From: Flavobacterium sp. KACC 22763
Lineage (GTDB): Bacteria; Bacteroidota; Bacteroidia; Flavobacteriales; Flavobacteriaceae
Length of the DNA: 64,000 nucleotides
Assembly (NCBI RefSeq): GCF_028736155.1
Contig: NZ_CP117879.1
Coordinates: 4,774,001-4,838,000 of the forward strand
Reading direction: 5' to 3'
Part shown: positions 1 through 64,000 of the stretch, one piece after another
How the letters are laid out: every line of letters starts with the position of its first letter
Numbering within the stretch: position 1 is the first letter of the stretch
Notes under the pieces: model-generated
Seen by the model: only the letters and a program-made list of their open reading frames with translations
Database searches by the model: none
Told to the model about the DNA's origin: nothing
Program-made: the position numbers and the translations under genes

Positions 1-424
1 TGATAGAAGGAAATTTTACCGATTCTTCTTTAAGGTTGACAAACTTTTTATTTTTGATAAAGAAATAATCAACTTTTTCGGTAATTAGGTTGATTGGCAA
101 ATTTTCTGAAGAGCCATTCTGTTTGTAGATGACTTGATCAAGAAGAATATCATATTTAAGATTAACGCTAGAATAAATCTGTCCCTCAAAACTGATATCA
201 CCAATATTAAACTCTTCAGTATAATATCTGTTTTTACCAGCAATTGGTCGAAAAGGTTCGCTATGAACTATTCCGTTGTTAATATTTAAATTGTCTTTTC
301 CGACTGTTTGGTCGAAGTAATCGTATAATGAGGATTTTTCAGCAGATTGTGAATGTAGATACGATATGTTTAACAGGCTTGCAAATAACGATAGGTAAAT
401 CGCTTTTTTTTTGTGATTTTTCAA
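1..424 (-). CDS. Hypothetical exported protein, C-terminal part outside the window
   Basis: This gene runs off the left edge, so about 141 N-terminal codons are visible. No ATG precedes the signal peptide in frame. A TTG at 424 gives MKNHKKKAIYLSLF followed by a hydrophobic core ending in SQS, a plausible signal peptide. A TACTTTTG -7 promoter element lies at 463-470, which fits a TTG start. The visible part aligns with the protein at 6368-7171: both have YFD, then NINNG, a Tyr/Asn-rich stretch, and LKYDI/IKYDI followed by DQ. The two are clear paralogues. I recognise no named domain and the function is unknown. It is transcribed separately from the block at 719-7171, since a terminator lies between them. 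Confidence 0.7.
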   Translation of the reverse strand, partial: MKNHKKKAIYLSLFASLLNISYLHSQSAEKSSLYDYFDQTVGKDNLNINNGIVHSEPFRPIAGKNRYYTEEFNIGDISFEGQIYSSVNLKYDILLDQVIYKQNGSSENLPINLITEKVDYFFIKNKKFVNLKEESVKFPSI

Positions 425-652
425 AGGAAATGTGATTTTTTTTGTTTTTGGATTGATGGTTCCAAAAGTATTAAAAAAATGTTATAAAAATCACGCTATA
501 GTGTTAAAATGTAATAAAAATTCTATAGAATTGGTTTTAAATTATATTCATAGTATATTTTTTAGCTTAAAACTCGGCTTAAATATCATTTGTAATTATT
601 TTTAATTTTTAAATCAATAAATCTGAAAAAATAATGTTTCTTTAAATTGAAA
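425..652. other. AT-rich spacer with the promoter of the truncated left gene
   Basis: The only clear signal is TACTTTTG on the minus strand at 463-470, matching the Bacteroidota -7 consensus TAnnTTTG about 38 bases ahead of the proposed TTG start at 424. No coding potential or RNA gene is evident in the rest. Confidence 0.4.
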
Positions 653-683
653 AGCCCCAATTCAGTTGAGAATTTGGGGGGCT
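653..683 (-). terminator. Terminator after the MG2/plug-like gene
   Basis: AGCCCCAATTC pairs with GAATTTGGGGGGCT across a short loop, and a T-run follows on the minus strand. This hairpin and the bases between it and the stop codon at 719 resemble the pnp 3' end (7363-7436), so it may be a degenerate copy of that terminator. Confidence 0.75.
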
Positions 684-718
684 ATAAATAAAGTTTTAGT
701 AGACTTAGATGTGACTGA

Positions 719-2407
719 TTACTCAGTTTTGAATGTTTTATAAAAATGAACATACTTTCCTTTTTCGGTAATTCCTTCTAAGATGATTTCATAATCACCA
801 CAAATATCAGATGTGTAAAAAGGGATTGTTATATCGCTATTTTTAAAAACAATATTGGGTTTCCAAAGCAATTGATATCTATAGTCAGGAATTCGGCTAA
901 GGGTATTTGATGTTTCATATTTTGGTTCAAAATATACTTTTGCAGGTTCGGGTCTTAAAATCGTCGTTTTTAAAATATTTTTATCTGTGTAAATAGTGGC
1001 AAAATCTTTATTTTTTGTAATAATGCTCACAATTCCATTAAATATTTTTGGTCCATAGCAATAAGGGCTATCAACAACGCTAATACTTTCAATTTGATAA
1101 GCGTTGTAATTTAATAGTGCATTTATATTCTGAATTTGTAGACCATCAACCAAAACAAGACATGGCTCGGGAGATTGTACGATATTGTATCTGGAATCAC
1201 TTAAATATAGTGAAGGAATCTGATTGTAATCTTTAAAGTTAAGTTCGATAACAATTTCTATTATTGTTTCTTTAAACGTTCTAAATCGTTCAAAATCATC
1301 AAGAATATATTTTTTTTCGGTAGGTTGAAAAAAGAAATCTGTATTTGCAGTTTCAATAAGGCTGTCTTTCTTTTGCGAGAAATAGACGTTTTCTACTTGA
1401 CTTGCCAAGGAACGTTCTTGAATTGCTTTCAAATTTTTGCTAGAAATAGAAGTTTTATTGGAGAAAATTAAGTTTGATAAATCTGGACTTAGTGTTTTAT
1501 TTATTACAATCGCATAATTTTCTTTATCAGATTCTGATAACTGCACATAACAATCTGATGTATTGGTTTGTTTGTCTATTAAAAAAATGAATTTTCCGTC
1601 GTGATCTGTTTTAGTTGTTTTGAAAATGAAATTTTTTCCAGGAACAGATAATGTAACTACTTTAGAATCTAAATTAGAATTTGCAACTTTTGCAGTTAGA
1701 TACCCGGTTATAATTTCGCCTCTTGTTTCTGGAAGTATCTTTATGTCTTGGTTTAAATTGATATCAGTCTTAATAGTTTCGTTATTTGTGTTTGTAGGCA
1801 TAAGATCTATTTTTCTGATATTTAGAAAATAATTCCCTTGATCCAATGTTTTCGGTATTAGAAGAGAAGCTTTTTCTCTTTTAGAATACTTTTCTTTGTT
1901 AAGGCTCAAAAGGATATTTTCAGATGAGTTTTTGGTTTCATTTTTAGAAACGTCAACTTTGCTAGAAGTGCTGTCAACAATCATATTGATGTGCTCTTGA
2001 AATGGATTTATAATAGTAAAATCTTTTTCAAAAAAATTATTCTGGCTATTGTTTAACATCCAGCTTGTATAAGCAATAAGTTTATAGTTTCCTGTTGTTA
2101 ATGTTGTTGGAATAAAATAATCCCCAGATCCAATTCCGTTTTTTAAACTAATTTTAGTTTTAAACACACTTTCTTTACGATCGTTAATTACTTCTAAATA
2201 TGCAACTTCGCTAATATCTGAAAACACAGTTGTTTTATTTAAGCAGTATAATTTATAGTACAATGTTTCGCCAGTTAGAATTGTCGAGGTGTTAGTTTTG
2301 ACCAATATTGATTCTGTACCCAAAATAATATTGTTTTGAGCATTACTTTTATAAGTGAAATTTACTAATAACAGTAGAAAAGCTAACTTGATTTTTAATT
2401 TTCCCAA
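719..2407 (-). CDS. Exported MG2-domain protein with a TonB-plug-like C-terminal segment
   Basis: The 562-residue protein starts with a signal peptide ending near SNAQ. Residues about 25-130 resemble a macroglobulin MG2 domain, with the typical pattern of GETLYYKLYCLN, then YLEV and a TTGNYKLIAYTSWM strand. Residues about 410-470 (LVLVDGLQIQNINALLNY, then GIVSIITKN) look like the end of a TonB receptor plug. No barrel follows. Proteins of this kind accompany TonB receptors in Bacteroidota and probably act at the cell envelope. It is the last gene of the minus-strand block and overlaps the DUF4249 gene by 13 bases, so the two are probably translationally coupled. The substrate is unknown. Confidence 0.7.
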   Translation of the reverse strand: MGKLKIKLAFLLLLVNFTYKSNAQNNIILGTESILVKTNTSTILTGETLYYKLYCLNKTTVFSDISEVAYLEVINDRKESVFKTKISLKNGIGSGDYFIPTTLTTGNYKLIAYTSWMLNNSQNNFFEKDFTIINPFQEHINMIVDSTSSKVDVSKNETKNSSENILLSLNKEKYSKREKASLLIPKTLDQGNYFLNIRKIDLMPTNTNNETIKTDINLNQDIKILPETRGEIITGYLTAKVANSNLDSKVVTLSVPGKNFIFKTTKTDHDGKFIFLIDKQTNTSDCYVQLSESDKENYAIVINKTLSPDLSNLIFSNKTSISSKNLKAIQERSLASQVENVYFSQKKDSLIETANTDFFFQPTEKKYILDDFERFRTFKETIIEIVIELNFKDYNQIPSLYLSDSRYNIVQSPEPCLVLVDGLQIQNINALLNYNAYQIESISVVDSPYCYGPKIFNGIVSIITKNKDFATIYTDKNILKTTILRPEPAKVYFEPKYETSNTLSRIPDYRYQLLWKPNIVFKNSDITIPFYTSDICGDYEIILEGITEKGKYVHFYKTFKTE

Positions 2408-3573
2408 AATGAAGGTATTACGTTAGAAGAAAATGTTGTACAATCGCCGCATGGTTTTTCAACCATCCAGTATGATGTTGGAGCCATTCCCGGACCTCCT
2501 CCTATATATACATGTGTGCTGAGTACTTTATAATTGTCAAAGGGTATATCGCTAAACTGGATTTCTTCGGGCTCGCATTTTCTAAAGAATGTCGTTGGAT
2601 CATCTGAAGGGAAAATGTCGGTAAAATTGAAAAAGATTCTTTTTTTTGCAACCGAGGCAACTTCAAAGAAACCAACCACTTTTTCTGATGAATCTGAAGT
2701 TGATTTGATATTTCCGATAATGTATCCGGGCTGATTTGGAGATAACAATTCTCCTGAATCAACCATTTTTTTTGATGTATAATAGTAATCATAAGCAGAT
2801 TGACTTTGGGTATATTGAGAAACCAAAATGCTATAACGATAAGCGATTATATAATTTGATTTGTCAATGAAGCGAACTGGGAAGTTTACACGGTCTTCAG
2901 TTAAATCTTTTGTATTTGTTTGTATAATGCCAGTCGAATGTTTTGTGCTGTAGCAAATATGGGTATTTGGTTCGGCCGGTACTATGATCATTTTAAAACT
3001 ACCTTGATAAGGTACTAATTCTACACGTTCTGTTGTATTGTAAACAGTTTGTATTTTATAAGTCTCCTCGTATTCATAGCGATAATATTTAGAGGTATTT
3101 GCTGGATCAAAACTTTTAACATTAATCTGAACACCTTGTGTGCCATCTTTTTCAGCCACTTTTGCCTCTAGATCAATAGTGTTTTGTGTAGTTAAAACTT
3201 GCTGTGAAGAAGTATAGGATTTGCCAGATTTTGTTGTAATTTTTAATTGATAGTTTTTGTTTGGTTCTACTTTAAATTCATTAGTAGAAATATATTTTCC
3301 ATCTTTTTCGTCAAAATTAAATACATTTCCATCGCTATCAACAACAGTAACATTAGCTCCAGATTCAGGTTTTTTTATTGTATCGTTAACCAGTCTTGTT
3401 CGCGAAATGTTTATTTCCTGATATTTTAATTCGTTCGTTAATGTAGCTTCGACACTCATTGCATCTTCAAAATCTTGATTTTGATACACATATTGTTCCG
3501 TACAACTTGATAAAAAGGCAAATCCCAAAAAGGCCAACGATGTTTTTTTGATTATTGATAAATTCATATGCAT
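2395..3573 (-). CDS. DUF4249 family lipoprotein
   Basis: The 392-residue protein has a lipoprotein signal with the lipobox LSSC near residue 24, so it should be lipid-anchored, probably at the outer membrane. The rest matches the DUF4249 family in layout: an Ig-like N-terminal half (VEATLTNELKYQEINISRT, then GANVTVVDSDGNVF) and a C-terminal half with paired cysteines (CEPEEI, CGDC). DUF4249 lipoproteins usually sit beside TonB receptors and are thought to help bind or deliver the substrate, although no substrate can be read from the sequence. It lies 12 bases after the TonB receptor and overlaps the MG2-type gene, so the three form one operon. Confidence 0.85.
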   Translation of the reverse strand: MHMNLSIIKKTSLAFLGFAFLSSCTEQYVYQNQDFEDAMSVEATLTNELKYQEINISRTRLVNDTIKKPESGANVTVVDSDGNVFNFDEKDGKYISTNEFKVEPNKNYQLKITTKSGKSYTSSQQVLTTQNTIDLEAKVAEKDGTQGVQINVKSFDPANTSKYYRYEYEETYKIQTVYNTTERVELVPYQGSFKMIIVPAEPNTHICYSTKHSTGIIQTNTKDLTEDRVNFPVRFIDKSNYIIAYRYSILVSQYTQSQSAYDYYYTSKKMVDSGELLSPNQPGYIIGNIKSTSDSSEKVVGFFEVASVAKKRIFFNFTDIFPSDDPTTFFRKCEPEEIQFSDIPFDNYKVLSTHVYIGGGPGMAPTSYWMVEKPCGDCTTFSSNVIPSFWEN

Positions 3574-3585
3574 GAGATAAATGAA

Positions 3586-6348
3586 TTAAAACTTAATATT
3601 GTAAGTGATTGTCGGAATTGGAACAGAAAAAATAGAGGTTTTATAAGCCTTGATTTTTTTATCTTCAGTAACAAAATAAACATTATAAGGGTTATTTCGT
3701 CCCAAAACATTATAAACTGAAAGGTTCCAAAAACTATGAGCGAGTTTTTTTATTTTGTGATTTCCTTCAAAATTAAGACCAATATCTAATCTATAATAAT
3801 CTGGAATTCTATATTGGTTGCGATTGCTATACAAAGTAAATTGCTCTCCTGTTAAGTCATATGATCCAATTGGAAAAGTGACAGGTCTGCCGGTTTGGTA
3901 AACAAAATTGGTTGACAAACTATATCTTTTCGTGAATTTATAATTTAGGATAGCGCTAAAATCGTGAGGTTTGTCATAATTAGTTGGAAAATATTGGCCG
4001 TTATTTATTTTTTCAGCGTCAAATCTGCTGTCGAGTTTTATTAATGCACGAGAATAAGTATAACTTAGCCATCCGTTAAAATTTCCTTTTTCTTTCTTGA
4101 TCAAAAATTCAACGCCGTAAGCTTTTCCTTCTCCTTGAAGAAGTTCAGTTTCTATGTTTTCATTCAAAAACAATTCGGCACCGACCTTATAGTCTAGAAT
4201 GTTTTTTGAACGCTTATAGTAACCTTCGACGCTTAGTTCTAACGATTTTTCAATTATATTTTTGAAAAGCCCTAATGAGAATTGATTAGAAGATTGTGGC
4301 TCAGTATTTAAATCTGAAAGTTTCCACACATCCATTGGAGATTGAGTGGTGTTTGTAGACAGTAAATGCATATATTGATATGTTCTGTCAAAACTTGCTT
4401 TTACCGATAAATCTGGCAGTATAAAATAGCGAGCTGAAATTCTAGGTTCAAAACCGCCATAAGTTTTTATAGACTCATTATTGGAGTAAGTTTTGGTGTC
4501 AACAACAGTTCTATCAGATTTAGGCTGGTCATCTTGGTAAATGTTTTGGCTAGAAGGCCCAAGCGCAGAATATAAAGAATAGCGCAAACCTACATTGATT
4601 AAAAACTTATCGTTGACTTTATAATTTTCGGTAAAAAATAAAGCCGATTCTAAAGCTTTTTCTTTTTCAAGTGTGAGATCTTTAATTACAGAGTTGCTGC
4701 CTTTTGGTTTGAGGAAGCCAGGTTCAACATTGTATAATTTACTGCTAATGCCGTAATTGAATAAATGCTTTTCATTAAGAGCATATTTCATTTTAAAAAC
4801 AAACTGAGTCTCATTGATTTTATAGCCGTAATCAAATGATTTTTCAGGTTGAGAATCGTAATCGATGTTAAATTTATATTGGCTATTGGTAACAATTAGC
4901 GAAGATTTATTTTTTGTATTGAAATCGTGATCCCATTTTACTGTTGCTAACAAGTTGCTGTATTTGTAGATAGAATCTGAGTTAATGCTGTATTTGTCGT
5001 GACTATAATACACGGAAGTTTCAAGATCATCTTTTTTTGAGATTTGATGATTGTATTTTAAAAGCAAATCATAAAAAGAAGCTTGACTATTGTCTAATTC
5101 AGGTTCTTTAATAGTTTTTAGAATCCAATCAGAATAACTTGCTCTACCGCCAAATACCAAACTTGATTTTCCTTTTACTATCGGGATTTCAAGCGTAACA
5201 TTACTCATTACAGGGCCAATTCCAGCTTCGCCAGAAACTTTTTCGGTATTTCCGTCTTTAGATTTAATATCAAAAACAGAAGAAAGGCGTCCTCCAAACT
5301 CAGCAGGAATACTTCCTTTGTAGATATCGGCTGTTTTGGTTGTAAATGGATTTACAGAAGAAAAGAAACCCAAAAAGTGAGATGGGTTGTAGAGAGAAGC
5401 GTTGTCAAGTAAAAACAAGTTTTGATCATCTTTTCCTCCACGCACATTAAAGCCTGCAGAACCTTCACCTGCCGTTTTTATCCCCGGAAGTGTTGTTGCG
5501 ACTTTAAAAATATCTCTTTCACCCAGAATTAAAGGTACGTTTTTGATGTTTTCGACATTAATACTTGTAAGACCTGCAACTGCCGAAGCTGTGTTTTTGG
5601 TTCTTTTATTTTCGATGACAACTTCTTTGAGTGCATTTACATTTTCGTCTAAATTAAAATCAACTTTTCCGTTGCTATAAAGCACAATCTTTTTAGCTTT
5701 TGATTGATGATTTAATGATTGTGTTTCAATTATATTGATTCCGGCGGGAACTCTAAAACTGTAATAACCGTTTGCGTCACTTGTTGTGCTTATGTCTTTG
5801 TCTTTTACTTTAATGGTGATGTTGTGTTCTGGCTTTCCTGAAATTCTGTCTTTTACATAACCAGAAAGGGTATAGGTTTGAGATGTGTTTATCAAAGACT
5901 GTTTTCCTAGAGAAATAATAGAGTCTGAATCTTTCTTGGAATCATTCAGATACTGTTTATTATAAATTGGAACAATTTGCAAATTGGCAGCCTTATTAGC
6001 ATTTTTATCATCAGTATTTTCAAAATATTTCTCAGTTATAATGTTTGAGATTAAAAGCCCATTACTTAGAATAATATTGTTGTTGTCGATAATGTAATTT
6101 ATAGTTGTGTTGTTCAAAATAGCATCTAAAACTACTGAAATAGATGTATTGCTGAATTCGCCAGAAATCAGTTCATCATTAGATAGCCACTGATCCTCAA
6201 AATAGAAATGAAAAGAAGTATTTTTTTCGACTATCTCAATAGCTTTCTTTCGTGTTACATTTGAATATTTGATAGAAATATTTTTTTCTTGCGAAAAGAG
6301 AAAAATTGGCAGTAAAAAAAATAAATAGATGATGAAGTGTTTTTTCAT
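3586..6348 (-). CDS. TonB-dependent receptor with STN-like and carboxypeptidase-like N-terminal domains
   Basis: The 920-residue protein begins with a signal peptide ending near FSQ. Residues about 22-95 resemble an STN (secretin/TonB short N-terminal) domain. Residues about 160-245 are a carboxypeptidase-regulatory-like beta-sandwich (LSGYVKDRISGKPEHNITI). The plug follows at about 255-370 (GFNVRGGKDDQNLFLLDNA), and the remainder is a 22-strand-type barrel ending in aromatic-rich strands. It imports an unknown ligand across the outer membrane using TonB energy. STN domains often couple receptors to anti-sigma factors, but I see no sigma/anti-sigma pair in this window. It is second in the operon, 19 bases after the exported protein at 6368. 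Confidence 0.9.
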   Translation of the reverse strand: MKKHFIIYLFFLLPIFLFSQEKNISIKYSNVTRKKAIEIVEKNTSFHFYFEDQWLSNDELISGEFSNTSISVVLDAILNNTTINYIIDNNNIILSNGLLISNIITEKYFENTDDKNANKAANLQIVPIYNKQYLNDSKKDSDSIISLGKQSLINTSQTYTLSGYVKDRISGKPEHNITIKVKDKDISTTSDANGYYSFRVPAGINIIETQSLNHQSKAKKIVLYSNGKVDFNLDENVNALKEVVIENKRTKNTASAVAGLTSINVENIKNVPLILGERDIFKVATTLPGIKTAGEGSAGFNVRGGKDDQNLFLLDNASLYNPSHFLGFFSSVNPFTTKTADIYKGSIPAEFGGRLSSVFDIKSKDGNTEKVSGEAGIGPVMSNVTLEIPIVKGKSSLVFGGRASYSDWILKTIKEPELDNSQASFYDLLLKYNHQISKKDDLETSVYYSHDKYSINSDSIYKYSNLLATVKWDHDFNTKNKSSLIVTNSQYKFNIDYDSQPEKSFDYGYKINETQFVFKMKYALNEKHLFNYGISSKLYNVEPGFLKPKGSNSVIKDLTLEKEKALESALFFTENYKVNDKFLINVGLRYSLYSALGPSSQNIYQDDQPKSDRTVVDTKTYSNNESIKTYGGFEPRISARYFILPDLSVKASFDRTYQYMHLLSTNTTQSPMDVWKLSDLNTEPQSSNQFSLGLFKNIIEKSLELSVEGYYKRSKNILDYKVGAELFLNENIETELLQGEGKAYGVEFLIKKEKGNFNGWLSYTYSRALIKLDSRFDAEKINNGQYFPTNYDKPHDFSAILNYKFTKRYSLSTNFVYQTGRPVTFPIGSYDLTGEQFTLYSNRNQYRIPDYYRLDIGLNFEGNHKIKKLAHSFWNLSVYNVLGRNNPYNVYFVTEDKKIKAYKTSIFSVPIPTITYNIKF

Positions 6349-6367
6349 TTAGATTTTAGAATAGAGC

Positions 6368-7171
6368 TTATAAATTGATGTCAATAAATTTTATTAAATC
6401 TGCTTTGAATTGGTATGGATTTGTCTCTTCCAGAATTTTATTTTTTTTGTAAAAATCTTTTATTTCTTTTTTTAATAGAGGAAATATTTCAAGGATTTCT
6501 TTTCGCGTATTTACAGATGCAAATTTTGAATTATAAAGTAGTTGGTAATTAGTGTATTCTTTGAATTCTGTATATAAAGCAGTTTCGCTAATTGTTTCCT
6601 TAGCTGTTTTAGTGTGCTTAATGTATAAGGAGATATTTTTACCTAAATATTTTTCTTCAAAAAAGCCAGTAATGGCCTTCGGATATTTGTACTTATTGTC
6701 AATATTGATAAATCTCTTATCTCCAATTATAAAATAATCAGTTTTTTCATTTATGAGTGTTATGCCGAAAGTACTCATGTTTTCGAATGACTTAACAAGC
6801 TGGTCTTTGTATATGTCATACTTTATCAAGATGTTTTCGTATAACTGATTGTCATAAAAAACAGATCCTTTGACAAAGTTTTTATTTGAATAATAGTTGT
6901 GGCTGTTCTTTAAATTATAAGGATCAATATGAATTTTGCCGTTGTTAATGTTTAAGATCTCTCCGTCAACTATTTTGTCAAAATAATTGGAGACTTCTTT
7001 TTTTTCATTAGTTTGAGAAAAACTGTTGATTGAAATTAATAGTAGGATGAAAATTACTGTTGAGTAATTTGTGATTTTCAATGGTTGGCTTTTATAATAG
7101 AGTTTGAATTTAAAAGAGATGATAAATAATAGTGTTTTTATTCTTGACATTGCAATACTCTTTCTCATCAA
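6368..7171 (-). CDS. Hypothetical exported protein, paralogue of the truncated gene at the left edge
   Basis: This is the first gene of the TonB block. The first ATG (7171) puts about 30 basic residues ahead of the hydrophobic segment. A TTG at 7081 (LKITNYSTVIFILLLISINS) gives a normal signal peptide of a 238-residue protein and is the better candidate for the real start. The paralogue at 1-424 also appears to start at TTG in a similar context. The mature part is rich in Tyr, Asn, Lys and Ile and contains YFDKIVDGEILNINNGKI. No known domain was recognised. Its place ahead of a TonB receptor suggests an envelope role linked to that uptake system. Confidence 0.65.
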   Translation of the reverse strand: MMRKSIAMSRIKTLLFIISFKFKLYYKSQPLKITNYSTVIFILLLISINSFSQTNEKKEVSNYFDKIVDGEILNINNGKIHIDPYNLKNSHNYYSNKNFVKGSVFYDNQLYENILIKYDIYKDQLVKSFENMSTFGITLINEKTDYFIIGDKRFINIDNKYKYPKAITGFFEEKYLGKNISLYIKHTKTAKETISETALYTEFKEYTNYQLLYNSKFASVNTRKEILEIFPLLKKEIKDFYKKNKILEETNPYQFKADLIKFIDINL

Positions 7172-7362
7172 TAATTTGTTTTTGTGTAGCTATTTTCCAT
7201 ATAAAACTATGTTAATGACAGTCCTTTAAAAAATAAATTAAACCAACAACATTGATTTTTAAACCAACAGCATTATTTATCCTACAATGTGTTTCTTGAA
7301 AACGTTGTAGTTTAGTGTTTTAACTATGTGGTTTTAGATTGAAAAGTAGTTGTAAAAACTTA

Positions 7363-7396
7363 AAAACCCCAATTCAAATAAATGAATTGGGGTTTT
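7363..7396 (-). terminator. pnp terminator
   Basis: AAAACCCCAATTCA pairs perfectly over 14 bases with TGAATTGGGGTTTT across the loop AATAAA. A T-run follows on the minus strand. It lies 34 bases past the pnp stop codon. Confidence 0.9.
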
Positions 7397-7429
7397 TTAT
7401 GAATAAACCTTTAGTAAACTAAGATCTGA

Positions 7430-9574
7430 TTACTCTTTTTTCTCCTCACGTGGAGGTCTTGGAACAAGTGCTTTTTTAGACACTTTTTCTTTTTTAGTTT
7501 TAGGGTCAACTCCTAAGTATTTCACTTGGAAAACATCTCCCATTTTAACAACATCGGCAACATTTTCTGTACGTTCCCAAGCTAGCTCAGATACGTGAAG
7601 CAATACTTCGTTTCCTGGTGCAGCAGTATATTCTACTACAGCTCCAAAATCAAGCATCTTGATTACTTTTACTTCGTAAGCTTCTCCAACTTGTGGTTTG
7701 AAAGTTAAGGCATCAATTTTAGCCAATACTGCTTTGATACCATCTGGATTAGTTCCTAAAATTTCAACTACACCTTGTTCGTCTACTTCGTTGATTACAA
7801 TTGTAGTTCCTGTAGCTTTTTGTAATTCTTGAATTACTTTTCCTCCAGGTCCGATTAATGCCCCAATAAAGTTTCCAGGAATAGTTCTAGTAATGATTTT
7901 TGGTGCATGAGCTTTAACTTCTGCTCTTGGAGTTGCAATAGTTTCAGTTAATTTACCTAAAATGTGTAAACGCCCATCACGAGCTTGCGCCAAAGCTTGC
8001 TCCATAATGTCATAACGTAATCCTTCGATTTTGATATCCATTTGGCAAGCCGTAATACCGTCAGCAGTTCCAGTTACTTTAAAGTCCATATCTCCTAAGT
8101 GATCTTCGTCTCCTAAGATATCAGACAATACAGCAAATTTCTCACCGTCAGTAATTAATCCCATAGCAATACCAGAAACTGGTTTTGTCATTTGAACTCC
8201 AGCATCCATAAGGGCCATTGTTCCAGCACAAACCGTTGCCATAGAAGAAGAACCGTTAGATTCTAAAACCTCAGAAACAACACGAATTGTATAAGGACAA
8301 TCTGCAGGGATCATATTTTTTAAAGCTCTTTGAGCTAAGTTACCGTGACCAACTTCTCTTCTTGATGTTCCTCTTAATGGTTTTGCTTCACCAGTAGAGA
8401 AAGGAGGGAAGTTATAGTGTAAGTAGAATTTCTCTTCACCTTGCTCAGATGGAGAATCAATTTGGTTAGCTTCTTTAGAAGTTCCTAAAGTTACTGTTGC
8501 CAAAGCTTGAGTTTCTCCACGTGTAAATAAAGAAGATCCGTGTACAGATGGTAAATAATCAGTCTCACACCAGATTGGTCTGATCTCTGTAGTTTTTCTA
8601 CCATCTAGACGAATTCCTTTTTCAAGAATTACGTTACGAACTGCTTCTTTGTTTGTTTTGTAGAAGTATTTTCCAACTAAACCTGCAAGATCTGCATTTT
8701 CAGCATATTCTTCTTCAGTAAATAAAGCTTTTGCTTCTTCTTTTACAGCTGCAAATTTTTCACCTCTTTCTGCTTTTCCAGAAGCTTCTTGTGCAATTGC
8801 ATAGCATTTATCGTAAGCAGCAGCTTTTACTTTAGCGTAAACAGCTTCGTCTTCAATTTCACCTTCGTAAGTTCTGTATTCTTGAGAGCTCAATTTTGCT
8901 CTTAATTTTTGTTGAGCAACAATTTGAACTTTGATAGCTTCGTGTGCAAATTTAATTGCCTCAACCATTTCAGCTTCTGAAATTTCTTTCATCTCACCTT
9001 CAACCATTGCAACAGAATCCATAGAAGCTCCAATCATCATGTCGATATCAGATTTTTCTAATTCTTCTCTGCTTGGGTTGATTACTAATTTTCCGTCGAT
9101 ACGAGCAACACGTACTTCAGAAATTAAGTTGTAAAACGGAATGTCAGAAACAGCTAATGCTGCAGATGCTGCTAAACCAGCTAATGCATCTGGCATAACA
9201 TTATCGTCATGAGACATTAATTGAATCATAACCTGAGTTTCAGCATGGTAATCGTCTGGGAAAAGAGGACGTAAAACACGGTCAACTAATCTCATTGTTA
9301 ATACCTCACTGTCGCTTGGTCTTGCTTCTCTTTTGAAAAATCCTCCTGGGAAACGTCCTGCAGCAGCAAATTTTTCGCGGTAATCTACCGTTAATGGTAA
9401 AAAGTCAACACCTGGGTTAGATGTTCTTGCAGAAACTGCCGTTGCTAAAAGCATACAGTTTCCTAAACGTACAACAACTGAACCATCGGCTTGTTTTGCT
9501 AATTTACCAGTCTCGATTGAGATGCTTCTTCCATCTCCTAAATCGATAATTTCTTGTGAAACTTGTGGAATCAT
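7430..9574 (-). CDS. pnp: Polyribonucleotide nucleotidyltransferase (PNPase)
   Basis: PNPase degrades RNA 3' to 5' using phosphate and is part of the mRNA decay machinery. The 714-residue length is normal. It has two RNase PH-like domains ([20 protein letters not shown] in the first; [14 protein letters not shown] and [18 protein letters not shown] in the second). A KH domain follows ([20 protein letters not shown]) and then an S1 domain ([20 protein letters not shown]). The start at 9574 is preceded by AAGGAAAAA, an unusually good Shine-Dalgarno match for this genome. rpsO lies just upstream on the same strand, the classical rpsO-pnp order. The leader contains a long-loop hairpin that may serve regulation. 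Confidence 0.98.
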
Positions 9575-9599
9575 AAATTTTTCCTTTTTGATTATACAA

Positions 9600-9656
9600 T
9601 GGGTTTTAGTTGTGTTGTAGTTGTTGTTGTGTGTAGTTGTTGTTATCTAAAACCCA
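9600..9656 (-). promoter_or_regulatory. Leader hairpin of pnp with a CAA-rich loop
   Basis: TGGGTTTTAG (9600-9609) and CTAAAACCCA (9647-9656) form a perfect 10-bp inverted repeat. The 37-base loop reads as CAA/ACA-rich, essentially unstructured RNA on the pnp strand. The hairpin ends about 25 bases before the pnp start. In E. coli, pnp is autoregulated through a leader hairpin, so a similar role is plausible here, but that is inference. Confidence 0.5.
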
Positions 9657-9716
9657 ATGAAAAACCAAACTTTTTTTCTTGTAACGTGCTTATTATAAAT
9701 AGCTGTAATGTAAAAA

Positions 9717-9742
9717 CAAAAAGAGGCACTCTCGCACCTCTT
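9717..9742 (-). terminator. Terminator after rpsO
   Basis: AAGAGG and CCTCTT pair around CACTCTCGCA, and on the minus strand the stem is followed by TTTTTGTTTTT. It lies immediately past the rpsO stop codon and separates rpsO from pnp, perhaps only partly. Confidence 0.75.
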
Positions 9743-9753
9743 TTCTATATTGA

Positions 9754-10020
9754 TTATTTTCTGATATTCAATACTTTGATAATCTCACGATATCTGTTGA
9801 TATCTTTCTTTTTCAAGTAGTCCAACAAAGCTCTTCTTTTACCTACTAATAGGACAAGAGAACGCTCAGTGTTGTAATCGTGACGATTTTTTTTCAAGTG
9901 TTCAGTTAAGTGAGAAATTCTGTAAGTGAACAACGCGATTTGACCTTCTGCGCTTCCAGTGTTTGTTGCACCACCGTGTTGTGCGAAGATTTCTTCTTTC
10001 TTTTCTTTAGTTAAATACAT
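9754..10020 (-). CDS. rpsO: 30S ribosomal protein S15
   Basis: The 88-residue length is exactly that of the family. S15 binds the central domain of 16S rRNA early in 30S assembly. Diagnostic motifs are GGATNTGSAEGQIALFTYRI near the N-terminus, then HLKKNRHDYNTERSLVLLVG and the conserved RRALLDYLKKKDINRY. It has its own strong promoter (10077-10108), which leaves a leader of about 50 bases. pnp follows on the same strand. Confidence 0.98.
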   Translation of the reverse strand: MYLTKEKKEEIFAQHGGATNTGSAEGQIALFTYRISHLTEHLKKNRHDYNTERSLVLLVGKRRALLDYLKKKDINRYREIIKVLNIRK

Positions 10021-10076
10021 TCCAATATTATTTAATGATTTTTATGTATGTCAATACAACTTTTGTAAGACGGGTG

Positions 10077-10108
10077 CAAAATTAGATTAAAAAAACAGAA
10101 AAATCAAA
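10077..10108 (-). promoter_or_regulatory. rpsO promoter
   Basis: On the minus strand TTTG (10105-10108), exactly 20 bases, then TAATTTTG (10077-10084) match the Bacteroidota housekeeping consensus at -33 and -7. Transcription should begin near 10070. Confidence 0.8.
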
Positions 10109-10196
10109 AAAAAATAAAAGAATCTAAAAATTAGGGCTAAGAAAGTTATTTTTAACAATTTACATTCGCTTTTTTCTGTCTGATTTCAGTTGTTCC

Positions 10197-10892
10197 TTAC
10201 TTTATTTTCTGAGCTTTTTTCCCTAATTGTTTTTCACTTAAAGAAGAATAAGAAAATTTGACATTGTTAGCATCTGTGCTTACTCCCGAAATTAAAACGC
10301 CTCTGTCGTAATTGTCAACAAACGTAATCTTTCGTAAAATGTCACTTCCTTCCCAATAGCCTTGTTTCAATCCGTCTTTAATTGCTCCTTTTTGGTTAAC
10401 AAATTGATCTCTTTCTTCATAATCTCCATTTCCGTCCGTTACGGTTTGATTTTTATTTTCATCCCAGCAATTAAGGATCAGCGTCTGGAGCTTTTTTGTT
10501 TTTGGATCCCAAATATTTTGTTTTTCACATTTTTTACCCTGATTTTCATACCAGCTAATCTCTTTGCCCGTTTTATGATCTTCAGAATAATTTATAACAG
10601 ATTCTTTTGTACCATTTTTATAATAGCAAATAAACTCTCCGTCTTTTTTTAAAACATCTCTATCCAAGGTTGATCCTGTCATTTTTTTTCTTCCATTTTT
10701 GTAGAAATCAGTAACAACATAACGGATACTTTTCTGCGAATAATTGGTAATTACTCTTGTGTAAGCATAATTTTCTGGTGTGCATTCACGATTTAAAGAA
10801 TCTAAAAAGATTTTTTTAGACATCATGCTAATTTGCGCAGACAGATTAACTGAAATTATCAGAAGCAATAAGATGAAGATGTTTCTTTTCAT
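10197..10892 (-). CDS. Exported MORN-like repeat protein
   Basis: The 231-residue protein has a signal peptide ending near LSAQ. The middle (about residues 60-130) contains repeats of the form FYKNGRKKMTG, CYYKNGTKES and WYENQGKKCE, each a short beta-hairpin with a Y-x-N-G turn. This is the pattern of MORN_2/YwqK-like repeats common in exported Bacteroidota proteins. The role is unknown. The gene stands alone between rpsO and the GAF-domain gene. Confidence 0.7.
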   Translation of the reverse strand: MKRNIFILLLLIISVNLSAQISMMSKKIFLDSLNRECTPENYAYTRVITNYSQKSIRYVVTDFYKNGRKKMTGSTLDRDVLKKDGEFICYYKNGTKESVINYSEDHKTGKEISWYENQGKKCEKQNIWDPKTKKLQTLILNCWDENKNQTVTDGNGDYEERDQFVNQKGAIKDGLKQGYWEGSDILRKITFVDNYDRGVLISGVSTDANNVKFSYSSLSEKQLGKKAQKIK

Positions 10893-10925
10893 TCAGTTCT
10901 ATTTTTTATCTTAAAAATAGTTCTT

Positions 10926-11381
10926 CTAGAATAATTTAGCAACTTCTTGATTTACAAATTCTAAAAATCTTTCGTCAGCTTCTGTAAACGGATCAATAAC
11001 GTGGCTGTCAATATCAATTTGGCCAATATTTACTCCATTAACAAAAAGAGGCACTACGATTTCAGATTTTACTGTTAAACTGCAGGCAATATAATTGTCT
11101 TGCGCTTTAACGTCAGGTACTACAAAATTAGCATTGCTTTCGGCAACCTGACCGCAGATTCCTTTTCCGAACGGGATAACGGTATGATCTGTTTCTGCTC
11201 CAACGTAAGGTCCTAAGTGTAGCGTTTTAGTGTCGTGATTTGCAAAATAAAAACCAACCCAGTTATAATATTCTACGTTTTCGTTTAAAAGCTTGCAAAC
11301 TGCAAATAATTTTTCGTCTCTATTTTTTTGAATGTCAGCAATAATGCTGGTTATCTGTGGTTGTAATTCTTGAAATGTCAT
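10926..11381 (-). CDS. GAF-domain protein, probable free methionine-(R)-sulfoxide reductase
   Basis: The start MTFQELQPQI at 11381 is preferred over an ATG 120 bases upstream. A TACTTTTG -7 element sits at 11398-11405, inside the longer reading frame, and the extra 40 residues are low-complexity. The 151-residue protein matches the fRMsr (YebR-like) family: FGKGICGQV and YIACSLTVKSEIVVPL. Such enzymes reduce free methionine-R-sulfoxide with thioredoxin. Cys76 and Cys100 are 24 residues apart, as are Cys94 and Cys118 of E. coli. The position equivalent to E. coli Cys84 is His66, so recycling would have to use the other cysteine. It is divergent from xrtF. Confidence 0.85.
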   Translation of the reverse strand: MTFQELQPQITSIIADIQKNRDEKLFAVCKLLNENVEYYNWVGFYFANHDTKTLHLGPYVGAETDHTVIPFGKGICGQVAESNANFVVPDVKAQDNYIACSLTVKSEIVVPLFVNGVNIGQIDIDSHVIDPFTEADERFLEFVNQEVAKLF

Positions 11382-11430
11382 GATATTAAATTTTATACAA
11401 AAGTATTTAAAGCTGAACTCAAAAAATATA

Positions 11431-11438
11431 TAAATTTG
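11431..11438 (+). promoter_or_regulatory. -7 element of xrtF
   Basis: TAAATTTG matches TAnnTTTG and ends 13 bases before the TTG start of xrtF, which implies a very short or absent leader. The divergent GAF gene has its own -7 element at 11398-11405. Confidence 0.5.
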
Positions 11439-11451
11439 AAAAAAAAATCTC

Positions 11452-11988
11452 TTGAAAAAATATTTAGTCCAGTTTAAGCCATTCCTGATTTTTATAAGCA
11501 TTTTTTTTCTGACATATATTGTCTTTACAATTCTTTATAAATTTTATTTAAACAGTTATCAGGCGGAAGATCTTGATGCTATAACCGTGATTTCTGGAAG
11601 AAATTCAGAACAATTGCTGAAGCTTTTTGATTATGATGTAATAATTCAGAAAAATTCACAAAATCCGTGGCAGGATATCATTTTAAATGGCAGATTTATA
11701 GCACACATAACCGAAGGCTGTAATGCAGTAAGTGTAATGATACTTTTTGTATCGTTTGTAGCGGCTTTTTCTGGAAATTTGAAAAAGACACTATTATTTA
11801 TAATCTTTGGACTTATATCCATTTATATTCTAAATGTCATTAGGATTTCGCTTCTGATTGTGCTTGTGTATCACTTTCCGCAATATACCCGTTTTCTGCA
11901 TGGAACTTTTTTTCCTCTGATGATTTACGGATATGTTTTTGTTTTATGGATTTTCTGGATCAATAGATTTTCAAAATATGCTAAATAA
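11452..11988 (+). CDS. xrtF: Exosortase F (exosortase/archaeosortase family)
   Basis: The 178-residue integral membrane protein has about five hydrophobic segments. The exosortase catalytic triad is visible: Cys90 in ITEGCNAVSV, Arg131 in LNVIRISLL and His150 in RFLHGTFF. Exosortases cut and re-anchor exported proteins bearing a C-terminal sorting signal. XrtF is the flavobacterial type. The start is TTG at 11452, immediately after a TAAATTTG promoter element. The next gene overlaps its end, so the two are co-translated. No protein in this window has an obvious exosortase sorting tail. Confidence 0.92.
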   Translation: MKKYLVQFKPFLIFISIFFLTYIVFTILYKFYLNSYQAEDLDAITVISGRNSEQLLKLFDYDVIIQKNSQNPWQDIILNGRFIAHITEGCNAVSVMILFVSFVAAFSGNLKKTLLFIIFGLISIYILNVIRISLLIVLVYHFPQYTRFLHGTFFPLMIYGYVFVLWIFWINRFSKYAK

Positions 11989-12424
11989 ATTAAAAGAGAA
12001 TAAGTTAAAAATCTTTGTTGCAATTGTTGTTGTACTAGGTTTTGCATTGATTAGGACATTTGAAAGTAAAATGTTTTATGATCCTTTTCTGTCATATTTC
12101 AGCGCTGATTTTCATTCGATACCATATCCTCCAGTTGAAAAATTTAAGCTTTTTGCAGGGCTTTTTTTTCGGTATTTTTTAAATTCGGCGTTATCACTTT
12201 TGCTTATTTTCGTTTTGTTTCAAAATCGAGATATTTTTAAATTCAGTCTATTTGTATACGGCTTTTTTTTGGCCTTGTTTTTAATTGCATTTTATATTAT
12301 TCTCGAATATTTTCCAGACGGAAGCTGGCTTCTATTTTATGTGCGTCGATTTTTGATTCAGCCTATTTTAGTGCTATTATTTATTCCTGGATTTTACTAT
12401 CAGCTTCAAAAAACTAAAAAATAA
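11978..12424 (+). CDS. Exosortase F system-associated membrane protein
   Basis: I choose the ATG at 11978 (MLNKLKENKLKIF), which overlaps the xrtF stop by 11 bases. An earlier in-frame ATG at 11933 lies deep inside xrtF. The 148-residue protein has about four hydrophobic segments and the conserved motif FYDPFLSYF followed by FRYFLNSALSLLLIFVLF and YFPDGSWLLFYVRRFLIQP. This matches the small membrane protein that regularly follows xrtF in flavobacteria. Its biochemical role is not known. A partner or chaperone of XrtF is inferred from the fixed gene order. Confidence 0.85.
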   Translation: MLNKLKENKLKIFVAIVVVLGFALIRTFESKMFYDPFLSYFSADFHSIPYPPVEKFKLFAGLFFRYFLNSALSLLLIFVLFQNRDIFKFSLFVYGFFLALFLIAFYIILEYFPDGSWLLFYVRRFLIQPILVLLFIPGFYYQLQKTKK

Positions 12425-12458
12425 CATTTGTTTAGGTTTTTTTTATGCGGTTTTTAAA

Positions 12459-12466
12459 TAGCTTTG
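12459..12466 (+). promoter_or_regulatory. Possible -7 element of the metal-module operon
   Basis: TAGCTTTG matches TAnnTTTG and ends four bases before the ATG at 12471, implying a nearly leaderless transcript. No convincing -33 TTTG is found at normal spacing. Confidence 0.35.
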
Positions 12467-12470
12467 CAGT

Positions 12471-12869
12471 ATGAATTTGAAAAAGTGTACAGGTCTATTT
12501 TTAGCGTTCCTTTTATTGGTCTCCAATATTGGGTTTGCTTTTGACGTACATTATTGTGGCGGAGAAATTGCTTCGGTTTCTTTAAAAACTACGGCAGAAC
12601 CTGTTGTTGAAAAGAAATGTTGCGGCTCTAAAGAGAAAGAAAACTCTTGCTGTAAAGATAAAGTTGTTCATTTTGAAAAGAAATCAGACAATGCAACAAT
12701 CAAATTCTTCTTTTTTCAATTTGCTTTCCCAGCAGTTGTACAAGATTATAAGCCTTTAGTCTTTTTAGAAGTTCCAACTTTTAAAAAGAAAGAAGTTCTT
12801 TCGTATTACGCTGATGCGAATGCGCCCCCCTTATTTAAATTATACCATCAGTATATTTTCTATTCCTGA
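12471..12869 (+). CDS. HYC_CC_PP family exported protein
   Basis: The 132-residue protein has a signal peptide (LFLAFLLLVSNIGFAFD) and the three signatures that name the family: HYCGG just after the signal peptide, the cysteine pairs KCCG and SCCKDK, and NAPPL near the C-terminus. Its function is not established. The pattern of HYC, CC and CC suggests metal binding in the periplasm. It is first in a plus-strand operon with a TonB receptor and an HMA-domain protein, which supports a role in transition-metal (possibly copper) handling. The reading frame ends at the edge of a predicted structured RNA. Confidence 0.85.
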   Translation: MNLKKCTGLFLAFLLLVSNIGFAFDVHYCGGEIASVSLKTTAEPVVEKKCCGSKEKENSCCKDKVVHFEKKSDNATIKFFFFQFAFPAVVQDYKPLVFLEVPTFKKKEVLSYYADANAPPLFKLYHQYIFYS

Positions 12870-12980
12870 TTTTAATGTTAAGATGCAATGCAAGTCTTAG
12901 TCAAGACTTTGTATTTACATTTTGATAGTTTTTGTTTTTGAAAAACATCAAAAATGTAATTCTATTTCAACATTAAAATC
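12868..12980 (+). ncRNA. Predicted three-way-junction RNA ahead of the TonB receptor
   Basis: GATTTTAATGTT (12868-12879) and AACATTAAAATC (12969-12980) form a perfect 12-bp closing stem. Inside it are a 7-bp hairpin, AAGTCTT/AAGACTT with loop AGTC (12892-12909), and a long hairpin of about 18 bp with one or two bulges (12915-12959). The closing stem begins inside the stop codon of the HYC_CC_PP gene and ends eight bases before the receptor ATG. It could be a cis-regulatory RNA, a processing site or an intergenic repeat. The fold was drawn by eye. Confidence 0.4.
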
Positions 12981-12988
12981 AATTTTTT

Positions 12989-14995
12989 ATGCAAAAAAAT
13001 ATAATGCTTTTTGCAATGATTTTGCTTTCTTTCTCTGTTTTTTCACAAGAAGATCTACAGGAAGTAAAAATTACTAAAAAGCAAAAAGGAATTAAAAAAT
13101 CCTTCACAGTAACAGCCAATACATCTGTAATTACCAGTAAAGAACTGCTTAAGGCAGCTTGTTGTAATCTAGCTGAAAGTTTTGAAACCAATCCGTCAAT
13201 CGATGTTAATTTTTCTGATGCTTTAACGGGAACTAAGCAGATCAAAATGCTTGGTTTAACTAGTCCGTATTTAATGATAACAGAAGAAAATATTCCTTCT
13301 GTAAGAGGAGCGTCTCAAGCGTATGGTTTGTCCTTTACACCTGGAACTTGGATTGAAAGTGTTCAAATCACGAAAGGAGCGGGGAGTGTTATAAATGGTT
13401 ACGAAAGTATTTCTGGCCAGATTAATACAGAGCTTTTAAAACCTTTAAATGATATTCCTTTCTTTCTGAATGCTTATGGTTCTACCGATTCTCGTTTTGA
13501 ATTAAACACACATTTCAATAAGAAATTATCAGACAAATGGGCAACCAGCTTATTTGTTCACGGAAATGCGCGTGTGGCAAAAAATGATATGAACAAAGAT
13601 GGTTTTCTTGACAATCCTCTAGGAAAACAAATCAATGTTTTAAATCGTTATCAATATTACAATCCAGAGAGTGGTTTAGTAAGTTTTATCAATTTCAGAT
13701 ACATGAACGATAAAAAACAAACTGGAGAAGTTAATTTTGATAAAGATCGTGATCGTGGCACAACCAATTATTGGGGTTCAGAAATTAATACTGAACGTTT
13801 TGATGTTTCGACAAAAATAGGATATGTATTTAAAGATATGCCTTACCAAAGTATCGGTTTTCAAAATGCCTTTAACAGTCATAAACAGGATTCTTATTAT
13901 GGTTTAAATCAATATGATATCAAGCAGAATAGTTTTTATTCTAATTTGATTTTCAATTCGATCATCAATAATACGATGCATAAGTTTTCAACTGGTCTGA
14001 ATTTTACTTATGATCAATATCAGGAATTTGTGAACCTGACAGATGTAAGCAGAATTGATAACTCAGTTGGTGCTTTCTTTGAATATACTTACGATAATAC
14101 AGATAATTTCAGTTTGATTTTAGGAGGACGAGTTGACAATCATAACCGATTAGGAGTTTTTGTTACGCCAAGATTGCACATGAGATATAATCCTTGGAAA
14201 AACGGAGTAGTTCGTTTTTCTGCAGGAAGAGGAAAGCGTTCTGCTAATATCTTTGCCGAGAATCAGCAGCTTTTTGCCAGTTCAAGAACTTTTTCAATCT
14301 TAGATTCTAACGGAAAAATATACGGTTTGAATCCTGAAATTGCTTGGAATTATGGAGTAAGTTTTTCTCAAAAATTCCGTCTTTTCAACAGAAATGCCGA
14401 CGCAGGTTTTGATCTTTATAGAACCGATTTCCAAAATCAGGCAGTTGTAGATGTGATGCAAAGTCCGCAACAAGTGTTGTTTTACGATTTGAAAGGAAGT
14501 TCTTTTGCAAATAGCCTTCAGGTTGAGTTCAATTACGAATTGATTCACAATTTGAATTTAAGAACAGCTTACAAATATTATGACATTCAGACCGATTATT
14601 TGAGAGGGACATTCCAGCGTCCGCTTCAGGCTAAACATCGTTTCTTAGGAAATTTAGAATATGAAACAACGATGAATGATAATAAACAGTGGAGGTTTGA
14701 TTTTACTTATAATTGGTCAGGAAAACAACAATTGCCATATACGGCTTCAAATCCTTCAGCAGATCAGTTTCCAGATTTTTCGCCTGCTTATGCTGTAATG
14801 AATGCGCAAGTAACCCGTGTTTTTTCTTCAGTTTTTGAAGTGTATGTAGGAGGAGAAAATATTGGAAATTATAGACAAGAAAAAGCAATTTTAGGAGCCA
14901 ACGATCCTTTTGGACCTAATTTTGATGCATCAATTGCATACGCACCAATTTTTGGGCAGATGTATTATGCGGGACTTAGATTTAAAATTAAATAA
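12989..14995 (+). CDS. TonB-dependent receptor of a probable metal-uptake module
   Basis: The 668-residue receptor has a signal peptide ending near VFSQ and no carboxypeptidase-like domain. The plug (about residues 45-150) contains the unusual pair AACCNLAESFETNPSID, then KMLGLTSPYLMITEENIPS and ITKGAGSVINGYESISGQIN. The rest is a barrel ending in YYAGLRFKIK. Its partners on both sides are Cys-rich: a HYC_CC_PP protein upstream and an HMA-domain protein 30 bases downstream. That context, together with the CC pair in the plug, suggests transport of a soft metal or a metal chelate. The specific metal cannot be read from the sequence. Confidence 0.88.
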   Translation: MQKNIMLFAMILLSFSVFSQEDLQEVKITKKQKGIKKSFTVTANTSVITSKELLKAACCNLAESFETNPSIDVNFSDALTGTKQIKMLGLTSPYLMITEENIPSVRGASQAYGLSFTPGTWIESVQITKGAGSVINGYESISGQINTELLKPLNDIPFFLNAYGSTDSRFELNTHFNKKLSDKWATSLFVHGNARVAKNDMNKDGFLDNPLGKQINVLNRYQYYNPESGLVSFINFRYMNDKKQTGEVNFDKDRDRGTTNYWGSEINTERFDVSTKIGYVFKDMPYQSIGFQNAFNSHKQDSYYGLNQYDIKQNSFYSNLIFNSIINNTMHKFSTGLNFTYDQYQEFVNLTDVSRIDNSVGAFFEYTYDNTDNFSLILGGRVDNHNRLGVFVTPRLHMRYNPWKNGVVRFSAGRGKRSANIFAENQQLFASSRTFSILDSNGKIYGLNPEIAWNYGVSFSQKFRLFNRNADAGFDLYRTDFQNQAVVDVMQSPQQVLFYDLKGSSFANSLQVEFNYELIHNLNLRTAYKYYDIQTDYLRGTFQRPLQAKHRFLGNLEYETTMNDNKQWRFDFTYNWSGKQQLPYTASNPSADQFPDFSPAYAVMNAQVTRVFSSVFEVYVGGENIGNYRQEKAILGANDPFGPNFDASIAYAPIFGQMYYAGLRFKIK

Positions 14996-15025
14996 CAATT
15001 TGAATAATAATAAAAATTAAAAGCA

Positions 15026-15367
15026 ATGAATAAAATAGTTTTAATCGCAATGATGGTTTTTTTAGGATTTTCGGCTCAGGCTCAAACTAAAAAAAATAAG
15101 AATTTAAAATATACCACAGAAGTAAACGGTAACTGCGAACAATGTAAAAAACGAATTGAAAAAGCGGCTTATGGCGTTCCGGGAGTAAAAACGGCGACTT
15201 GGGATGTTGGTTCGCACCAGCTTTCGGTTATTTTAAATGAAGAGAAATGTTCTCCTGCAGATTTGAACAAAGCAATTGCAAAGGCAGGTCATGATACTAA
15301 AGAAGTTAAAGCAACAACTGAAGATTATGACAACCTTCATAGCTGTTGTAAGTATGTAAGAGAATAA
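15026..15367 (+). CDS. Exported heavy-metal-associated (HMA) domain protein
   Basis: The 113-residue protein has a signal peptide ending in AQAQ, then one HMA fold of about 70 residues. The metal site is NGNCEQCKKRIEKA, a CxxC in the usual loop, and the second half carries VGSHQLSVILNEEKCSPADL. A further Cys pair (HSCCKYV) lies at the C-terminus. Being exported, it most likely binds copper or another soft metal in the periplasm and passes it to or from the neighbouring TonB receptor system. It is the last gene of the operon and is followed by a strong terminator. Confidence 0.88.
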   Translation: MNKIVLIAMMVFLGFSAQAQTKKNKNLKYTTEVNGNCEQCKKRIEKAAYGVPGVKTATWDVGSHQLSVILNEEKCSPADLNKAIAKAGHDTKEVKATTEDYDNLHSCCKYVRE

Positions 15368-15377
15368 TTATGCAGAG

Positions 15378-15407
15378 AAGCCCAGACAATTAGTTTGGGC
15401 TTTTTTT
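15378..15407 (+). terminator. Terminator of the metal-module operon
   Basis: AAGCCCA pairs with TGGGCTT around GACAATTAGTT, followed by a T-run. Confidence 0.85.
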
Positions 15408-15501
15408 AATAGTTAATTTATGTTTAAAATACCGCATTTTATTGTGGTTAAGGTAAATTATTGTTACTTTCACGAACTATAAAAAATAACCAATCACATT
15501 T

Positions 15502-16182
15502 ATGAATAATTTTGAATGGACTCAGTTACTAAACCCTGAATTTTATATTACTTTAAGCGTCGGAGGTTTTCAGATTGGGTTGTTTATCGTTCTGTTTATA
15601 GTTTTTGCTGAGACAGGACTTTTTGCAGGCTTTTTTCTGCCTGGAGATAGTTTACTTTTCTTAGCAGGTATTTACAGTCGTGATTTAATTGAAAATGTTG
15701 CTTTTATTCCAAATGATTTTTTAAATGTATTTCTGCTTGCTACAGCAGTTGCTATAATGGGGGTTTTGGGTAACATGACTGGTTATTGGTTTGGTGCAAA
15801 AAGCGGTTATTATTTATTCAAAAAAGAAGACACTTTCTGGTTTAAGAAAAAATATCTGCTTCAATCAAAAGACTTTTTTGAAAAATATGGAGGAAAAGCA
15901 ATTATTTATGCACGCTTCTTGCCAATTTTCAGAACGTTTGCTCCAATTGTTGCTGGAATTGTTTCGATGGACAGAAAGAAATTTATGTTTTATAATATCT
16001 TGAGTTCTTTCCTCTGGTCATTTATTCTAATTTTTGCAGGACATTATCTATACGGCGTTTTCTTAAAGCAAGGAATAGATTTAAAGAAACACATTGAATA
16101 CATTATTATCATAATCATTATAATCTCAACTTTTCCAGTTCTATTAAAACTTTTAAAAAAGAGACCACACGAAGAGATATAA
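15502..16182 (+). CDS. DedA family membrane protein
   Basis: The 226-residue protein has the DedA/VTT layout. A short N-terminal hydrophobic segment is followed by ETGLFAGFFLPGDSLLFLAG, then GNMTGYWFGAKSGYY, and finally the conserved KYGGKAIIYARFLPIFRTFAPIVAGI with its Arg and Pro residues. Three C-terminal membrane segments close the protein. DedA proteins act in the inner membrane, where family members flip polyprenyl phosphate or phospholipids. Which lipid this one handles is not evident. It stands as a single gene with a terminator behind it. Confidence 0.9.
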   Translation: MNNFEWTQLLNPEFYITLSVGGFQIGLFIVLFIVFAETGLFAGFFLPGDSLLFLAGIYSRDLIENVAFIPNDFLNVFLLATAVAIMGVLGNMTGYWFGAKSGYYLFKKEDTFWFKKKYLLQSKDFFEKYGGKAIIYARFLPIFRTFAPIVAGIVSMDRKKFMFYNILSSFLWSFILIFAGHYLYGVFLKQGIDLKKHIEYIIIIIIIISTFPVLLKLLKKRPHEEI

Positions 16183-16198
16183 TTTAACAAGCATAAAA

Positions 16199-16228
16199 AA
16201 ATCCGAAGTGAAAACTTCGGATTTTTTT
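16199..16228. terminator. Terminator after the DedA gene
   Basis: AAATCCGAAGT pairs perfectly over 11 bases with ACTTCGGATTT around a GAAA tetraloop, followed by a T-run on the plus strand. Confidence 0.9.
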
Positions 16229-16319
16229 TATTATCATACTTGATTGATATTTTATAAAAATCAATTCCCGCATTTCATAACACGTTTATGATTGAACGAA
16301 ATGTGAATTTTATTGTGTT

Positions 16320-16339
16320 CCCGCGGTTAAAACCGTGGG
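16320..16339. repeat. Small palindrome in the spacer ahead of the rodA 3' end
   Basis: CCCGCGGTT and AACCGTGGG form a tight hairpin with one G-U pair and a two-base centre. It is much more GC-rich than its surroundings and resembles short interspersed palindromes of Flavobacterium spacers. Confidence 0.45.
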
Positions 16340-16402
16340 TATGTTGTTAGAATGAAATTATTGTATGTTAGTTTGAAGTAAAAATTTCGAGAAATTGTAT
16401 GT

Positions 16403-16437
16403 AACAATTAACAATTAACAATTAACAATTAACAATT
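16403..16437. repeat. Five tandem copies of AACAATT
   Basis: Five perfect head-to-tail copies of a 7-base unit lie directly past the 3' end of rodA. Perfect short tandem repeats like this can vary in copy number by slippage. Confidence 0.9.
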
Positions 16438-16443
16438 TTGATC

Positions 16444-17679
16444 TTACCATTCATTTACTTTGTTGGCATCCATTTTAAGGAAAATAAACAGCAAAATAGT
16501 GAATCCCCAGAGTCCAGAACCTCCATATGAAAAGAAGGGCAGAGGAACCCCGATTGTTGGGAAAATACCAATTACCATCGCAATGTTTACAAAGAAATGG
16601 ATAAAGAGAATTGCGGCGACACAATATCCGTAAACCCGGCTGAACTTAGTTTTCTGTCTTTCTGCCAAATAAATAACCCTAAGAAGCAGACCTGTAAAAA
16701 GTAGAATCACTACTAATGAACCTGCAAAACCCCATTCTTCACCAACAGTGGTAAAGATATAATCGGTGTGCTGCTCAGGTACAAATCCTCCTTTGGTTTG
16801 CGTACCTTCAAGAAAACCTTTTCCAAGCCATCCTCCAGAACCAATAGCAATCTCAGATTGGTTGGTATTGTATCCAATACCTTTCATGTCTACAGTTTTA
16901 CCAAGTAAAATATTGAAACGGTCTCTGTGGTGCTGTTTGAAAACGTTGTCAAATACATAATCAACAGAGAAAACAAATCCAGATATTAGGACTAATAAAA
17001 TTCCGCTTAAAATGATATTTCTATCAACTACTCTGCCTTTAAAATGTATAATGGCTAACACGACAAATGCCATTCCGATAACAGCGTATGGTTCTAAAAC
17101 TAAAGTAAGAACGAAAAGTGTAATGGTTATAAATGCCGTCCATACATACCAAGAAGGCAAACCTTCTCTGTATAAAACAAGAATGAATGCGCTATAAATT
17201 AAAGCACTTCCAGGATCTGGCTGTGGTAAAATCAATATTACAGGTAATAGCATAATAGCCAAAGCTTGGATTTGCCTATTGGTTTCTTTTAAGTTGATTT
17301 GTGTGTCACTCAAATATTTGGCCAATGCTAGAGAAGTTGCGGCTTTTGCAAACTCAGATGGCTGTAAAGTAAAACTCCCTATAGCGTACCAGCATCGCTG
17401 TCCTGCTATGGTTTTTCCGAAAAGGAATAATCCTGCAAGAGACAGTAAGGAAACTCCAAAGATGATGCTCGCATATTTTTCGTAAAATTTACCATCAACA
17501 AAAAGCACAACAAATATCAATGGAATAGTACAGCAGATAAAAATCAGCTGTTTTTGGTACGTTCCATCGGTAGATAATAAAGAAGACGAATAAATATTCA
17601 GCCAACCTAAAGTTACCAGCGCAATGTAGATAAAGACACTTATCCAATCAATATTATTTTTTACACTTTGATTTTTCAT
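16444..17679 (-). CDS. rodA: Rod-shape-determining protein RodA, SEDS glycosyltransferase
   Basis: RodA polymerises lipid II into glycan strands for sidewall growth, working with PBP2. The 411-residue protein has about ten membrane segments. SEDS motifs visible are GSFTLQPSEFAKAATSLALA, LPQPDPGSALIYSAF, the loop GNFL-like GGWLGKGFLEGTQTKGGFVP, EQHTDYIFTTVGEEWGF and the C-terminal GVPLPFFSYGGSGL. It is the last gene of the minus-strand mre/mrd cluster, 15 bases after mrdA. Confidence 0.97.
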   Translation of the reverse strand: MKNQSVKNNIDWISVFIYIALVTLGWLNIYSSSLLSTDGTYQKQLIFICCTIPLIFVVLFVDGKFYEKYASIIFGVSLLSLAGLFLFGKTIAGQRCWYAIGSFTLQPSEFAKAATSLALAKYLSDTQINLKETNRQIQALAIMLLPVILILPQPDPGSALIYSAFILVLYREGLPSWYVWTAFITITLFVLTLVLEPYAVIGMAFVVLAIIHFKGRVVDRNIILSGILLVLISGFVFSVDYVFDNVFKQHHRDRFNILLGKTVDMKGIGYNTNQSEIAIGSGGWLGKGFLEGTQTKGGFVPEQHTDYIFTTVGEEWGFAGSLVVILLFTGLLLRVIYLAERQKTKFSRVYGYCVAAILFIHFFVNIAMVIGIFPTIGVPLPFFSYGGSGLWGFTILLFIFLKMDANKVNEW

Positions 17680-17694
17680 TTGAAATAATCTTTC

Positions 17695-19671
17695 TTAGTT
17701 TTTCTTAGTTGTGTCTACTGCTGTTTTTTTAACTTCCGTTTTAGGTGCTGTTACGGCTGCTGGTGCTTTTGGTTTTATAATTTTTGCTTGTAAAACAGAA
17801 TCTTTTGGTACAGATTCAATTTTAACAGCATCACTTATTCCGCCTACTTTAGCATATTCAGAAAGTAAGCTTTTATTTAATACTCTTACTTCTAGATCGG
17901 TTCTTGTAATTTTCTTTCTTAGATATTTTTCAATCATTAAACTCGCAATCGGACCTGCAACTGTTGCTCCAAAACCTCCATTCTCAATCATAACAGCAAT
18001 AGCAATTTTTGGATTGTCTTTTGGGGCAAAAGCAACAAATATAGAGTGGTCTTTAAGCTGTGTTCTTTTTCCGTTTATTTTAGCAAAGTTCTCAGCAGTA
18101 CCTGTTTTTCCGCAAATATCGATTCCCTCCACTCTTAGAGCATAAGCGGTACCTTTGTTATATACATCAAATAATCCGCTGATAACCGGTGGGAAATACT
18201 TTTGATCAATCGTAGTCACATGTTTTGTAGTGAACTTTTCATCAATTTTTTCGCCCTCAATTTTTTTAATGATGTGAGGAGTATAATAATAACCCTGATT
18301 GGCAACGGTTGCCATCATGTTGGCCAATTGAATAGGTGTCATTAAAACCTCTCCCTGACCAATTGCATTAGAGACAATCGTTGAGCTTCTCCATCCGCCG
18401 TTAGGATAGATTCTTTTATACGTTTTAGAAGTCGGAATATTTCCTCTTTTTCCAGTAGGCAAATCGTACCCCATAAACTGACCTAAACCAAAACTTTTTA
18501 TGTGGCTGCTCCAAACATCCACAGCTTGACCGGGGTCTTTGTATTTATTAATTGTCAGCATATAGGCTTGGCCAAAATAAGTGTTGCAAGAATTGTAAAT
18601 TCCGTTATGCAATTGATGTGGGCCAAAACCGTGGCATTTCATAAAACGGCCTCCACCATAACTAAATCCGTGATGACACATGAAAGTAGTTTGTTCATTT
18701 ACAACACCTTCTTGAAGTGCAACCAAACCAGTAAGGATTTTAAATGGAGAACCTGGAGGATACTCTGCTAAAAGCCCTCTGTCATATAAAGGTTTTGCAA
18801 TAGAATCGTGATATAAAAGTGTGTAGTTTTTAGATCTTTGACGCCCTACTAAAATACCAGGATCATAAGAAGGAGCTGTAACCAATGCTAGAATTTCTCC
18901 AGATTTAGGTTCAATAGCAACAATTCCTCCTCGCTTATTAATCATCAATTCCTCGCCATATTTTTGAAGTTCAGCATCGATCGTTAAATTAATGTCCTCT
19001 CCAGCAACGGCAATTGTATCGTACTTCCCTTCTTTATAAGGGCCAATTTCTCGATTGTATTTGTCTTTCTGAATGTATTTTACACCTTTTATTCCGCGTA
19101 AAATCTCTTCGTAGCTTTCTTCTACACCTTGCTTTCCAATTAAATCACCACTGTTATAGTACGGATTCTTTTCGATTTGTTTTTCGTTTACCTGAGTAAT
19201 AAAACCAAAAATATTTGCTCCGTAATCTACTTCGTAGTCACGAAGTGATCTTTTTTGGAAATAAAAACCATCATATTTTCTGATTTTCTCCTGAAAAGCA
19301 GCAAATTCGTTTTTGTTTAACTGAGATAAAAATACAGACGGAAGCCTTGGGCTATATACTTTTGCTTTTTCAATACGTTTATGATATTCCTCTTCAGTAA
19401 TATTCAGAAGAGCGCAAAATTCAGCAATATTTAGGTCCTTTTTTATGTCTCTTGGAATAACCATGATATCATAAGAAGCCTGATTCGCAACAAGGAGTTT
19501 TCCGTTACGATCATAAATATAACCTCTTTCAGGGTAGTCATATACTTTTTTTATTGCATTATTTTCTGATTTCAGTTTAAAAGAATCATCAATAATCTGC
19601 AGGTAAAAAATCCTAATCACTAGCAAAGACGCTGCAATAATAATTATAGTGGGCAGCAAGACTTTTCTCAT
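17695..19671 (-). CDS. mrdA: Penicillin-binding protein 2, elongasome transpeptidase
   Basis: PBP2 crosslinks peptidoglycan during elongation. The 658-residue protein has one N-terminal membrane anchor, a pedestal with YPERGYIYDRNGKLL, and the transpeptidase domain with S308-P-F-K311, S361-C-N363 and K522-T-G524. Between the first two motifs lie several Cys and His residues (MCHHGF, MKCHGF, NSCN). They may form the active-site-proximal zinc site described for other PBP2 proteins. The tail after about residue 600 is low-complexity, rich in Lys, Ala, Val and Pro. It overlaps mreD by four bases. Confidence 0.96.
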   Translation of the reverse strand: MRKVLLPTIIIIAASLLVIRIFYLQIIDDSFKLKSENNAIKKVYDYPERGYIYDRNGKLLVANQASYDIMVIPRDIKKDLNIAEFCALLNITEEEYHKRIEKAKVYSPRLPSVFLSQLNKNEFAAFQEKIRKYDGFYFQKRSLRDYEVDYGANIFGFITQVNEKQIEKNPYYNSGDLIGKQGVEESYEEILRGIKGVKYIQKDKYNREIGPYKEGKYDTIAVAGEDINLTIDAELQKYGEELMINKRGGIVAIEPKSGEILALVTAPSYDPGILVGRQRSKNYTLLYHDSIAKPLYDRGLLAEYPPGSPFKILTGLVALQEGVVNEQTTFMCHHGFSYGGGRFMKCHGFGPHQLHNGIYNSCNTYFGQAYMLTINKYKDPGQAVDVWSSHIKSFGLGQFMGYDLPTGKRGNIPTSKTYKRIYPNGGWRSSTIVSNAIGQGEVLMTPIQLANMMATVANQGYYYTPHIIKKIEGEKIDEKFTTKHVTTIDQKYFPPVISGLFDVYNKGTAYALRVEGIDICGKTGTAENFAKINGKRTQLKDHSIFVAFAPKDNPKIAIAVMIENGGFGATVAGPIASLMIEKYLRKKITRTDLEVRVLNKSLLSEYAKVGGISDAVKIESVPKDSVLQAKIIKPKAPAAVTAPKTEVKKTAVDTTKKN

Positions 19672-20174
19672 CGTTTATTGGGCTTAATAAGATAAATTAT
19701 TATTATTGAGGTGATTATAGTAAAGATAGAACTAAATAAGGTTCGAAGCAAAATGTCCCAGATAAATTTAAACTGGAAGGCTTCTAAAACAAACAGTACA
19801 ATATGATGCATTAGAACCGAAACCAGTATAAATGAAAATCGTTCTGGTGTTAAAGATTCATTCAGTTTAATGGTTTGATACTCATAACTTAAACCAAAAG
19901 AAAATTTAAAAATATAAGGCCTGTAATAAGCTAAAATAACGCACGCAGTGGCATGTATTCCTCCAGAATTGCAGAACATGTCCATGATTAGTCCTAAGAA
20001 AAAGCTTGAGATAATTAATCCAGCTTTATTGCTGTTTACTGGGTAAAGAATGATATACAAGATATACGGAAACGGACTTATATATCCCAAGAAATTCATA
20101 TTGTTGAAAATAACAATCTGAATTGCCAGTAACATAATAAATCGAAAAATATTGACTAACAGAGCGCTATTCAT
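19668..20174 (-). CDS. mreD: Rod-shape-determining protein MreD
   Basis: The 168-residue protein is an integral membrane component of the elongasome with about five hydrophobic segments. The family is poorly conserved, but YISPFPYILYIILYPV, FFLGLIMDMFCNSGGIHATA and the position between mreC and mrdA make the call firm. It overlaps mreC by eight bases and mrdA by four, so all three are likely translationally coupled. Confidence 0.93.
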   Translation of the reverse strand: MNSALLVNIFRFIMLLAIQIVIFNNMNFLGYISPFPYILYIILYPVNSNKAGLIISSFFLGLIMDMFCNSGGIHATACVILAYYRPYIFKFSFGLSYEYQTIKLNESLTPERFSFILVSVLMHHIVLFVLEAFQFKFIWDILLRTLFSSIFTIITSIIIIYLIKPNKR

Positions 20175-20991
20175 TTTTTTCTTTGTTTTCTAAATTAATA
20201 AGTTCCTCTCTGTCTTTGCTCTTGATAATGTAAACGTGTCCTAAGTTTGTCATGTCGTTAAAAAGTTTAACTTTTATAACATAAAAACTTGTTTGGGTCT
20301 CTTTGTAAATCGTTTCAACGGTTCCAATGTTGATTCCTTCAGGGAAAATTACAGATTGTCCTCCTGTTACAATTGTATCTCCTTTTTTAACTGAAGCTAA
20401 TCTCGGGACATCTCTTAGCTGTACAAATCCAGTGCTTTTTCCATCCCATGTTAAAGAACCAAAATGATTTGATTTTTTTAGCTTGGCATTAATTCTGGAT
20501 TTCATGTTCAAAATACTCACAACGGTAGAATATCTTGGAGACGTATCATCTATGATACCCACAATTCCTAAACTGTTTATTACCCCCATATCTGGTTTAA
20601 CACCTTCGTTAGATCCAGAGTTTAAAGTAAGAAAGTTTTCGTGTGTGCTATATGTGTTATGAATTACTTTTGATACAATGATGTCGGCAGGTTTTACCCC
20701 TTTAATGGTATCAGGTAAAGGCAATTTTGATGTGTCTTCTTTGTTGAATAAAAGACTTTTTAATCTTGCGTTCTCAAGTACAAGTTCGTCGTTTTCAGCT
20801 CTTAAATTCATGTATTCATTAACACGATTGATTTTTTCATAAACACCTCCGCTTAAGAAATTTGCAGAACTGATTATTTTGCTTCTGTGGTAAGAATGAG
20901 ATTGAATCGTGAGTCCTAACGAAATACCTAAAAGCAGCAAAAACAGCAATCGATTACTGTTTCTTATAAGGAAATTAAATATTTGCTGCAT
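20167..20991 (-). CDS. mreC: Rod-shape-determining protein MreC
   Basis: MreC is the periplasmic scaffold linking MreB to PBP2. The 274-residue protein has one N-terminal membrane segment, then a coiled coil (YEKINRVNEYMNLRAENDEL), then the paired beta-barrel domains. The latter carry the typical LNSGSNEGVKPDMGVINSLG and VKKGDTIVTGGQSVIFPEGI. It is the second gene of the cluster, about 110 bases after mreB. Confidence 0.96.
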   Translation of the reverse strand: MQQIFNFLIRNSNRLLFLLLLGISLGLTIQSHSYHRSKIISSANFLSGGVYEKINRVNEYMNLRAENDELVLENARLKSLLFNKEDTSKLPLPDTIKGVKPADIIVSKVIHNTYSTHENFLTLNSGSNEGVKPDMGVINSLGIVGIIDDTSPRYSTVVSILNMKSRINAKLKKSNHFGSLTWDGKSTGFVQLRDVPRLASVKKGDTIVTGGQSVIFPEGINIGTVETIYKETQTSFYVIKVKLFNDMTNLGHVYIIKSKDREELINLENKEKNE

Positions 20992-21102
20992 TTCTTGTCT
21001 GGTTATTTTGTTTCAGGATATGCTTAAAGGTTTCAGTTTTTACAAGGGTCAAAAGGTTGTAATTTGACCCTTATAAAAGTAAATTGATTATTATTTTGAA
21101 TC

Positions 21103-22131
21103 TTATTTGATTAAGATGCTTTTAAATTTAGCAATGTTTTTAAGAGCCATTCCTGTACCGCGAACAACAGCTCTCAAAGGATCTTCAGCAATATAAACTG
21201 GTAAATCTGTTTTTTGAGAGATACGTTTGTCAAGACCTCTTAACATAGATCCTCCACCAGCTAAATAGATACCAGTGTTGTAGATATCTGCTGCTAACTC
21301 AGGTGGAGTCTGAGATAATGTTTCCATTACCGCATCTTCGATACGCTGAATAGATTTATCTAATGCTTTTGCAATTTCACGGTAAGAAACATCTACTTGT
21401 TTTGGTTTACCAGTAAGCAAATCTCTACCTTGAACTGACATATCTTCTGGCGGGCCATCTAAATCTTCGATTGCCGCTCCGATTTGAATTTTAATTTTCT
21501 CAGCAGTACTTTCTCCAACAAATAAGTTGTGCTGTGTACGCATGTAATACACGATATCGTTTGTAAAAACGTCACCCGCAATTTTAACAGACTTGTCACA
21601 AACAATTCCGCCTAATGCGATTACAGCAATTTCTGTTGTACCACCTCCGATATCGACAATCATGTTTCCTTTAGGTTGCATAATGTCAATACCAATACCA
21701 ATTGCCGCCGCCATTGGTTCATGAATCAAGTAAACTTCTTTTCCGTTTACTCTCTCACAAGATTCCTTCACCGCTCTCATCTCCACTTCAGTAATACCAG
21801 AAGGAATACATACAACCATACGTAAAGCTGGAGTAAACATTCTTTTTTTCAATGCAGGAATACTTTTAATGAACATATTGATCATTTTTTCCGAAGCATC
21901 AAAATCAGCGATTACACCATCTTTCAAAGGCCTTATAGTTTTGATGTTTTCATGTGTTTTACCTTGCATCATATTGGCTTCCTTACCAACAGCAATGATT
22001 TTGCCTGATACTCTATCACGTGCAACGATAGATGGACTATCAATGACAACTTTATCATTATGAATGATTAAAGTGTTTGCGGTTCCAAGGTCTATCGCAA
22101 TATCCTCGGTCATGAAATCAAAAAATCCCAT
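21103..22131 (-). CDS. mreB: Actin-like cell-shape protein MreB
   Basis: MreB polymerises on the inner membrane and positions elongasome synthesis. The 342-residue length is normal. The amphipathic N-terminus MGFFDFM is followed by the phosphate-1 motif IAIDLGTANTLI, then HEPMAAAIGIGIDI, the phosphate-2 motif MIVDIGGGTTEIAV and YLAGGGSMLRGLD. It is the first gene of the minus-strand shape cluster and has its own promoter element (22174-22181). Confidence 0.98.
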   Translation of the reverse strand: MGFFDFMTEDIAIDLGTANTLIIHNDKVVIDSPSIVARDRVSGKIIAVGKEANMMQGKTHENIKTIRPLKDGVIADFDASEKMINMFIKSIPALKKRMFTPALRMVVCIPSGITEVEMRAVKESCERVNGKEVYLIHEPMAAAIGIGIDIMQPKGNMIVDIGGGTTEIAVIALGGIVCDKSVKIAGDVFTNDIVYYMRTQHNLFVGESTAEKIKIQIGAAIEDLDGPPEDMSVQGRDLLTGKPKQVDVSYREIAKALDKSIQRIEDAVMETLSQTPPELAADIYNTGIYLAGGGSMLRGLDKRISQKTDLPVYIAEDPLRAVVRGTGMALKNIAKFKSILIK

Positions 22132-22173
22132 AAGTTTTTTAGGGGTTTAAAATGTTATAAATTATTTATCGAA

Positions 22174-22181
22174 CAAAGTTA
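22174..22181 (-). promoter_or_regulatory. -7 element of mreB
   Basis: TAACTTTG matches TAnnTTTG on the minus strand, 42 bases before the mreB start. No exact TTTG is found at the -33 position. Confidence 0.45.
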
Positions 22182-22187
22182 AACAAA

Positions 22188-23714
22188 TTAATGTTTAAAA
22201 TGACGAGTTCCTGTAAATACCATTGCAAGATTATTTTCGTTGCAATAATTTATACTTAATTCGTCTTTAATCGAACCTCCTGGCTGAATTACAGCAGTTA
22301 TTCCTGCTTTTTTGGCTAATTCTACACAATCCGGAAATGGGAAAAATGCATCACTTGCCATGGAAGCTCCATTTAGATCAAATCCAAAAGCTTTTGCTTT
22401 GTCAACTGCTTGAATTAAAGCGTCAACTCTTGAAGTCTGACCTGTACCTGATGAAATCAATGTTCCGTTTTTAGCAAAAACAATAGTATTTGATTTTGTA
22501 TTCTTGCAGATTTTAGAAGCAAAGATCAAATCTTCGATCTCTTGAGCAGTAGGTTCTGTTATTGTAACGGTTTTTAAATGCTCTTTATTATCCGTAATAT
22601 TATTTCTGTCCTGAATTAACAAACCATTAAGACAAGTTCTTACTTGACGAGCTGGCAATTCAACGTCGTTTTGTACTAAAATAATTCTGTTTTTCTTCTC
22701 TTGTAAAACCGTAACTGCCTCATCATCATAAGATGGCGCGATTACAACCTCGCAGAATAATTTGTTGATTTCTTGTGCAGTTTCTAAATCAATTTTTGTG
22801 TTAGAAATTAACACTCCTCCAAAAGCTGAAGTAGGATCACAAGCTAAAGCTGCTAAATAAGCTTCGCTAATTGTTTTTCTTGAAGCTAATCCGCAAGCAT
22901 TATTGTGTTTTAGAATTGCGAATGTTGGTCCGTCAGTTTTAAACTCAGCAATTAAATTTACTGCAGCATCAACATCTAATAAGTTGTTGTATGATAATTC
23001 TTTTCCGTGAAGTTTTTTAAACATTGCATCAAAATCTCCAAAGAAGAATCCTTTTTGGTGAGGATTTTCACCATATCTTAAAACTTGACCGTTTGCAATG
23101 CTTTCTTTGTAAATAGTCTCGTCTGTATTGAAATAATTAAAAATAGCTCCATCATAGTGAGATGAAACGTGGAAAGCTTTAGTAGCAAACAATCTTCTAT
23201 TCTCCAAAGTTGTTGCTCCATCTTGCTCTGTAATCAAATCTAAAAGTAAACTGTACTCGTTAACAGAAGCTACAATCACAGTGTCTTTGAAATTTTTTGC
23301 ACCAGCACGAATTAATGAAATACCACCGATATCAATTTTTTCAATAATATCTTGTTCGCTTGCTCCAGAAGCAACTGTTTTTTCAAAAGGATATAAATCA
23401 ACAATCACTAAATCGATTTGAGGAATATCAAATTCCTTCATTTGCTGAACATCGCTTTCATTGTCTTGACGATTCAAGATACCACCAAAAATTTTTGGGT
23501 GTAAAGTTTTAACTCTTCCGCCAAGAATTTCTGGGAAAGAAGTAATGTCTTCAACAGGAACTACTGGAATACCAAGGTTTTTGATGAAATCTTCAGTTCC
23601 TCCAGTTGAATAAAGCGTTACATTTTGTTCGTGTAATTTTCTAACAATTGGTTCTAATCCATCTTTAGAAAAAACAGAAATTAATGCCGATTGTATTTTT
23701 TTAGTTGTGCTCAT
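22188..23714 (-). CDS. purH: Bifunctional AICAR formyltransferase / IMP cyclohydrolase
   Basis: PurH performs the last two steps of de novo IMP synthesis. I choose MSTTKKIQSALISVFSKDG at 23714. An in-frame ATG at 23741 would overlap the TACTTTTG promoter element at 23739-23746 and adds nothing conserved. The cyclohydrolase domain (about 1-200) shows YSTGGTEDFIKNLGI and RVKTLHPKIFGGIL. The formyltransferase domain carries LRYGENPHQKGFFF, LKHNNACGLA and SDAFFPFPDCVELAKKAGI. The 508-residue length is normal. It is upstream of mreB on the same strand with a 56-base gap. Confidence 0.98.
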   Translation of the reverse strand: MSTTKKIQSALISVFSKDGLEPIVRKLHEQNVTLYSTGGTEDFIKNLGIPVVPVEDITSFPEILGGRVKTLHPKIFGGILNRQDNESDVQQMKEFDIPQIDLVIVDLYPFEKTVASGASEQDIIEKIDIGGISLIRAGAKNFKDTVIVASVNEYSLLLDLITEQDGATTLENRRLFATKAFHVSSHYDGAIFNYFNTDETIYKESIANGQVLRYGENPHQKGFFFGDFDAMFKKLHGKELSYNNLLDVDAAVNLIAEFKTDGPTFAILKHNNACGLASRKTISEAYLAALACDPTSAFGGVLISNTKIDLETAQEINKLFCEVVIAPSYDDEAVTVLQEKKNRIILVQNDVELPARQVRTCLNGLLIQDRNNITDNKEHLKTVTITEPTAQEIEDLIFASKICKNTKSNTIVFAKNGTLISSGTGQTSRVDALIQAVDKAKAFGFDLNGASMASDAFFPFPDCVELAKKAGITAVIQPGGSIKDELSINYCNENNLAMVFTGTRHFKH

Positions 23715-23738
23715 TGTGTAGTTATGATTTTGAGACTG

Positions 23739-23746
23739 CAAAAGTA
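23739..23746 (-). promoter_or_regulatory. -7 element of purH
   Basis: TACTTTTG on the minus strand matches TAnnTTTG and places transcription start near 23732, about 18 bases before the chosen ATG. Confidence 0.55.
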
Positions 23747-23879
23747 GTTTTTTTATATATTATATTAAAAAAAAATCATGTAACAAAATGCTAAAAAAAT
23801 CTACTGATGAGTAAGTTAACTTTTATTAGGTTTTTGAATTTAAATTATTGAATTTTACTTTATTGAAAAATACAAAAAT

Positions 23880-25127
23880 ATGATCGTTTATCTAAGATTA
23901 TTAAAAGAAAGTTTGAGTTTTGCCATCAATGCTTTGCGAAATAATAAATTACGTACTTTATTGTCGCTCTTAGGTGTAACGATTGGTATTTTTTCGATTA
24001 TTGCTGTTTTGGCTGCTGTTGACTCTTTGGATAAAAAAATCTCTAAAGATTTGAGCAGCTTGGATAAAAATACGATTTATTTAATGAAATATTGTTTTGG
24101 ACCATCTGAAATTCCGCAATGGAAGAGAGAGCAGTTTCCAAATGTAAAATATGATGAGTATATCGGTCTGAAAAACTCAATGAATAATACAGATCAGGTA
24201 GCATATCAGCTTTTTGTAAATAGAGAAAGTTTAAAATACGATTCTAAAACTGTCAGCGATGTAAATATTATTCCAGCGTCAAGCGAAATGGTCGATATCG
24301 ACGGCTTGAGTTTTGATAAAGGAAGATTTTATAACGAATCTGAATCTAACTCTGGAACTGCCGTTATTGTTCTCGGATATGATATAGCGGATGGACTTTT
24401 CGGTTCAAGCGATCCAATCGGAAAAAGTATTCGTTTATACGGACAGCGTTTTACTGTAATTGGGGTAATTGCAAAACAAGGAGCAGGTTTTTTTGGAGAC
24501 AGCAATGATACTTCGGTTTATCTTCCAGCCAATTTTTTAAGAAGAATGTATGGTGATAGTGATTCTATGACTCCAGTTATAGTTTTAAAGCCTGAAAAAG
24601 GTGTTGATATGGATGCCTATAAAGCAGAAATTGCACAAAAACTGAGAGCAATCCGAGGAATGAAAGCTGGAGAAATGGATAATTTCTTTATTAATGTGCT
24701 TTCTGGTTTTACGGACTTTATTGATGGAATCTTAGGTCAGATGAATTTTGTAGGCTGGATCATCAGCGGATTTTCTCTTCTTGTTGGAGGTTTCGGAATT
24801 GCCAATATTATGTTTGTTTCGGTAAAAGAAAGAACCAATCTTATCGGAATTCAAAAGTCGTTGGGGGCAAAAAATAAATTTATCTTATTCCAATTTTTGT
24901 TTGAAGCTATTATTCTTTCTGTTATTGGCGGAATCATTGGTCTGCTAATGGTTTGGGGAATCGCTGTAATTTTAACAAAAGTCCTCGATTTTGAATTTGT
25001 TTTAAGTTTAGGGAATATAATTTTGGGAACAAGCCTAGCGGCCTTTATTGGGCTAATTTCGGGGATTCTGCCAGCGGTTTCAGCGGCAAATCTAGATCCT
25101 GTAGAGGCCATTCGTACAGGAATGTAA
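23880..25127 (+). CDS. ABC transporter permease, MacB/FtsX type
   Basis: The 415-residue protein has the MacB-like arrangement: one N-terminal membrane segment (NNKLRTLLSLLGVTIGIFSI), a large periplasmic domain of about 230 residues, and three C-terminal segments. The cytoplasmic VKERTNLIGIQKSLGAKN and the final AANLDPVEAIRTGM are typical. Such permeases work with a LolD/MacB-type ATPase and move lipoproteins or exported compounds by mechanotransmission. No ATPase gene is adjacent, so the partner must be encoded elsewhere. The substrate is unknown. Confidence 0.92.
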   Translation: MIVYLRLLKESLSFAINALRNNKLRTLLSLLGVTIGIFSIIAVLAAVDSLDKKISKDLSSLDKNTIYLMKYCFGPSEIPQWKREQFPNVKYDEYIGLKNSMNNTDQVAYQLFVNRESLKYDSKTVSDVNIIPASSEMVDIDGLSFDKGRFYNESESNSGTAVIVLGYDIADGLFGSSDPIGKSIRLYGQRFTVIGVIAKQGAGFFGDSNDTSVYLPANFLRRMYGDSDSMTPVIVLKPEKGVDMDAYKAEIAQKLRAIRGMKAGEMDNFFINVLSGFTDFIDGILGQMNFVGWIISGFSLLVGGFGIANIMFVSVKERTNLIGIQKSLGAKNKFILFQFLFEAIILSVIGGIIGLLMVWGIAVILTKVLDFEFVLSLGNIILGTSLAAFIGLISGILPAVSAANLDPVEAIRTGM

Positions 25128-25156
25128 TATTGTTTTTGTGTTATTTTACTGTAAAT

Positions 25157-25187
25157 TTTGATGGCTCGAAATAATTAGATATTTTTG
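25157..25187 (+). promoter_or_regulatory. Promoter of the cupin-like gene
   Basis: TTTG (25157-25160), 19 bases, then TATTTTTG (25180-25187) fit the Bacteroidota consensus exactly. The leader would be about 23 bases. Confidence 0.75.
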
Positions 25188-25216
25188 ATAGACCAAGAAC
25201 ATAAATCGTTAAATAT

Positions 25217-26116
25217 ATGAGCTTTAACCTTAGATCTGTCGATACTGTTGAGTCTATTTCTAGAGAAGATTTCAAAAAGAATTATTTAGACAAAAGAAAG
25301 CCTTTAATTATAAAAGGACTTACTAAGGATTGGCCAGCAAGAGAAAAATGGTCAACAGAGTATTTCAAGCAAATTGCTGGAGATATAGAGGTTAAGCTTG
25401 TAGATAATTCAAAGGCAGATCCAACAAAAGTGATAAATGCTTCTATAGCAAGTATGAAATTTGGAGAATATCTGGATTTGATCAAACGCGAACCAACACA
25501 ATTGCGTATTTTTTTCTTCAATCTTTTCAAACACAGACCTGAATTAATTGACGATGTAAAAATCCCAAAAGAATTAATGGGCGGTTTTATAGAAAGTATG
25601 CCAGCCATGTTTTTTGGCGGTTCTAAGGCGATTACTTTTCTGCATTATGACATCGATTTGCCACATCTTTTCCATACTCATTTCGGAGGTCGAAAACATA
25701 TTATTTTATTCGATAATAAATGGAAAAAAAGGTTGTATTGTCTTCCAAATACAACTTATGCTTTAGAAGATTATGATGTTGCCAATCCCGATTTTGAAAA
25801 ATTCCCAGCTCTAAAAGGAGTGGAAGGGTATGAAGTTTTTCTAGAACACGGAGATACTTTATTCATGCCAACAGGAATGTGGCATTGGATGCGTTATATA
25901 GATGGTTCTTTTTCGCTTACGCTTCGCGCTTGGGATCAATCGATTAGTAGAAAAATGGCCAGCGTTTGGAGTTTATTTATGCATGGCGCTGTAGATAGTG
26001 CAATAAAAGTAGTTTTTAGAGAACGCTATGCGCTTTGGCGTGAAAAATTAGTCTTTAAAATTGCTGAAAAAGAATTGAAGAAGGATTTGAAGAAGGATTT
26101 GAAGAAAGCGAGCTAA
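25217..26116 (+). CDS. Cupin-like (JmjC-type) domain protein
   Basis: The 299-residue protein belongs to the cupin_8 group of probable Fe(II)/2-oxoglutarate oxygenases. The N-terminus has RKPLIIKGLTKDWPAREKW, typical of the family. The metal site is H143-Y-D145 (FLHYDIDLPH) and H223 (GMWHWMRYI), and KHIILFDNK supplies a likely 2-oxoglutarate contact. Members hydroxylate protein side chains, but the target here is unknown. The C-terminus ends in a small tandem repeat (KKDLKKDLKK), encoded by repeated 12-base units at 26077-26110. It has its own promoter. Confidence 0.85.
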   Translation: MSFNLRSVDTVESISREDFKKNYLDKRKPLIIKGLTKDWPAREKWSTEYFKQIAGDIEVKLVDNSKADPTKVINASIASMKFGEYLDLIKREPTQLRIFFFNLFKHRPELIDDVKIPKELMGGFIESMPAMFFGGSKAITFLHYDIDLPHLFHTHFGGRKHIILFDNKWKKRLYCLPNTTYALEDYDVANPDFEKFPALKGVEGYEVFLEHGDTLFMPTGMWHWMRYIDGSFSLTLRAWDQSISRKMASVWSLFMHGAVDSAIKVVFRERYALWREKLVFKIAEKELKKDLKKDLKKAS

Positions 26117-26119
26117 GAA

Positions 26120-26158
26120 AAATTCCGTAGGAATGAAATGTCGGTAGCAACGGAATTT
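26120..26158. repeat. Short inverted-repeat element after the cupin-like gene
   Basis: AAATTCCGT and ACGGAATTT are a perfect 9-bp inverted repeat around AGGAATGAAATGTCGGTAGCA. It looks like the short interspersed elements common in Flavobacterium spacers and may also act as a weak terminator. Confidence 0.4.
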
Positions 26159-26195
26159 ATTTCGTTGATATGATATGTTAATATTTAATATAAAA

Positions 26196-26223
26196 AAATC
26201 CCAAGAAGAATTTCTTGAGATTT
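26196..26223 (-). terminator. accD terminator
   Basis: AAATCTCAAGAA pairs with TTCTTGGGATTT (minus strand, one G-U) around a four-base loop, followed by a T-run. Confidence 0.85.
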
Positions 26224-26245
26224 TCTATTTTAAGTAGTTTTAAAA

Positions 26246-27100
26246 CTATCTAATGTCATTATTTTGAATCAAATCGATATATAAGTTGATCTTATCTTTC
26301 AATTCTTTTCTTGGCGTGATAAAGTCTAAGAAACCGTGCTCTAATAAGAACTCAGCAGTTTGGAAACCTTCTGGCAAATCTTTTCCTGTAGTATCGCGAA
26401 CAACACGAGGACCAGCAAAACCAATCAAAGCACCTGGCTCAGAGATGTTGATATCTCCTAACATTGCGTAAGATGCAGTTGTTCCTCCTGTTGTTGGGTC
26501 TGTACAAAGAGAGATGTAAGGTAATTTAGCTTCAGCTAATTGAGCTAGTTTTACAGAAGTTTTTGCTAATTGCATTAAAGAATAAGCAGCTTCCATCATA
26601 CGAGCTCCACCAGATTTAGAAATCATTACAAAAGGAAGTTTGTTTTTGATAGCGTGATCAATACCTCTTGCAATTTTTTCACCTACAACCGCTCCCATAG
26701 ATCCACCAATAAAAGCGAAATCCATACAGCAGATTACAAGTTCTCTTCCTTTAGATTTTCCTACTCCCGTACGTACAGCGTCTTTAAGATGAGTTTTTTC
26801 CATTACATCTTTCAAACGATCTGCATATTTCTTTGTATCCACAAAGTGCAGAGGGTCTTTAGAAGTCATGTTTTTATCTAACTCAACAAATTCGTTGTTG
26901 TCGAATAAAATTTCAAAATAGGTTGCGCTTCCAATTCGAACGTGAAAATCATCTTCAGGGCTTACGAACAAATTTCTCGCCAATTCGTCAGCATCAATAA
27001 TTTTTCCAGTAGGAGATTTGTACCACAATCCTTTCGGAACGTCCATCTTATCTTCAGTAGCGGTCGTAATCCCTTTTTCTTGTCTTTTAAACCAAGCCAT
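26246..27100 (-). CDS. accD: Acetyl-CoA carboxylase carboxyltransferase beta subunit
   Basis: AccD with AccA transfers the carboxyl group from biotin to acetyl-CoA, the first step of fatty acid synthesis. The 284-residue protein shows the crotonase-fold motifs [59 protein letters not shown] and [17 protein letters not shown]. The N-terminal zinc ribbon of other AccD proteins has four cysteines in two CxxC pairs. Here the matching segments read KSPTGK and VSPEDDFH, so all four are replaced. The core enzyme otherwise looks intact. Confidence 0.96.
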
Positions 27101-27109
27101 TTCTTTTAG

Positions 27110-27202
27110 TATTCAGTGTTCAGTAATAAAAAATTTCAGTGTTCAGTGGTATTCAGTTTTAAGTATTCAAACTGAACACTTAAAACTGTAAACTGAATAC
27201 TT
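27110..27202. repeat. Clustered direct and inverted repeats between fbaA and accD
   Basis: Variants of ATTCAGTGTTCAGT recur about three times, followed by an inverted copy (ACTGAACAC, then ACTGAATAC). The arms could fold into one long imperfect hairpin in the fbaA-accD spacer. It may serve as a terminator or an mRNA-stabilising structure. Confidence 0.6.
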
Positions 27203-27204
27203 TT

Positions 27205-28272
27205 TTATAACGTGTTTACGTTATTTAAATCAGCAAAAGCTTGTTCAAGTCTCGCGTTGAATGTTACTTCGCTTTCACGAACCCATTTTCTTGGATCGTA
27301 GTATTTCTTGTTTGGAGCATCTGGACCTTCTGGGTTACCAATTTGAGTTTTTAAGTACTCAATATTGTTTACCATATAATCACGGATTCCTTCAGTATAT
27401 GCAAATTGTAAATCTGTATCAATGTTCATTTTGATAACTCCGTAACCAATAGCTTCTCTAATTTCTTCAAGTGTAGAACCTGAACCTCCGTGGAAAACGA
27501 AATCAACTGGGTTGTGTCCAGTGTTGAATTTGCTTTGTACGAAATCTTGAGAGTTTTTTAAGATTTTTGGAGTTAATTTTACGTTTCCTGGTTTGTAAAC
27601 ACCGTGAACGTTTCCGAAAGCAGCAGCAATTGTAAATTTAGGGCTCACTTTAGATAATTCTTCGTAAGCGTAAGCTACCTCTTCTGGCTGAGTATATAAT
27701 TTAGAGCTATCTACGTCTGAGTTGTCAACGCCATCTTCTTCTCCACCTGTAATACCAAGTTCGATTTCTAATGTCATTCCCATTTTGCTCATTCTAGCTA
27801 AATATTCTTTGCAGATTTCGATGTTCTCTTCGATTGGCTCCTCAGACAAATCGATCATGTGAGAACTGAATAATGGTTTTCCTGTTTCTGCGAAATGTTT
27901 TTCAGAAGCATCTAATAAACCGTCAATCCAAGGTAAAAGTTTTTTTGCACAGTGGTCAGTGTGTAAGATTACAGTTGCACCGTAAGCTTCTGCCAAAGTA
28001 TGAATATGTTTTGCTCCTGCGATTCCTCCCGCGATTGCTGCTTTTTCACCTGCATTTGATAATCCTTTTCCAGCGTTGAATTGAGCTCCACCGTTAGAAA
28101 ATTGAATGATAACTGGCGCGTTAAGTTTCGCTGCAGTTTCAAGAACTCCATTAATTGTGCTTGATCCAGTAACGTTTACTGCTGGAAGAGCAAAACCCTT
28201 CTCTTTCGCATAATTAAAGATCTCTTGTACTTGATCTCCTGTAGCTACTCCTGGTTTAATGTTGTGTGCCAT
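27205..28272 (-). CDS. fbaA: Class II fructose-bisphosphate aldolase
   Basis: This zinc enzyme cleaves fructose 1,6-bisphosphate in glycolysis and makes it in gluconeogenesis. The 355-residue length is that of the class IIA enzyme. Metal and phosphate residues are visible in ATVILHTDHCAKKLLPW, SSHMIDLSEE, FGNVHGVY, VFHGGSGSTLEEI and VIKMNIDTDLQFAYTEGI. A TATTTTTG promoter element lies at 28312-28319, about 40 bases upstream. It lies just downstream of tamL on the same strand and upstream of accD. Confidence 0.97.
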   Translation of the reverse strand: MAHNIKPGVATGDQVQEIFNYAKEKGFALPAVNVTGSSTINGVLETAAKLNAPVIIQFSNGGAQFNAGKGLSNAGEKAAIAGGIAGAKHIHTLAEAYGATVILHTDHCAKKLLPWIDGLLDASEKHFAETGKPLFSSHMIDLSEEPIEENIEICKEYLARMSKMGMTLEIELGITGGEEDGVDNSDVDSSKLYTQPEEVAYAYEELSKVSPKFTIAAAFGNVHGVYKPGNVKLTPKILKNSQDFVQSKFNTGHNPVDFVFHGGSGSTLEEIREAIGYGVIKMNIDTDLQFAYTEGIRDYMVNNIEYLKTQIGNPEGPDAPNKKYYDPRKWVRESEVTFNARLEQAFADLNNVNTL

Positions 28273-28311
28273 TTTAATTTTTTTTTATAGTTGTTTTTAG
28301 TTTTTAGGTTG

Positions 28312-28319
28312 CAAAAATA
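28312..28319 (-). promoter_or_regulatory. -7 element of fbaA
   Basis: TATTTTTG on the minus strand matches TAnnTTTG, about 40 bases before the start codon. Confidence 0.5.
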
Positions 28320-28333
28320 AGAATTAATTAGCA

Positions 28334-30907
28334 TTAGAATGGATAATTTATACCAAAATTTAAAACGGAGTGTCCAAAATTGTATTCTTTAAACCACCTG
28401 TCTCCCTTCTCATGTGCTGGATTATAAGTCTTAAAGCCTAAATCTAAACGAATCACAAAAAAGCTTAAATCGTATCTTAAACCGAATCCTGTACCTAAAG
28501 CAATTTCAGCTAAATCGTTTAAGTTGTCGAATCTTGCTTTCGGATCTATCACATTATCGAGCACATTCCAGATATTTCCGGCATCTGCAAAGAATGCTCC
28601 TTTTACATCTCCAAAAACTTTGAAACGAAATTCGGCACTCGCTGCAATTTTCATATTGGCCTCGTTAAAGTCGTTTACGGCATTTGTGCTTCCTGGCCCT
28701 AAAGCATAAGGTTGCCAAGCACGGTTATCATTGGAACCTCCGCCATAATAACTTCGTGAAAACGGGATGTAGTTTGAATTTCCAAACGGAATTGCGATTC
28801 CAAAGAAGCTTCTCACCGCCAGAACTTTCTCTTTTCCAAAATCCCAGTGTTTGATATAATCAAATTCGGTTTTTATATATTCTGAATATTCTAGATTAAA
28901 AATCTCGTAATTGCCTTTTGCATTTTTTTGAAGATTTCCAACCTCAGAAATTAATGACAATAGTGTTCCTGCCGACTCAATTTTGGTTCTAAATTGATAG
29001 AAATTGTTATCTGCCAGATCTTTTTTAGTTGTTTTAGTGAAAGAAAAACTTGTTGCAAGGATAAAATCATTTTCGGTCAAACGAACTCTTCTTTCCTCAA
29101 TACTTTCAACTTCTTGATATTGCGGATTGTCTGGAGTCAAGGCTGTTTTTCCGGTCAACACATCATTCGTAAATCCAGTTGTTCCTTTAGGTATGGTAAG
29201 GTCTTTTCTAGCTTGTTCCTCTGTTGTGGTTCCCCAGTTGAGAGGATCCACATTGTAATCTTTTCCAATAAAATTCAAATCATCATAAGATGAAGTGTAT
29301 ACATTAAAGTAATTGTCAGGATTTAAGTTACGGACAAACTGCGCATTTAATAATTCGAATTTTGCCGTATTATGACGTTTTGGTGTCCAGTTGTATGAGA
29401 TACCTCCTGTAAAATTTTCTTTATCCAAACCAATATTTCGCTGTTTTGAAAAACCAGAAGTAATAGAGGTGTAGGGGATCATACTTTTGGGGATAATTTT
29501 TTCTGTTCCAAACGGTAGTAAAATTCTTGGAAAGTTTAGTTTCATATCCAAACCATACTCAGAAACATTAAAGAAATTATTGTTAGGGTTGGCCATATCT
29601 CTGGAAGATCCGATGTTTAAACGGGCAGAAATTTCAAGAGTTTCGGCACGGTTAAATACATTACGAATAGTTTCAGAAACACTGGCTCCAATTCCGAAAT
29701 CTTGAATATTAGAGTGTGTTAAGTCAAGTGTTGCTCCAAAACTGTATTTTTTTCTTGGAGTCAAATAAACATTGGCAATAAGAGATTGAGCCGTAGAATC
29801 TCTTTTGTCTACTTCATATTGGATTGATGGATAGTTGAAAATCCTTAAATTATTTAAATATCGAGAAGATAGAGTGGTTCTAAAATCAGCAAAAGTGCTT
29901 CCTTTTGTAATGAAGATAGCGTCGGTTATCGCACGGGGTCTATATTTTAATGTCTTGTAACTGTAAAGATTAAAGTTGTTGTATGTTACACTGTCAGTTG
30001 GTTTTTTCTTAGAATTTGCAGCAGAATAATCTGTGTAAATGTTTACATCGCTAATTTTGTACAATTTAAAAGGTTCAGTACGGCTTGAATCTCTATCTTG
30101 AATTGTGTTGTTGTTTATTATCAAAGTGACATCAGCTTTTGCTTTTTTACCAATGGTATCAATGTCAAAAGTTACATAAGTAGGTTGAAAGTAATAAGCA
30201 CCATGATTTCTGAAATATGTTGTGATACGGTTTTTCTCTTCTTCAAAATCAGTAGTTTTATATTGATTTCCAGATTTTAATAAAGAAGGTTCATTATTAG
30301 TTCTATATAATGAGTCTAATGCAGGAGTCATTATTTTGGTTCTAATAGTATCTAACTTGTAAGCCGGTCCTGTAGTGATATTATAATTAATTGCAGCTCT
30401 CTTTTTTCCAACAGTATCAATAGTATAATCGGTTTGGACATTAAAAAAACCATTATTGAAATAATAGTATTTTAATCGAAGCAATGATTTTTTAGCCTTA
30501 GAAGTGTCAATTATTACTGGAGGTTCACCAGTATTTTTTAGAAACTCATGAATTCCTTTGTAATAAAAAGATTGTCCAAGACGGTCGACTTGTTTTGCAG
30601 AGAATATCTTAGACATGCGCTCATACTTTCCGGGATTGTTTTTAAATTTGGCCTGATAAGTAGAATCTGGATTTAAATTTGCTAAATTGTATAAATTTAG
30701 TCGAAGCTTATAACCTAATAATTTACCATTTGGTTTTTGGTACATCTGATTAGAAGCTGTCTCATCGTTTGTCGATTTTCCGTTAACTATAATATTATTT
30801 TTTACAAGAAGATTTTTTCCATCGGGAACTCTTTTTACGGCATTACAAGCGCAAATTAATATTGCAATTAGAAGAAATGCTATTATTTTTGTGGAATTAT
30901 TTTTCAA
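28334..30907 (-). CDS. tamL: TamL, lipid-anchored TamA/BamA-family outer-membrane protein
   Basis: The 857-residue protein begins at a TTG (30907) with a lipoprotein signal (FLLIAILICACNAVKRVPDG), so its N-terminus should be lipid-anchored. This is the hallmark of TamL, the Bacteroidota relative of TamA. POTRA-like repeats fill about residues 30-400 (LKYYYFNNGFFNVQTDYTID, TYFRNHGAYYFQPTYVTFDI). The Omp85 barrel follows with YYGGGSNDNRAWQPYALGPG, the substrate-loop motif region. It probably helps insert outer-membrane proteins. A TACTTTTG element at 30928-30935 is its likely promoter. The methyltransferase gene diverges from it, with overlapping 5' regions. Confidence 0.88.
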   Translation of the reverse strand: MKNNSTKIIAFLLIAILICACNAVKRVPDGKNLLVKNNIIVNGKSTNDETASNQMYQKPNGKLLGYKLRLNLYNLANLNPDSTYQAKFKNNPGKYERMSKIFSAKQVDRLGQSFYYKGIHEFLKNTGEPPVIIDTSKAKKSLLRLKYYYFNNGFFNVQTDYTIDTVGKKRAAINYNITTGPAYKLDTIRTKIMTPALDSLYRTNNEPSLLKSGNQYKTTDFEEEKNRITTYFRNHGAYYFQPTYVTFDIDTIGKKAKADVTLIINNNTIQDRDSSRTEPFKLYKISDVNIYTDYSAANSKKKPTDSVTYNNFNLYSYKTLKYRPRAITDAIFITKGSTFADFRTTLSSRYLNNLRIFNYPSIQYEVDKRDSTAQSLIANVYLTPRKKYSFGATLDLTHSNIQDFGIGASVSETIRNVFNRAETLEISARLNIGSSRDMANPNNNFFNVSEYGLDMKLNFPRILLPFGTEKIIPKSMIPYTSITSGFSKQRNIGLDKENFTGGISYNWTPKRHNTAKFELLNAQFVRNLNPDNYFNVYTSSYDDLNFIGKDYNVDPLNWGTTTEEQARKDLTIPKGTTGFTNDVLTGKTALTPDNPQYQEVESIEERRVRLTENDFILATSFSFTKTTKKDLADNNFYQFRTKIESAGTLLSLISEVGNLQKNAKGNYEIFNLEYSEYIKTEFDYIKHWDFGKEKVLAVRSFFGIAIPFGNSNYIPFSRSYYGGGSNDNRAWQPYALGPGSTNAVNDFNEANMKIAASAEFRFKVFGDVKGAFFADAGNIWNVLDNVIDPKARFDNLNDLAEIALGTGFGLRYDLSFFVIRLDLGFKTYNPAHEKGDRWFKEYNFGHSVLNFGINYPF

Positions 30908-30935
30908 GTGTTATTTAATATTTAATTCAAAAGTA
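30884..30935. promoter_or_regulatory. Divergent promoter region of tamL and the RNA methyltransferase
   Basis: TATTTTTG on the plus strand (30884-30891) and TACTTTTG on the minus strand (30928-30935) both match TAnnTTTG. The plus-strand element overlaps the first in-frame codon at 30891, which supports the later methyltransferase start at 30945. Confidence 0.5.
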
Positions 30936-30944
30936 CATTATTTT

Positions 30945-31673
30945 ATGGTTAGTAAAAACCAAATAAAACTAATATCAGGCTTGCATCAAAAAAAGCAGCG
31001 TTTTGCTAATCAGCTATTTTTTGCTGAGGGAGTAAAAGTAATTCAAGAATTGCTGCAATCCAATTTTGAATTAGAACATTTATACACCACGTTGAATGAT
31101 TTTCAAGCGGTTCACACCTCAAAACGCACTCTTATTAATGAACAAGAACTGAAAAAAATAAGTGCTTTGTCGACTCCAAATTCTTGTTTGGCAGTTTTTA
31201 AAATTCCAGCCGAAAAAGAAATAATCGATTCGGGCTTAATTTTAGCTTTAGACGACATCAGAGACCCAGGAAATCTAGGCACTATTTTACGTCTTTGCGA
31301 TTGGTTTGGTATTAAGCAGATTGTCTGTTCTAAAGAAACAGTAGATATTTATAATCCAAAAGTGGTACAAGCTACAATGGGATCTATTACCAGAGTAAAT
31401 GTAAGCTATGTTGATTTAAAACTTTTTCTTGCTCAAACTAAACTGCCTGTTTTTGGAACCTTTATGGACGGAGAAAATATTTACCAATCAAAACTGCCTC
31501 AGGATGGAATCATTATTATGGGTAATGAAGCCAATGGGATTTCAGAAGAGATTGAAAAAACTGTAACCAGCCGTCTTACAATTCCTAGATTTGGAGAGCT
31601 TCAAAAAACCGAAAGTTTAAATGTCGCTACCGCAACAGCAATTATTCTTAGTGAATTTAAACGAAATAGTTGA
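30945..31673 (+). CDS. TrmH/SpoU-family RNA 2'-O-methyltransferase
   Basis: The start MVSKNQIKLISGLHQKKQR at 30945 is chosen because the upstream in-frame codon coincides with the promoter element. The 242-residue protein has an N-terminal substrate-binding domain (QLFFAEGVKVIQELL). A SPOUT domain follows with all three motifs: ALDDIRDPGNLGTILRLCDW, IMGNEANGISEEI and TIPRFGELQKTESLNVATA. It methylates the 2'-OH of a ribose in rRNA or tRNA using SAM. The RNA target cannot be told from sequence; RlmB-like 23S activity is possible. Confidence 0.92.
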   Translation: MVSKNQIKLISGLHQKKQRFANQLFFAEGVKVIQELLQSNFELEHLYTTLNDFQAVHTSKRTLINEQELKKISALSTPNSCLAVFKIPAEKEIIDSGLILALDDIRDPGNLGTILRLCDWFGIKQIVCSKETVDIYNPKVVQATMGSITRVNVSYVDLKLFLAQTKLPVFGTFMDGENIYQSKLPQDGIIIMGNEANGISEEIEKTVTSRLTIPRFGELQKTESLNVATATAIILSEFKRNS

Positions 31674-31682
31674 TACTTTGTT

Positions 31683-32393
31683 TTAATGAAAAGTGAAATT
31701 TATTAAAAGTGCCCTAGATTTCATCGAATCAATGTTTCCTGTCCATGGGCTGTCTGGAGTATTGTCCCTAATAAGTTCATCTGTTATACCAAACATTCCT
31801 CTAACAGAAGGAGAGAAGATAAAGTATTCGGTAAAAATATCAATTCCTAAACCTAATTCGTAAGCAGCAGTCCATTGTTTTACTCTAAATTTCTGCTCAA
31901 AGTTATCGTCTTTAGATTTGGCGTTACTAGATAAATTTAAAGTTGTAGACATACCGCCAACCAAGTATGGGCGTATGTTTCCTGTACGCAAGGCAGAAAA
32001 TTTCAATAACAAAGGAAAGTGAATGTAAGTACTGTTTACTTCTCTCAAATAATCACTTTCTTTGTTGCTTATACCAGGAAAATAAAGATCACGTTTGGTA
32101 TAATACAAGCCTGGTTCAAAGCGCAGGTTGATATATTCTTGAAGTCTTAAGTCGGCTACAACCCCCACATTAAAACCAGTTGTTTTTTTAACCTGAATAT
32201 CTTCCTTTACGGGAGTTTTGTAATCAAACTTAAAGTCAAAACTATTAAAACCTAGATAGTAGCCAAAGTAAATACGCTGCTTTTGCCAGTTTTCAAGATT
32301 GATAATAGGATCTTTGCTAAACATGTTTTTAGCAAATTGCGAATGTCCTTTTGTCGTTAAGACCAATAAAAATAAGATTACAACTTTTTTCAT
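31683..32393 (-). CDS. porT: PorT-family type IX secretion / gliding protein
   Basis: The start MKKVVILFLLVLTTKGHSQ at 32393 gives a clean signal peptide. Upstream in-frame ATG codons lie inside ubiE. The 236-residue protein is a small outer-membrane barrel. Features are QKQRIYFGYYLGFNSFDFKF, FNVGVVADLRLQEYINLRFE, YIHFPLLLKFSALR and the final beta strands. PorT (SprT in F. johnsoniae) is required for type IX secretion and gliding, and its gene characteristically lies next to ubiE, as here. The gap to the ubiE stop is one base, so it is probably co-translated. Confidence 0.85.
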   Translation of the reverse strand: MKKVVILFLLVLTTKGHSQFAKNMFSKDPIINLENWQKQRIYFGYYLGFNSFDFKFDYKTPVKEDIQVKKTTGFNVGVVADLRLQEYINLRFEPGLYYTKRDLYFPGISNKESDYLREVNSTYIHFPLLLKFSALRTGNIRPYLVGGMSTTLNLSSNAKSKDDNFEQKFRVKQWTAAYELGLGIDIFTEYFIFSPSVRGMFGITDELIRDNTPDSPWTGNIDSMKSRALLINFTFH

Positions 32394-32394
32394 A

Positions 32395-33126
32395 CTATTT
32401 TTTAGATGCAGAATAAATTGTTGCGACACCAAAAGTTTGAGGCATAGCCACAACATCTATAAACCCAGTTTTTCTTAAAATATTGTTTAAGGCTTCTCCA
32501 TAAGGAAAAGCAGCGGCTGATTCAGACAAATAGCCATAAGCATCATTATCTTTAGAAAATAATTTTCCAATTAACGGAAGTATATTTTTACTGTAGAAAT
32601 TGTAGCCTTGTTTATAAGGAAATTTATCTGGAACAGAAGTTTCTAATATAACAAAAACGCCATTTGGTTTTAAAACTCTTAAGATTTCTGAAAAACCTTT
32701 TTCTAGGTTTTCAAAATTTCTTACGCCAAAACCAACTGTGATTGCGTCAAAATAATTGTCCTCAAACGGCATGTTTTCAGAATCTCCCAAAACTAGTTCA
32801 ATTACATTTGAAAGCTTTTTTTCTTCTACTTTCTTTTTTCCTACTTCTAGCATTCCCGCAGAAATATCTAGGCCAATAATTTTTTCGGCATTAGTTTGTG
32901 AAAGTAAAATGGCCAAGTCGCCAGTTCCAGTTGCAATATCAAGAATAACTTTTGGTTTTTTGTCTGATACTATTTTTAATACTTTTTTGCGCCATTTAAC
33001 ATCAATTCCAAAAGAAATTACACGATTCAAATTATCGTAATTCCCTGAAATGGTGTCAAACATTTGGGTTACCTGCTCTTTTTTACCTAAAGAAGAGTCT
33101 TTATACGGAGTTATTTTTTCAGACAT
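32395..33126 (-). CDS. ubiE: Demethylmenaquinone methyltransferase
   Basis: UbiE/MenG methylates demethylmenaquinone with SAM, the last step of menaquinone synthesis. I choose [19 protein letters not shown] at 33126. A TATATTTG promoter element lies at 33141-33148, inside the longer frame. The 243-residue protein shows [20 protein letters not shown], the SAM site [35 protein letters not shown] and [13 protein letters not shown]. It leads a two-gene unit with porT. Confidence 0.96.
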
Positions 33127-33140
33127 TTTTTTTATTTGGG

Positions 33141-33148
33141 CAAATATA
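33141..33148 (-). promoter_or_regulatory. -7 element of ubiE
   Basis: TATATTTG on the minus strand matches TAnnTTTG, 14 bases before the chosen start codon. Confidence 0.55.
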
Positions 33149-33662
33149 AACAATCTAGTTTAACTGTAATTGAGTTTTTTAATTTGTAAAATAAATGTTT
33201 GGAAGGATTTATTTTAAAACAGATTTTGCATCCCTAAATCTAGGTATTTTATTAAAATCCCCAAATCTTGGTATTGTCTAATAGCGCTATTATGAGCAAC
33301 TTTGTCAAAGTAAAAATGATTAAAGTTTTAATGATTGATTATGTCGCTATGACTTAAACAGATGATTGCTTTTTTTTGTGCTGGTAATTCATTTGTTCAT
33401 GAAAGGGTTTTGAAAGTATTGTTCTTGGGGGGAAATACTATATTTAAGCGCAAAGTACGTTCTTAGGATTAAATTTGTTTTTGGAAATTTTAATTTTCTG
33501 CCTTTAATATCTTAGTGGTATTTGTTATTAGAGGCGTTTGAGGCTTGGGTCTCAAATAACATTAAATGTTATTCAGTTTTACAGATGTTTCTCAACATTT
33601 GTGATTTTTTTTAAAACAAAATTCTTCTTGAGCGAGTTAGGCTTCAAAAATCAATTATTTAA
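33149..33662. other. Long spacer with repeats but no gene
   Basis: No convincing gene or RNA is present in about 510 bases. Two features stand out. TCCCTAAATCTAGGTATT (33231-33248) is repeated with two changes at 33258-33275, 27 bases apart. AATAACATT and AATGTTATT (33555-33573) are a perfect 9-bp inverted repeat with a single central base. Both look like protein-binding sites or remnants of a lost gene, but nothing nearby shows which. Confidence 0.5.
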
Positions 33663-33690
33663 AAACATCCTCCCTAAAAAGAGGATGTTT
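33663..33690 (-). terminator. folA terminator
   Basis: AAACATCCTC and GAGGATGTTT pair perfectly over ten bases around an eight-base loop, just past the folA stop. Confidence 0.8.
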
Positions 33691-33695
33691 TTTAT

Positions 33696-34178
33696 TTATT
33701 TTCTAATGTAAGTTTCATACGTATAATCATAAAGGTGTTTTTCATCTTTATAATTTTCTTCGGCTTCTACCAAAACCCATTCGCTTTTATTGATTTTTGG
33801 AAAAAAAGCATCGGCATCAAACGAATGATGAACCTTAGTTAACTCAATAATATCAGTAAACGGAAGAGCAAGATTGTAAATTTCGCCACCACCAATAACA
33901 TAGCTGTCATCATTCTCAGGGCACAGAGCAATTGCTTTTTCGATACTATCTACTACAATGCATCCTTCTGGTTTGTAATTTTCTTGACGGGAAATTACAA
34001 TATGAACGCGGTCTGGTAAAGGTTTTGGGAAACTTTCAAAAGTTTTTCTTCCCATAATGATATGGTGACCAGTAGTAAGCGATTTAAATCTTTTAAAATC
34101 ATTTGGCAAATGCCATACTAATTCGTTGTTTTTTCCAAGCGCATTATTTTCGGCTGCAGCCGCTATCATTATAATCAT
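33696..34178 (-). CDS. folA: Dihydrofolate reductase
   Basis: DHFR reduces dihydrofolate to tetrahydrofolate with NADPH. The 160-residue protein has the classical motifs AENNALGKNNELVWHLPNDF, HHIIMGRKTFESFP, the Asn/Asp-type IVISRQ strand and YVIGGGEIYNLALPF. It sits with thyA 1.5 kb away, although intervening genes and strands show they are not one operon. The 2TM gene immediately upstream is only 11 bases away and probably co-transcribed. Confidence 0.97.
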   Translation of the reverse strand: MIIMIAAAAENNALGKNNELVWHLPNDFKRFKSLTTGHHIIMGRKTFESFPKPLPDRVHIVISRQENYKPEGCIVVDSIEKAIALCPENDDSYVIGGGEIYNLALPFTDIIELTKVHHSFDADAFFPKINKSEWVLVEAEENYKDEKHLYDYTYETYIRK

Positions 34179-34189
34179 GGTATGCTTAA

Positions 34190-34534
34190 CTAATTTTTAT
34201 TTTCATTCTCTTCGTTGATAGAAGATTCAAGCTGACTGATTCTCTTTTGCTGTAAAGCAACTAATCGGTCAATTTGTTCTCTTTCCCATTTTTTATTCAT
34301 AAAACGGTCGGTTATATACACTTTTATAAAATGCAGAATAAAAAGGAAAAGCCAGATGGTAATACCCCAGATGCACCAGTTTTGACTTGTGCCTTCTCCG
34401 AAACCAAAAAATCTATTGGCAATAAATAAAAATAAACTTCCAAGTAGGAAAAGAACAAAATGAAAATATAAAACCTTTTTTTGTCTTAATCGGCGTCTAG
34501 CGTATTCGTATTGTTCGTGTACTTCTTTTTCCAT
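34190..34534 (-). CDS. 2TM domain-containing membrane protein
   Basis: The 114-residue protein matches the 2TM domain family. A basic N-terminus (YEYARRRLRQKKVLYFHFVL) leads into one membrane segment, then a short loop (GEGTSQNWCIWGITIWLF) and a second segment. A cytoplasmic tail with a short coiled coil (EREQIDRLVALQQKRISQLE) ends the protein. In related bacteria the domain occurs alone or fused to LytTR regulators. The function is unknown. It is 11 bases upstream of folA on the same strand. Confidence 0.85.
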   Translation of the reverse strand: MEKEVHEQYEYARRRLRQKKVLYFHFVLFLLGSLFLFIANRFFGFGEGTSQNWCIWGITIWLFLFILHFIKVYITDRFMNKKWEREQIDRLVALQQKRISQLESSINEENENKN

Positions 34535-34773
34535 AAGATAAAAATGAGATCATAAAGTTAAAATTTATTTTCGAAAGACAATATTTTGGGTATAGAATAT
34601 TTACTTTTTAGTAATCTAATAATTTGAAAAACAAAATTTTAACCACTTTAAATTACCAATAAAGCGAAAAAAATATATTGTTTTTGGTATTATCATAAAT
34701 CGGTTCTGGAGGTAGTTAGTGTTTCGTTGAATTTAATTAATTTTAGATGTATAAATCTAAAAACGAAATAGTT

Positions 34774-35070
34774 ATGTCTTTGAAAAAACAATTTATCAAA
34801 ACGAAGCCGGTTGTTAAAGTTACATTTTCAATAGATGCCAAAGATGCTGATTCGGCAGCGGTGGTTGGAGATTTTAATAACTGGGATGCCTCGGAAGGAG
34901 CTTTAAGCAAGTTAAAAAACGGAACATTTAAAGCAACTTACGATTTGGTGAAAGATGCAATCTATGAATTTAAGTATCTGATTGACGGGAATTATGTTAA
35001 TGATCCTGAAGCCGATTCTTATAAATGGAATGATTACGCTGGAAGTGAAAACAGTGTTTTAGTTGTATAA
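34774..35070 (+). CDS. Small glycogen-binding-like (CBM48/isoamylase early-set) protein
   Basis: I choose MSLKKQFIKTKPVVKV at 34774; a codon nine residues earlier adds nothing conserved. The 98-residue protein is a single CBM48/AMPK-type domain. Its motifs are VVGDFNNWDASEGALSKLKN, TYDLVKDAIYEFKYLIDGNY and YKWNDYAGSENSVLVV, including the Trp that stacks on sugar rings. No catalytic domain is attached. It may bind an alpha-glucan or act in signalling. It stands alone with its own terminator. Confidence 0.88.
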   Translation: MSLKKQFIKTKPVVKVTFSIDAKDADSAAVVGDFNNWDASEGALSKLKNGTFKATYDLVKDAIYEFKYLIDGNYVNDPEADSYKWNDYAGSENSVLVV

Positions 35071-35072
35071 AA

Positions 35073-35104
35073 AAATCCGCTTAAATTTTTAAGCGGATTT
35101 TTTT
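35073..35104. terminator. Terminator shared by the CBM48 gene and thyA
   Basis: AAATCCGCTTAAA and TTTAAGCGGATTT are a perfect 13-bp inverted repeat with a T-run on each side, so it can serve both convergent genes. Confidence 0.9.
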
Positions 35105-35108
35105 ATTT

Positions 35109-35960
35109 TTATACAGCAACACTTCCTTTTATGGCAGGGTGTGGATCGTAATCTACAAGTGTGAAATCATTAAAATCAAAATCAAAAATGTTTTTAATCT
35201 CTGGATTTAAAATCATTTTTGGTAGTGGTTTTGGTTCACGCGTTAATTGCAGTTCCAATTGTTCAAAATGATTATTGTAAATATGTGCGTCACCAAACGT
35301 GTGAATAAATTCGCCTGGTTCTAAGTCGCATACTTGTGCAATCATCATGGTCAACAATGCGTACGAAGCAATGTTAAAAGGCACTCCTAAAAAGATATCG
35401 GCACTTCGCTGATACAATTGGCATGAAAGTTTTCCTTTTGTTTCGCCTTTTTCAGGATCTGGACTTGCTACGTAAAACTGAAAAAATGCATGACAAGGAG
35501 GTAAGGCCGCTTTGTTATTGGCTACATTTTCCTCAAAAGATTTTTTAGTATCTGGCAAAACCGAAGGATTCCACGCAGAAACTAGCATTCTTCTGCTGTT
35601 CGGATTTGTTTTTAATTCAGTAATTAATTCAGAAATCTGATCAATTTCTTCGCTATTCCAGTTGCGCCATTGATGCCCATAAACGGGCCCTAAGTCGCCA
35701 TTAGAATCGGCCCATTCATCCCAAATTTTCACTCCGTTTTCCTGAAGATATTTAATATTGGTATCGCCTTTTAAAAACCAAAGCAATTCGTAAATGATGG
35801 ATTTTAAATGTAGTTTTTTGGTTGTAACCATCGGGAAACCTTCACTTAAATCAAAACGCATCTGGTAGCCAAAAACGCTTTTAGTTCCTGTTCCGGTACG
35901 GTCTCCTTTTTGATTGCCGTTTTCTAAAACGTGTTTTACTAAATCTAAGTATTGTTTCAT
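35109..35960 (-). CDS. thyA: Thymidylate synthase (ThyA type)
   Basis: ThyA makes dTMP from dUMP with methylenetetrahydrofolate. The 283-residue protein carries [30 protein letters not shown], the catalytic cysteine in [13 protein letters not shown], then [20 protein letters not shown] and [13 protein letters not shown]. Compared with the 264-residue E. coli enzyme it has short insertions before the catalytic loop ([11 protein letters not shown]) and after it ([10 protein letters not shown]). DHFR, its folate partner, is encoded nearby. Confidence 0.98.
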
Positions 35961-35963
35961 TTT

Positions 35964-36043
35964 GTTTAATCGTTAAATCGTGGATTTGTTTAATCGTGGA
36001 TTTGTTTAATCGATTTAACGAATAAACGGTTTAACGATTAAAC
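35964..36043. repeat. Repeats in the spacer upstream of thyA
   Basis: GTTTAATCGT(GG)ATTT-type units occur three times in tandem. The first, GTTTAATCGTTAAAT (35964-35978), is inverted at 36029-36043 (GTTTAACGATTAAAC), so the spacer could form a hairpin in the thyA leader. Confidence 0.65.
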
Positions 36044-36049
36044 ATATAT

Positions 36050-36673
36050 TTATCTTCTAGAGATTTCGTCTCTAATTTTTGCTGCTTTTTCGTAATCTTC
36101 TTGAGAAACGGCTTGGTCTAAAAGCTCGTTTAATTCTTGTAAAGAATGTTTTGCGTAAACGTCTCCAGATTGGTTGCTTTCTTCTTCGTGTCCAAAAGTT
36201 TCAGGATTTGAAAGGACATCGTCTATTTCTTGAGCTCCAGAATCTGTTTCGGCAGTATTTGATTTTAAATAAATTCCAGCTTTATCCAGAATGTTTTTAT
36301 AAGTAAAAATAGGAGCATTGAAACGCAGTGCCAAAGCAATAGCATCAGAAGTTCTTGCGTCGATAATTTCTTCGATTTTATCTCTTTCGCAGATTAAGCT
36401 TGAATAGAAAACACCGTCAACTAATTTGTGAATGATAACCTGTTTTACCACGATATCAAATCTTTCGGCAAAATTTTTAAATAAATCGTGTGTTAACGGA
36501 CGTGGCGGTTTTATTTCTTTCTCTAGAGCAATAGCGATCGACTGGGCTTCAAAAGCGCCAATAACAATAGGTAATTTTCTCTCGCCGTCGACTTCATTCA
36601 AAATTAAGGCATAAGCGCCATTTTGAGTTTGACTGTATGAAATTCCTTTTATGGATAATTTTACTAGACTCAT
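36050..36673 (-). CDS. Bifunctional nuclease family protein (DUF151) with UVR motif
   Basis: I choose MSLVKLSIKGISYSQTQNG at 36673. The 207-residue protein has a BFN/DUF151 domain over residues about 1-135, with LPIVIGAFEAQSIAIALE, RPLTHDLFKNF and DARTSDAIALALRFNAPIF. A C-terminal UvrB/UvrC (UVR) motif follows (LNELLDQAVSQEDYEKAAKI). The domain takes its name from a plant nuclease, and bacterial members are widespread but poorly defined. The UVR motif suggests protein contact. It precedes thyA on the same strand. Confidence 0.88.
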   Translation of the reverse strand: MSLVKLSIKGISYSQTQNGAYALILNEVDGERKLPIVIGAFEAQSIAIALEKEIKPPRPLTHDLFKNFAERFDIVVKQVIIHKLVDGVFYSSLICERDKIEEIIDARTSDAIALALRFNAPIFTYKNILDKAGIYLKSNTAETDSGAQEIDDVLSNPETFGHEEESNQSGDVYAKHSLQELNELLDQAVSQEDYEKAAKIRDEISRR

Positions 36674-36770
36674 ATATGTTTGTAAAAAAGGCACTTAGCG
36701 CCTTATTTTAATACTATTTTGGTTTGGAAAATAAAGCTGCAATTTTAATCAAAAAATATGGAACAAAAAA

Positions 36771-36812
36771 GCTGCCTATAAACAAAGATACAACATCTTG
36801 TTTTTAGGCAGC
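36771..36812 (-). terminator. etfA terminator
   Basis: GCTGCCTA and TAGGCAGC close a long imperfect hairpin extended by AAACAAAGAT/ATCTTGTTTT. A T-run follows on the minus strand. Confidence 0.85.
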
Positions 36813-36838
36813 AATATTTTTAAAGAGAATTCTTTGTA

Positions 36839-37807
36839 TTAAGAATGCTGAGCTTTGAAAGCTTTTAATTTCTCTGTTAATTGTGGTACAATTTCAAAAG
36901 CATCTCCAACTACACCATAGTCAGCAACTTTGAAGAAAGGAGCTTCTGGATCATTATTGATAACTACTTTTACTTTAGAAGAGTTGATACCAGCAATGTG
37001 CTGAATCGCTCCAGAAATACCTATAGCAATGTATAAGTTGGTTGCAACTGGTTTTCCTGTTTGTCCAACGTGCTCGCTGTGAGGTCTCCATCCTAAATCT
37101 GAAACTGGTTTAGAACAAGCAGTTGCAGCTCCAAGAACAGCAGCAAGATCTTCTACTAATCCCCAGTTTTCTGGACCTTTTAATCCGCGTCCGCCAGAAA
37201 CTACGATATCGGCATCAGCTATAGAAACTTTTCCAGATACTTTTTCTACAGATTCTACTTTTACGCCAAAGTCATTATCTCCAATAGTTGGATTGAAGTC
37301 TTCTGCTGCAGCAGCTCCTGTGCTTTCAAAAAGGCCGTAAGAGTTTTTAGCTAAACCAAGAACTTTTACATCTGTGTCGATTTGTGTAATGTTGAAAGCT
37401 TTGTTTGAAAAAGCATTTCTTTTTACTTGAAATGGAGAAGTGCTAACTGGCAATCCTACAACATTTGAAGCAAAACCAGCATTTAAAGCCACAGCAACTA
37501 GCGGTGAAAGATAAATGCTATCTGTTGTAGAAGAAAGCAATACTACTTTTGTTCCTTCTTTTTCAGCAGCTTGTTTGATAACATCAGCGTAAGCTTTTGC
37601 ATTAAAACCAGCTAATTTGTCGTTGCTTACTTTTAAAACTTTATCAACTCCGTATTTGCCTAACTCGCTTACATCACTGATGTTTACTGTTAAAGCAGTA
37701 ACAGTTGTTCCTAATGATTCAGCTACTTTTTTAGCGTAAGAAGCTAATTCGAAAGCAACTTTTTTAAATTTTCCTTCTGCAGATTCTGCGTATATTAATA
37801 TTGACAT
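36839..37807 (-). CDS. etfA: Electron transfer flavoprotein alpha subunit
   Basis: ETF alpha binds FAD and passes electrons from acyl-CoA dehydrogenases to the membrane quinone pool. The 322-residue protein shows the FAD-domain motifs VVSGGRGLKGPENWGLVEDL, SRPVSDLGWRP-like SKPVSDLGWRPHSEHVGQTG, and LYIAIGISGAIQHIAGINSS, VINNDPEAPFFKVADYGVVG. It follows etfB after 146 bases that hold AT-rich repeats. Confidence 0.97.
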   Translation of the reverse strand: MSILIYAESAEGKFKKVAFELASYAKKVAESLGTTVTALTVNISDVSELGKYGVDKVLKVSNDKLAGFNAKAYADVIKQAAEKEGTKVVLLSSTTDSIYLSPLVAVALNAGFASNVVGLPVSTSPFQVKRNAFSNKAFNITQIDTDVKVLGLAKNSYGLFESTGAAAAEDFNPTIGDNDFGVKVESVEKVSGKVSIADADIVVSGGRGLKGPENWGLVEDLAAVLGAATACSKPVSDLGWRPHSEHVGQTGKPVATNLYIAIGISGAIQHIAGINSSKVKVVINNDPEAPFFKVADYGVVGDAFEIVPQLTEKLKAFKAQHS

Positions 37808-37811
37808 AACA

Positions 37812-37950
37812 ATTTTAGATTTTAGATTTTAGATTTCAGATTTTTGAAAATGAAATCTAAAATGATTATTGATTTTAGATTTTGAAGTGAATCAAATTTT
37901 GAGTTTTAGATTTCGTATTGCAATCAGCAATCTAAAATCTAAAGTCTACA
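37812..37950. repeat. GATTTTAG repeats between etfB and etfA
   Basis: Variants of TTTTAGATTT recur at least four times and are followed by inverted copies (AATCTAAAATCTAAAG). The spacer of the etfBA pair can therefore fold on itself. It may tune relative expression of the two subunits. Confidence 0.7.
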
Positions 37951-37953
37951 ATC

Positions 37954-38700
37954 TTAAATCACTTTAGCCTCGTTGTGTAATAAATTGATTAACTCATCTA
38001 AATTATCTGCAGAAACTAATTTTACTGCTGATTTTGGAGCTGGTTTTTCAAATTTTACCGCTTTTGTATTTACGGCTGCATCAACTGGCTCAAGAATAGT
38101 AAGCGCTTTTGTTCTTGCAGTCATAATTCCTCTCATGTTTGGGATACGTAAATCTTTTTCCTCAACAAGACCTTTTTGACCTCCAATGATTAAAGGAAGA
38201 GTAGTGCTTACAGTTTCTTTTCCGCCATCAATTTCACGAACCGCTTTTACATTGTTTCCGTCAATAGTTAAAGCTGTACAAGAATTTAAGAAGTTAGAAC
38301 CTAAAATTCCAGCAATCATACCAGGAACCATTCCTCCGTTATAATCTAAAGATTCTTTACCTGCAATTACAAGATCGTAACCGCCATTTTTGATTACTTC
38401 TGCTAATTGTTTTGCAACGAAGAAACCATCTGTAGGATTTGCATTCACACGAATTGCTTCGTTTGCTCCAATTGCTAATGCTTTACGTAAAGTTGGTTCA
38501 GTATCAGGACCTCCAACGTTTACAACCGTTACATTTGCACCTTGTTGCTCTTGAAACCAGATAGCGCGTGTAAGACCGAATTCGTCGTTAGGGTTAATTA
38601 CATATTGTACTCCATTAGTGTCAAATTCTGAGTCACCGTTGGTAAAGTTAATTTTTGAAGTAGTATCAGGCACATGGCTGATGCAAACTAGTATTTTCAT
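37954..38700 (-). CDS. etfB: Electron transfer flavoprotein beta subunit
   Basis: ETF beta pairs with EtfA and holds the AMP that stabilises the dimer. The 248-residue protein carries KILVCISHVPDTTSKINF, YVINPNDEFGLTRAI, VIAGKESLDYNGGMVPGMIA and the recognition loop region near PLIIGGQKGLVEEKDLRIPN. A TAAATTTG promoter element lies at 38734-38741. It leads the etfBA unit. Confidence 0.97.
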   Translation of the reverse strand: MKILVCISHVPDTTSKINFTNGDSEFDTNGVQYVINPNDEFGLTRAIWFQEQQGANVTVVNVGGPDTEPTLRKALAIGANEAIRVNANPTDGFFVAKQLAEVIKNGGYDLVIAGKESLDYNGGMVPGMIAGILGSNFLNSCTALTIDGNNVKAVREIDGGKETVSTTLPLIIGGQKGLVEEKDLRIPNMRGIMTARTKALTILEPVDAAVNTKAVKFEKPAPKSAVKLVSADNLDELINLLHNEAKVI

Positions 38701-38733
38701 AAGTATATATTTTGAATTTATAATATGCTTTTA

Positions 38734-38741
38734 CAAATTTA
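38734..38741 (-). promoter_or_regulatory. -7 element of etfB
   Basis: TAAATTTG on the minus strand matches TAnnTTTG, 34 bases before the etfB start. Confidence 0.5.
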
Positions 38742-39135
38742 GAATTTAATTTGGAATAATTATACTATGCGTGCATAATATTTTTTAAAACTATTACGAT
38801 TTCGCAGATTGTTCAGTTTTGGATGAATTTCATCGGGATCTAAAAATAAAACAATATTCATTTTGTCTGATTGTTAGGAATTTTGCAATAACCGATAGTT
38901 GGAGAGCAAATTAATTTTGTCTGAGAAATACTAATTTTTTGTTTTTTTCGTTTAGATGAATGAATTTTGGTGAAACAAGAATTAAACAAATAGATAGAAG
39001 TTTGTCTGAAAAATATTTTAAGTGAATTTAAGTGTGAATTATACGTTATTATATCGATTTCGTAAATATCACAATAAAGATTAAAAAGTTAAAACCTGAG
39101 AACAGATAGAAGTTCATGCGATTTTAAATTTAATT
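38742..39135. other. Divergent spacer between etfB and pdhB with three TTTGTCTGA copies
   Basis: No gene is seen here. The 9-mer TTTGTCTGA occurs at 38862-38870, 38916-38924 and 39001-39009, all in the same direction. Three exact copies in such a short stretch suggest binding sites for a regulator of etfBA, pdhB or both, though that is inference. Confidence 0.45.
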
Positions 39136-39169
39136 TTTGCTTTTAAGTTATTTAAAATATTTATTTTTG
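39136..39169 (+). promoter_or_regulatory. pdhB promoter
   Basis: TTTG (39136-39139), 22 bases, then TATTTTTG (39162-39169) resemble the Bacteroidota promoter consensus, with spacing slightly longer than usual. The leader would be about 25 bases. Confidence 0.6.
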
Positions 39170-39201
39170 CTCTTCAGAAAATTCAACATACAATATAAAA
39201 T

Positions 39202-40179
39202 ATGAGAACAATACAATTTAGAGAGGCCATTTGTGAAGCGATGAGCGAAGAAATGCGCCGCGATGAATCCATATATTTAATGGGAGAAGAGGTTGCAGAA
39301 TACAACGGAGCTTACAAAGCTTCTAAAGGAATGCTTGCTGAGTTTGGTGAAAAAAGAGTAATTGATACTCCAATTGCTGAGCTTGGTTTTTCAGGAATTG
39401 CAGTAGGTTCTGCAATGAACGGAAACCGTCCTATTGTAGAATATATGACATTCAACTTCTGTTTAGTTGGTATTGATCAAATTATAAATAATGCTGCTAA
39501 AATGCGTCAAATGACAGGAGGACAGTTTAATGTGCCTATCGTTTTCCGCGGACCAACAGCTTCTGCTGGTCAATTAGGAGCTACTCACTCACAAGCTTTA
39601 GAAAACTGGTTTGCTAATACTCCAGGTTTAAAAGTTGTTGTTCCTTCAACTCCTTATGATGCAAAAGGACTTTTAAAATCAGCTATCCGTGATAACGATC
39701 CAGTTATTTTCATGGAATCTGAGCAGATGTACGGAGACAAAGGTGAAGTGCCAGACGGAGAATACACAATTCCTCTAGGTGTTGCTGATGTTAAACGTGA
39801 AGGAACTGATGTAACTATCGTTTCATTCGGAAAAATCATCAAAGAAGCTTTTATCGCTGCTGATGAATTAGCAAAAGAAGGAATCTCTTGTGAGATTATC
39901 GATTTAAGAACAGTTCGTCCAATGGACAAAGATGCGATCTTAAAATCGGTTAAAAAAACAAACCGTTTAGTAATTCTTGAGGAAGCTTGGCCAGTTGCCA
40001 GCCTTTCTTCTGAGATTTCTTATATCGTACAAGAACAAGCTTTTGACTTCCTTGATGCGCCAATTCAACGTATTACAACTGCAGATACTCCAGCACCTTA
40101 TTCTCCAGTATTGCTTAAAGACTGGTTGCCAAATGCAGGTGATGTTGTAAAAGCAGTAAAAAAAGTATTATACAAATAA
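39202..40179 (+). CDS. pdhB: Pyruvate dehydrogenase E1 component, beta subunit
   Basis: The beta subunit with E1 alpha forms the thiamine-diphosphate enzyme that decarboxylates pyruvate. The 325-residue protein shows MGEEVAEYNGAYKASKGM, DTPIAELGFSGIAVGSAMNG, FRGPTASAGQLGATHSQALE and IIDLRTVRPMDKDAILKSVK. It lacks the alpha subunit motifs, and no alpha, E2 or E3 gene is nearby, so the complex is encoded at dispersed sites. Flavobacterial annotations usually call this gene pdhB, although an acetoin or branched-chain E1 beta cannot be fully excluded from sequence alone. Confidence 0.93.
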   Translation: MRTIQFREAICEAMSEEMRRDESIYLMGEEVAEYNGAYKASKGMLAEFGEKRVIDTPIAELGFSGIAVGSAMNGNRPIVEYMTFNFCLVGIDQIINNAAKMRQMTGGQFNVPIVFRGPTASAGQLGATHSQALENWFANTPGLKVVVPSTPYDAKGLLKSAIRDNDPVIFMESEQMYGDKGEVPDGEYTIPLGVADVKREGTDVTIVSFGKIIKEAFIAADELAKEGISCEIIDLRTVRPMDKDAILKSVKKTNRLVILEEAWPVASLSSEISYIVQEQAFDFLDAPIQRITTADTPAPYSPVLLKDWLPNAGDVVKAVKKVLYK

Positions 40180-40248
40180 TACAAATATAAAATACTCATA
40201 AAACTTCATCAGACAGAATGGATTGGTGAAGTTTTTTTTTACTTTATA

Positions 40249-42750
40249 ATGAACAAATTAACTCTACTTCTCTTATATTTTTTATTTGCTTTTGCGAATG
40301 TTGCTACTGCACAAACTAAGGTGAGTGGAGTTGTTTTGGACAAAACCAATCAGCCGATACCTTTTGCAAATGTGGTATTTAAAGGTTCAAATATTGGAAT
40401 AGTTTCTAATGAAGACGGACGCTTTTATTTAGAGTCACCAAATACTTATACCGCACTTTTGGTTACTTCGGCAGGATTTTCAGATAAAGAAGTTCCTTTA
40501 GAAAAAGCAGTTAATTATAATTTCAAAATTGTTTTGTTCGAAGAACAAGTACTTAACGAAGTTGTAATTTATACCGGAAAAACGTCAAAGAAGAACAATC
40601 CAGCATTGGATATTTTGAGAAAAATATGGGAAAGAAAACGTAAAAACGGTCTGTACCTGTTTAATCAATATCAAATGCAGAAGTATGAAAAAGTAGAATT
40701 TGACATGAACACTATTGATAGTGCATTCATGAAAAATAAGCTTTTTAAAGGAATGGAGTTTATCTTTAATCATGTTGATACTTCTGATGTTACAGGGAAA
40801 ACTTATTTGCCAATTTTTATAAACGAATCGGTTTATGATGTCTATGGTGACAATAAACTCAAAAAAGTAAAAGAAAATCTAACTGGAAATAAAATGTCTG
40901 GTTTTAACGGCAATCAGCAGATTTTATCTTTTGTAAAAGATCTTTATTCTGAGTATAATATTTACGATAATCATCTTAAATTTTTTGATAAAAGTTTTAC
41001 GAGCCCGCTTTCAAGAACAGGAATCGATGTTTACAATTATGTTCTAAAAGACAGTGCATTTGTAGATAAAAAATGGTGTTATAATATTGTTTTCTATCCG
41101 CGACGTAAAAACGAATTGACTTTTAAAGGAGATTTTTGGGTTAATGACACCACTTTTGCCATCAAGAAAATTAATATGGGCGTTACAAAAAGTGCCAATA
41201 TTAACTGGGTAAAAGATATTTATATCGAACAGGAATTTGAGGTTGAAAACGATTCTGTTTTCCTTTTGACTCGTGATTATATGATGTCTGATTTTGCTTT
41301 AAACAAGAAAGAAAAATCGAAAGGAGTTTATGGAAAAAGAACAACTTTATACCGAAATCATAAATTCAACATTCAGAAACCTGAGAAATTCTATAAAGAA
41401 GAAGTCAATTTTATAGACAATGCCGTTTACGACCGACCGCCCGAATTCTGGGAAGAAAATCGTTTTGAAAAATTAAATAAAGACGAGCAGGGAATTTATA
41501 AGATGCTTGACACTTTACAGACCGTCAAGCGATTTAAGCAGCTGTATAATCTCGTCTCGATTTTAGGAAGCGGTTACATTGAATTTAAAAACTTCGATTA
41601 CGGACCAATTTTCTCCACTTTCGGATACAATGAAGTTGAAGGTATAAGGTTAAGAGTAGGTGGAAGAACTTATTTCGGGCCAAACGACCCTTGGCGTATT
41701 CAAGCTTATACAGCGTATGGATTTGACGATAATAAATTCAAATATGGTGTTTCTGGAAAATGGATGGTTGACAAGAAAAACCGAGTTATTATTTCTGGAG
41801 GAAATAGGCGTGACATCGAGCAGATTGGTGCGAGCTTAACCACTACAAATGATGTTTTAGGGCGAAGTTTTGCATCTTCGGCATTGTTCACGACGGGAAG
41901 CAACGGAAAATTGACCAATATCAATTTGAGTAATGTTTCTGTAGAAATGGAGCCTAAAAAGAATTTTATTGTCTCAGCTGGACTTTCATATCGAACATTA
42001 GAATCGGCTTCTAAGACATTTAGTTTAGATTATTATACAACTTTACCAACTGCAGCAAATCCAGCAGGTGTTGTAGAAAGTATGGTAAAACAATCTGAGG
42101 CCAATATTCAGTTTGAGTTTATGCCAAACAGAAAAACTATTGGTTATGGCGTAGAAAGAGATTTAGTTGATAGTCCGTTTAGTCATTTCTTTGTGAATTT
42201 CAGTTATGGATTGAAAGGTGTTTTTGACAGTGATTTTGCTTACGAAAAAATTCAGGTTTTCTACAGACAGCCAATTATTATTGGGCCTTTAGGAAGAACA
42301 AATATTACAGTTGAAACAGGAAAAACATTTGGTACAATTCCGTTAGGTTTGATGAGTGTAATTCCGGGTAACCAGACTTATTTTACGATCGAGAATACAT
42401 TCAGTAATTTGAATTTCTACGAATTCGTTACGGATCAATACACTACATTGCAGTGGAATCATGATTTTGGAGGAAGATTATTCGCAAGAGTTCCTTTTAT
42501 GAGAAAATTGAATTGGAGAGAGTTTATCGGAATTAGAGCGGTTCATGGAACAATTTCTGATGCCAACCGCGCCATAAATGCTTCGGGATTACCTTATAAT
42601 GCTCCTGAAAAAGTGTATTACGAATATCATGCAGGAATTGGAAATATCTTCAAAGTTTTCCGAATTGATTTTTCTTGGAGAGGAAATTATCTAGATATGC
42701 CAGATGCCCATAAATTTGCAGTAAAAGGATCTTTCGGATTTTATTTCTAA
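40249..42750 (+). CDS. DUF5686 outer-membrane protein with a carboxypeptidase-like N-terminal domain
   Basis: The 833-residue protein has a signal peptide ending near TAQ. A carboxypeptidase-regulatory-like domain follows (VSGVVLDKTNQPIPFANVVF, SNEDGRFYLESP) at about residues 22-110. The rest matches the DUF5686 family: KNNPALDILRKIWERKRKN, YNIVFYPRRKNELTFKGDFW, and a C-terminal barrel with many aromatic strands. These proteins are common in flavobacteria and probably sit in the outer membrane, but they lack a TonB plug. The function is unknown. It may be co-transcribed with pdhB, 69 bases upstream, but no functional link is apparent. Confidence 0.82.
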   Translation: MNKLTLLLLYFLFAFANVATAQTKVSGVVLDKTNQPIPFANVVFKGSNIGIVSNEDGRFYLESPNTYTALLVTSAGFSDKEVPLEKAVNYNFKIVLFEEQVLNEVVIYTGKTSKKNNPALDILRKIWERKRKNGLYLFNQYQMQKYEKVEFDMNTIDSAFMKNKLFKGMEFIFNHVDTSDVTGKTYLPIFINESVYDVYGDNKLKKVKENLTGNKMSGFNGNQQILSFVKDLYSEYNIYDNHLKFFDKSFTSPLSRTGIDVYNYVLKDSAFVDKKWCYNIVFYPRRKNELTFKGDFWVNDTTFAIKKINMGVTKSANINWVKDIYIEQEFEVENDSVFLLTRDYMMSDFALNKKEKSKGVYGKRTTLYRNHKFNIQKPEKFYKEEVNFIDNAVYDRPPEFWEENRFEKLNKDEQGIYKMLDTLQTVKRFKQLYNLVSILGSGYIEFKNFDYGPIFSTFGYNEVEGIRLRVGGRTYFGPNDPWRIQAYTAYGFDDNKFKYGVSGKWMVDKKNRVIISGGNRRDIEQIGASLTTTNDVLGRSFASSALFTTGSNGKLTNINLSNVSVEMEPKKNFIVSAGLSYRTLESASKTFSLDYYTTLPTAANPAGVVESMVKQSEANIQFEFMPNRKTIGYGVERDLVDSPFSHFFVNFSYGLKGVFDSDFAYEKIQVFYRQPIIIGPLGRTNITVETGKTFGTIPLGLMSVIPGNQTYFTIENTFSNLNFYEFVTDQYTTLQWNHDFGGRLFARVPFMRKLNWREFIGIRAVHGTISDANRAINASGLPYNAPEKVYYEYHAGIGNIFKVFRIDFSWRGNYLDMPDAHKFAVKGSFGFYF

Positions 42751-42782
42751 TTGTGGTTTTAGGTGCAAAGATTTAAAGTTAC

Positions 42783-42819
42783 AAAGTCGCAAAGGTTTCA
42801 AATCTTTGCGACTTTTTTT
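42783..42819 (+). terminator. Terminator after the DUF5686 gene
   Basis: AAAGTCGCAAAG and CTTTGCGACTTT are a perfect 12-bp inverted repeat around GTTTCAAAT, followed by a T-run. Confidence 0.9.
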
Positions 42820-42946
42820 GTGGTATATATTTTTTCTTTCAGATTTAGCTGAAAATACAATTTGGATCCTAATTTGTATATCTGGATAAACTAAAACTTT
42901 ATGTCTTTGCGAAATTCTTATTTTAATTTAAAAAGTAATCTTAAAA

Positions 42947-44068
42947 TTATTTACCTATAAAAATGGATTTTGCCTGACTATCTTTACTTCCATCTGTTAA
43001 AGGAATAGCTACGCCGTTCTTCCATAACATCGCAACAGATATACTATTTATAATTTCATATCCTACAACATAAATATCTGTGCCATCAACTGCTATGCTA
43101 TTGGCTACAGAGTAGTTTTTTTCATTTGTTAATGAAATTTCGACACCATTTTTCCATATTGCGGCATGATATATATGATAACCAGCAGCATAAATATCTG
43201 TTCCATTTATATATATTGATTTTGCTTCTGCTACTTGATAGCCATCAGTCAAAAATGTAGGTATGCCATTTTTCCAAATTACTGCTTTTTTCCTTTCTGA
43301 AACGTCAGCGGTATGGTAGCCAGCAATATAGACATCATTATTGTCTGAAACATAAATTGAATTTGCTCTGCTGTCTGCTCTGAGAACTTTGCCATCAGTG
43401 ATTGGTGAAGTTTGTCCATTTTTCCACAATTTGACACTATAATTATTTAGATAATTCGATTCTAAATGGTTTAAAACAACATAAACATCATTTGATTTTA
43501 CATACATGGAGCTAGCAAAAGTATGTTCTAATGCATTTGGGTCAGTTAATGCAGTTTGTATGTCGTTTTTAACTAAATAAGGGACCGATGAATCCTTATG
43601 AAAGTTATCTTCATTGCTAACATAGTAAAAGTCTTTTTCTGTTATAAAAAGTGGATAATAATTATACGTAGCACACATACTAGAAACACTTCCTTGTTTA
43701 ATTGCTTTTCCATTTTTCCATATTATAGAGGCATAATTTAAATAGACATTATTATAAAGATCTAAATCTGCTGATCCAAAAACATAAATATCTTCACCTT
43801 GCACAAAAATTGATCCTGCATCGATATTACGAGGCGGTATATTTTTGTATGGATTATCAATATTAAAGGATTGGCTATTTTTCCATGCTCGAGCTTCTCG
43901 TCCTTCATAACCTGCAATATAGATGATTTTTGATTGCGGAACAGGTTCTGGTTTAGTAGGAATTTCTACATTTGGAATTTCAACAGTAGGATTGTCATCA
44001 ATTTTTTCATCGTTACTACATGAATAAAAAATCACTATTGAAAGTAAAAAAAGTATAGTTTTTTTCAT
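42947..44068 (-). CDS. Repeat-containing lipoprotein, probably a beta-propeller
   Basis: The 373-residue protein has a lipoprotein signal with lipobox FYSC near residue 17, then a Pro/Glu-rich linker (PNVEIPTKPEPVPQ). The rest is about seven repeats of roughly 45 residues. Each has a variant of IYVAGYH, then a hydrophobic-x-W-K-N-G turn and a ...LTDG segment (AIWKNGVEISLTN, MLWKNGVAIPLTDG). The periodicity suggests a surface beta-propeller. I do not recognise a named family, and no neighbour points to a partner. It is a single gene on the minus strand. Confidence 0.7.
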   Translation of the reverse strand: MKKTILFLLSIVIFYSCSNDEKIDDNPTVEIPNVEIPTKPEPVPQSKIIYIAGYEGREARAWKNSQSFNIDNPYKNIPPRNIDAGSIFVQGEDIYVFGSADLDLYNNVYLNYASIIWKNGKAIKQGSVSSMCATYNYYPLFITEKDFYYVSNEDNFHKDSSVPYLVKNDIQTALTDPNALEHTFASSMYVKSNDVYVVLNHLESNYLNNYSVKLWKNGQTSPITDGKVLRADSRANSIYVSDNNDVYIAGYHTADVSERKKAVIWKNGIPTFLTDGYQVAEAKSIYINGTDIYAAGYHIYHAAIWKNGVEISLTNEKNYSVANSIAVDGTDIYVVGYEIINSISVAMLWKNGVAIPLTDGSKDSQAKSIFIGK

Positions 44069-44141
44069 AAGTTTAAAAAATCAAAGTGCTGTAAAAATAG
44101 TAATTATATCTTATTAACAATCATTTTCTTAACTTAATTGC

Positions 44142-44741
44142 ATGCAAGAAGCAATCGATTTCTTAACCAGTAAAAATCCAATATTTCTAGATATCATTGA
44201 AAAATATGGATTGCCTCCAATTCCAAGGCGTTCGCCTGGATTTGAAACTTTGGTTTTATTAATACTCGAACAGCAGGTTTCTATCGATTCAGCGAAAGCT
44301 ACATTTTTAAAAATCAAAGCCTACAAAACTTGCAATCCCGAAAATATGGCTGTTTTGTCTGATGAAGAATTTAGAAGTCTTGGAGTAAGCCGTCAGAAAA
44401 CAAGATATATCAAAGTTTTAGCTGAAGCAGTTTTAAACAAAGAATTAGATATTGAAAGTTTGACTTCGAAGTCTGCAAAACAAGTTCGCGAAGAACTTAT
44501 TAAATTAAAAGGAATTGGAAATTGGACGATTGATATTTATTTAATGTTCTGTCTTGAAGAACCAGATTTGATTCCTCTTGGCGATATTGCAGTCATTAAT
44601 GCAATCAAAGAATTACTGAATATTCATGACAGACAAGAGATGGAAATTTATGCTGAACAGTGGAGTCCATATCGTTCTTATGCGACCTATTTGCTATGGC
44701 ATTATTACCTGAAGAAAAGAAATCGAACAATTACCTATTAA
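44142..44741 (+). CDS. AlkA-like DNA-3-methyladenine glycosylase
   Basis: The 199-residue protein belongs to the HhH-GPD superfamily of base-excision glycosylases. It shows FETLVLLILEQQVSIDSAKA, VSRQKTRYIKVLAEAV, the helix-hairpin-helix LIKLKGIGNWTIDIYLMF and the catalytic aspartate in DLIPLGDIAVINAIKELL. The WSPYRSYATYLLWHYY segment at the end is typical of AlkA relatives. It lacks the N-terminal domain of E. coli AlkA, so it is the short form. It should remove alkylated purines from DNA. ppa follows on the same strand. Confidence 0.9.
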   Translation: MQEAIDFLTSKNPIFLDIIEKYGLPPIPRRSPGFETLVLLILEQQVSIDSAKATFLKIKAYKTCNPENMAVLSDEEFRSLGVSRQKTRYIKVLAEAVLNKELDIESLTSKSAKQVREELIKLKGIGNWTIDIYLMFCLEEPDLIPLGDIAVINAIKELLNIHDRQEMEIYAEQWSPYRSYATYLLWHYYLKKRNRTITY

Positions 44742-44811
44742 ATGCTTGTTTTTTAAACTCTAATGAAGATAATTTAACCTTGTTTTTTATTGTAAAACTA
44801 GATTCTTTAGT

Positions 44812-44819
44812 TATTTTTG
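44812..44819 (+). promoter_or_regulatory. -7 element of ppa
   Basis: TATTTTTG matches TAnnTTTG and lies 33 bases before the ppa start. Confidence 0.5.
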
Positions 44820-44852
44820 CAACCGAAATTATAGAAACAATAAAAAACGAAA

Positions 44853-45383
44853 ATGACCGCAGACAAATTAACGACTTTCGATGTATTAATCGAAATACCA
44901 AGAGGAAGCAGAAATAAATACGAGTACGATTTTGAAATTAAAAGAATGCGTTTCGACAGAATGTTATTCTCTTCGATGATGTACCCAGCTGATTACGGAT
45001 TTATTCCAGAAACTTTAGCTTTAGATGGTGATCCTCTTGACGTATTAGTTTTGGTAAACGAACCAACTTTCCCTGGATGTGTTATGGAAGTTAAGCCTAT
45101 TGGTGTATTCCACATGGCAGATGATAAAGGACCAGACGAGAAAATTATTTGTGTACCAGTTTCAGATCCAATCTGGAATTCATTAAACGATCTTTCTGAT
45201 ATCAACCCACACTTAGTAAAAGAAATCGAGCACTTTTTCCAAGTTTACAAAGATCTTGAAAACAAAAAAGTAGATGTAGAAGGATGGGGAGACGTAAAAG
45301 AAGCTTACGATATTATCGCTGAGTGTACAAAGCGTTTTGATGACATTGAAAATAAACCAGCAGGATTATTTAGTATTAAATAA
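44853..45383 (+). CDS. ppa: Soluble inorganic pyrophosphatase (family I)
   Basis: The enzyme hydrolyses pyrophosphate to drive biosynthesis. The 176-residue protein has VLIEIPRGSRNKYEYDFEIK, MYPADYGFIPETLALDGDPL with the DGDPLDVLVL metal site, and DPIWNSLNDLSDINPHL. These include the acidic residues that hold magnesium. Its own promoter element sits upstream and a terminator follows. The membrane pyrophosphatase hppA is the next gene, so this locus groups soluble and membrane pyrophosphate hydrolysis. Confidence 0.97.
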   Translation: MTADKLTTFDVLIEIPRGSRNKYEYDFEIKRMRFDRMLFSSMMYPADYGFIPETLALDGDPLDVLVLVNEPTFPGCVMEVKPIGVFHMADDKGPDEKIICVPVSDPIWNSLNDLSDINPHLVKEIEHFFQVYKDLENKKVDVEGWGDVKEAYDIIAECTKRFDDIENKPAGLFSIK

Positions 45384-45407
45384 TTTTAACCGTATTCTAA
45401 TATAAAA

Positions 45408-45441
45408 AAAGCAATACTGCCGTCAGGAGTATTGCTTTTTT
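45408..45441 (+). terminator. ppa terminator
   Basis: AAAGCAATACT and AGTATTGCTTT pair perfectly over 11 bases around GCCGTCAGG, followed by a T-run. Confidence 0.9.
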
Positions 45442-45496
45442 GTTTAAATTCGTTTCAGTTAGATTGTTGACTATTAACCAAAACCATTAAAATATT

Positions 45497-48040
45497 ATGA
45501 ATGCATTTATGATTTACCTGCCGATTATTATGGCAGTTTTAGGATTACTTTTCATGGGAATAAAAAGGACTTGGGTTTTAAAACAAGATGCTGGAGACGG
45601 TAAGATGAAAGAGATTTCAGATTACATCTACGAAGGAGCCTTAGCCTTTCTAAAAGCCGAATACAAACTATTAACCATCTTTGTAATTATTGCCAGTTTA
45701 GCTTTGGCAGGAATTACTTTTATTCCGGGAGTAAAAACACATTTATTAATCGTAATTGCCTTTATTTTTGGTGCATTCTTTTCTGCTTTAGCAGGAAATA
45801 TGGGAATGAAAATAGCAACAAAAACAAACGTTAGAACCACACAGGCGGCTCGTACAAGTTTACCGCAAGCTTTAAAAGTTTCTTTTGGCGGTGGAACCGT
45901 AATGGGATTAGGTGTAGCGGGTCTGGCTGTTTTAGGTTTGACATCCTTTTTTATCATTTTCTTTCATTTGTTTTCTGAAGGAGTTTGGAAAGATACCGAT
46001 ACGATGACAATTGTTTTGGAAACTCTTGCGGGATTTTCACTTGGTGCAGAATCAATCGCTTTGTTTGCTAGAGTGGGTGGTGGAATCTACACAAAAGCAG
46101 CCGATGTCGGAGCCGATTTAGTAGGTAAAGTTGAAGCCGGAATTCCAGAAGATGATCCACGTAATCCTGCTACAATTGCAGATAACGTAGGAGATAACGT
46201 TGGAGACGTTGCAGGTATGGGAGCTGATTTATTTGGTTCTTATGTAGCAACCGTTTTAGCGGCAATGGTGCTTGGAAACTATGTAATAAAAGATATGGGC
46301 GGAAGTATCAATGACGCTTTTGGCGGAATTGGACCAATTTTGCTTCCAATGGCAATTGCCGGTTTCGGAATTTTATTTTCAATTATCGGAACAACTTTAG
46401 TAAAAATATCAGATGACAATGCTAAAGAAGCACAAGTGCAGAAAGCATTAAATATAGGGAACTGGGTTTCTATTGTTTTAACAGCTGTAGCTTGTTTCTT
46501 TTTAGTAAAGCACATGCTTCCTGAAACAATGCAAATGACTTTCTTTGGCGAAGGTTCTAAAGCGATTTCATCAATGCGTGTTTTCTACGCCACTTTAGTT
46601 GGATTAGTTGTTGGTGGTGCGATTTCATCAGTAACAGAATATTATACAGGATTAGGAACAAAACCAGTATTGGCAATTGTTCAAAAATCATCTACAGGAG
46701 CGGGAACAAACGTAATTGCAGGTTTGGCAACGGGTATGATTTCTACTTTCCCAACGGTATTATTGTTCGCTGTGGCAATTTGGATTTCATATGCTTTAGC
46801 TGGATTTTATGGGGTAGCTTTAGCAGCTTCGGCAATGATGGCGACAACAGCTATGCAATTGGCAATCGATGCGTTTGGACCAATTTCTGATAATGCTGGA
46901 GGTATTGCAGAAATGAGCGAATTGCCAAAAGAGGTTCGTACTAGAACCGATATTTTAGATTCAGTAGGAAATACAACTGCAGCAACAGGAAAAGGATTTG
47001 CTATTGCTTCTGCAGCCTTAACTTCATTAGCTTTGTTTGCTGCATATGTCACCTTTACAGGAATTGACGGAATCAATATCTTCAAAGCGCCAGTTTTAGC
47101 GATGTTATTTGTTGGTGGAATGATTCCGGTAGTTTTCTCTGCTTTAGCGATGAATTCTGTTGGAAAAGCAGCAATGGATATGGTGTACGAAGTTCGTCGC
47201 CAGTTCAAAGAAATTGCTGGAATTATGGAAGGAACAGGAAAACCAGAATATGGTAAATGTGTTGAAATTTCTACAAGAGCAGCTTTACGCGAAATGATGC
47301 TTCCAGGAGTTTTAACAATTGGTTTTCCAATCTTGATTGTGCTTTTAGGAAAATTAGTTTACTCAGACAACAATCAATTAATTGCTGAAATGTTAGGAGG
47401 ATATATGGCTGGAGTTACGGTTTCTGGAGTTCTTTGGGCTGTTTTCCAAAACAATGCAGGAGGTGCTTGGGATAATGCTAAAAAATCTTTTGAGGCTGGA
47501 GTTATGATTAATGGTGAAATGACTTATAAAGGTTCTGATGCACACAAAGCAGCGGTAACAGGAGATACAGTTGGAGATCCGTTTAAAGATACTTCTGGAC
47601 CTTCGATGAATATTTTAATCAAATTAACTTGTTTGATTGGATTGGTAATTGCGCCAATTTTAGGAGAAGGTCACGAATCATCAGATATCGCTGGAAAAGC
47701 TTCTTGTTGCGCTAAAACAGAAATGCACGCAGGAATGTCTAAATGCGGTGATATGTCTGGAATGACAAAAGAAGAATGTATTAAGATGTGTAAAGAAAAA
47801 GGCTGTTCTGAAGAAGAAACAGCTAAATGTCTGGCTCATTTTGATAAAACTGGAAAATATCAAAAAACAGATTGCTTTGATACCAGTAAATATGAGAAAC
47901 AATCAGTTCGTGTTGAAGTTAAAAATATAAACGGTAAAACTACTGGAACTGTTACTAAAACAGAAAATGGTAAAACAACAACTGAGGTTTTTGAAGGAAC
48001 TGAAGAAGAAGTTTTAGCGAAAGTAGAAGCTGCGAAATAA
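45497..48040 (+). CDS. hppA: Membrane-bound ion-pumping pyrophosphatase with a Cys-rich C-terminal tail
   Basis: M-PPase couples pyrophosphate hydrolysis to pumping of H+ or Na+. The membrane core (about residues 1-720) has some 16 hydrophobic segments and the substrate motifs [40 protein letters not shown] and [31 protein letters not shown], with Ala at the diagnostic position, indicates the K+-dependent type. The ion pumped cannot be settled by eye. Unusually, about 125 residues follow the last membrane segment. They contain eight cysteines (ASCC, MSKC, and EEC-x3-C-x4-C-x7-C) and then a Thr/Glu/Lys-rich segment. This tail should lie outside the cytoplasm. Confidence 0.95.
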
Positions 48041-48070
48041 CAACTTTATCAAAGTTTATTATTAAAAGGT

Positions 48071-48104
48071 AAAAGCCTCTAAAATTATTTTAGAGGCTTT
48101 TTTT
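48071..48104. terminator. Bidirectional terminator between hppA and higA
   Basis: AAAAGCCTCTAAAA and TTTTAGAGGCTTTT are a perfect 14-bp inverted repeat with three central bases. It abuts the higA stop codon. Confidence 0.9.
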
Positions 48105-48471
48105 ATTGATTTAAAGCATATTCTTTAATTAATGTAGAGGCGGGAATATGAAGGGTTTCAGTTAAAACTCTTATTTGCTTTATTGTTAAGGCTCTTTTAC
48201 GATTAAATAATTCCGACACTCTCGATCTGCTGTTTAAAATAATTCCTAAATCGGCATCACTTAATCCGTTTTGTTCCATCATAAATTTAATGGCTTCAAT
48301 AGGATCAGGTTCAGGAATTGGATAATGGATTTGTTCGTATTTTTCTATAAGTGTTACCAGAATATCTAGCTCATCTCCTTCAGCAGTATCTGGTTTGGCG
48401 TCGAAAAGAAAATTAACTCTTTCCAATGCTAAACTATAGTCATGTTCTGTTTTTATTGGCTTTATATTCAT
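48103..48471 (-). CDS. higA: HigA-type antitoxin, XRE family
   Basis: The 122-residue protein has an N-terminal acidic region (DTAEGDELDILVTLIEKYEQ) and a C-terminal helix-turn-helix of the XRE type (MEQNGLSDADLGIILNSRSR, VSELFNRKRALTIKQIRVLT). It resembles HigA antitoxins. It should bind and silence HigB and repress the shared promoter. It lies six bases after the toxin gene, the toxin-first order typical of HigBA. The palindrome upstream of higB is its likely operator. Confidence 0.9.
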   Translation of the reverse strand: MNIKPIKTEHDYSLALERVNFLFDAKPDTAEGDELDILVTLIEKYEQIHYPIPEPDPIEAIKFMMEQNGLSDADLGIILNSRSRVSELFNRKRALTIKQIRVLTETLHIPASTLIKEYALNQ

Positions 48472-48476
48472 ATTAT

Positions 48477-48773
48477 TTACAAATTTTTAATGTCATTTAA
48501 ATCATCATACTCATTATGTGTTCCTATAAAAAGAATGTATACAATTTGGGTTTCATAATTGATTTTTACAATCAAACGATAATGATTTCCGCAGATATTG
48601 AAGATTACTTTATTATTTCCAACAAAATCTGCTGTACCAAAAAAAGATTTCACAGCATTGGAATTAGAAAAGTTATTTTTATCAAAAACTTGATACCAGG
48701 ATAATAATTGCTGTTTTGAATTTGGAAATCGCTCCCAAAAATTTTGCAAGGTTCTCTTTGCTATTATTCTCAT
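48477..48773 (-). CDS. higB: HigB-type mRNA interferase toxin
   Basis: The 98-residue protein matches the HigB toxin family (RelE fold): MRIIAKRTLQNFWERFPNSK, VKSFFGTADFVGNNKVIFNI and GNHYRLIVKINYETQIVYIL, then FIGTHNEYDDLN. Such toxins cut mRNA on the ribosome. The conserved NHYRLIVKI segment and the His in the terminal loop are present, so it looks intact. A TATATTTG promoter element and a palindromic operator lie upstream. Confidence 0.9.
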   Translation of the reverse strand: MRIIAKRTLQNFWERFPNSKQQLLSWYQVFDKNNFSNSNAVKSFFGTADFVGNNKVIFNICGNHYRLIVKINYETQIVYILFIGTHNEYDDLNDIKNL

Positions 48774-48785
48774 AATTTAGTTTTG

Positions 48786-48817
48786 CAAATATATTTATTT
48801 TTTCCCAAATAGGGAAA
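48786..48817 (-). promoter_or_regulatory. higBA promoter and operator
   Basis: TATATTTG (48786-48793, minus strand) is the -7 element. TTTCCC-AAATA-GGGAAA (48801-48817) is a perfect inverted repeat in the expected -33 region, where HigA binding would block transcription. Confidence 0.7.
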
Positions 48818-48858
48818 CGAATTTAAAGCAAAACAAATGTAAGAAAATATTTAAATAA

Positions 48859-48892
48859 AAAAGTCTCTAAATTTATTTAGAGACTTTTTTAT
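48859..48892 (-). terminator. Terminator after the deoxynucleoside kinase gene
   Basis: AAAAGTCTCTAAAT and ATTTAGAGACTTTT are a perfect 14-bp inverted repeat with a two-base centre, followed by T-runs. Confidence 0.9.
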
Positions 48893-48919
48893 TTAGTGTA
48901 AATCTGTGTAATTCGTGTT

Positions 48920-49534
48920 TTAGAACAATCCGTTCAATTCAGCATCAATTTTATTAATGATATCTCCTAAATCCTCAGGATTGTCAACAAAATTAATATT
49001 GTCAACGTCAATGATTAGTAATTTTCCTTTACTATAAGTCTGAATCCAAGCTTCGTATCTTTCGTTCAAACGGCTTAGATAATCTATAGAAATAGAATTT
49101 TCATACTCGCGTCCGCGTTTGTGAATTTGTCCTACTAGATTTGGAATAGAACTTCTTAAATAAATCAATAGATCTGGAGCTTTTACCAAAGATTCCATCA
49201 ATTCGAACAATGACGTGTAATTTTCAAAATCACGGCTTGTCATTAATCCCATTGCGTATAAATTGGGAGCGAAAATATGGGCATCTTCATAAATCGTTCT
49301 ATCCTGAATGATTTTTTTTCCGCTTTCGCGAATTTGCTGCACTTGACGGAAACGGCTGTTAAGGAAATAAATCTGAAGATTAAACGACCAGCGCTCCATC
49401 TGATGATAGAAATCATCTAAGTACGGATTATCAACTACATCTTCATAATGAGGTTCCCATTTGAAATGTTTTGCCAATAATTTGGTCAAAGTAGTTTTTC
49501 CTGCGCCTATATTTCCTGCTATTGCTATGTGCAT
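48920..49534 (-). CDS. Deoxynucleoside kinase
   Basis: The 204-residue protein phosphorylates deoxynucleosides in the salvage pathway. The P-loop is at the N-terminus (IAGNIGAGKTTLTKLLAKHF). The substrate site includes EPHYEDVVDNPYLDDFY, and the DRS-like motif reads IIQDRTIYEDAHIFA. The lid region carries KRGREYE. The deoxyadenosine/deoxyguanosine kinase subtype is possible but not decidable here. Its ATG overlaps the stop codon of the upstream exported protein by one base, so translation is coupled. Confidence 0.92.
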   Translation of the reverse strand: MHIAIAGNIGAGKTTLTKLLAKHFKWEPHYEDVVDNPYLDDFYHQMERWSFNLQIYFLNSRFRQVQQIRESGKKIIQDRTIYEDAHIFAPNLYAMGLMTSRDFENYTSLFELMESLVKAPDLLIYLRSSIPNLVGQIHKRGREYENSISIDYLSRLNERYEAWIQTYSKGKLLIIDVDNINFVDNPEDLGDIINKIDAELNGLF

Positions 49535-50349
49535 TACGGTGTTACGATTTTATAATTTGATATATCTGTAGCTGTAAAAATAGATAAAATTTGGTCTTTG
49601 TAATAAAAATTGTCAAAGGTTTTTTCCAAAACTTTAATTTCAGAAATTACTTCGGGATTCAATTTATTCATTCCTTTAAAATACAATAAATTATCTTTAC
49701 TGAAAAGATATTGAGAAGGATTTACGATAATGATTCTATCAAAATCGGCAATCTTTCCCAGCGAAGTTATCTTCCCGAAAATGTCGCAAGAGTACCAATT
49801 GTTTTTCTTGTCAATCCAATAGAAAGTATTAAAGTCGGTTTGATAATATTGAATTGATTCAGTCAGCGGAATTGAAACTGTTTTGTATTCATTTTTTAAA
49901 TAATCAAAAAGACCAATCTGTTGATTTAAAGTGTTGTAAATCCATAACTGATTTTGCGTCGACATTCCGATCGCACTTACTACGATTGGCGTGGCGTTCT
50001 GCGAAAAATTAATTTCGGTCATTTTATTTAATTGGTTATCTAATAAAACAACACTGTTGAAATCTTCATAAAACAAAACAAGCTTTAGCGGATTCTGGAG
50101 ATCAACTTTTGTAATTTTTCCCAAAGAAACATTCTTGTATTCGAAGATTTCTTTTCCTTTAATCTTGCAAAAAACATTATTCGTGATCTGATACGAATAT
50201 CCAAAAGCATCATATCCTAAAAACGTATCAGAAGTATTTTTATATTGAGAAATTAAAGTTGGATTTATACTCAAATCCTGAGCCAAAAGCGCATGAAAAG
50301 TGCAGAAAAGAAATACGGAGAATAAAAATTTTTGCACCATTTTACGCAT
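49534..50349 (-). CDS. Hypothetical exported protein, probable beta-propeller
   Basis: The 271-residue protein starts with a signal peptide (FLFSVFLFCTFHALLAQ). The rest is rich in beta-strand patterns with repeated hydrophobic-aromatic motifs (LVLFYEDFNSVVLLDNQLNK, QLWIYNTLNQQIGLFDYL, YYQTDFNTFYWIDKKNNWYS). This suggests a partial propeller, but no named family was recognised. Two start codons are close (50349 and 50340); both keep the signal peptide. It is co-transcribed with the deoxynucleoside kinase, an arrangement with no obvious functional meaning. Confidence 0.65.
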   Translation of the reverse strand: MRKMVQKFLFSVFLFCTFHALLAQDLSINPTLISQYKNTSDTFLGYDAFGYSYQITNNVFCKIKGKEIFEYKNVSLGKITKVDLQNPLKLVLFYEDFNSVVLLDNQLNKMTEINFSQNATPIVVSAIGMSTQNQLWIYNTLNQQIGLFDYLKNEYKTVSIPLTESIQYYQTDFNTFYWIDKKNNWYSCDIFGKITSLGKIADFDRIIIVNPSQYLFSKDNLLYFKGMNKLNPEVISEIKVLEKTFDNFYYKDQILSIFTATDISNYKIVTP

Positions 50350-50512
50350 TAGAAATTATTTTACAAGAGCACCAAATTACAAAAAACTCTTCTTAAAATT
50401 TCAATTTGGAGTCTTAAACCTTTTTTAAATCTAATAGTCTAAGAAATAAGGCATTCTATCTATGTCTCGATGCCATTAATATATTTAGTTTTTCGAATTT
50501 TAAAATAAATAA

Positions 50513-50520
50513 TACATTTG
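50513..50520 (+). promoter_or_regulatory. -7 element of the GLPGLI gene
   Basis: TACATTTG matches TAnnTTTG and lies about 40 bases before the start codon. Confidence 0.45.
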
Positions 50521-50561
50521 AATGTAAGCTTTATCGCATTTACTCACTTAAAGAAAATGAA

Positions 50562-51452
50562 ATGAAAAAGATATTTTTTTATATGACTTTGTTGCTTGTT
50601 TCTATGCAAATTCAGGCGCAAAAAGATTTTCAGGGAATGGCTGTTTACGAGTCAAAAACACAGGCACCAAAATTTGAAGGCATGCGTGGCAATAGAGATA
50701 TTACTCCAGAGATGCAGAAAAATATGGAAGAGCGAATGAAAAAAATGCTCGAGAAAACATTTATTTTAAATTTTGATAAAGCAGCATCTATTTACAAAGA
50801 AGAAGAAAAGTTAGAAACGCCTGGTCAGCAGCAAGGAGGTTTTAGAGTTATGTTTGGCTCACTTACTGGCGGTGGCGGTACTTTTTATAAAGATGTAAAA
50901 ACAAAAACATATACGGTAGATAAAGAATTTATGGGTAAAGAATTTCTTGTTGTAGATTCTCTACCAAAATTAAACTGGAAATTGGAACAGGAAACCAAAC
51001 AAATAGGTGGTTACAATTGCTTCAAAGCAACAGCAGTAAAACAGGCTAGTAAAACCGATTTCAGAAACTTCAGACCTAAAAATAACGACGACAAAAAAGA
51101 CGAAGTCAAAAAGACTTCGGGTGAGACAAAGACCAATTTTGCCGACAATTTTGAAATGCCAAAAGAAATTGTGGTTACGGCTTGGTATACGCCAGAAATC
51201 CCGATCAATCAAGGGCCAGAAAACTATTGGGGACTTCCTGGATTAATCTTAGAAATCAATGATGGAACAACTACAATTTTATGTTCTAAAATTGTTTTGA
51301 ATGCTAAAGATAAAGTCGAAATAAAACCTTCTAAAAAAGGAAAAGTAATTTCTCAGAAAGAATATGACGAAACGGTAATTAAAAAAATGGAAGAATTTAG
51401 AGAAATGAATCGTGGTAGAGCAGGCGGACCACCACCTCCGATGGGTAGATAA
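50562..51452 (+). CDS. GLPGLI family exported protein
   Basis: The 296-residue protein has a signal peptide ending near IQAQ and carries the family signature in YWGLPGLILEINDGTT. Other family features are TFILNFDKAASIYKEE, WKLEQETKQIGGYNCFKATA and VVTAWYTPEIPINQGPENYW. GLPGLI proteins are a Bacteroidota family of unknown role and are usually paired with a large outer-membrane barrel, as here. The C-terminus is Gly/Pro/Arg-rich. It is the first gene of a two-gene unit. Confidence 0.92.
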   Translation: MKKIFFYMTLLLVSMQIQAQKDFQGMAVYESKTQAPKFEGMRGNRDITPEMQKNMEERMKKMLEKTFILNFDKAASIYKEEEKLETPGQQQGGFRVMFGSLTGGGGTFYKDVKTKTYTVDKEFMGKEFLVVDSLPKLNWKLEQETKQIGGYNCFKATAVKQASKTDFRNFRPKNNDDKKDEVKKTSGETKTNFADNFEMPKEIVVTAWYTPEIPINQGPENYWGLPGLILEINDGTTTILCSKIVLNAKDKVEIKPSKKGKVISQKEYDETVIKKMEEFREMNRGRAGGPPPPMGR

Positions 51453-51454
51453 TA

Positions 51455-51520
51455 TCTTTCAAATTCCAATTTCCAAATTCCAAATTGCTTTGCCTGTTCA
51501 CTATCGCTCGGGTCCAAACT
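51455..51520. repeat. Short repeats between the GLPGLI gene and its barrel partner
   Basis: CAAATTCCAATTTC-type units recur three times (51459-51486), followed by a GC-richer stretch with CACTATCGCTCGGGTCC. The latter differs in composition from its surroundings and resembles interspersed spacer sequences of the genus. Its role is unknown. Confidence 0.4.
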
Positions 51521-51535
51521 CTTAATATTCTTATA

Positions 51536-54223
51536 ATGAATAAGATACTTTTTGTATTTGCCTTACTTTTTACTTCTATTTCTTTTTCGCAAAGTATTCG
51601 TTTTGATGGTTTGATTCAGGACGAACAGAAAAATCCGTTAGAAATGGCCAATATTATGGCTATTAATAATGGCACAAAAGCGATGGATTCTTATGGGATA
51701 ACCAATGACAAAGGAAAGTTTCAGTTGACTTTGAAACCTAATACAGCTTATACGATCAAGGTGAGTTATTTAGGAATGAAATCTAAGGAAATGGCAGTAT
51801 CGACAAAGTCTGAAAATATGAATCAGAACATTGTTTTGGATGGTGCTGGAATAGAATTGGAAGGTGTTGAGATTGTTCGTGAAATGCCCGTTTCTATAAA
51901 AGGTGATACAATTGTTTATAATGCTGATTCTTTTAAATCCGGAACCGAAAAAAAGCTTGAAGATGTTTTAAAGAAACTCCCAGGAGTTGAGGTAAATGCT
52001 GATGGAGAAATTGAAGTGGAAGGAAAGAAAGTCAGCAAATTGATGGTGGAAGGAAAAGACTTTTTTGACGGAGATACCAAATTAGGTGTCAAAAATATTC
52101 CAGCCGATGCTATTGATAAAGTTCAGGTTTTACGAAATTATAACGAAGTAAGCCAGTTAAAAGGTCTAGAAAATGATCAGGAAAATGTGGCGATGAACAT
52201 CAAACTGAAAGAAGGTAAAAAGAACTTTTGGTTTGGAGATGTAACCGCAGGAATTGGTGTTGCGGAATTAGACAGTCGTTATATCATTAATCCAAAACTA
52301 TTTTATTACAGTCCAAAATACAGTATCAATTTAATTACCAATTTCAATAATATTGGTGAACTGCCTCTTACGGCTCAAGATTATTTCAAGTTTACAGGAG
52401 GATTTAAAAACGTGATGAAAAAAGGAGGAAGTAGTTTTAATGTCTCTTCTAATGATTTAGGAATTTCGTTATTGCGAAATAATCGAGCAAAAGAAATTGA
52501 AACAAAATTTGGTGCAACAAATTTTGCTTATTCAGTTAATAAAGCTTGGAATTTAAGCGGTTTTGGAATTCTTTCGACTTCAAAAACAGAATTGGAAACC
52601 AAATCGCAAACCACAATTTTAGATTCTGGAGATCAGCAGAAAAGTAACGAAAATACTAGTCAGAAAAATAATTTGGGACTTTTTAAATTAAGCTCAACTT
52701 ATAAGCCAAGCGACAAATTTCAGTTTGATTACGATATCTTAACCAAACTTACTAAACAAGAAGAATATTCAGATTTATTTAGAGAGCAGATTGTTCAAAA
52801 TGTTTCGACTTCAGAAGATATTTTTACAACTAAAAAACAAGATCCGACTTCTGTTAATCAGAATTTGAGTTTGTATTATACTCAAAGTGCTAAAAATATA
52901 TTTGCTTTTGAAATGCAGCATTTATATCAAGATGAAAATCCATTTTATAATGCTAACCTGCAAACACTTCCTTTTGATTTATCAGGATACATTTCGGGAC
53001 AAAATAGAAATGATTATAATCAAGACCGATTTGTAAAAACCAATAAATTGGATGCGAAATTGGATTATTATTATATGGTTACACCAAAAAGCAATTTCAA
53101 TATTACGTTAGGAAATACGTATTCGTATCAGAACTTCAATTCTCACATTTTCCAAATGTTAGATAATGGAACAAGAAATGATTTGAATGACGTTGAAAAT
53201 AATAATGATGTTGATTACAGATTTAATGATGCTTTTGTAGGTTTTCATTATAAAATCCTCACAGGAAAATTTACGTTTACGCCAGGAGTTAGCTTTCATA
53301 CGTATCAAATGACAAACGGACAATTAGGAGCTGATTATTCTCAGAATTTCACGAAAGTGCTTCCGGATTTCTTCGCTTTATACCAAATCAAAAAATCTGA
53401 AACCTTGACTTATAATTTCTCATTGACAAACGATTTTACTGATATTAATCAATTGGCAGCTGGTTACGTTTTATCTGATTACAGCAGTTTGTTTCGCGGA
53501 AATCGTTTCTTAGAAAATGCTACTTCACAAGTTCATTCGCTTCGTTATTTTAAATATAATATGTTCAATTTTGAGAATATTTTTGCCAATGCAACTTATA
53601 CAAGAAAAGTAGATGCGATTAAAACAAAAGCCAATTTTGACGGAATTAATCAGTCTTCTGTTCCCTATAATTCCAATTTAGCCGATGAGACTTTTAGTGG
53701 AATGGGAAATTACGGACGTTCATTTTTAAAGAATTACAAAGCTTCTGCAAATGCAACTTTTAATTGGTCAAAATTTAATAACATTCAAAACAATAAATTG
53801 TCGACAACAGAAAGTTTTGTTCAGAGTTATACAGTAAGAGCTTCAACAAATTATAAAAATCTTCCAAATATAGAATTTGGCTATAATCTTTTGGTCAATA
53901 AATACAGTGGATCAACTTTTTACACTGATAAACCATTTGCTAGATTAGATTATTATTTCTTGAATAGTTTCTCATTTGTTTCGGAATATGAGTTTTACCA
54001 TTATTATAATGGAGATAAAACGGTTGATAACGAATATGATTTTTTAAGCGCTAGTTTAATTTATCAAAAAAAGAACAGTAAATGGGAGTATAAAGTCTCG
54101 GCAACCAATCTGCTGAATACAAGATATCTTAACGATGACAGCTTCTCACAATTCTCTACAAGGGTTTCTCAATATACTGTACAGCCACGTTATATCATAT
54201 TTTCAATGAAATATAATTTGTAG
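51536..54223 (+). CDS. Outer-membrane beta-barrel protein paired with GLPGLI
   Basis: I choose MNKILFVFALLFTSISFSQS at 51536, which gives a proper signal peptide; an ATG 17 codons earlier reads through a repeat. The 895-residue protein has a carboxypeptidase-regulatory-like domain (about residues 20-105). A plug-like region follows (TIVYNADSFKSGTEKKLEDV, then LKKLPGVEVNADGEIEVEGK), and then a long barrel of the OMP_b-brl type ending in QYTVQPRYIIFSMKYNL. The transported ligand is unknown. The pairing with GLPGLI is recurrent in flavobacteria. Confidence 0.88.
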   Translation: MNKILFVFALLFTSISFSQSIRFDGLIQDEQKNPLEMANIMAINNGTKAMDSYGITNDKGKFQLTLKPNTAYTIKVSYLGMKSKEMAVSTKSENMNQNIVLDGAGIELEGVEIVREMPVSIKGDTIVYNADSFKSGTEKKLEDVLKKLPGVEVNADGEIEVEGKKVSKLMVEGKDFFDGDTKLGVKNIPADAIDKVQVLRNYNEVSQLKGLENDQENVAMNIKLKEGKKNFWFGDVTAGIGVAELDSRYIINPKLFYYSPKYSINLITNFNNIGELPLTAQDYFKFTGGFKNVMKKGGSSFNVSSNDLGISLLRNNRAKEIETKFGATNFAYSVNKAWNLSGFGILSTSKTELETKSQTTILDSGDQQKSNENTSQKNNLGLFKLSSTYKPSDKFQFDYDILTKLTKQEEYSDLFREQIVQNVSTSEDIFTTKKQDPTSVNQNLSLYYTQSAKNIFAFEMQHLYQDENPFYNANLQTLPFDLSGYISGQNRNDYNQDRFVKTNKLDAKLDYYYMVTPKSNFNITLGNTYSYQNFNSHIFQMLDNGTRNDLNDVENNNDVDYRFNDAFVGFHYKILTGKFTFTPGVSFHTYQMTNGQLGADYSQNFTKVLPDFFALYQIKKSETLTYNFSLTNDFTDINQLAAGYVLSDYSSLFRGNRFLENATSQVHSLRYFKYNMFNFENIFANATYTRKVDAIKTKANFDGINQSSVPYNSNLADETFSGMGNYGRSFLKNYKASANATFNWSKFNNIQNNKLSTTESFVQSYTVRASTNYKNLPNIEFGYNLLVNKYSGSTFYTDKPFARLDYYFLNSFSFVSEYEFYHYYNGDKTVDNEYDFLSASLIYQKKNSKWEYKVSATNLLNTRYLNDDSFSQFSTRVSQYTVQPRYIIFSMKYNL

Positions 54224-54276
54224 TATTTTAATTGCAAGATTATCACCTTTTGTGATTTGTTTAAAGAAGAATCAAA

Positions 54277-54284
54277 TATCTTTG
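54277..54284 (+). promoter_or_regulatory. -7 element of the TPR/thioredoxin-like gene
   Basis: TATCTTTG matches TAnnTTTG, about 30 bases before the chosen ATG at 54315 and inside the longer alternative reading frame. A TTTG at 54256-54259 lies 17 bases upstream. Confidence 0.5.
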
Positions 54285-54314
54285 CGCTATATTATTAACA
54301 ACAAAAATGTAGTT

Positions 54315-56573
54315 ATGCGCAATTTTATTTGGAGTGTATCGCTCCTGTTTGCTGGAATTTCTATCTCTTTCGCTCAAACAAATGGAATAGAAAAAGGCAC
54401 CTATTTATCTACTAATAAAGGAGGAAAAATCAAATTGAATTTATTGGATGATAATAAGTACGAATTGGTTTTTTATTCAGGAGGATATGAGATTAAAGGC
54501 GATTCTTTGGTTTTCTTAAAAAGTACTAATAATACAGTAAACAGATTTGATCTTTCTTTTGCTAAAGATAAAAATGCTAAAAAAGTTAAGATTAAGTTTT
54601 TGAATCCGTCATACTACTCTTTTTACATAGGAACTCAAAAAGGAACAGAAACAGTACAATACCAGAGAGTTTCTTATATTAAAACGAAAGAAGATCCTGA
54701 ATGGACTAAAGATGATTTAGAGTTCGAAATAGATAAGACTGATTTTCTTTATTTGGTTTACGAAGACTATAATGGGAAAAGCGATGTTAATAAATTTGCC
54801 TTGCCAAAAGATGTTTCAGAAGTAACAATTAACTATGATCTTGCAATTCTGAACGATTTAAATCTTGTCGGATCTTTTGATAAAAATACAAAAGAATTGA
54901 AAATTTCTGAGCAATCAGGAAAAGATCCTTTGGTATTTGTAAACGAAAAAGATCAGAAGCCTTCTAAGACTTCAGCTGTGGTTCCAATAGAAATTCAAAG
55001 TATTGCAAACTGGACTTATCCAGGGAAAGATTCAGATTCTTATGGAGGCTTTGCAGTAGATAGTGTTGGAAATAATTTAATTGACACTGCCGCAGTAGCT
55101 GGATCGGCGTATCCTGTTGATGCTACTGTTTCTTATACTAAATATGATTTCAAGTTAAAAATTGAAGACAACCTAAAAAAAGCAATAGAATCTACCAAAA
55201 CAGCTAGCAATAAATTTTTGGTTGTTGTGGTTGACAGCAAGAATAAAACTGCAAAAGAAGGTTTTGATGCTTTTGTAAAAGAACAGGAAACACAGACTGG
55301 ATATAATATGTATGATTCGTATAATGCACTGTATGATACATATAATTATTATTTGGCTGGAGCCGATGATAAAAAATGGCTGAAAAACAATAAAATAACT
55401 AATGATCCATGCGTATTGGTTTTAAACGGAAACGGCGATCTGCTTGCCATTGCAAAATCAGATTTAACAACGCAGCAATATCAGTTTGGTTATTATAATG
55501 ATTTATATAAAAAACTTCAAAAAGCAAATGCTTTCTTGTCTATAGATAAAGTTCTAAAGAATAAAAAAGCTTCAGATGCAGATTTAATTAATGCCTTTAA
55601 TAAAGCGGTTTTATTAGAAGCTTCTTATGATTCAGATTATTGGGTAAGCGACTCTAATTCAGCTGATTTTGTAATTACAAAAACAGTTTTAGATCAAAAA
55701 GTAGTAGCTCAAACTTGGAAAAAATTGATTGAGGCGCATCAAAAAAATAAAAATGTCAATATGTTTTTGGCAGAAACAATTGTAAAAGAAATCAAAAATC
55801 AAGGCTTTACAAAACAGCTTTTTAATCAAGATAAAATCCTTAATGATACCGATTTTCTATCGATAGATTATTTGCTTAAACATTCTGATGATATTGAGAA
55901 TAATAAAGTAGCATTCAATAATAGTGCGCCAGAAATTCATAATATAGGAAGTGCTGTTTCTGAAGTTTCTAATGCATTGCAGCAAAATATATATGCTTCT
56001 CAAGACGGGCTTACAGGCGAAATGAATAAAGAGAAAATCAATTCTGTTTATAAAAAGATCATCGAATCTGGAAAAGGAAATTTTGATGCCTACAGAAATT
56101 ACTTCTATTATTTAAGCCAGATTGAAGAAAAGGATGGTTCTAATGCTACTTACTTGAAAGAGTTCAGTGCGTATTTTGATAACACTTTGGCAGGAGCAAG
56201 TCCGATAGAAAAATTAGATGCTATTTTTGGAGGCTTAGACTCTAGCTCAAGTTATTCTTATGATGGATGGAATTCATTTAAACTGTACCATTCAGACATT
56301 TGTAACAATGCGGCATGGACAGTTGTATTAAAACCACAAAACTCAAACTTCTTAAAAGACGCTATTAAATGGTCTGAATATAGTTTAGTGATATCTAAAA
56401 ACAATCCGTACTATTTAGACACTTTAGCACAATTGTATTATAAAGATGGACAGACACAAAAAGCTATCGAAACACAGGTTTTAGCAGTAAAATATATTAC
56501 TAGTGATGTTGATGTAGAAACTGCAAATCAAATGAAGGAAGTTTTAACTAAAATGAGTAACGGAACATATTAA
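54315..56573 (+). CDS. Exported protein with thioredoxin-like and TPR-like regions
   Basis: I choose MRNFIWSVSLLFAGISISFA at 54315 because a promoter element lies inside the longer frame. The 752-residue protein has a signal peptide and a beta-rich N-terminal half. Residues about 290-420 have a thioredoxin-like pattern (KAIESTKTASNKFLVVVVDS, then DPCVLVLNGNGDLLAIAKSD) without a CxxC. Helical segments follow, ending in a TPR-like pair near the C-terminus (WSEYSLVISKNNPYYLDTLA). It may be a periplasmic folding or assembly factor. No named family was recognised. Confidence 0.65.
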   Translation: MRNFIWSVSLLFAGISISFAQTNGIEKGTYLSTNKGGKIKLNLLDDNKYELVFYSGGYEIKGDSLVFLKSTNNTVNRFDLSFAKDKNAKKVKIKFLNPSYYSFYIGTQKGTETVQYQRVSYIKTKEDPEWTKDDLEFEIDKTDFLYLVYEDYNGKSDVNKFALPKDVSEVTINYDLAILNDLNLVGSFDKNTKELKISEQSGKDPLVFVNEKDQKPSKTSAVVPIEIQSIANWTYPGKDSDSYGGFAVDSVGNNLIDTAAVAGSAYPVDATVSYTKYDFKLKIEDNLKKAIESTKTASNKFLVVVVDSKNKTAKEGFDAFVKEQETQTGYNMYDSYNALYDTYNYYLAGADDKKWLKNNKITNDPCVLVLNGNGDLLAIAKSDLTTQQYQFGYYNDLYKKLQKANAFLSIDKVLKNKKASDADLINAFNKAVLLEASYDSDYWVSDSNSADFVITKTVLDQKVVAQTWKKLIEAHQKNKNVNMFLAETIVKEIKNQGFTKQLFNQDKILNDTDFLSIDYLLKHSDDIENNKVAFNNSAPEIHNIGSAVSEVSNALQQNIYASQDGLTGEMNKEKINSVYKKIIESGKGNFDAYRNYFYYLSQIEEKDGSNATYLKEFSAYFDNTLAGASPIEKLDAIFGGLDSSSSYSYDGWNSFKLYHSDICNNAAWTVVLKPQNSNFLKDAIKWSEYSLVISKNNPYYLDTLAQLYYKDGQTQKAIETQVLAVKYITSDVDVETANQMKEVLTKMSNGTY

Positions 56574-56581
56574 GCGTATTA

Positions 56582-56616
56582 CGAAACCCGACAGGTTTTT
56601 GAAACTTGTCAGGTTT
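56582..56616 (+). terminator. Hairpin after the TPR/thioredoxin-like gene
   Basis: AACCCGACAGG and CTTGTCAGGTT pair with two G-U contacts around TTTTTGAAA. It resembles the ACCTGTCAGG-type interspersed hairpins of the genus. Confidence 0.6.
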
Positions 56617-56632
56617 GATTATAGTTGAAAAC

Positions 56633-56668
56633 AAAAACGGCTGTCTAAAATTTTAGACAGCCGTTTTT
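56633..56668. terminator. Shared terminator between the TPR gene and metK
   Basis: AAAAACGGCTGTCTAAAA followed immediately by its exact reverse complement gives a perfect 36-base palindrome with T-runs on both strands. It can end transcription of both convergent genes. Confidence 0.92.
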
Positions 56669-56690
56669 TATATTTAAGATTTAGATTGAA

Positions 56691-57941
56691 TTACAATCCA
56701 AATGCAGCTTTTACTTGGTCAACAAAATCAAGTTTTTCCCATGTAAACAACTCAACAGTAACTGTTTTTTCGTTTCCGCCTGGAGCAGAGAAAGTTTTAG
56801 TAACAGTTTCTGGTTTACGTCCCATGTGTCCGTAAGCAGCAGTTTCGCTATAGATTGGATTTCTTAATTTCAAACGTTGCTCAATAAAGTAAGGACGCAT
56901 ATCAAAGATAGCTTCTACTTTTTTAGCGATTTCACCGTTAGTTAAGTTTACTTTAGAAGTTCCGTAAGTTTCAATGAAAATTCCCATTGGCTCAGCAACT
57001 CCAATTGCGTAAGAAACCTGAACTAAGATTTCGTCAGCAACACCAGCAGCAACTAAGTTTTTAGCGATATGACGAGTTGCATAAGCAGCACTTCTATCTA
57101 CTTTACTTGGATCTTTTCCAGAGAATGCACCACCACCGTGAGCACCTTTTCCACCATAAGTATCAACGATGATTTTTCTTCCTGTTAAACCAGTATCTCC
57201 GTGAGGTCCTCCAATAACGAATTTTCCTGTTGGGTTAATATGGTAGTTGATTTTATCGTTAAATAAGTGAGCGTGCTCTGGGTTTTTAGCGATAATTCTT
57301 GGAATCAAGATTTCGATAATGTCTTTTTTGATTTTAGCTAACATTGCAGCTTCTTCATCAAAATCATCATGTTGAGTTGAGATAACAATCGCATCAATAC
57401 GAGTTGGTTTGTTATCGTCGCTATATTCTAATGTAACTTGAGATTTAGCATCTGGACGTAAATACGTGATTTCTTTGTTTTCACGTCTTAAAATTGCTAA
57501 CTCTTGTAATAATTTATGAGATAAATCTAATGCCAATGGCATGAAGTTTTCAGTTTCGTTTGTAGCGTAACCAAACATCATTCCTTGGTCACCAGCACCT
57601 TGCTCTTCTGGCTTAGCTCTGTCAACACCTTGGTTAATATCTGCAGATTGCTCGTGAATAGCTGAAAGAATTCCACAAGAATTCGCTTCAAACATATATT
57701 CACTTTTAGTATATCCAATTTTACGGATTACTTCACGTGCAATTTGCTGTACATCAAGATAAGTATTCGATTTTACTTCACCTGCCAAAATAACCTGACC
57801 AGTTGTAACTAATGTTTCACAAGCAACTTTTGAGTCAGCATCAAATGCCAAAAAGTTGTCAATTAAAGCGTCCGAAATTTGATCTGCAACTTTGTCTGGA
57901 TGCCCTTCACTAACAGATTCTGACGTAAATAAATAAGCCAT
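56691..57941 (-). CDS. metK: S-adenosylmethionine synthetase
   Basis: MetK makes SAM from methionine and ATP. The 416-residue protein has [20 protein letters not shown] at the N-terminus, the methionine loop [40 protein letters not shown] and the phosphate-binding [20 protein letters not shown]. It ends in [20 protein letters not shown]. The gene has a promoter at 58125-58154 and a leader of about 177 bases containing a SAM-II-like riboswitch, so its expression is probably controlled by its own product. Confidence 0.98.
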
Positions 57942-58016
57942 AATAATGTAATAAAAATGTATTAATTTTAAATTTAAGCGAGGAAATGATTGCTAAAAAG
58001 GGCTAAAGGAGAGTAT

Positions 58017-58114
58017 CTGCTTTAGCATTTTTTACTGCTGAAATTAATTTCTCAGCATTCATAACGAAATCATTTCATTATGAAGAGGTTGCAATCAGTT
58101 CAAATTTTTCCTCT
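58017..58114 (-). promoter_or_regulatory. SAM-II-like riboswitch in the metK leader
   Basis: On the minus strand a stem AGAGG/CCTCT (58110-58114 with 58084-58088) encloses a 21-base loop carrying ATTTGAACTGATTGCAA. This matches the SAM-II core AUUU-AAC-UUGCAA. Downstream comes AAAAAATGCTAAAGCAG (58017-58033), matching the SAM-II 3' strand. The loop CUG can pair with the final CAG to form the pseudoknot. Between them are two extra hairpins (58059-58083 and 58036-58057), so this is an enlarged-linker form. A hairpin GCTAAAG/CTTTAGC (58002-58026) would compete with the aptamer. Placement ahead of metK fits SAM feedback. Confidence 0.72.
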
Positions 58115-58124
58115 ATTTCGGGTG

Positions 58125-58154
58125 CAAAGGTATGAAACCATTTTGATTTGCAAA
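58125..58154 (-). promoter_or_regulatory. metK promoter
   Basis: TTTG (58151-58154), 18 bases, then TACCTTTG (58125-58132) on the minus strand. Transcription would begin near 58118, immediately before the riboswitch. Confidence 0.7.
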
Positions 58155-58243
58155 TTAAAGTTCAACTTTTTTTATTTTTTATAGCAGAAATTTAACAGTA
58201 GCATACTATTTTGATAGGGTAATAGAAAATATTTTGTTTTTTG

Positions 58244-58275
58244 TTTGGTCGATTAAAAAATACTTCGCAACTTTG
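58244..58275 (+). promoter_or_regulatory. Promoter and shared operator of the TonB receptor transcript
   Basis: TTTG (58244-58247), 20 bases, then CAACTTTG (58268-58275) fit the promoter consensus with one change. The 22 bases from 58244 (TTTGGTCG, a short variable part, six A's, TACTT) match 20 of 22 at the metY promoter (61416-61437). This goes well beyond the promoter consensus and suggests a shared regulator. Confidence 0.65.
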
Positions 58276-58298
58276 CGCCGTTAAAACAAAAGAAACAA

Positions 58299-58367
58299 AT
58301 GAAATTTACAGTTTGCAATATGATGTCTTGTAAGATGCCGGAGTTATCCGCAGAGACACTATTGTAA
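58299..58367 (+). CDS. Cys/Met-containing leader peptide of the TonB receptor transcript
   Basis: A 22-codon reading frame, MKFTVCNMMSCKMPEL followed by SAETLL, begins 24 bases after the -7 element and ends with TAA. It contains two Cys and four Met. The core NMMSCKM matches NIMCCKM of the leader at 61502, and the DNA there is 19 of 21 identical. The GCA GAG codons near its end (58350-58355) are complementary to the 5' arm of the following terminator. I interpret it as a sensing leader peptide for attenuation, not a functional protein. Translation is inferred. Confidence 0.6.
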   Translation: MKFTVCNMMSCKMPELSAETLL

Positions 58368-58393
58368 TTATTTTTCAATAAATATATAAATAG

Positions 58394-58421
58394 AACCTCT
58401 GCCGAAACGCAGAGGTTTTTT
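58394..58421 (+). terminator. Attenuator terminator ahead of the TonB receptor
   Basis: AACCTCTGC and GCAGAGGTT pair perfectly over nine bases around CGAAAC, followed by eight T's. CTCTGC (58397-58402) can instead pair with GCAGAG at 58350-58355, inside the leader peptide frame. A TATTG/CAATA hairpin (58360-58380) would be nested within that alternative. Confidence 0.8.
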
Positions 58422-58488
58422 TTATGTCAAAATGAAACCTGTAAGATTTTTTTTAAGCCAAAAACAATAATTAATCAGTAAAGAAGAA

Positions 58489-61335
58489 ATGAAGAAAAAT
58501 GTACTAATCGTTTTAGGTCTTGTGACATTTTCAGGACTTTATGCTCAAGACAATAAAAAAGAGCAAGACAGTTTAAAAAACAACGAACTGTCTGAAGTTA
58601 CTATTATTGGATCAAGAAGTAAAAACAGAGTAAAAACAGATGTGCCAGTTCCGGTTGATGTTTTTAACGTATCAGAAATAACAAAAGGAGCACCGCAAAC
58701 GAGCGTAACTCAAATTTTAAACTATGTTGCTCCTTCGTTTACGAGTAACCCAACATCTACAGCAGATGCAACAGACCACGTTGATCCTGCACAATTAAGA
58801 GGATTAGGGCCAGATCAAGTTTTGATTTTAGTAAACGGAAAAAGAAGACACACCAGTGCTTTAGTAAACATAAACGGATCGCCAGGAAGAGGATCTGTTG
58901 GGACGGACCTAAATGCAATTCCATCTTTTGCCATAGAAAGAATTGAAGTTTTAAGAGATGGAGCTGCCGCACAATACGGTTCTGATGCGATTGCGGGAGT
59001 TATTAATATTGTCTTGAAAAAGAATGCTAATTATTTGACTGGAGGAATTCAATACGGAGCAAACCTATCTTCAGGATCAAATAATTTTGAAGGAGGAGCA
59101 GACGGACAAACGGCCCAAATCGATTTAAACTACGGAACCTCATTAGGCAAGCCAGGAAGTTTCTTAAATATTACAGGAACTGCCGTAACAAGACAAGCCA
59201 CAAGCAGAGCAGGAATTAGAAGTAATGCTATTTTTAATGCTTACAATGCAGTAGAAAACAGAGCAGCGCAAGATGGAGTAGAGATTAATTCGCTATTTAG
59301 CAATATTAATACGACTACAAATTCAGCTCAGATTTTGTCATCATTAAAACAATATGCGCCGCAAGTAAGTTATTTTACACCAGCTCAGCAAAACGCTATT
59401 GCATCAGCTTCAACAATTACGCAGATGCAGACGGCTTTAAATTTTGATGTAACTAATAATGAATTAGCTTACAGAGGCCAGCAGAGAAGTGATTATAATA
59501 TGAGTGTTGGTCAGTCGGAATTGGCAGCAGGGCAAGTGTATTTTAATGCTAAATATCCTTTGAGCGAAATCACTTCATTGTATTCTTTTGGAGGTGTTTC
59601 TTATAGAGGCGGTAAATCATATGCATTTAATAGACTCCCAAACGGTTCAGGGACTTTTACGCAAGTGTACCAAAACGGATTCTTGCCAGAAATTGAATCA
59701 AAAATTTTGGATGCTTCTGGAGCAGTTGGAGTAAATACACAATTATTTGGGTTTGATACTGATTTAAGTACCAACTTAGGAACAAACTCTTTTAATTATG
59801 ATGTAAATAATACCATCAATGCAACTTTAGGAACAAACTCTCCATTTAGTTTTGATGCCGGAAAAGTTTCGTTTTTACAAAGCACAACCAATTTAGATTT
59901 TAGTAGAAAATACGATGTTCTTGCTGGACTGAATGTTGCTTTTGGAGGTGAATTCAGATATGAAAACTACCAAATAAAAGCAGGAGAAGAAGCTTCTTAC
60001 GGATTGTATGATGTAAACGGAAATCTGGTTTCAGGAATTCTGCCAAGCAATTCACCATTAATTGTAACTGACTTCTTTGGAAACAAGCGTGGAGCTGGAG
60101 CGCAAGGATTTTCAGGATTCCAGCCTTCAGATGCTAAAGAAAAAGACAGACAAAGTGGTGCTGCTTATGTTGATTTAGAATTGAATGCTACTGAAAAATG
60201 GCTTATAAATGGAGCTGCACGTTATGAAAATTATTCAGATTTTGGAAATACGGTTACGTTTAAATTGGCTTCTCTTTTAAAATTAAATGATAATATCAAT
60301 TGGAGAATTTCTGGACAGACTGGTTTTAGAGCGCCTTCTTTACAGCAAAGATATTTTGAGTCAAGTTCTACTCAGTTTATAAATGGTGCTCCTTATCAAG
60401 TTGGCTATTTTACAAACGATTCGCAAGCAGCAAAAAGTATTGGAATTGAAAGTTTAAAACCAGAAAAATCAAAAAGCATCAGTACAGGATTTACATTCAA
60501 AATTCCTGAAGCTAACATAACCATTGCAACTGATGCTTATTTTACAAGAATCAACGACAGAATTGTATTGTCTGGACAATATTCAAGACCAACAGATGCA
60601 CAGATCGCAGCGGCAACTTCGCCAGAACAGGCTGAGGCGTTGACTTTATTTCAGCAGGCATTTGATTTGAAAGGTGTAGAAAGAGCTTCGTTCTGGACAA
60701 ACGGAATCGATTCTGAAACAAAAGGAATTGATTTGGTGATTTCTCAGAAATATGATGTAATTCAAGATTTCACAATTAGAAACGATTTTGCATTAAGCTT
60801 TAATGAAACCAAAAGAGTGGGCGATTTGCATATTCCGCAATCAATCGTTAATGCAGGAGGAGAACCTTATATTTATTCTTTCTTTCCAGAATCAAGCCGA
60901 GTATATTTAGAAGAAGCTATTCCGAAATTGAAAGCCAATTTGATGACAACTTTCAATATTAAAAAACTGGATATTTATTTAAGAAACAGCTATTTCGGAA
61001 AAGTTACAGATCCAGGAGCAACAGATGTTAATCTAGACGGATTTTCTTCTGTGTACGAGCATCCAGAATACAGCGCAAAATTGGTTACCGATTTATCTTT
61101 AGGATATCAGATCAACGAGCATTTGAGAGCAACAATTGGGGTTAATAATATAGGAGATGTTTATCCGGATAGAAATAATCCTGCAACTCCTGCCTTTACA
61201 AACACAACGCCAACTTTGTCGCCAGCGCCAAGTACAGATTTAACAAATGCGAATCAGTTTGCGTATTCAAGAGCAGTTTCTCAATTCGGATTAAACGGAA
61301 GATTTGGTTTTGCCCGATTGAGCTTTAAATTTTAA
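58489..61335 (+). CDS. TonB-dependent receptor under attenuator control
   Basis: The 948-residue receptor has a signal peptide ending near LYAQ. The plug starts directly after it with SEVTIIGSRSKNRVKTDVPV and continues through QLRGLGPDQVLILVNGKRRH and IERIEVLRDGAAAQYGSDAI. The barrel ends in FGFARLSFKF. No carboxypeptidase-like or STN domain is present. Its leader peptide, terminator and promoter resemble those of the metY transcript. That points to import of a sulfur-containing compound or a related nutrient, inferred from regulation only. No SusD-like or other partner is adjacent. Confidence 0.9.
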   Translation: MKKNVLIVLGLVTFSGLYAQDNKKEQDSLKNNELSEVTIIGSRSKNRVKTDVPVPVDVFNVSEITKGAPQTSVTQILNYVAPSFTSNPTSTADATDHVDPAQLRGLGPDQVLILVNGKRRHTSALVNINGSPGRGSVGTDLNAIPSFAIERIEVLRDGAAAQYGSDAIAGVINIVLKKNANYLTGGIQYGANLSSGSNNFEGGADGQTAQIDLNYGTSLGKPGSFLNITGTAVTRQATSRAGIRSNAIFNAYNAVENRAAQDGVEINSLFSNINTTTNSAQILSSLKQYAPQVSYFTPAQQNAIASASTITQMQTALNFDVTNNELAYRGQQRSDYNMSVGQSELAAGQVYFNAKYPLSEITSLYSFGGVSYRGGKSYAFNRLPNGSGTFTQVYQNGFLPEIESKILDASGAVGVNTQLFGFDTDLSTNLGTNSFNYDVNNTINATLGTNSPFSFDAGKVSFLQSTTNLDFSRKYDVLAGLNVAFGGEFRYENYQIKAGEEASYGLYDVNGNLVSGILPSNSPLIVTDFFGNKRGAGAQGFSGFQPSDAKEKDRQSGAAYVDLELNATEKWLINGAARYENYSDFGNTVTFKLASLLKLNDNINWRISGQTGFRAPSLQQRYFESSSTQFINGAPYQVGYFTNDSQAAKSIGIESLKPEKSKSISTGFTFKIPEANITIATDAYFTRINDRIVLSGQYSRPTDAQIAAATSPEQAEALTLFQQAFDLKGVERASFWTNGIDSETKGIDLVISQKYDVIQDFTIRNDFALSFNETKRVGDLHIPQSIVNAGGEPYIYSFFPESSRVYLEEAIPKLKANLMTTFNIKKLDIYLRNSYFGKVTDPGATDVNLDGFSSVYEHPEYSAKLVTDLSLGYQINEHLRATIGVNNIGDVYPDRNNPATPAFTNTTPTLSPAPSTDLTNANQFAYSRAVSQFGLNGRFGFARLSFKF

Positions 61336-61415
61336 TTATATAAATTTCTTTCAAGTCTTTATTTGAAAGGCTTGAAAGAAATTTCAAAAAAAATAGTACA
61401 AAATTTCAATTTTAA

Positions 61416-61447
61416 TTTGGTCGTTCAAAAAATACTTACTACATTTA
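61416..61447 (+). promoter_or_regulatory. Promoter and shared operator of the metY transcript
   Basis: TTTG (61416-61419), 20 bases, then TACATTTA (61440-61447) fit the promoter consensus with one change. Bases 61416-61437 match the TonB receptor promoter (58244-58265) at 20 of 22 positions. Confidence 0.6.
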
Positions 61448-61452
61448 CTCTA

Positions 61453-61485
61453 TCGAATTAGTCGAATTTAAAAAATAGTCGAATT
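61453..61485. repeat. Three TCGAATT repeats in the metY leader region
   Basis: TCGAATT occurs at 61453-61459, 61462-61468 and 61479-61485, two of them as AGTCGAATT. They lie at and just after the expected transcription start and could bind a regulator. They are absent from the TonB receptor leader. Confidence 0.6.
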
Positions 61486-61501
61486 CAAATTTTAAATCAA
61501 A

Positions 61502-61582
61502 ATGAAAACAATAGCAAAAGGAAATATAATGTGTTGTAAGATGATGCAAATGTGCATCCCAATTTGCTGTTGCCAAAAGTGA
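61502..61582 (+). CDS. Cys/Met-rich leader peptide of the metY transcript
   Basis: A 26-codon frame starts MKTIAKGN, continues IMCCKMMQMC and ends IPICCCQK before TGA. Six Cys and five Met in 26 residues, including CC and CCC runs, lie ahead of a sulfur amino acid synthesis gene. The core NIMCCKM matches the leader at 58299. The last codons (TGC CAA AAG) supply CCAAAAG (61573-61579), complementary to CTTTTGG (61618-61624) in the 5' arm of the terminator. Stalling at Cys or Met codons would leave that strand free and let transcription continue. Cysteine-responsive leader peptides of this kind are known in mycobacteria; this one is inferred. Confidence 0.75.
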   Translation: MKTIAKGNIMCCKMMQMCIPICCCQK

Positions 61583-61612
61583 AAGAGACAATCTTTGTTA
61601 TAGTTAAACTAT

Positions 61613-61648
61613 AAGCCCTTTTGGTCGCCATCCGAAAGGGCTTTTTTA
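61613..61648 (+). terminator. Attenuator terminator ahead of the metY unit
   Basis: AAGCCCTTT and AAAGGGCTT pair perfectly over nine bases around a 13-base loop, followed by a T-run. The competing pairing uses CCAAAAG from the leader peptide frame, with the hairpin TTATAG/CTATAA (61598-61614) nested inside it. Confidence 0.85.
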
Positions 61649-61673
61649 TTTCCAACATTTTAAATTTTAAATC

Positions 61674-61868
61674 ATGAATACACTAGATATAAATACAATC
61701 GCATTTCAATACTTATTAAGAGATAATAATTCGGAAGAGACATCAGCTGAAACTCCAAAATATGATCCTGCCCAGCATATAAAAACGCAGAAATCATTAC
61801 TGTTTCATTTATATGACCTTGAAGAAGAAGCTGAAGATATTTTAGCTTCAATCAATTTCAAAAATTAA
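61674..61868 (+). CDS. Small acidic protein between the attenuator and metY
   Basis: The 64-residue protein begins MNTLDINTIAFQYLLRD and is strongly acidic (DNNSEETSAETPKYDP, then YDLEEEAEDILASIN). It has no signal peptide or membrane segment. I recognise no family. As the first full gene after the attenuator and 52 bases ahead of metY, it is probably co-expressed with it and may be linked to sulfur amino acid synthesis. It contains no Cys, and its only Met is the start, which would suit expression under Cys/Met shortage. Confidence 0.6.
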   Translation: MNTLDINTIAFQYLLRDNNSEETSAETPKYDPAQHIKTQKSLLFHLYDLEEEAEDILASINFKN

Positions 61869-61920
61869 AATCAATTACAATATATAAACGTATTAAAAAT
61901 ACCTAAAAAACTAAGAAATC

Positions 61921-63225
61921 ATGAGTACACAAAAATTTGCAACAAACGCATTACACGCAGGACACGACGTAACTAAAAACGCAGGAACTAGAGCCGTGCC
62001 AATTTACCAGACATCATCATATGTATTTAATAATGCAGATCATGCTGCCAATTTATTTGGTCTTGCTGAAGCAGGATTTATTTATACAAGATTAAATAAC
62101 CCGACAAACGATATTTTAGAGCAGCGACTGACGGCGCTCGAAGGCGGAATTGGAGCTGTAGTAACCGCTTCTGGAGCATCTGCAATTTCAACAACTTTAT
62201 TGACTTTGCTAAAAGCAGGAGATCATATCGTAGCTTCAAACAGTTTATACGGAGGAACGTATAATCTTTTAAAAGTTACGTTGCCAAGATTAGGAATTAC
62301 AACCACATTTGTAGATCCTTCAAAAGCTGAAAATTTTACCAAAGCAGCAAAAGAAAACACAAGAGCTTTCTTTGTTGAGTCTCTTGGAAATCCAAAATTA
62401 GACGTACTAGACTTAAAAGCAATTTCGGCAGAAGCCAAAGCATTCAAAGTACCATTTATAGTAGACAATACAGTTGCGACACCTTATTTATTAAACCCAA
62501 TTAAATATGGTGCCGATATTGTAATTCACTCCTTAACAAAATATATCGCAGGAAACGGAACTTCATTAGGAGGCGTTATCATTGATGCTGGAAACTTTGA
62601 TTGGGCAAACGGAAAATTCCCTGAATTTACCGAACCATCTGCAGGATACCACGGATTAGTATATCACGAAGCCTTAGGAAATGCAGCTTTTATTGCAAAA
62701 GCTCGAATTGAAGGGCTGCGTGATTTTGGTGCTGCTTTGAGTCCATTTAATGCTTTTCAGATTATTCAGGGACTAGAAACACTTCCAATTCGAATCAAGA
62801 AACACAGTGAAAATGCTTTGGCTCTAGCTGAATGGTTAGAAAAACAAGATGAGGTGGTTTGGGTAAATTATCCAGGTCTAAAATCGAATAAATATAATGC
62901 TTTGGCTAAAGAATATCTTCCTGAAGGGCAAAGCGGCATTATCACGTTCGGATTAAAAGGAGGTTTTGATGCGGCTAAAAAAGTGGTAGATGACACAAAA
63001 TTGTTCTCTCTGCTAGCGAATATTGGTGACACAAAATCACTGATTATTCACCCAGCAAGTACAACACACCAGCAATTGACAGAAGCAGAACAAATAGAAA
63101 CAGGAGTTTCTAAAGATTTGATTCGTCTGTCTGTTGGAATTGAAGATATCGAAGATTTAATTGCAGATCTGCAAACTGTTTTTGAGAGCGTTTCGCTTTC
63201 TCAATTCAGCATCAATAAAAATTAG
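61921..63225 (+). CDS. metY: O-acetylhomoserine sulfhydrylase (aminocarboxypropyltransferase)
   Basis: MetY makes homocysteine from O-acetylhomoserine and sulfide, the direct-sulfhydrylation route to methionine. The 434-residue PLP enzyme has the Cys/Met metabolism family motifs: YQTSSYVFNNADHAANLFGL, YTRLNNPTNDILEQRLTALE, SNSLYGGTYNLLKVTLPRLG and the PLP lysine in IHSLTKYIAGNGTSLGG. The closing HPASTTHQQLTEAEQ and SVGIEDIEDLIADL are typical. The length favours MetY over the shorter MetB/MetC types. It is controlled by the upstream leader-peptide attenuator. Confidence 0.95.
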   Translation: MSTQKFATNALHAGHDVTKNAGTRAVPIYQTSSYVFNNADHAANLFGLAEAGFIYTRLNNPTNDILEQRLTALEGGIGAVVTASGASAISTTLLTLLKAGDHIVASNSLYGGTYNLLKVTLPRLGITTTFVDPSKAENFTKAAKENTRAFFVESLGNPKLDVLDLKAISAEAKAFKVPFIVDNTVATPYLLNPIKYGADIVIHSLTKYIAGNGTSLGGVIIDAGNFDWANGKFPEFTEPSAGYHGLVYHEALGNAAFIAKARIEGLRDFGAALSPFNAFQIIQGLETLPIRIKKHSENALALAEWLEKQDEVVWVNYPGLKSNKYNALAKEYLPEGQSGIITFGLKGGFDAAKKVVDDTKLFSLLANIGDTKSLIIHPASTTHQQLTEAEQIETGVSKDLIRLSVGIEDIEDLIADLQTVFESVSLSQFSINKN

Positions 63226-63250
63226 GTTTTTTTGTTTTTTGTTTGAAAAA

Positions 63251-63288
63251 TTGCCTTTAGCGAGTGGTTTTGCTAAAGGTAATTTTTT
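63251..63288 (+). terminator. metY terminator
   Basis: TTGCCTTTAGC and GCTAAAGGTAA pair over 11 bases with one G-U around GAGTGGTTTT, followed by a T-run. It separates metY from the next gene. Confidence 0.85.
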
Positions 63289-63310
63289 ATGAAAAGCATC
63301 TTTATAAAAT

Positions 63311-63419
63311 TTAAACCATATAAGAAATATAAGTGCATTTTGTAGAGACGCACTGCAGTGCGTCTACCTTGATAAACGTTTGGATATTAAATGAACTTAC
63401 ATCCCTTATATGGTTTTAA
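63311..63419. repeat. Nested palindromic element between metY and homoserine dehydrogenase
   Basis: AAACCATATAAG (63313-63324) and CTTATATGGTTT (63405-63416) are perfect 12-bp terminal inverted repeats. Near the middle is a perfect 18-bp palindrome, GACGCACTGCAGTGCGTC (63347-63364), within a longer GTAGA...CTAC hairpin. The GC-rich core differs sharply from the flanks. This has the look of a small interspersed non-coding element (MITE- or REP-like). Confidence 0.7.
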
Positions 63420-63440
63420 AAAATTAAAATGTTAGAAATT

Positions 63441-64000
63441 ATGTCAAAGCTTAAAATAAACATTATCCTTTTCGGAATTGGTAATATCGGAAGCACTTTG
63501 ATTAATCAGATTATTGAAAGTCAGGATTTTTTTCTCGAAAGCAAAAATGTCGATTTTCATTTTCCTATTATAACCAATTCGACGGTTGCTTTTTTTGAAA
63601 AAGAAGGTGTGGGCTATTCTTGGGAAACCAATTTTAGACAATTGGCAGTTCCTTTTAAAGTAGAAGATATTGTCGAATTTGCGCAAGAAAATGAATTCGA
63701 AAATTTAATTGCCGTAGATGCAACAGCGAGTGATGAATTGGTAAAACACTATAATACGTTAATCAAAAACGGATTCAATATTGTAGCAGTAAACAAAAAG
63801 GCCAATACGCTTCCGATTGACTTATATAAAGAACTGCGAGCAGATCTTAAAAAGTATGATAAAGAGTTTTTATATGAAACTTCGGTCGAAACTGGAATTC
63901 CTGTTCTACAGACCTTAAGAGATTTGTACTATTCGGGAGAAAAAATTACAAAGATTCGAGGTGTTTTCTCTGATAATCTGAGTTATGTCTTTAATCGATT
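63441..64000 (+). CDS. hom: Homoserine dehydrogenase, N-terminal part
   Basis: The gene runs off the right edge; about 186 residues are visible. It starts MSKLKINIILFGIGNIGSTL, an NAD(P)-binding Rossmann fold. LIAVDATASDELVKHYN, GFNIVAVNKKANTLP and the conserved YETSVETGIPVLQTLRDL with FSDNLSYVFNR follow. Another in-frame ATG lies 12 bases upstream. Homoserine dehydrogenase makes homoserine, the precursor of the metY substrate, so this extends the methionine pathway. A terminator and a repeat element separate it from metY, so it may have its own promoter. Confidence 0.9.
   Translation, partial: MSKLKINIILFGIGNIGSTLINQIIESQDFFLESKNVDFHFPIITNSTVAFFEKEGVGYSWETNFRQLAVPFKVEDIVEFAQENEFENLIAVDATASDELVKHYNTLIKNGFNIVAVNKKANTLPIDLYKELRADLKKYDKEFLYETSVETGIPVLQTLRDLYYSGEKITKIRGVFSDNLSYVFNR

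Follow-up and report, generated by a model that had tools for sequence, protein, structure and literature searches.

What controls the gene for a large TonB-dependent receptor that lies among sulfur amino acid genes in Flavobacterium sp. KACC 22763? The window analysed here is a 64,000-nucleotide stretch of contig NZ_CP117879.1. Within it, a 22-codon reading frame, MKFTVCNMMSCKMPELSAETLL* (58299-58367, + strand, translated from the DNA; leader 1), is followed by an intrinsic terminator (58394-58423, +) and then by the receptor gene (58489-61335, +; 948 aa; Pfam Plug and TonB_dep_Rec_b-barrel), the presumed target of leader 1. This order of elements had been described in the initial annotation of the locus and is borne out. 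The putative control codons of leader 1, codons 6-13 (C N M M S C K M; 58314-58337, +), include five Cys or Met. On the basis of the sequence, we propose that 58299-58423 is very probably a ribosome-mediated attenuator, through which the receptor gene would be transcribed only under a shortage of charged Met- or Cys-tRNA. Composition alone does not reveal which of the two amino acids is sensed, or if both are.

Architecture of leader 1 and its predicted RNA switch

The frame of leader 1 overlaps two mutually exclusive predicted RNA hairpins. A 1:2 hairpin, predicted by a minimum free energy fold (58313-58367, +), is the putative anti-antiterminator. Segment 2 (58350-58362, +) consists of GCAGAG (58350-58355) and CTAT (58359-58362), and segment 3 (58390-58402, +) consists of ATAG (58390-58393) and CTCTGC (58397-58402). 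The 3:4 hairpin is the terminator, recognized from its sequence as AACCTCTGC-CGAAAC-GCAGAGGTT with a run of eight T. GCAGAG is complementary to CTCTGC in the terminator arm, exactly as the initial annotation had stated, and the region 58285-58425 folds with a z of -5.8.

Upstream of the frame, a promoter-like site, TTG(N20)CAACTTTG (58245-58275, +), was found by pattern match and is read here as a promoter of the Bacteroidota -33/-7 type. The pattern TTG-N16-23-[TC]AnnTT[TC]G, sought within 80 nt 5' of leader 1, occurs at 27 of 28 receptor loci versus 56 of 2000 random 80-mers from the window; the match in G062 is a different site and probably arose by chance. The same pattern precedes leader 1 at 26 of 54 metY loci that lack the receptor.

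How would such a leader operate? We infer translation of the frame, ribosome stalling, a response to sulfur amino acid supply and the direction of control as follows. A ribosome would trail RNA polymerase along the leader 1 frame. With ample Met and Cys, the ribosome would reach the stop codon and cover GCAGAG, so that the terminator would fold and transcription would stop. With scarce Met or Cys, the ribosome would stall at codons 6-13 and leave segment 2 free. The free GCAGAG would then pair with CTCTGC, block the terminator and permit transcription of the receptor gene.

The spacing of the control codons is consistent with this scheme. Counted from its first base, the last Cys/Met codon stands 14-15 nt ahead of segment 2 in 65 of 70 GCAGAG-type leaders, and the five exceptions measure 6, 17, 18, 21 and 31 nt; the Cys codon at 6 nt belongs to one receptor leader (by sequence that of G175). 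The ribosome was given a footprint that ends 12 nt beyond the start of the A-site codon, and the transcript was folded in silico through segment 3 for the 70 leaders except one, which was dropped because its segment 3 went unrecognized. When the ribosome is placed at the last Cys/Met codon, the antiterminator is predicted in 27 of 28 receptor leaders, one failing the fold, and in 41/41 metY leaders. When the ribosome is placed at the stop codon, the antiterminator is predicted in none (0/28 and 0/41). Folded at full length, 28/28 receptor and 39/41 metY leaders show the terminator. For leader 1 of the window, the predicted change from one fold to the other falls between codons 14 and 15, shortly after Met13. 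Folded without a ribosome, the truncated transcript adopts the antiterminator in 20/28 receptor and 19/41 metY leaders (39/69 in total), and thus an untranslated "off" state like that of trp is not predicted.

Reading frame, pairing and conservation at receptor loci

Is the short frame read as a peptide? Cys and Met make up 39.7% of codons 2-13 and 3.3% of the remaining frame in 82 class-1 leaders, compared with 16.8% and 1.7% in the other two frames of the front part. Because the leaders were chosen for at least three Cys/Met, it is the front-to-rear contrast inside the frame that is informative. The Cys codons of the leaders are TGT (105) and TGC (67), and one Met codon is missing as an in-frame gap of 3 nt in 13 of 31 aligned leaders. 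The rear of the frame behaves differently: among the 68 of 82 leaders that could be classified by hexamer, the GCAGAG-type segment is read in frame 0 (S-A-E type) in 49 and in frame 2 (P-Q-R/S type) in 19. Segment 2 is thus conserved as RNA, and the C-terminal peptide is not.

These observations bear on the extremely improbable explanation that the terminated leader transcript, some 150 nt long, acts as a regulatory small RNA and that its short frame is incidental. A short transcript with a strong terminator would indeed be released, and the locus has a weak, sub-threshold Rfam likeness to small RNA models (OmrA-B), but the in-frame indel of 3 nt and the crowding of Cys/Met codons into the front part of frame 0 suggest that translation matters. 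No Rfam covariance model, including the SAM riboswitch models, reaches its gathering score within 58180-58490. Nine sub-threshold matches were set aside, the best being OmrA-B at 26.5 bits (gathering 40); Phe_leader, at 21.1 bits against a gathering score of 55, was likewise not used.

The pairings of the proposed attenuator are conserved. Pairs were counted in an alignment of 31 distinct leaders, of which 27 represent the 28 receptor genomes (two being identical) and four come from receptor-less genomes. The terminator is paired in 99.6% of 258 cells, with two-sided changes at two pairs and with one of its nine pairs gapped in 21 rows. The antiterminator, GCAGAG/CTCTGC plus CTAT/ATAG, is paired in 98.1% of cells with one two-sided change, and the 1:2 hairpin is paired in 96.5% of cells with none. 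A TATTG/CAATA hairpin, which the initial annotation had placed between the antiterminator arms, is present in the window; as a conserved part, however, it was rejected, with 77.2% of cells paired and its second pair formed in 4 of 30 sequences. The CTAT/ATAG helix (58359-58362/58390-58393) is conserved instead (96.0% of cells).

Since close relatives vary little, stronger covariation evidence comes from more distant leaders. Both sides of the antiterminator have changed in G062 (GTAGGG/CCCTGC) and in other genera, as GCAGCG/CGCTGC at four loci (L163, L166, L172 and L174) and GCAGGG/CCCTGC at a fifth (L161). Flavobacterium leaders also carry TGTGGG/CCCACA (G089, G010, G165, G146 and G044) and GCGGG/CCCGC (G105 and G046). 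At the named receptor loci, the segment 2 hexamer is pairable at all six positions in 69 of 70; the remaining one, L260, was missed by the hexamer pattern and pairs by eye with the use of G-U pairs. When leaders were set against terminators of the other class, the mean duplex energy weakened: in 69 leaders it went from -11.9 to -7.6 kcal/mol, and in 13, one of them a stray call in G017 that was later dropped, it went from -10.4 to -7.8 kcal/mol. Raw duplex energy is too weak a test against shuffles, given that more than two of 50 shuffles matched the duplex in 38/82 leader-1 and 58/76 leader-2 cases, and therefore the class swaps and the pair counts were used. The leader 1 family thus possesses a predicted antiterminator that would exclude the terminator and is backed by covariation.

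Leader 1 is also kept in front of its receptor. Within the genus, a receptor 82-100% identical to that of the window occurs in 28 of 199 genomes (one split, one partial), followed by a next tier at about 57%. All 28 receptors lie a few kb upstream of metY on the same contig, and leader 1 with its terminator is present at 28/28 of these loci (in G096 via locus L028). Only the window's own receptor and one match at 52% pass an E value of 1e-250 among 249 sampled genomes of the family. A word-based scan of named genomes recovered 74 receptor loci, of which 70 are 82-100% identical and four, from Chryseobacterium, are 51-54% identical. The 70 orthologues, 66 titled Flavobacterium and four with other or broader titles, overlap the set of 28 genus genomes; the nearest named match is Flavobacterium sp. 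LHD-85, and the window's own records may be absent from the listing. The motif proposed in the initial annotation was put to a refutation test at these loci, and a Cys/Met-rich leader with at least three Cys/Met and a terminator was found at 70/70.

The more distant receptors, 51-57% identical, were inspected upstream at seven loci. No leader is present within 450 nt of the four Chryseobacterium receptors (L272-L275, 0/4), and no leader was called upstream of L062 or L063. In L154, a frame with three Cys/Met (MEKTFISFCMFRCF) lies 1166 nt before the aligned start and was taken for chance.

The tandem leaders before metY

Where does leader 1 come from? Downstream of the receptor gene stands a second leader frame, MKTIAKGNIMCCKMMQMCIPICCCQK* (61502-61582, +, translated from the DNA; leader 2). 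Its segment 2, CCAAAAG (61573-61579, +), is complementary to CTTTTGG (61618-61624) of an intrinsic terminator, AAGCCCTTTTGG...CCGAAAGGGCTT with a T run (61613-61647, +), and the gene behind it is metY, encoding O-acetylhomoserine sulfhydrylase (61921-63225, +; TIGR01326, E 3.7e-194). The two leaders therefore have the same architecture with different pairing sequences, which agrees with the initial annotation. In the fold of leader 2, the antiterminator can form with the ribosome as far as codon 20 but no longer at codon 21 or beyond. A further frame, of 64 codons, MNTLDINTIAFQYLLRDNN... (61674-61868, +), was read by eye in the stretch from leader 2 to metY; of 90 regions upstream of metY, 15 gave a resembling peptide in a loose motif search.

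The likeness of the two leaders centres on a 21-nt core. The 21-mers at 58317-58337 and 61523-61543 differ at two positions, which confirms the identity of 19 in 21 reported earlier. A degenerate form of this 21-mer, allowing up to three mismatches, matches the window at leaders 1 and 2 alone, while two or more matches arose in 3 of 100 shuffles; without mismatch, it has two sites in the 5.56-Mb genome, again the two leaders. A scan of the entire window for ATG frames no longer than 50 codons that contain three or more further Cys/Met and precede a terminator gave three calls, two of which are leaders 1 and 2. Across the genus, the core with at most one mismatch has 43 sites in 32 of 199 genomes. 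Sorted by context and the metY survey, 31 of these are leader 1 or 2 and eight resembled other sequence; four yielded no locus and stayed outside the sorting.

The upstream regions of 90 of 115 metY matches, found in 113 of 199 genomes, show that metY is the usual gene behind both leaders. Of the 62 metY loci without a receptor, 43 have tandem leaders, 11 have leader 1 only, six have leader 2 only and two have neither; G028 is tallied under leader 1 only, with a second leader visible that the filter misfiled. The spacer from hairpin 1 to the start of leader 2 in the 43 tandems is 29-60 nt in 27, 61-69 nt in six and 94-185 nt in 10. The short spacers are judged too short for another promoter, and the tandem leaders there would thus act in series. 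Among the best 28 loci of 170 genomes with matches in other genera, 26 had upstream sequence, and both leaders are found at five, one leader at two and none at 19.

In the receptor clade, leaders 1 and 2 are separated by the receptor gene, which takes the place of the spacer. A class-2 leader precedes metY in 27 of 28 receptor genomes. At the named loci, a second leader was called downstream in 67 of 74, two of which are false calls in Chryseobacterium, leaving 65 of 70 orthologues; in L222 the leader 2 frame is seen by eye with its terminator uncalled, which raises the count to 66/70. The remaining orthologues, L249, L251, L254 and L260, gave no leader 2 call.

Leader 1 is probably the first member of an old tandem pair before metY, rather than a copy set in front of the receptor. 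A recent copying of leader 2 is unlikely because both leaders stand in tandem across genera; an old duplication is unproven. The leader 1 and leader 2 regions reach a local alignment score of 59 against a shuffle maximum of 48 (n = 200), and the alignment consists mostly of A/T-rich matches plus the 21-nt core, so homology outside the core is weak. On a metY tree of 48 rows, receptor presence changes nine times, with at least six changes forced by well-supported branches, and it is therefore likely that the receptor was gained and later lost more than once, or that it spread by recombination. Two receptor-less genomes, G049 (L027) and G083 (L029), have a receptor-type leader 1 directly before leader 2; the receptor was likely lost there and the tandem pair left behind.

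Could leader 1 be a mere relic of metY control, with the receptor expressed anyway by read-through or from a promoter in the 65-nt gap behind the terminator? Receptor-less relatives do have leader 1 in front of metY, and the receptor is patchy on the metY tree. However, the frame, the terminator and the pairing segment 2 are kept before the receptor in 70/70 orthologues, and inspection by eye finds no TTTG/TAnnTTTG pair in the 65 nt between terminator and receptor in the window. The relic explanation is highly improbable. We favour, with moderate confidence, a broader reading of the attenuators, in which Flavobacteriaceae control the synthesis of sulfur amino acids through two serial Met/Cys attenuators on one transcript and one Flavobacterium clade has the receptor between them. 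In this clade, a single ribosomal gauge of Met/Cys supply would then set import by way of leader 1 and the production of homocysteine by way of leader 2. Immediately 3' of the receptor gene, a perfect 14-bp inverted repeat (61342-61355/61371-61384) was noticed by eye; it is a possible two-way transcription end, which would separate the receptor and metY transcripts.

Sulfur neighbourhood, known systems and biological meaning

The metK gene is divergent from leader 1 and has a SAM-II riboswitch (58012-58119, -). Beyond the window lie a metX-like gene (179.7 bits to TIGR01392, short of the curated cut-off of 500) that follows a SAM-I (S-box) riboswitch (L202:1575-1682) and an aspartate kinase/homoserine dehydrogenase gene. 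Together with metY, these neighbours mark the locus as a sulfur amino acid cluster. The cluster carries four RNA controls, namely the two leaders and the SAM-II and SAM-I riboswitches. About 9 kb downstream of metY, an Rrf2-family regulator (L202:8372-8782) resembles CymR, a regulator of cysteine metabolism, with a score of 78.2 bits against the CymR cut-off of 195. Elsewhere in the window, an S15-Flavobacteria ribosomal protein leader (RF03161; 10018-10084, -) is an ordinary known element.

What does the receptor import? The proposed regulation suggests a sulfur source as substrate. The plug domain resembles siderophore receptors, the sole similarity from a PDB sequence search, and an AlphaFold model built on 11 sequences has a mean pLDDT of 40.4 and is of poor quality.

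The attenuators of the trp/his type, such as E. coli trpL and hisL, combine a frame of control codons, 1:2, 2:3 and 3:4 segments and an intrinsic terminator. Leader 1 resembles them in its short control-codon frame, its segments, its terminator and the distance from the control codons to segment 2. It departs from them in its Cys/Met control codons, in an outer-membrane receptor as target, in the tandem attenuators found before metY in relatives and in that termination of the untranslated transcript is not predicted. Of the two genes behind the leaders, metY belongs to the metabolism of the amino acids presumed to be sensed. The SAM-II (RF01726) and SAM-I (RF00162) elements represent RNA control in the same cluster, but they are aptamers, not leader peptides.

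Could the nascent peptide itself be the sensor? A Cys/Met-rich nascent peptide that senses a metal (Cu(I)) or redox state and arrests the ribosome as in CruR, with codon supply unsensed, is a very unlikely explanation of leader 1. C-N-M-M-S-C-K-M has the look of a metal-binding sequence, and NMMSCKM is nearly invariant in 17 full-length receptor leaders. A copper-sensing upstream frame before a TonB transporter is moreover known: the Bordetella report describes the CruR/DUF2946 frame, which responds to copper through CXXC and a RAPP arrest motif and controls Rho-dependent termination (PMC9426467). Leader 1 is like CruR in being an upstream frame before a TonB-dependent transporter with, presumably, control after transcription start. 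Leader 1 is unlike CruR in having 22 residues without CXXC or RAPP, an intrinsic terminator and a presumed response to codon supply (PMC9426467). Furthermore, 41 metY leaders keep the content but not the order of Cys/Met, with positions 9-12 varying among C, M, K, R, S and other residues. Most often the target is metY, and the rule at the DNA level is the distance from the Cys/Met codons to segment 2. These features argue against a sensing peptide.

Other leaders with short frames have been described in bacteria near and far. In F. psychrophilum, of the same genus, "strong clues" for leader-peptide attenuation before amino-acid biosynthesis operons are reported in a section that names neither a met gene nor a receptor in this context, and the supplement of that paper may contain a metY entry (PMC9723704). 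Cys-codon leader frames precede sulfur amino acid genes in Mycobacterium and related Actinobacteria; no conserved terminator hairpin was found in the mycobacterial cases, whereas leader 1 has a terminator and an antiterminator and also contains Met (PMC1262725). Long 5' leaders with short frames are mentioned for Bacteroides thetaiotaomicron in another study (PMC7366714). The initial annotation regarded sulfur-amino-acid control of an outer-membrane receptor by a leader peptide as undescribed. Leader control as such already has a precedent at a TonB transporter, in the response to copper (PMC9426467). Neither a sulfur-amino-acid leader before a TonB receptor nor a tandem Met/Cys leader pair was found in the literature searched, which held few subscription papers and no supplements.

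If the proposed attenuator is true, leader-peptide attenuation, best known in biosynthetic operons, would extend to an outer-membrane receptor. The relatives of this locus form a natural series, comprising a single leader, two leaders 29-60 nt apart, a slot of 94-185 nt, a receptor in the slot and a receptor gone. This series makes testable the idea that a gene can come under new regulation by settling between two attenuators. Should the sulfur response hold, a large uncharacterized TonB receptor of Flavobacterium would be linked to sulfur acquisition, and its regulation would hint at its role ahead of its substrate.
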